A stretch of 12,159 nt of DNA, taken from contig JAITQR010000364.1 in the NCBI GenBank assembly GCA_031288815.1, forward strand, positions 1 to 12,159. Reading direction: 5' to 3'. This document shows, piece by piece, positions 1-12,159 of this stretch. Origin of the DNA: Treponema sp. (lineage in GTDB: Bacteria; Spirochaetota; Spirochaetia; Treponematales; Breznakiellaceae). The position numbers and the translations under genes are program-made. The notes beneath the pieces were generated by a model. The model saw nothing but the letters and a program-made list of their open reading frames with translations, had not been told where the DNA came from and made no database searches. Numbering within the stretch: position 1 is the stretch's first letter; each line of letters opens with the position of its first letter.

Positions 1-799
1 TCCTGCAGAGGGGTTCCCATTTCCCGGCGAGTTCCGCGATTTTGGGGAGGTATTCCGGCTGGTACCACTTGACCTTGCGCCTGGCCCCCGCCATGTTCAC
101 CGGATCGCCGGGCTTGTACTTGCCGGTCAGAACGCCCCGTTCCAGGGGAGAATAGGCCTGAAAAGTAACGCCGTACTGATCGCAGAGCCCGAAAAACCGT
201 TCCCCCCCGGCCCGGTCCAGGATGCTGTACTTTTCCTGGATCAGATCCAACTGCCCGGCCGCCACGTAGTCCTTGAAATTCTCAATACTCAGATTGGAAG
301 CGCCGATGGCCCGGATCTTCCCCTCTTCCTTTGCCCTGAGGAGGAAACCCATGGTGTCGCTTATGGGAACCGGGAATTCCGGTACCGCCTGCCAATGAAT
401 GATGTACAGATCGATGTAGTCCGTCCGCAGCCGCTTAAGACTCTGCTCAAGTTCCCAGGCGAGACTCTCCGGACGGCTGTTCCTCATCACCCTTACCCCG
501 TCCCGCTCCATAAGGAAGGCCCCCTCGGAGTTGTCCCAGCGGAGCCCGCCCTTGGTGGAAAGAACGTAACCGGCCCGGCGGCCCTGCAGCGCCTTCCCCA
601 CCACCTCCTCGCTGTGGCCGAGCCCGTAGGCCGGGGCGGTATCCAGCAGGGTGACGCCCAGTTCGCGGGCCCGGTGGATAGTCCGGATCGATTCGGCATC
701 GTCACTGGGGCCCCAGTTGCTGTCCCCGCCGATGGCCCACGCGCCGAGACCCACCACCGACGCCTCAATATCCGATTTTCCGATCTTCATCTGTTTCAT
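1..799 (-). CDS. Aldo/keto reductase, C-terminus cut by window edge
   Basis: NAD(P)H-dependent reductase of the aldo/keto reductase superfamily, a soluble TIM barrel acting on aldehydes, ketones or sugars; the true substrate cannot be read from sequence. My translation from the ATG at 797-799 gives 266 residues running open to the window edge, so about 50 residues are missing compared with the usual 310-330. The catalytic tetrad is visible: D53 and Y58 in LLDTAPAYG, K83 in STK, and H135 in YIIHWQ. The early GLGAWAIGG motif and the later IRAIGASN and YSPLERGVLTGKY segments are typical of the YhdN/Tas-like bacterial branch. A GAGGG ribosome site sits about 6 nt before the start. The gene diverges from the MIF-like gene at 937, and the gap between them holds an inverted repeat (877-907). 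Family assignment is secure; physiological role is unknown. Confidence 0.93.
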   Translation of the reverse strand, partial: MKQMKIGKSDIEASVVGLGAWAIGGDSNWGPSDDAESIRTIHRARELGVTLLDTAPAYGLGHSEEVVGKALQGRRAGYVLSTKGGLRWDNSEGAFLMERDGVRVMRNSRPESLAWELEQSLKRLRTDYIDLYIIHWQAVPEFPVPISDTMGFLLRAKEEGKIRAIGASNLSIENFKDYVAAGQLDLIQEKYSILDRAGGERFFGLCDQYGVTFQAYSPLERGVLTGKYKPGDPVNMAGARRKVKWYQPEYLPKIAELAGKWEPLCR

Positions 800-876
800 G
801 GTTTACCCTCTTTGTGTTCTTAAGACTATCTGCTATCCTGATATTGATTCAGCATACCGGTTTTGCAGCCGGCTCT

Positions 877-907
877 CTATCCACAAAGTAACCGACTTTA
901 TGGATAG
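877..907. promoter_or_regulatory. Near-perfect 13-bp inverted repeat, candidate operator
   Basis: CTATCCACAAAGT (877-889) and ACTTTATGGATAG (895-907) are inverted copies with a single mismatch, separated by 5 nt. The repeat lies in the 137-bp gap between the divergent aldo/keto reductase and MIF-like genes, ending 15 nt before the AAGGAG ribosome site of the latter. The size and symmetry fit a dimeric repressor site shared by both genes. A hairpin in the 5' leader of the plus-strand mRNA is the alternative, and there is no T-run to make it a terminator. I could not place convincing -35/-10 boxes in this gap. Confidence 0.5.
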
Positions 908-936
908 ACACTACCTAATCATAAGGAGTCGTAATC

Positions 937-1281
937 ATGCCCTATATCGCCGTCAATACCGCTCAGAAGCTTTCGGAAGAGAAACAGGAAAAACTCAAGG
1001 CCGAATTCGGCCGGCTCATCGGCATCATCCCCACCAAAAACGAGGCGGGCCTCCTGGTCGATTTTTCCGGAGACTGCGTACTTTACAAGGGCGGCGCAAA
1101 GGTTAACGGCGCTTTTGTGGAACTCCGCATTTTCCATAAAACGGATTTCGACGCCAAGAAAAAATTTACCGAGGAGATCTTCGCGCTTTTTTCCCGGGAA
1201 CTGGGTATCGAGCAGGGGAACCTATACCTGACCATCCTGGAGTTCGACAACTGGGGCAGCGGCGGTACCCTGAAAGAGTAG
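937..1281 (+). CDS. MIF/tautomerase-superfamily protein
   Basis: A 114-residue protein that matches the macrophage migration inhibitory factor (MIF) / phenylpyruvate tautomerase fold in length and pattern. It opens MPYIAVNT, so removal of Met would leave the N-terminal proline that acts as catalytic base in this superfamily. The MIF-like order follows: strand, amphipathic helix (residues 12-30), strand around GLLVDF, YKGG turn, strand FVELRIF, second helix (71-90), a YLTILEF strand, and an NWGSGG tail corresponding to the C-terminal MIF segment. MIF relatives form trimers with active sites at subunit interfaces. A strong AAGGAG (923-928) lies 8 nt before the start. No signal peptide is present, so it is cytosolic unless exported by another route. 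The natural substrate is unknown. Confidence 0.85.
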   Translation: MPYIAVNTAQKLSEEKQEKLKAEFGRLIGIIPTKNEAGLLVDFSGDCVLYKGGAKVNGAFVELRIFHKTDFDAKKKFTEEIFALFSRELGIEQGNLYLTILEFDNWGSGGTLKE

Positions 1282-1338
1282 GGGCCCCGGGCTGAACCAT
1301 GCCCCGGATGGGAGTTTCTTTGCTCTGCCGGAGTCGCG

Positions 1339-1764
1339 TTATTCCAGGACATCCGATACCAGCAAGGCGACAAAGACGGCGAAACCGGCGAAAATTGATA
1401 TCAGCCGGATGATCCGGTCCTGCATAAAGACGGGTTTCGCGGCGATTACCACATCCCCCGGGGAGGTATAGGGTTTCCGGTTTCCCGTGAAACCCACGAT
1501 ACGGACAAATTTTTCGTTTTTTTCACCAAAACCCAGTTCCCGGGCGTAAACCGCGATGGTGTCCCGGTCGTAGAGCAGGGCGTTTTTGGTGTTTTCCAGT
1601 TCCTCGTTGATAATTCCAAGCTTCTCGATGTTCTGTTTCTGTTTTTCTCTTTCGGCAAGGAGTTCCCCGTAAGCCGAGAGGCCCATGGATCCCGCGCAAA
1701 GAGACATAAGGGTGTAGACCGCCACCGCTGTCCAAAGGGCCAGGAGATACTTGCTTAGTCTCAT
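1339..1764 (-). CDS. FtsB/DivIC-like septum formation initiator with two membrane helices
   Basis: A 141-residue membrane protein resembling the FtsB/DivIC family, which forms the coiled-coil divisome subcomplex with FtsL and FtsQ/DivIB. Residues 5-28 form a transmembrane helix. Residues about 33-64 form a polar coiled coil (AEREKQKQNIEKLGIINEEL region). Residues 66-90 carry the family motif DRDTIAVYARELGFGEKNE, comparable to the ARE-G-gxxxxGE region of FtsB/DivIC. Unlike canonical members, which end after this domain, the protein has a second hydrophobic segment at about 119-137, just before the C-terminus. That would bring the tail back to the cytoplasm. The ribosome site is weak: an AAAGGA lies about 15 nt upstream of the ATG. 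It converges on the MIF-like gene and diverges from the operon at 2002. The family call rests on motif and topology, so FtsL-like is an alternative. Confidence 0.75.
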   Translation of the reverse strand: MRLSKYLLALWTAVAVYTLMSLCAGSMGLSAYGELLAEREKQKQNIEKLGIINEELENTKNALLYDRDTIAVYARELGFGEKNEKFVRIVGFTGNRKPYTSPGDVVIAAKPVFMQDRIIRLISIFAGFAVFVALLVSDVLE

Positions 1765-1824
1765 TATCTCAATTTACGGTCCTTTCACCCAAGTTCTTAA
1801 CCCCCAAAGGCTTGCGCGGATTCT

Positions 1825-1854
1825 TTGGAAATTTGGAATAATTTTAGGTAAAAT
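1825..1854 (+). promoter_or_regulatory. Candidate sigma-70-type promoter of the 2002 operon
   Basis: TTGGAA (1825-1830, 4/6 match to TTGACA) and TAAAAT (1849-1854, 5/6 match to TATAAT) are separated by 18 bp in an AT-rich stretch, in the 237-bp gap before the acidic-protein gene. Transcription would begin near 1861 and give a leader of about 140 nt. Confidence 0.4.
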
Positions 1855-1870
1855 TCCCCCTTTTTCATTA

Positions 1871-1893
1871 GCTTGTGAAGCAGCCTCATAAGC
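1871..1893 (+). promoter_or_regulatory. Leader hairpin 1 of the 2002 operon
   Basis: GCTTGTGA (1871-1878) pairs with TCATAAGC (1886-1893) as an 8-bp stem with one G-U wobble and a 7-nt loop. It would lie close to the 5' end of a transcript from the 1825-1854 promoter. No T-run follows. Function is unknown and the stem could be chance. Confidence 0.25.
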
Positions 1894-1896
1894 CAC

Positions 1897-1924
1897 TACA
1901 CAGATTCCTCAATTTGGCCGATAA
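1897..1924 (+). promoter_or_regulatory. Candidate sigma-28 (FliA) flagellar promoter
   Basis: GCCGATAA at 1917-1924 is an exact match to the sigma-28 -10 consensus. TACA at 1897-1900 matches three of four bases of the TAAA core of the -35 box, with 16 bp between them (consensus about 15). It is oriented toward the operon at 2002, predicting a start near 1931 and a leader of about 70 nt. Sigma-28-type promoters are known for flagellar filament genes in treponemes. The downstream Maf-like genes make a flagellar promoter biologically sensible. The imperfect -35 keeps this a candidate. Confidence 0.55.
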
Positions 1925-1946
1925 TTGGAGATATCCGGAGTAGTGT

Positions 1947-1968
1947 CCCCAAGACCCTTGGTTTGGGG
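1947..1968 (+). promoter_or_regulatory. Leader hairpin 2 of the 2002 operon
   Basis: CCCCAA and ACC on the left arm pair with GGT and TTGGGG on the right, giving 9 bp with one bulged G and a 3-nt CTT loop. It lies 33 nt before the start codon of the acidic-protein gene and downstream of both candidate promoters, so it would be in either transcript. There is no following T-run, so it is not an obvious terminator. It may stabilise the mRNA or affect translation. Confidence 0.35.
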
Positions 1969-2001
1969 CTACTTCCCGATTTGACTTGAGGGGAGCGGCT
2001 A

Positions 2002-4059
2002 ATGGCAAGAAAAAAGAAACCGTCGATATATGACGACCGCAGTTCCATCGGTTCTTCTAAGGAGCTGGATGAGTACGGAGTTTGGGTCAAGAGCGAACCT
2101 AGGGACATTAACGGCGGGGAAAGTGACTTCTCCCTCCCCGGTTTTTCGGCCGATACCGACAGTCTGCCGGATTTTGATCTGAACCTTGAGGATCCCCCTT
2201 CTTTTAGCGAGGATTTCTCCATCGAGGAAGAGGAAAGCGTCCCGGCGGCCTCCGGCGGTGATGAGGAAGCCTTAAGCATCGCGGATCTCGACAAGACAGC
2301 CGACGAATTCAACATCGATCTGCCGGATCTGCCCGTTGAGGATACCGGTTCCGATTTTCCCGATCTCTCCGATTTGCCGGATCTTTCCGATTTTTCGGAC
2401 TTCTCTTCCGAAGAAGAGCCGGCGTCTTCCGGCGGGAACCTTTACGAGGATCTGTCGCTGGACACGGATATTGACAAAGATATTACCAACAGCGAAGGAC
2501 TTTCCCTTTCGGAAGGGGATTTTGATCTTTCCTCGGACAGCGGGGACAGCGTTAAAGAGGAAGCGGGGATCGATGCCGGTACGGAAACGGCTCCGGATTC
2601 CGATGATGAGACCGGCTTTACCGAGGTGCCTCTGGAAGATATTCTGGGGGACATTTCTTTCGACATTCCCACAGAGGCCAATCCGGAGGAAACTCCGGCG
2701 GCGGGGGAAGAAAAGGGAGCTTCCGCGGATCTTTCCACCGAACTCCTCAAGAAAATCGCGGAGGAGCTTTCTTCCATACGGAGCGAGCTTTCCGCCTTGA
2801 AAGACGAATTTTCCGTAATCCGCGGCCAAACCCTGACGGCCGAAGACGCCTCGCGGGGACATGGCGGTTTTTTTGACCAGGAGGAGGACGATAAAATCGC
2901 CCTGACAGGCGATGAACTTAACAACATCATCAGTACCGCCGACTTTACCGAGGAAGTGGGGGCGGACGCCAGCGAGGCGGTTTCCGGCGCCGAGGATCTT
3001 CCTCTCCCCGAAGGGGAAGATCTTTCCCTGCCCGAGGGGGAGGAGCTCTCCCTGTCCGAAGAAGAGAATTTTCTCCTCTCCGGTGGAGGGGAGCTCATCC
3101 TGCCCCAGGGAGAGGATCTTTCCGTTGACGCGGATATCGGGGCGGAAGCCGGCCCCGTTGAGGAAGCCGGCGCGGCTGTGGAGACGGCCGCCGAAGAACT
3201 CCCCGCCCTGGGGGAGACGGCGGAGGATCTGGCCGCCTTTATGGATACGGACGCGCCTTCCGGAGGAGAAGTTGAAACGGCCGGGGATGAGGTTCTCGAA
3301 ATGGCGGATTTTGGGGATCTGGATCTGTCTTTCGGGGAGACCGGGGAAACCCTTGAAGATGAGCTCAACCTTGATGAACCGGCCAATAACGATCTGCTCA
3401 TTGACGATATAAGTTTTGAAGGGCTGGAGACGGAAGATACGGAAGACGAAGAAGGCATTGACCTTTCAGACGCGGTGATTGACGAGCCGGACCTGGGGGC
3501 GGAAATTCAGGAGAACCCGGTGGAAGAACCCCCGGAGGATATTTCCCTGGATCTGGAAGAACTGGACGAGGAAGAAGAAGCCGCCCCTGACGAGACGGAG
3601 ACGGAAGCCCTGGCAGAAGAGGAAATCGATCTTTCCGGTCCGGAAGAAGCCTCGGAAGCGGAACTCCCGGCGGATCTTTCCCTTGAGGAATCGGCGCTTG
3701 AGGACAGTCTCGATCAGGTGATCCCCGAAGGCTTCGAGATAGAATCGGAAAATTCCCCGGCGCCTTTCGTGGACGATATTGAGGAACAGGAAAGCTTCGA
3801 AGATACGGAAGCCGGGGAACTGAGTCCGGCGGAAGAGGTGGAAGACGCCCCGGAGGAGGATTTTGCCGAAAGCCCCGGGGAGGATCTTGCCGGATCGTCG
3901 AGGGAGATTTCCGGCAATTTGAAACAGGAAATAAAGACCGTATTAAGCTATATGGATAAGCTACTGGAAGCCCTGCCGGAAAAGAAAATTGAGGAATTCG
4001 CCAAATCCGAATATTTTGACACTTACAAGAAGCTTTTTAAGGAACTGGGACTGGTATAA
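2002..4059 (+). CDS. 685-aa highly acidic low-complexity protein with conserved-looking ends
   Basis: I do not recognise a named family. The start follows a strong AGGGGAG ribosome site 6 nt upstream. The protein is extremely rich in Asp and Glu, has no cysteine, and has one Trp (residue 28) and one His. It lacks a signal peptide and membrane helix, so it is probably cytoplasmic. Parts: a basic-to-mixed N-terminal segment (1-37, starting ARKKK); an acidic stretch with six D-[FL]-[SP] tripeptides (118-135); a coiled coil at 246-276 with an unbroken 3-4 pattern of L249, I252, L256, I259, L263, L266, F270, I273; a less biased island at 286-318; five tandem octapeptides (331-370); a long Glu-rich region; and a helical C-terminal segment (635-685) ending LFKELGLV with normal composition. 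The layout suggests a flexible linker between two docking ends, perhaps a scaffold. Its stop overlaps the next start by 1 nt, and it heads the Maf operon. Confidence 0.9.
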   Translation: MARKKKPSIYDDRSSIGSSKELDEYGVWVKSEPRDINGGESDFSLPGFSADTDSLPDFDLNLEDPPSFSEDFSIEEEESVPAASGGDEEALSIADLDKTADEFNIDLPDLPVEDTGSDFPDLSDLPDLSDFSDFSSEEEPASSGGNLYEDLSLDTDIDKDITNSEGLSLSEGDFDLSSDSGDSVKEEAGIDAGTETAPDSDDETGFTEVPLEDILGDISFDIPTEANPEETPAAGEEKGASADLSTELLKKIAEELSSIRSELSALKDEFSVIRGQTLTAEDASRGHGGFFDQEEDDKIALTGDELNNIISTADFTEEVGADASEAVSGAEDLPLPEGEDLSLPEGEELSLSEEENFLLSGGGELILPQGEDLSVDADIGAEAGPVEEAGAAVETAAEELPALGETAEDLAAFMDTDAPSGGEVETAGDEVLEMADFGDLDLSFGETGETLEDELNLDEPANNDLLIDDISFEGLETEDTEDEEGIDLSDAVIDEPDLGAEIQENPVEEPPEDISLDLEELDEEEEAAPDETETEALAEEEIDLSGPEEASEAELPADLSLEESALEDSLDQVIPEGFEIESENSPAPFVDDIEEQESFEDTEAGELSPAEEVEDAPEEDFAESPGEDLAGSSREISGNLKQEIKTVLSYMDKLLEALPEKKIEEFAKSEYFDTYKKLFKELGLV
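2353..2406 (+). repeat. Six in-frame 9-bp repeats encoding D-[FL]-[SP]
   Basis: Six consecutive 9-bp units (starting at 2353, 2362, 2371, 2380, 2389 and 2398) encode Asp, Phe/Leu, Ser/Pro, at residues 118-135 of the acidic protein. Two more units of the type DLP lie just before, at 2317-2334. The identical 9-mer GATCTTTCC (Asp-Leu-Ser) recurs in frame at 2380, 2524, 2728, 3019, 3115, 3628 and 3673, suggesting repeat-driven growth of this gene. Confidence 0.8.
2992..3111 (+). repeat. Five tandem 24-bp units encoding E-[DE]-L-x-L-[PS]-E-G octapeptides
   Basis: Imperfect 24-bp units start at 2992, 3016, 3040, 3064 and 3088, with a partial sixth at 3112. The first two and the fifth are closest to the consensus, while the fourth (ENFLLSGG) has drifted. 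They encode residues 331-370 of the acidic protein. Alternating acidic and Leu residues suit a repeated short binding motif. Slippage here could change length between strains. Confidence 0.85.
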
Positions 4060-4427
4060 TGGGGCTTTTAAGTAAAGCCGCCGTTAAAATGGCGGGGCCC
4101 GATACGCCCTTGAAAGAGTTCGGGCAAAGACTGGAAAAATACTTTAGCTCCAACCCTTCGGTTCAGGGCATCGTGTTCGAAATACCTCCGGACTTTGCCG
4201 CAAACAAAGAGACCGAGGATTTTAACGCCATGATAAACCGGATAATCGCCCTGCTGGGTTCCGCCATGCCCCTTCCCTCGGGGCGGGTTCTGGCGCTCCT
4301 TTCCGATATGACGGATCGGGAACTTATAGCCCGGCATCTGGAAAAAACCGTTAACACAAAGGCCCTGGCGCTGTTTGCCGCCAAAGAACCCTCCAAAGTC
4401 CTGGAATACATCGGGCCTTATCTGTAA
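4059..4427 (+). CDS. 122-aa protein of unknown function in the Maf operon
   Basis: I do not recognise a characterised family. The start ATG overlaps the stop of the acidic-protein gene (TAATG), and its own stop overlaps the next start in the same way, so translation is probably coupled on both sides. The protein is soluble-looking, with no signal peptide or membrane helix. Residues 16-32 form an amphipathic helix. A strand-like GIVFEIP segment (37-43) follows, then a helix at 54-68 (FNAMINRIIALLGSA). A PLPSGRVLALLSD strand or turn comes at 71-83, then DRELIARHLEKTVNT (86-100), and a helical tail ends VLEYIGPYL. The mixed alpha/beta pattern suggests a compact single domain. Context makes it a possible partner of the acidic protein or of the Maf enzymes, but that is inference only. 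Confidence 0.88.
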   Translation: MGLLSKAAVKMAGPDTPLKEFGQRLEKYFSSNPSVQGIVFEIPPDFAANKETEDFNAMINRIIALLGSAMPLPSGRVLALLSDMTDRELIARHLEKTVNTKALALFAAKEPSKVLEYIGPYL

Positions 4428-5956
4428 TGGAGAGGGGGCGAGATTCCGGAACCGGCTGGGAAACCGGCGGGACCGGCCGGGATTTCGCCGGAAGAAACCT
4501 CCATTCCCGCTACAATCCCCAGGCCGAAGCGGAACGTTACATTGACGCCCTGGCCCTTCCGGGGGGGCTCCGCTATTTTATCCTTGTTGAGCCCGGTTTG
4601 GGCTACACGATCCCCGTATTGGCCCGGCGTTTCCCCCAGGCCCGGTTTTTCGTCCTCCACGCCGAAGATCCCCGGCCTTTTCGTCCTGTCTACCGGGAGA
4701 CTGAGAGAGTCTCTGTCTGGAGCCCCGAAAGCGGCATTGGGCCTGAAAATTTCCTTGAGCGGGAAATTCCCGACACCCGCGCCTCCGGCCTGCGGATCCT
4801 GGAATGGCGGCCCTCTCTTAACTATTACGGGGAAAGGTACCTGAAGCTCCTTTCCGCCGCGGCGGAATTTGTAAGGCGCTCCGACGCGAACAGCCGTACC
4901 GCGAGGAGTTTCGGCAGAAGGTGGTTCAGAAATTTCCTGAGGAACCAGCGGCTCCTGGGCAGCTTCCCGGTCTTCGCGGAGCTTTCCCTGCCGGCCCTGA
5001 TCGCCGGGGCCGGGCCTTCCCTTGAGGAAGCTATTCCCCAGATCAGGGCCATGGGGGAAGGGAGCTGCTTCGTCATTGCCCCTTCCTCCTCGGTAATGGC
5101 CCTGGCGGCCGGGGGCCTTACCCCCGATCTGATCCTCAGCACCGACGGCGGCATCTGGGCCCTGCTCCATCTCTACGAATGTCTGCGCCGGGGCACTGGC
5201 GGCCCCGGCGGGACTCCGGTTATCGCGGCAAGCCTGGGCGCCGCCCTGCCCTCCCAGTGCGGCGCTTTTCCCCTGCTCCCCCTGAGCGACGGCAGTCTCT
5301 GGCAGCGGCTGGTTCTGGAAACCCTGGGGATACCCCACCTTGCCCTGGCCCAGCGGGGTACGGTCACCGCTTCCGCCTTGGATCTGGCCTTTGCCCTGGG
5401 GGCAAAGGAGGCCTGTATCGCCGGAATGGATCTCGGTCTCCGGGATATCAGGAGCCACGCCAGGCCCTACAGTTTCGACCGGCTCCGGGCCGAGGGGGCC
5501 TGCCGTTTCCGGCCCGAATATTCCCAGGCTTTTACCCGATCCTTCGGGATAAACGGCGGGGGAAGCCACCGGATCTACGCGGCATGGTTCAAGGAGCGGC
5601 TCCAATCCTGGAAGGGACGGCTTTATACCCTGGGGAACAACAACCCGGTCTTTCAGGAACTCAAAGTCTGGGGAGACCGGCCGGAGAGGCCGGGACAGGG
5701 GAGACCGGGCCTCCGGATCGTCACCCGGCCTGTCCCGGATAAGCCGGTAAGGATCGCCGTAAACCGCCTCCTGGCCGCCCTGGATGATCCCCAAAGCGCC
5801 GGGCTTTTGTACCGGGAGCTGGCGCCCCTCCTCCTCCCCGATTTCTCTCCCGATTCCGGCCCGGGACTTCCCCCTCGGGATCATGACGGCATCCGCGCCC
5901 TGGCGGCGGAGATAGCGAAGCTCGCCCGGCCCTACCTGGAGCGGGTTCATGGATAA
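4427..5956 (+). CDS. Maf-like motility accessory factor (DUF115), first copy
   Basis: A 509-residue protein of the Maf/DUF115 family. Characterised members transfer nonulosonic (sialic-like) sugars to Ser/Thr of flagellin in the cytoplasm before export. The N-terminus has the family signature LHSRYNPQAEAERYI (about residues 26-40), followed by a Rossmann-like lead-in (YFILVEPGLGY). The central domain has GAGPSLE at 194-200, in the nucleotide-sugar-binding fold typical of DUF115, and an STDGG acidic motif with D240. A helical C-terminal half follows. The start overlaps the preceding stop by 1 nt and has no clear ribosome site of its own, consistent with coupled translation. Its last 8 nt overlap the second Maf-like gene. 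No flagellin or nonulosonate-synthesis genes lie in the window, so donor and acceptor are unknown. Confidence 0.85.
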   Translation: MERGRDSGTGWETGGTGRDFAGRNLHSRYNPQAEAERYIDALALPGGLRYFILVEPGLGYTIPVLARRFPQARFFVLHAEDPRPFRPVYRETERVSVWSPESGIGPENFLEREIPDTRASGLRILEWRPSLNYYGERYLKLLSAAAEFVRRSDANSRTARSFGRRWFRNFLRNQRLLGSFPVFAELSLPALIAGAGPSLEEAIPQIRAMGEGSCFVIAPSSSVMALAAGGLTPDLILSTDGGIWALLHLYECLRRGTGGPGGTPVIAASLGAALPSQCGAFPLLPLSDGSLWQRLVLETLGIPHLALAQRGTVTASALDLAFALGAKEACIAGMDLGLRDIRSHARPYSFDRLRAEGACRFRPEYSQAFTRSFGINGGGSHRIYAAWFKERLQSWKGRLYTLGNNNPVFQELKVWGDRPERPGQGRPGLRIVTRPVPDKPVRIAVNRLLAALDDPQSAGLLYRELAPLLLPDFSPDSGPGLPPRDHDGIRALAAEIAKLARPYLERVHG

Positions 5957-7691
5957 AGCCCCGATCTTTGAGCGGAACCTCCGCGCCCTTTCCCTTAACG
6001 ATCCGGCGCTTTCCAGGGAGATCGCCGGGGCCGGAGGGGGAAGCCGCTACCGCTTCGTTGAAAGCCGTTCCGGGGAGATCGTCCCCGCCATCATCGACGG
6101 CGAAGGCAGATCCCGTCCCCTCCATTCAACGGTAGACCCCAAAAGGGAGGCCGCCCGGCTGGTTTCCAGCTTCGGCAGGGACGAGAGTTTTCTCGTGTTC
6201 TTTGGTCTTGGCGGCGGCTTCCACGCGGCGGCGGCCCTGAAGCGCCCCGAAACCGGGCGGCTCATCATCGTAGAGTACGGCTTGGCGGGCCTGGCGGAAC
6301 TTTTTTCCGCCCTGGACTATGCCCCCATCCTGGGAGACAGCCGGGTAAGCCTCCTCCTGGACAGGGAACCCGCCGGCCTGGAGGCTTATATCCTGGGGAA
6401 CTACCTCCCCGCCCTTTCCGGGGGATTCCGGCTCCTTCCCCTGCGGGCAAGGACGGAGCTTTCGCCGGGGGAATTCCTCCCCGCGGGGGAGGCCGTCCGC
6501 CGGGCCCTGGAGAGGCTGTCCGCCGATTATTCGGTACAGGCCCACTTCGGAAGCCGCTGGTTCGAAAACATCCTGCGGAATTTAAAGCGGGCGGAGGAAC
6601 CGGGCCCTCCCCTCCCCCGGCCGCGCCGCGCCGCCGTCTGCGCCGCGGGCCCTTCCCTGGACATCCAGATCCCCCTTCTGGCGGAAGATCTGCGAAAAAA
6701 ACCCGCCGAACGGCCCTTCCTTATCGCCACCGATACAAGCCTCCCCGCCCTGCTTTGCGCCGGCATTGAACCGGGGGCGGTGGTTTCCATCGACTGCCAG
6801 CACATCAGCTGTTACCACTTTATGGGTTCCGGAACCGGGGACGGGAGGGGAAAAACGGTTTCCCGGCTCCCGGGCCGCCTCTTTCTGGATCTGGCAAGTC
6901 CCCCGCTTCTGGCCCGGCTTTCCGCCGCCCCCTGCTTTTTTTCGGGCGGCCATCCCCTGGCAAGCTATATTTCCCAGTATTGGCGGCCCCTCCTGCCGGT
7001 GGACAGCTCCGGCGGCAACGTCACCTACGCGGCCCTTTCCCTGGCGGAAAGGCTTGGGGCGGAACGGATAGATCTCTACGGGGCGGATTTCTCCTATCCC
7101 CTGGGGAGAACCTACGCCAGGGGAACCTATATCTACCCATTTTTTGAAAGGCGGCAGAACCGCCGCGGCCCCCTGGAGGCCCTCCACTCCGGCTTTCTCT
7201 ACCGATCCCCTTTGGAAAAGATCCCCGGGGAGGATTCGCGGCCCGGCGCTTCCTGGTATTACGAGACGGCAATCTTAAGGCGATACCGGGAACTGCTGGA
7301 GGAAAAGGCCGCCTCCATGACAAGCCGGGTTCGGCCCATGCCGGGCCTGGGCGCGCCTATCCGTATAAGGCAAAAACCCGGCCCGGGGTCTAAGCCCGGC
7401 GGACAGGCCGCCTTTAACCCCGGCCCTCCCCGGATGGGAGCCGACGAATTTCTTTCCGCCTACCGGAACAGGGTACGGGCCCTTAAGCCCCTGGACGGAA
7501 AGGCCGGATTCGGATCCGGCAACCTCCGGGAAACAGACCCGGACAGCCGCCTTATCTTGACCACCCTGCTCCCCCTGGCGGCGGCGTTGCGACGGCGGGA
7601 GCCGGGACTTCGCCCGGACGAAACCCTGGAGCGGACAAGGGCATACGCCCTTGCCAGTATAGACCGGGTACTCGGCAATACAAGCGCCTAA
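5949..7691 (+). CDS. Maf-like motility accessory factor (DUF115), second copy
   Basis: A 580-residue second Maf/DUF115 protein, clearly divergent from its neighbour. It keeps the same order: an LHSTVDPKREAARLV signature (about 58-72), a FFGLGGGFHAAAAL Gly-rich loop after it, a central AAGPSLD motif (232-238) where the first copy has GAGPSLE, and an acidic VVSIDCQ motif with D282. It then has a Pro/Gly-rich stretch around 465-500 before a helical C-terminus. The ATG lies inside the end of the upstream gene (8-nt overlap), with GGAG 7 nt before it. By family it should glycosylate flagellin or a related surface protein, or it could be a non-catalytic partner of copy one. It ends the operon; the next gene converges on it. 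Confidence 0.82.
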   Translation: MDKAPIFERNLRALSLNDPALSREIAGAGGGSRYRFVESRSGEIVPAIIDGEGRSRPLHSTVDPKREAARLVSSFGRDESFLVFFGLGGGFHAAAALKRPETGRLIIVEYGLAGLAELFSALDYAPILGDSRVSLLLDREPAGLEAYILGNYLPALSGGFRLLPLRARTELSPGEFLPAGEAVRRALERLSADYSVQAHFGSRWFENILRNLKRAEEPGPPLPRPRRAAVCAAGPSLDIQIPLLAEDLRKKPAERPFLIATDTSLPALLCAGIEPGAVVSIDCQHISCYHFMGSGTGDGRGKTVSRLPGRLFLDLASPPLLARLSAAPCFFSGGHPLASYISQYWRPLLPVDSSGGNVTYAALSLAERLGAERIDLYGADFSYPLGRTYARGTYIYPFFERRQNRRGPLEALHSGFLYRSPLEKIPGEDSRPGASWYYETAILRRYRELLEEKAASMTSRVRPMPGLGAPIRIRQKPGPGSKPGGQAAFNPGPPRMGADEFLSAYRNRVRALKPLDGKAGFGSGNLRETDPDSRLILTTLLPLAAALRRREPGLRPDETLERTRAYALASIDRVLGNTSA

Positions 7692-7748
7692 ACGGTACGG
7701 ATTCTGAAACCGCCCCATGCCCCCGCCCTCACCGGCGCTGGTTAGAGA

Positions 7749-7782
7749 GGCTTTCCCGAAGCTTCGGTTTTCGGGGAAAGCC
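7749..7782. terminator. Convergent-gene hairpin between the Maf operon and oppF
   Basis: GGCTTTCCCGAA (7749-7760) pairs with TTCGGGGAAAGCC (7770-7782) with one bulged base, giving about 12 bp. The stem abuts the oppF stop codon (7783-7785) and lies 57 nt past the second Maf stop. Neither side has a clear T-run, so termination efficiency is uncertain. It could also act as a 3'-end stabiliser for either mRNA. The rest of the 91-bp gap shows nothing more. Confidence 0.5.
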
Positions 7783-8757
7783 CTACGTGTCCCGAAAATG
7801 GCAGGCCACGTAGTGACCCGCTCCCACCGGATCCAGGGGGGGCTCGGCGCCGAGGCAGATAGACTGACGCCGGGGACAGCGGGTATGGAAACGGCAGCCC
7901 TCCGGGGGTCTGGTTTGGGAGGGAACGTCCCCCTTCAGGATGATCCGCTCCACCCCGTTGCCGGGGATGGCGGAAAGCAGGGCTTTGGTGTAAGGATGCC
8001 GGGGCTCCTCAAAGATATTCCGGTGGCTTCCGGATTCCACCAGTTTTCCCAGATACATCACCCCTACCCTGTTTGATACGTGGTACACCACGCTGAGGTT
8101 GTGGGAAATAAAAAGATAGGTAAGGGAAAATTCTTTTTGCAGATCCGCCAGCAGGTTGATTACCTGGGCCTGGATGGACACATCCAGGGCGGAGACCGCC
8201 TCATCGCAGACGATAAGTTCCGGGTTCAGGGCCAGAGCCCGGGCAATTCCTACCCGCTGTTTCTGCCCCCCGGACAACTCGTGGGGATAACGGGAAAGGT
8301 GGTACTCCGAAAGGCCGACCCGATCCATAAGGAAGCGGATCCGCTCCTGCCGTTCATCCTTTGTGCCGCTCCGGTGGATCCGAAAAGGTTCGAGCAGGGT
8401 GTCCCCGATGGTAAGCCGGGGATTCAGGGCCGCGCTGGGATCCTGGAAGATAAGCTGCATCTTCCGGCGGAAATTCTTGAGGCTTCGGCCCCGTTTCTCC
8501 GCCAGATCCTCCCCGGCAAACATCACCTTGCCGGAACTGGGAGGGTAGAGGGCGATCAAGACCCTGCCCAGGGTGCTTTTGCCGCAGCCCGATTCCCCTA
8601 CCAGGCCGTAGGTTTCACCTCGTTTTATGTCCAGGCTTACCCCGTCCACCGCCTTGATGTACTCCCGCCCCAGGTTAAGCCGCCCCCCGGCGGGGAAATA
8701 TTTCCGCAGATCTTCGGCCCGAATCAGCGCCCGCGCGCTTGCCTCCCCTTCAGCCAT
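7783..8757 (-). CDS. oppF: Oligopeptide ABC transporter ATPase, OppF/DppF type
   Basis: Cytoplasmic ATPase of a peptide (Opp/Dpp) or related nickel/sugar-oligomer importer, 324 residues. I chose the ATG at 8755-8757 because AAGGAG lies 7 nt upstream and the protein then begins just before the ABC domain. A longer in-frame opening to 8958 only reads through oppD. Motifs: Walker A GESGCGKS 54-61, Q-loop Q105, signature LSGGQ 161-165, Walker B LIVCDEA 181-187 with E186, and H-loop H219. The C-terminal oligopeptide domain has C288, C294, C301 and C319, the four-Cys pattern that binds an iron-sulphur cluster in some OppD/DppD-type ATPases. The start overlaps the oppD stop by 8 nt, so the two are coupled. 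The specific substrate cannot be told. Confidence 0.93.
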   Translation of the reverse strand: MAEGEASARALIRAEDLRKYFPAGGRLNLGREYIKAVDGVSLDIKRGETYGLVGESGCGKSTLGRVLIALYPPSSGKVMFAGEDLAEKRGRSLKNFRRKMQLIFQDPSAALNPRLTIGDTLLEPFRIHRSGTKDERQERIRFLMDRVGLSEYHLSRYPHELSGGQKQRVGIARALALNPELIVCDEAVSALDVSIQAQVINLLADLQKEFSLTYLFISHNLSVVYHVSNRVGVMYLGKLVESGSHRNIFEEPRHPYTKALLSAIPGNGVERIILKGDVPSQTRPPEGCRFHTRCPRRQSICLGAEPPLDPVGAGHYVACHFRDT

Positions 8758-9814
8758 AGCAAAACTCCTTCCCGCCCGAGGGGCTTCCCGCCGCGGCCCC
8801 GGCAGCGGCGTCCCCCGCTCCGGTTTCGGCGATCCGGGGAAAGTGGCAGCGGACCAGCCGGCCCCTTCCGGCCGGATCTTCCCCCCGCGGAGGGGAAAGG
8901 GCCGGAGAAACGGCAAGACATTCCTCCCTGGCGTAATCGCAACGGGGGGCGAAGGCACAGCCCGGGGGCATGTCGAAGGGGCTGGGGACGGTTCCCTTGA
9001 TGGCGTAGAGCCGATCCCGCCTGCTCCCTATGGCGGGAATGGAAAAGAGCAGGGCCTCCGAATAGGGGTGCAGGGGGCCTTTGAAAAGTTCGTCCACCAA
9101 ACAGGTTTCTACCACCTGGCCCGCGTACATCACCGCCACCCGGTCGCACATCTCGGAGATGATCCCCAGATCGTGGGTAATGAGGATGATCGCCGATCCG
9201 GTTTCCCGGCGCAGTTCCTTCATCAGTTCCAAAATCTGGGCCTGGATAGTTACGTCCAGGGCGGTAGTCGGTTCATCGGCGATGAGAAGCTTGGGCTTAC
9301 AGGCCAGGGCCATGGCTATCATGACCCTCTGGCGCATACCCCCGGAAAGCTGGTGGGGGTACTCCCCCAGGCGCCGGGAGGGAGAGGGGATTCCCGTGAT
9401 GGTAAGAAGCTCCAGAGCCCTGGCCCTGGCCTCCTTCTTCCCCAGGCCCTTGTGAAGGATCAGGGGTTCCATGATCTGATCCCCGCAGGTATGAATAGGG
9501 TTCAGGGAAGTCATCGGTTCCTGGAATATCATGGCGATCTCGTTACCCCGCAGATCCCGCACCGCCTTATCCGGCAGAGACATGATATCCCGGTCGTCAA
9601 AAAAAACCTTCCCTCCCAGGATCTGCCCCGGAGGGTCGGGGATAAGCCGCATCAGCGCCAGGGCGGTTACGGATTTGCCGCAGCCCGATTCCCCCACCAG
9701 GCCCAGGGCTTCCCCGGTTCCCACGCCAAAGGAAAGATCCCTCACCGCCAGGGCGACTCCCTCCTGGGTGGTAAACCGGACATTCAGGTTCTCGATACTC
9801 AACAAGGACTGCAC
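8750..9814 (-). CDS. oppD: Oligopeptide ABC transporter ATPase, OppD/DppD type
   Basis: Partner ATPase of OppF in a peptide-type ABC importer, 354 residues. The start is GTG (9812-9814) with AAAGGGG 6 nt upstream. Motifs: Walker A GESGCGKS 41-48, Q-loop Q98, signature LSGGM 156-160, Walker B LLIADEP 176-182, H-loop H214. The C-terminal oligopeptide domain carries C286, C292, C299 and C323, spaced as in DppD-type ATPases with a [4Fe-4S] cluster. The C-terminus beyond residue 330 is an Ala/Gly-rich tail. These ATPases normally work as a heterodimer under two permeases (OppB/OppC) with a substrate-binding lipoprotein (OppA). None of these genes lies next to the pair here, and the upstream neighbour points the other way. 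Confidence 0.93.
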   Translation of the reverse strand: MQSLLSIENLNVRFTTQEGVALAVRDLSFGVGTGEALGLVGESGCGKSVTALALMRLIPDPPGQILGGKVFFDDRDIMSLPDKAVRDLRGNEIAMIFQEPMTSLNPIHTCGDQIMEPLILHKGLGKKEARARALELLTITGIPSPSRRLGEYPHQLSGGMRQRVMIAMALACKPKLLIADEPTTALDVTIQAQILELMKELRRETGSAIILITHDLGIISEMCDRVAVMYAGQVVETCLVDELFKGPLHPYSEALLFSIPAIGSRRDRLYAIKGTVPSPFDMPPGCAFAPRCDYAREECLAVSPALSPPRGEDPAGRGRLVRCHFPRIAETGAGDAAAGAAAGSPSGGKEFCYG

Positions 9815-9874
9815 GGCTTACCCCTTTCGCTTTTTAGTAAGGCGGCCCGAGACGCCGGATTTTGGGACAAACTC

Positions 9875-9902
9875 ATTTTTCCTGTATTTCCATTTATGTC
9901 AA
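9875..9902 (-). promoter_or_regulatory. Sigma-70-type promoter for oppD-oppF
   Basis: On the minus strand, a perfect -35 box TTGACA (9897-9902) is followed 16 bp later by AAAAAT (9875-9880, 4/6 match to TATAAT). Transcription would start near 9868, giving a leader of about 54 nt before the GTG of oppD. This fits the two ATPase genes being expressed as their own unit. Confidence 0.5.
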
Positions 9903-9928
9903 GGTTTGAAGCGGTTTAAAAACGGTTT
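9903..9928. repeat. Three GGTTT direct repeats at helical spacing
   Basis: GGTTT occurs at 9903-9907, 9913-9917 and 9924-9928, 10 and 11 bp apart, so on one face of the helix. They lie directly upstream of the oppD -35 box and 28-53 nt before the lipoprotein start. A regulator site is possible, but 5-bp units are short and may be chance. Confidence 0.25.
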
Positions 9929-9955
9929 CCCCCGGAAAGCGCCGATAGCTTATAC

Positions 9956-10939
9956 ATGGGCCCTCATATTCCCCGCGGCGCGGCTTTCGGTATCTTCGTC
10001 TTTCTTAGCCTCTCCGCCTGTTCCAGCCTTTCGCCGGTAAGCGGCCTTCGGGAAGGCCCGCCAAAAGAGACAGGCGGCATCGGGGGTATCAGGCCGGACT
10101 GGCGGCCTTTCGCCGCGGCGGAAAGCCCTGGCTTCGCCTACTTCGCGGGAAGGATCGGGGAACCCCGTCTGGAATTCTACGCCCTCAAGATCGATCTCGG
10201 CGCGCCCGGATTGCGGATCCTGGTAGGGGCCGGGGAAACGGGCAGGGAGGAAGGGGACGCGGGGGGAGAGGAGAAAGAAGACCGAGGAAGCCCCCTTCCC
10301 GATACAGTACCTGCCACCTATGTCTCAAGCTTCGTCAGAAACAACGGGCTTCTGGCGGGGATCAACGCCGTACCCTTCGACCCGTCCTCGGACCGGGAGG
10401 GGGAAGCCCGGAGGCTGGCGGGACTCGCCGTATCGGAGGGAAGGCTTATCGCGGAGCCGGTTTCCCGCTACGCCGCCCTGGTATTCTACCGGCGGGGCGG
10501 GGCGGCGATTGTGGAACAGGCTGAACTGGACACCGAATCTTCCGGTTGGCCGGATCGGCTTGGGGATATTAAAAACGCCGTCGGGGGTTTCCACCGCATC
10601 CTGCGAAACGGGGAACTTACCCGGCGGGCCCGGGAAAAGCAGGAAGGGCCCCGTTCAGCCCGGAGCGCCGCGGGACTTTCCGACGGAGGGAAAACCCTCT
10701 ACCTCCTGGCAATCGACGGCAAACGGCCCGGCAGCCCGGGCGCCACCGAGGCGGAAACCGCCCTGATCCTCAGACAACTGGGCGCTACCGAGGGGATAAA
10801 CCTGGACGGCGGCGGTTCCAGCGCCCTGGCCCTACGCTTCCCCGACGGCGAAACCAGGCCGGTGAACACCCCGGTACACCACATCATCCCCGGCAGGGAA
10901 CGGGCCGTAGCGGTCTGTCTGGGGATCGGCGTGGATTAA
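9956..10939 (+). CDS. Lipoprotein with NAGPA-type phosphodiester glycosidase domain
   Basis: A 327-residue predicted lipoprotein. Residues 1-21 form a signal peptide with hydrophobic core GIFVFLSL, and L-S-A-C (19-22) is a lipobox, so C22 would be lipidated. The mature protein has the NAGPA fold (related to the enzyme that uncovers mannose-6-phosphate by removing GlcNAc). Visible landmarks are GINAVPF with N137, the R-S-A-R-S-A-A-G segment (233-240), AIDGKR with D254, the T264-x-x-E-T region, and the hallmark NLDGGGSS (282-289). Bacterial members are envelope enzymes that hydrolyse sugar phosphodiester linkages; the natural glycan is unknown. An acidic, Gly-rich insertion (about 96-112) breaks the early domain. 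No strong ribosome site precedes the ATG, but the signal peptide begins there, and the frame is open upstream only to 9920. Confidence 0.87.
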   Translation: MGPHIPRGAAFGIFVFLSLSACSSLSPVSGLREGPPKETGGIGGIRPDWRPFAAAESPGFAYFAGRIGEPRLEFYALKIDLGAPGLRILVGAGETGREEGDAGGEEKEDRGSPLPDTVPATYVSSFVRNNGLLAGINAVPFDPSSDREGEARRLAGLAVSEGRLIAEPVSRYAALVFYRRGGAAIVEQAELDTESSGWPDRLGDIKNAVGGFHRILRNGELTRRAREKQEGPRSARSAAGLSDGGKTLYLLAIDGKRPGSPGATEAETALILRQLGATEGINLDGGGSSALALRFPDGETRPVNTPVHHIIPGRERAVAVCLGIGVD

Positions 10940-10987
10940 ACCATTCAGAATCCCGGCCCGCGTTTTCAGCCGCTAGGCCGCGAAAAT

Positions 10988-11003
10988 GCGTTTTCTAAAA
11001 CGC
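10988..11003. other. Short perfect hairpin after the NAGPA lipoprotein gene
   Basis: GCGTTTT (10988-10994) and AAAACGC (10997-11003) are perfect inverted copies around CT, so the real stem is about 6 bp with a 4-nt loop. It lies 48 nt after the lipoprotein stop and before the stronger terminator at 11032. It may help form the 3' end. Confidence 0.3.
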
Positions 11004-11031
11004 TCCGTATTTTGCTGTTTCCAAGCGCCTG

Positions 11032-11063
11032 TTGTTCGGAAACCGAAATTTCCGAACAATTTT
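11032..11063 (+). terminator. Rho-independent terminator for the NAGPA lipoprotein gene
   Basis: TTGTTCGGAAA (11032-11042) and TTTCCGAACAA (11049-11059) form a perfect 11-bp stem with a 6-nt loop, followed by TTTT (11060-11063) on the plus strand. It lies 92 nt past the lipoprotein stop and 37 nt past the end of the convergent Gfo/Idh/MocA gene. The minus-strand side has no T-run after the stem, so it should terminate mainly the plus-strand transcript. Confidence 0.7.
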
Positions 11064-11099
11064 GCTATACCATCCATCCGGCCGGCGGCCTTAGTTTTT

Positions 11100-12159
11100 C
11101 TATTTTGCCGTATTGTAATTGCTTCCCACGGTTATGCTGCCGGAAAGATCCGTCACCGAAGCGGTTTTCTTGTAAAAATGGGGAACCTTGCCCATGATCC
11201 CTTCCACGGTATAAAACGGATCGCTCTTTTTAAGAGGCAGATCTACGGTTTTCCCTTCGGCGCCGGCCTTGTAAATGGCGGTGATAAGTTCGATGGTGAG
11301 CCTTCCGTCCTCCCCTTTGATAAGGTAATCGCTCCCCGTTTCTATGGCGCTTATAACATTGTCGATCTGTCCGGTATGGGCGATGTACTCCAAATGGGGC
11401 AGGGATTCATAGTAGCCGCTAAGCTTTTCTTCCAGGGCCGTATCTTCGACAGGGAAACCGTTTGGCTTGGAGATAGAGGCGTACACTTTCCAGGGGGCGG
11501 AAATACGGGCCTTTTCTCCCTGGAATATCACCTGCTGTTCCTCCCCGTGGTGGATGACCGAACTGGTAACCTGGGCCAGGGCGCCTTTAGCGCAGACATT
11601 CCCGGACTTCCCGTTGTATAGCATGGCGGCCACGGAAACATCCTCCACCTCCGCGTTGTCGTGGGAGGTGTTACTCAGTATGGCGCTGACTTTGGAAGGC
11701 CGGCCCAACATCCAGCCCAGCATATCAATATGGTGAACCGCGTGGTTAAGGGTACAGCCGCCCCCTTCTTTTTCCCAGGTTCCCCGCCACCACAGATCGT
11801 AGTAACAATGCCCCCGCCACCAGAAGGAATCTATCTGGGCATGAACCACCTTGCCGATAAGACCCGAGTCCAGGGTCTTTTTCAGGTTCATAACAGGATC
11901 GCGAAAGCGGTTCTGCGCTATCGGGGAGAAAACCTTGCCGCTCTTTTTCGCGGCCCTGATCATGGCGTCACATTCCTCCAGCGACGCGGCCATGGGTTTT
12001 TCCACAATAACGTTTTTCCCCGCCTTGAGGAAAGCGATGGCTATCTCGGCGTGGACATAGGGCGGAGTACAGATGCTTACCAAATCGATGGAGGGATCCT
12101 TTAGTATCGCCCGGTAGTTGTCGTAGACTTTGGCGTCCAGGTTGAAATCCGTCTTTTTC
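11100..12159 (-). CDS. Gfo/Idh/MocA-family oxidoreductase, N-terminus cut by window edge
   Basis: NAD(P)-dependent dehydrogenase of the Gfo/Idh/MocA family, which oxidises or reduces sugars, inositols and related polyols in the cytosol. The visible part is 352 residues, open to the right edge. The first Rossmann strand and its GxGxxG loop are missing, probably about 40-45 residues. Visible hallmarks are the SICTPPYVHAEIA segment, GKNVIVEKPMA with the cofactor-contacting EKP motif, and EGGGCTLNHAVHHIDMLGWMLG, which carries the catalytic-region Asp and His of the family. A Trp-rich segment (WWRG, then WWRGTW) precedes the latter and is common among relatives acting on sugars. A TTG at 12081-12083 should not be taken as the start because family-conserved sequence continues upstream of it. 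Substrate is unknown. Confidence 0.92.
   Translation of the reverse strand, partial: KKTDFNLDAKVYDNYRAILKDPSIDLVSICTPPYVHAEIAIAFLKAGKNVIVEKPMAASLEECDAMIRAAKKSGKVFSPIAQNRFRDPVMNLKKTLDSGLIGKVVHAQIDSFWWRGHCYYDLWWRGTWEKEGGGCTLNHAVHHIDMLGWMLGRPSKVSAILSNTSHDNAEVEDVSVAAMLYNGKSGNVCAKGALAQVTSSVIHHGEEQQVIFQGEKARISAPWKVYASISKPNGFPVEDTALEEKLSGYYESLPHLEYIAHTGQIDNVISAIETGSDYLIKGEDGRLTIELITAIYKAGAEGKTVDLPLKKSDPFYTVEGIMGKVPHFYKKTASVTDLSGSITVGSNYNTAK

What the first reader, a model, noticed from the sequence alone, without database searches (positions are those of the whole stretch)
2002..7691. Four translationally coupled genes: acidic scaffold-like protein, small unknown protein and two Maf enzymes
Junctions overlap by 1, 1 and 8 nt, so the four products are probably made in fixed ratio. 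Maf genes usually sit beside flagellin or nonulosonic-acid genes; here they sit behind two proteins with no known role in glycosylation. Periplasmic flagella of spirochaetes are glycosylated, but the enzymes and any accessory proteins are poorly defined. A plausible reading is a complex in which the acidic protein and its small partner hold the glycosyltransferases, flagellin or an export chaperone.
Basis: partly seen in the sequence, partly recalled or inferred. Interest (0 to 1): 0.7.

Follow-up and report, generated by a model that had tools for sequence, protein, structure and literature searches.

The report
Conserved spirochaete Maf glycosyltransferase gene block
Four tightly packed genes (a long acidic protein, a small probable remnant of a signalling-enzyme fold, and two sugar-transfer enzymes) keep the same order in many treponemes, and the acidic protein is found in most spirochaetes tested, which makes the set a good candidate for a little-studied flagellin-handling unit.

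Summary
In detail: G1 (685 aa, acidic), G2 (122 aa), G3 (509 aa) and G4 (580 aa) overlap by 1, 1 and 8 nt. The order is not local: of 77 genome loci found by G1 similarity, 61 run at least 4.2 kb past G1, and in 61 of 61 G3 then G4 follow; 48 show a G2-type gene between, abutting or sharing 1 nt in 39. The G1 C-terminal domain occurs once per genome in 212 of 296 Spirochaetota genomes and tracks Maf genes (211 of 252 Maf-positive, 1 of 44 Maf-negative), uncorrected for phylogeny. G2 is a probable GGDEF-fold domain without the GGDEF signature; genes in its place in three distant loci have GAF and GGDEF domains, in three others none was found. In five distant loci G1-G2 lies directly behind fliS. 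Best reading: a cytoplasmic flagellin-handling and glycosylation unit. Target, complex and catalysis are inferred. Against: each of 16 treponeme genomes has two further Mafs, and in one distant genome the Maf nearest flagellin is of another clade. A FliM-like docking motif failed a profile test.

The parts
2002..4059 (+). G1: acidic, largely low-complexity protein, 685 aa; family carries precomputed PF27359 (name not known to me; no hit in the Pfam copy scanned)
   Evidence: ORF; 793 homologues at E<=1e-3, the 120 listed all with PF27359
2062..2085 (+). G1 N-terminal conserved stretch ELDEYGVW (treponeme-type G1)
   Evidence: invariant columns in alignment A1 of 26 proteins; coordinates
2734..2811 (+). 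G1 conserved helix-like stretch (STELLKKIAEELSSIRSELSALKDEF), possible coiled coil
   Evidence: invariant columns between S245 and K267; coiled coil by eye, not computed
2881..2958 (+). G1 short motif EEDDKIALTGDELNNIISTADFTEEV; one copy here, up to 4 strict copies in distant G1
   Evidence: at least one strict copy in 88 of 96 treponeme-type and 9 of 22 distant G1; shuffles give 0.3 and 0.07 in total
3859..4056 (+). stretch holding the G1 C-terminal domain (three predicted helices), the part conserved across Spirochaetota
   Evidence: A3; 212 of 296 genomes, one match each; model mean pLDDT 74.7, first 15 residues under 50
4059..4427 (+). G2: 122 aa, MGLLSKA start plus a probable degenerate GGDEF-fold domain (PLPSGR in the hairpin where GGDEF would lie)
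4427..5956 (+). G3: Maf-type (PF01973) protein of a distinct clade; A.SS and TDGG where G4 has A.DT and D.Q
   Evidence: clade of 16 rows 100/100; motif counts; PDB 5mu5 E 1e-4
5949..7691 (+). G4: Maf-type (PF01973) protein of a second clade; GPS, A.DT and D.Q conserved
   Evidence: clade of 15 rows 99/95; motif counts; no PDB sequence match of its own
4057..4061 (+). TAATG stop/start overlap G1-G2
4425..4429 (+). TAATG stop/start overlap G2-G3
5949..5956 (+). 8-nt overlap G3-G4 (ATGGATAA)
1339..1764 (-). divergent DivIC/FtsB-like gene, the commonest upstream neighbour
   Evidence: Pfam DivIC 6.2e-12, over cut-off; gene of the same cluster on the opposite strand upstream of G1 in 66 of 118 loci, window included

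Best explanation
A cytoplasmic flagellin-handling and glycosylation unit. SHOWN by sequence: two Maf-type proteins of different clades, an acidic protein whose C-terminal domain is single-copy in most spirochaete genomes tested, and a small protein with a probable GGDEF fold and no GGDEF signature, in one conserved tightly packed gene order. INFERRED: G1 works as an extended, multivalent scaffold; its helical C-terminal domain and its L[ST]xDELxxIL motif dock partners, and its acidic linkers gather clients. G2 is a non-catalytic adaptor descended from a GAF-GGDEF protein. G4, with the fuller donor-site motifs, and G3, with altered ones, transfer successive or different sugars to flagellin before FliS takes it to the export gate.
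For: G1..G3-G4 in 61 of 61 loci with room, 48 with an MGL-start gene between. Of 40 hand-picked further regions, 20 hold G1 plus a Maf pair, 2 a single Maf and 18 none within the fetched stretch. G1-G2 directly behind fliS in 5 and within 9 kb of a fapA-type gene in 11 of 22 distant loci; two members of each cluster were confirmed by Pfam: FliS 1.3e-39 and 9.1e-40, FapA 1.7e-40 and 2.7e-59. G1 in 211 of 252 Maf-positive and 1 of 44 Maf-negative genomes; within FlhA-positive genomes 205 of 245 and 1 of 33. In three genomes (G170, G131, G036), two of them nearly identical in their other Mafs, two tandem flagellin genes lie 10-11 kb from G1 on the same strand. [quoted passage not shown] T. denticola FlaBs carry a 450.2 Da glycan needed for assembly (PMC9481697, passages). 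T. pallidum flagellins are glycosylated (Wyss 1998, only its title in reference lists).
Against: Each of 16 treponeme genomes has two more Maf genes, whose neighbours look PBP-like and SurA-like (by eye). In distant genome G031, where G1-G2 follows fliS, a flagellin gene lies about 5 kb from a Maf that groups with neither G3 nor G4. Outside G170/G131/G036 the locus is not near flagellin in the genomes checked (nearest otherwise about 28 kb in G205). fliS adjacency may be one lineage event. 6 of 18 FlhA-negative genomes have G1, perhaps incomplete assemblies. 41 Maf-positive genomes lack a detectable G1. The commonest treponeme neighbour is DivIC-like. Some treponeme loci lack G2 (e.g. L040, L045, L068, L070, L073). 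No binding data. My confidence was 0.5 before I re-read for G031 and is lowered to 0.45.
Confidence: 0.45

Rival explanations
1. The unit glycosylates or regulates something other than flagellin, such as an envelope, division or periplasmic protein; the divergent DivIC-like gene is its functional partner and fliS proximity is incidental.
For: DivIC-like gene divergent to G1 in 66 of 118 clustered loci, window included; the other treponeme Mafs sit beside PBP-like and SurA-like ORFs (by eye); 6 of 18 FlhA-negative genomes have G1; in G031 another Maf clade is the one near flagellin.
Against: The DivIC-like cluster is in 0 of 22 distant loci, while 12 of those 22 have a fliS- and/or fapA-type gene near G1-G2; 0 of 11 genomes lacking both FlhA and Maf have G1.
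Confidence: 0.23
2. Conserved gene order without a joint complex: G1-G2 is an older spirochaete module with its own task and the Maf pair merely shares its transcript in treponemes.
For: 18 of 40 hand-picked regions have G1 without any Maf in the fetched stretch; some treponeme loci lack G2 but keep the rest; nothing physical was tested.
Against: Tight G1-G2 junctions kept in many genomes; G1 tracks Maf presence even where the genes are not adjacent.
Confidence: 0.22
3. G1 is a chemotaxis or motor adaptor: its L[ST]xDELxxIL motif mimics the FliM N-terminal EIDALL peptide and docks CheY-like receivers, tying flagellin processing to motor state.
For: Pattern-level match: 4 hits in the 2102 non-G1 proteins held, two of them at the N-termini of two ORFs that read as FliM (FliM by eye); EIDALL in FliM/FliY binds CheY-P (PMC9126983, passages).
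Against: A profile built from G1 motifs alone does not pick FliM: HMM rank 714 for one FliM, the other not listed; PSSM rank 74 for one N-terminal site, the other not listed. I had noticed the resemblance before writing the pattern, and its sixth position was widened to allow the I of FliM.
Confidence: 0.06

Closest known systems
Maf flagellin glycosyltransferases (PF01973; Aeromonas Maf1, Magnetospirillum Maf 5mu5)
   Same: PF01973 domain over cut-off in G3 and G4; sequence match of G3 to 5mu5 at E 1e-4 and of the L059 G4 relative at 3.2e-5. That 5mu5 is the Magnetospirillum Maf is recalled; PMC11339370 (passages) mentions one solved Maf, from that genus
   Different: Two paralogues in tandem behind G1-G2; no flagellin or NulO gene noticed in the window; window G4 has no PDB sequence match itself, 10.6 bits to the Maf N-terminal model (cut-off 23.5) and 18 of 670 bits to NCBIfam PseD
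GGDEF domain / GAF-GGDEF diguanylate cyclases
   Same: Predicted fold of G2; Pfam GGDEF over cut-off in the genes in G2's place in L115 and L119, below it in L106
   Different: No GG[DE]EF signature; no Pfam hit for the window's G2, for seven long treponeme G2 (two weak unrelated hits) or for L114, L121 and L123 as GGDEF or GAF
FliM/FliY N-terminal CheY-docking peptide (EIDALL)
   Same: L[ST]x[DE]E[IL]xx[IL][IL] pattern
   Different: Internal and sometimes repeated in an acidic protein, not N-terminal; profile test negative
FliS / FapA flagellar assembly genes
   Same: Neighbours of G1-G2 in 12 of 22 distant loci
   Different: No Pfam match of G1 or G2 to either family in the proteins scanned

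Membership tests
Maf / PF01973 glycosyltransferase superfamily | PF01973 domain over the curated cut-off | tested here: met
   G3 62.5 bits, G4 71.2 bits, cut-off 34.6
Maf with N-terminal domain PF20157 | PF20157 over cut-off | tested here: not met
   G4 10.6 bits vs 23.5; G3 no hit
PseD-type flagellin modification protein (NCBIfam NF050051) | curated score | tested here: not met
   18 of 670 bits for window G4; 55.7 of 670 for the L090 relative
Flagellin glycosyltransferase | transfers sugar to flagellin | not testable with these tools
   needs deletion mutants and mass spectrometry
GGDEF domain (G2) | GGDEF fold | tested here: inconclusive
Diguanylate cyclase (G2) | GG[DE]EF active-site signature | tested here: not met
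   hairpin reads PLPSGRVLALL
GGDEF Pfam family PF00990 (window G2) | match over cut-off | tested here: not met
   0 families; met in L115 and L119, below cut-off in L106, absent in L114, L121, L123
FliM-type CheY-docking motif (G1) | recognised by a profile of the G1 motif | tested here: not met
FliM-type CheY-docking motif (G1) | binds CheY-P | not testable with these tools
   peptide binding assay needed

The most novel reading that the evidence does not exclude
A spirochaete-wide flagellin-handling hub: a disordered acidic scaffold (G1) with docking motifs and a dead GGDEF-fold partner (G2) hands nascent flagellin from Maf enzymes to FliS. In its boldest form the docking motif is a FliM-like receiver-binding peptide that couples filament glycosylation and assembly to CheY or motor state.
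Probability: 0.25. Interest if true: 0.8.

Novelty: new variant of a known kind. Interest (0 to 1): 0.55.

Why it matters
Spirochaete flagellins are glycosylated and the glycan is needed for filament assembly in T. denticola (PMC9481697, passages); in Leptospira, putative FlaB1 glycans sit at the core-sheath interface (PMC13144727, passages). None of the listings and passages I saw in my ten paper searches names the transferases or an accessory protein in treponemes. That library holds open-licence papers only; Kurniyati 2017 and Wyss 1998 are not in it, so this is no proof of novelty. The locus gives four concrete genes to delete, one of them detectable in 211 of 252 Maf-positive spirochaete genomes. 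It also suggests that a degenerate GAF-GGDEF protein has been recruited into flagellar assembly.

Tried and rejected
Charge attraction between acidic G1 and basic Mafs: pooled, G3 and G4 have median pI 8.87 and 8.71 against 7.84 for 20 other Mafs (p 0.001 and 0.019), but the six same-genome comparisons show no consistent difference, so I set it aside. G3 as a dead enzyme: it lacks the A.DT Asp and the Q of D.Q that G4 has, but 5mu5 lacks them too in the printed alignments, so no verdict. FliM mimicry: pattern yes, profile no. GGDEF by sequence alone: hhalign from treponeme G2 to the distant GAF-GGDEF genes stayed weak (probabilities 0.3 to 40); the inference rests on fold, position and the MGL start. 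Fold search of the G1 C-terminal model gave nothing usable. NeuB as a marker of the donor sugar: 27 of 27 genomes, but also 9 of 14 controls, so uninformative. Rfam: no match over gathering score. ARAGORN: no tRNA. Promoter- and terminator-like scans were not used. The p-values ignore phylogeny; the Maf-negative and FlhA-negative sets are partly derived by subtraction from the listed rows. My recall that many small Maf-negative genomes are Borrelia was not checked. The 77 loci are the best 80 of 230 confirmed matches to the window's G1 profile, hence biased to near relatives; L044 and L066 are two contigs of one MAG. The 40 regions were picked by hand along the ranking, not at random; L129 repeats L042. 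In one search L123 counts as G3-G4 by profile score, but its first Maf lies outside the G3 clade.
Full report
OBSERVATION. The four ORFs and overlaps are as described: 2002-4059, 4059-4427, 4427-5956 and 5949-7691, sharing 1, 1 and 8 nt. G1 is 31% D+E with pI 4.05. G3 and G4 carry PF01973, the Maf/MptE-like domain, over its cut-off; they share 25% identity over 359 aligned columns. No whole genome is held for the window.

CONSERVATION. A G1 profile (A1) was scanned over genome contigs; the best 80 of 230 confirmed matches gave 77 loci. In 61 of them at least 4.2 kb follows G1, and in all 61 a G3-type then a G4-type gene follow. The script found an MGL-start gene directly behind G1 in 48 of the 61. 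Of the 13 it missed, L032 has a 268-aa G2 and L042 and L057 have an unassigned ORF in the gap; in L040, L045, L068, L070 and L073 no such gene was found. The G1-G2 spacing is -1 or 0 nt in 39 of the 48. Of the 16 loci with less room, 12 show at least a G3 behind G1 and four end before any Maf.

WIDER SPREAD. A1 hits 185 and the G1 C-terminal profile A3 hits 212 of 296 Spirochaetota genomes, A3 once per genome. I fetched 40 further regions by hand along the ranking; L129 repeats L042. Twenty hold G1 with a Maf pair: 18 in G3-G4 order by profile score (among them L123, whose first Maf lies outside the G3 clade), L101 with G3 in two ORFs, and L114 with both Mafs scored G4-like. Two (L110, L116) hold one Maf and 18 none in the fetched stretch. 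An MGL-start gene follows G1 in 34 of 40. L090 lies on a 1,139,633-bp contig that I take to be T. pallidum from recalled length, L098 on a 2,843,201-bp contig that I take to be T. denticola ATCC 35405, likewise by recall. Both show G1, G2, G3 and G4 in order with a divergent gene like the window's DivIC-like one.

NEIGHBOURS. Clustering of neighbouring ORFs over 118 loci (window included; L042/L129 and L044/L066 not independent) gave the DivIC-like gene on the opposite strand upstream of G1 in 66 loci and a further gene behind G4 in 43. The latter scores GGDEF 0.0026 (below cut-off) in L090 and nothing in L019; the window lacks it. Among the 22 distant loci L104-L125, FliS-cluster genes lie directly upstream of G1 in five (L106, L112, L113, L117, L118) and FapA-cluster genes start within 9 kb of the G1 start in eleven, together 12 of 22; two members of each cluster were confirmed by Pfam. 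In six of the 22 a gene that reads as ATP synthase epsilon lies just upstream (cluster 28, by eye).

MAF PROTEINS. The tree (57 rows) puts G3 in a clade of 16 rows (100/100) and G4 in one of 15 (99/95); the twelve other Mafs of six treponeme genomes form two groups of six. The 16 treponeme-type genomes have four PF01973 matches each, the pair plus two (in the phylum search, G011 showed three). The two extra Mafs sit beside a PBP-like and a SurA-like ORF (by eye). G4 keeps A.DT (D and T in 85 of 85), D282 (85 of 85) and Q284 (99%); G3 has Ser for that Asp in 77%, keeps the second Asp but has Gly for the Gln; GPS is kept in 80 of 85 G4 and 55 of 86 G3.

CO-OCCURRENCE. Crossing: G1 in 211 of 252 Maf-positive and 1 of 44 Maf-negative genomes; within FlhA-positive genomes 205 of 245 and 1 of 33; among FlhA-negative genomes 6 of 7 with Maf and 0 of 11 without. 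Fisher p is 5e-27 and 8e-21 for the first two, but related genomes are not independent, so this is support, not proof. 41 Maf-positive genomes have no detectable G1.

FLAGELLIN DISTANCE. Of 17 genomes searched for flagellin, two tandem flagellin genes lie 10-11 kb from G1 on the same strand in G170, G131 and G036; in G205 about 28 kb; in the rest farther or on another contig. In G170 fliD-like and flaG-like ORFs stand between, with several unrelated ORFs (by eye). Against the reading: in distant genome G031 a flagellin gene lies about 5 kb from a Maf (L136) that groups with neither G3 nor G4.

G1 MOTIF. IALTGDELNNII belongs to a motif found at least once in 88 of 96 treponeme-type G1 and 9 of 22 distant G1, up to four strict copies; shuffles give 0.3 and 0.07 in total. 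The G1 proteins are related, so copies are not independent evidence. One gene in G2's place (L105) carries a similar stretch, E 0.017. The motif resembles the FliM N-terminus: of four pattern hits outside G1, two are ORFs that read as FliM. A profile of G1 motifs alone does not retrieve FliM, so this is a lead only.

MECHANISM. Shown: gene order, families, spread, loss of the GGDEF signature, FliS and FapA linkage in part of the distant loci. Inferred: cytoplasmic complex, G1 as scaffold, G2 as adaptor, Mafs acting on flagellin before FliS. [quoted passage not shown] That the pair serves another target cannot be excluded.

NOVELTY. Maf loci are known. A Maf pair tied by gene order to a spirochaete-wide acidic protein and a dead GGDEF-fold protein did not appear in the listings and passages I saw. 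T. pallidum tags TP0173-TP0176, which I recalled for this area, gave two papers, where the passages seen are about gene fusions; I could not place the tags on the genes.

Noticed in passing
window 1339-1764 (-): DivIC/FtsB-like gene, divergent from G1; same cluster upstream of G1 in 66 of 118 loci.
   Followed up: partly
window 937-1281 (+): Small tautomerase/MIF-like protein, only weak hits (NCBIfam DmpI 1.1e-4, under cut-off).
   Followed up: no
window 9956-10939 (+): Phosphodiester glycosidase (NAGPA, Pfam 1.2e-25).
   Followed up: no
window 7783-9814 (-): Two ORFs that read as oligopeptide-transporter ATPases (by eye), where other loci have a further gene behind G4.
   Followed up: no
L019 17448-18755; L090 2565-3980: A gene behind G4 in 43 of 118 clustered loci, GGDEF-like below cut-off in L090 and without Pfam hit in L019; missing in the window.
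   Followed up: partly
L131, L132, L134, L142, L144, L146 and L130, L133, L135, L143, L145: The two other treponeme Mafs have their own neighbours: a PBP-like ORF and a SurA-like ORF respectively (by eye).
   Followed up: partly
L136 (G031): A Maf of another clade lies about 5 kb from a flagellin gene in a distant spirochaete.
   Followed up: partly
L150 7848-12424: fliD-like, flaG-like and two flagellin genes within about 11-12 kb of G1 in genome G170.
   Followed up: partly
L105 6096-8336 (-): A gene in G2's place carries a G1-like motif (ITLTAEELADLQG, E 0.017).
   Followed up: no
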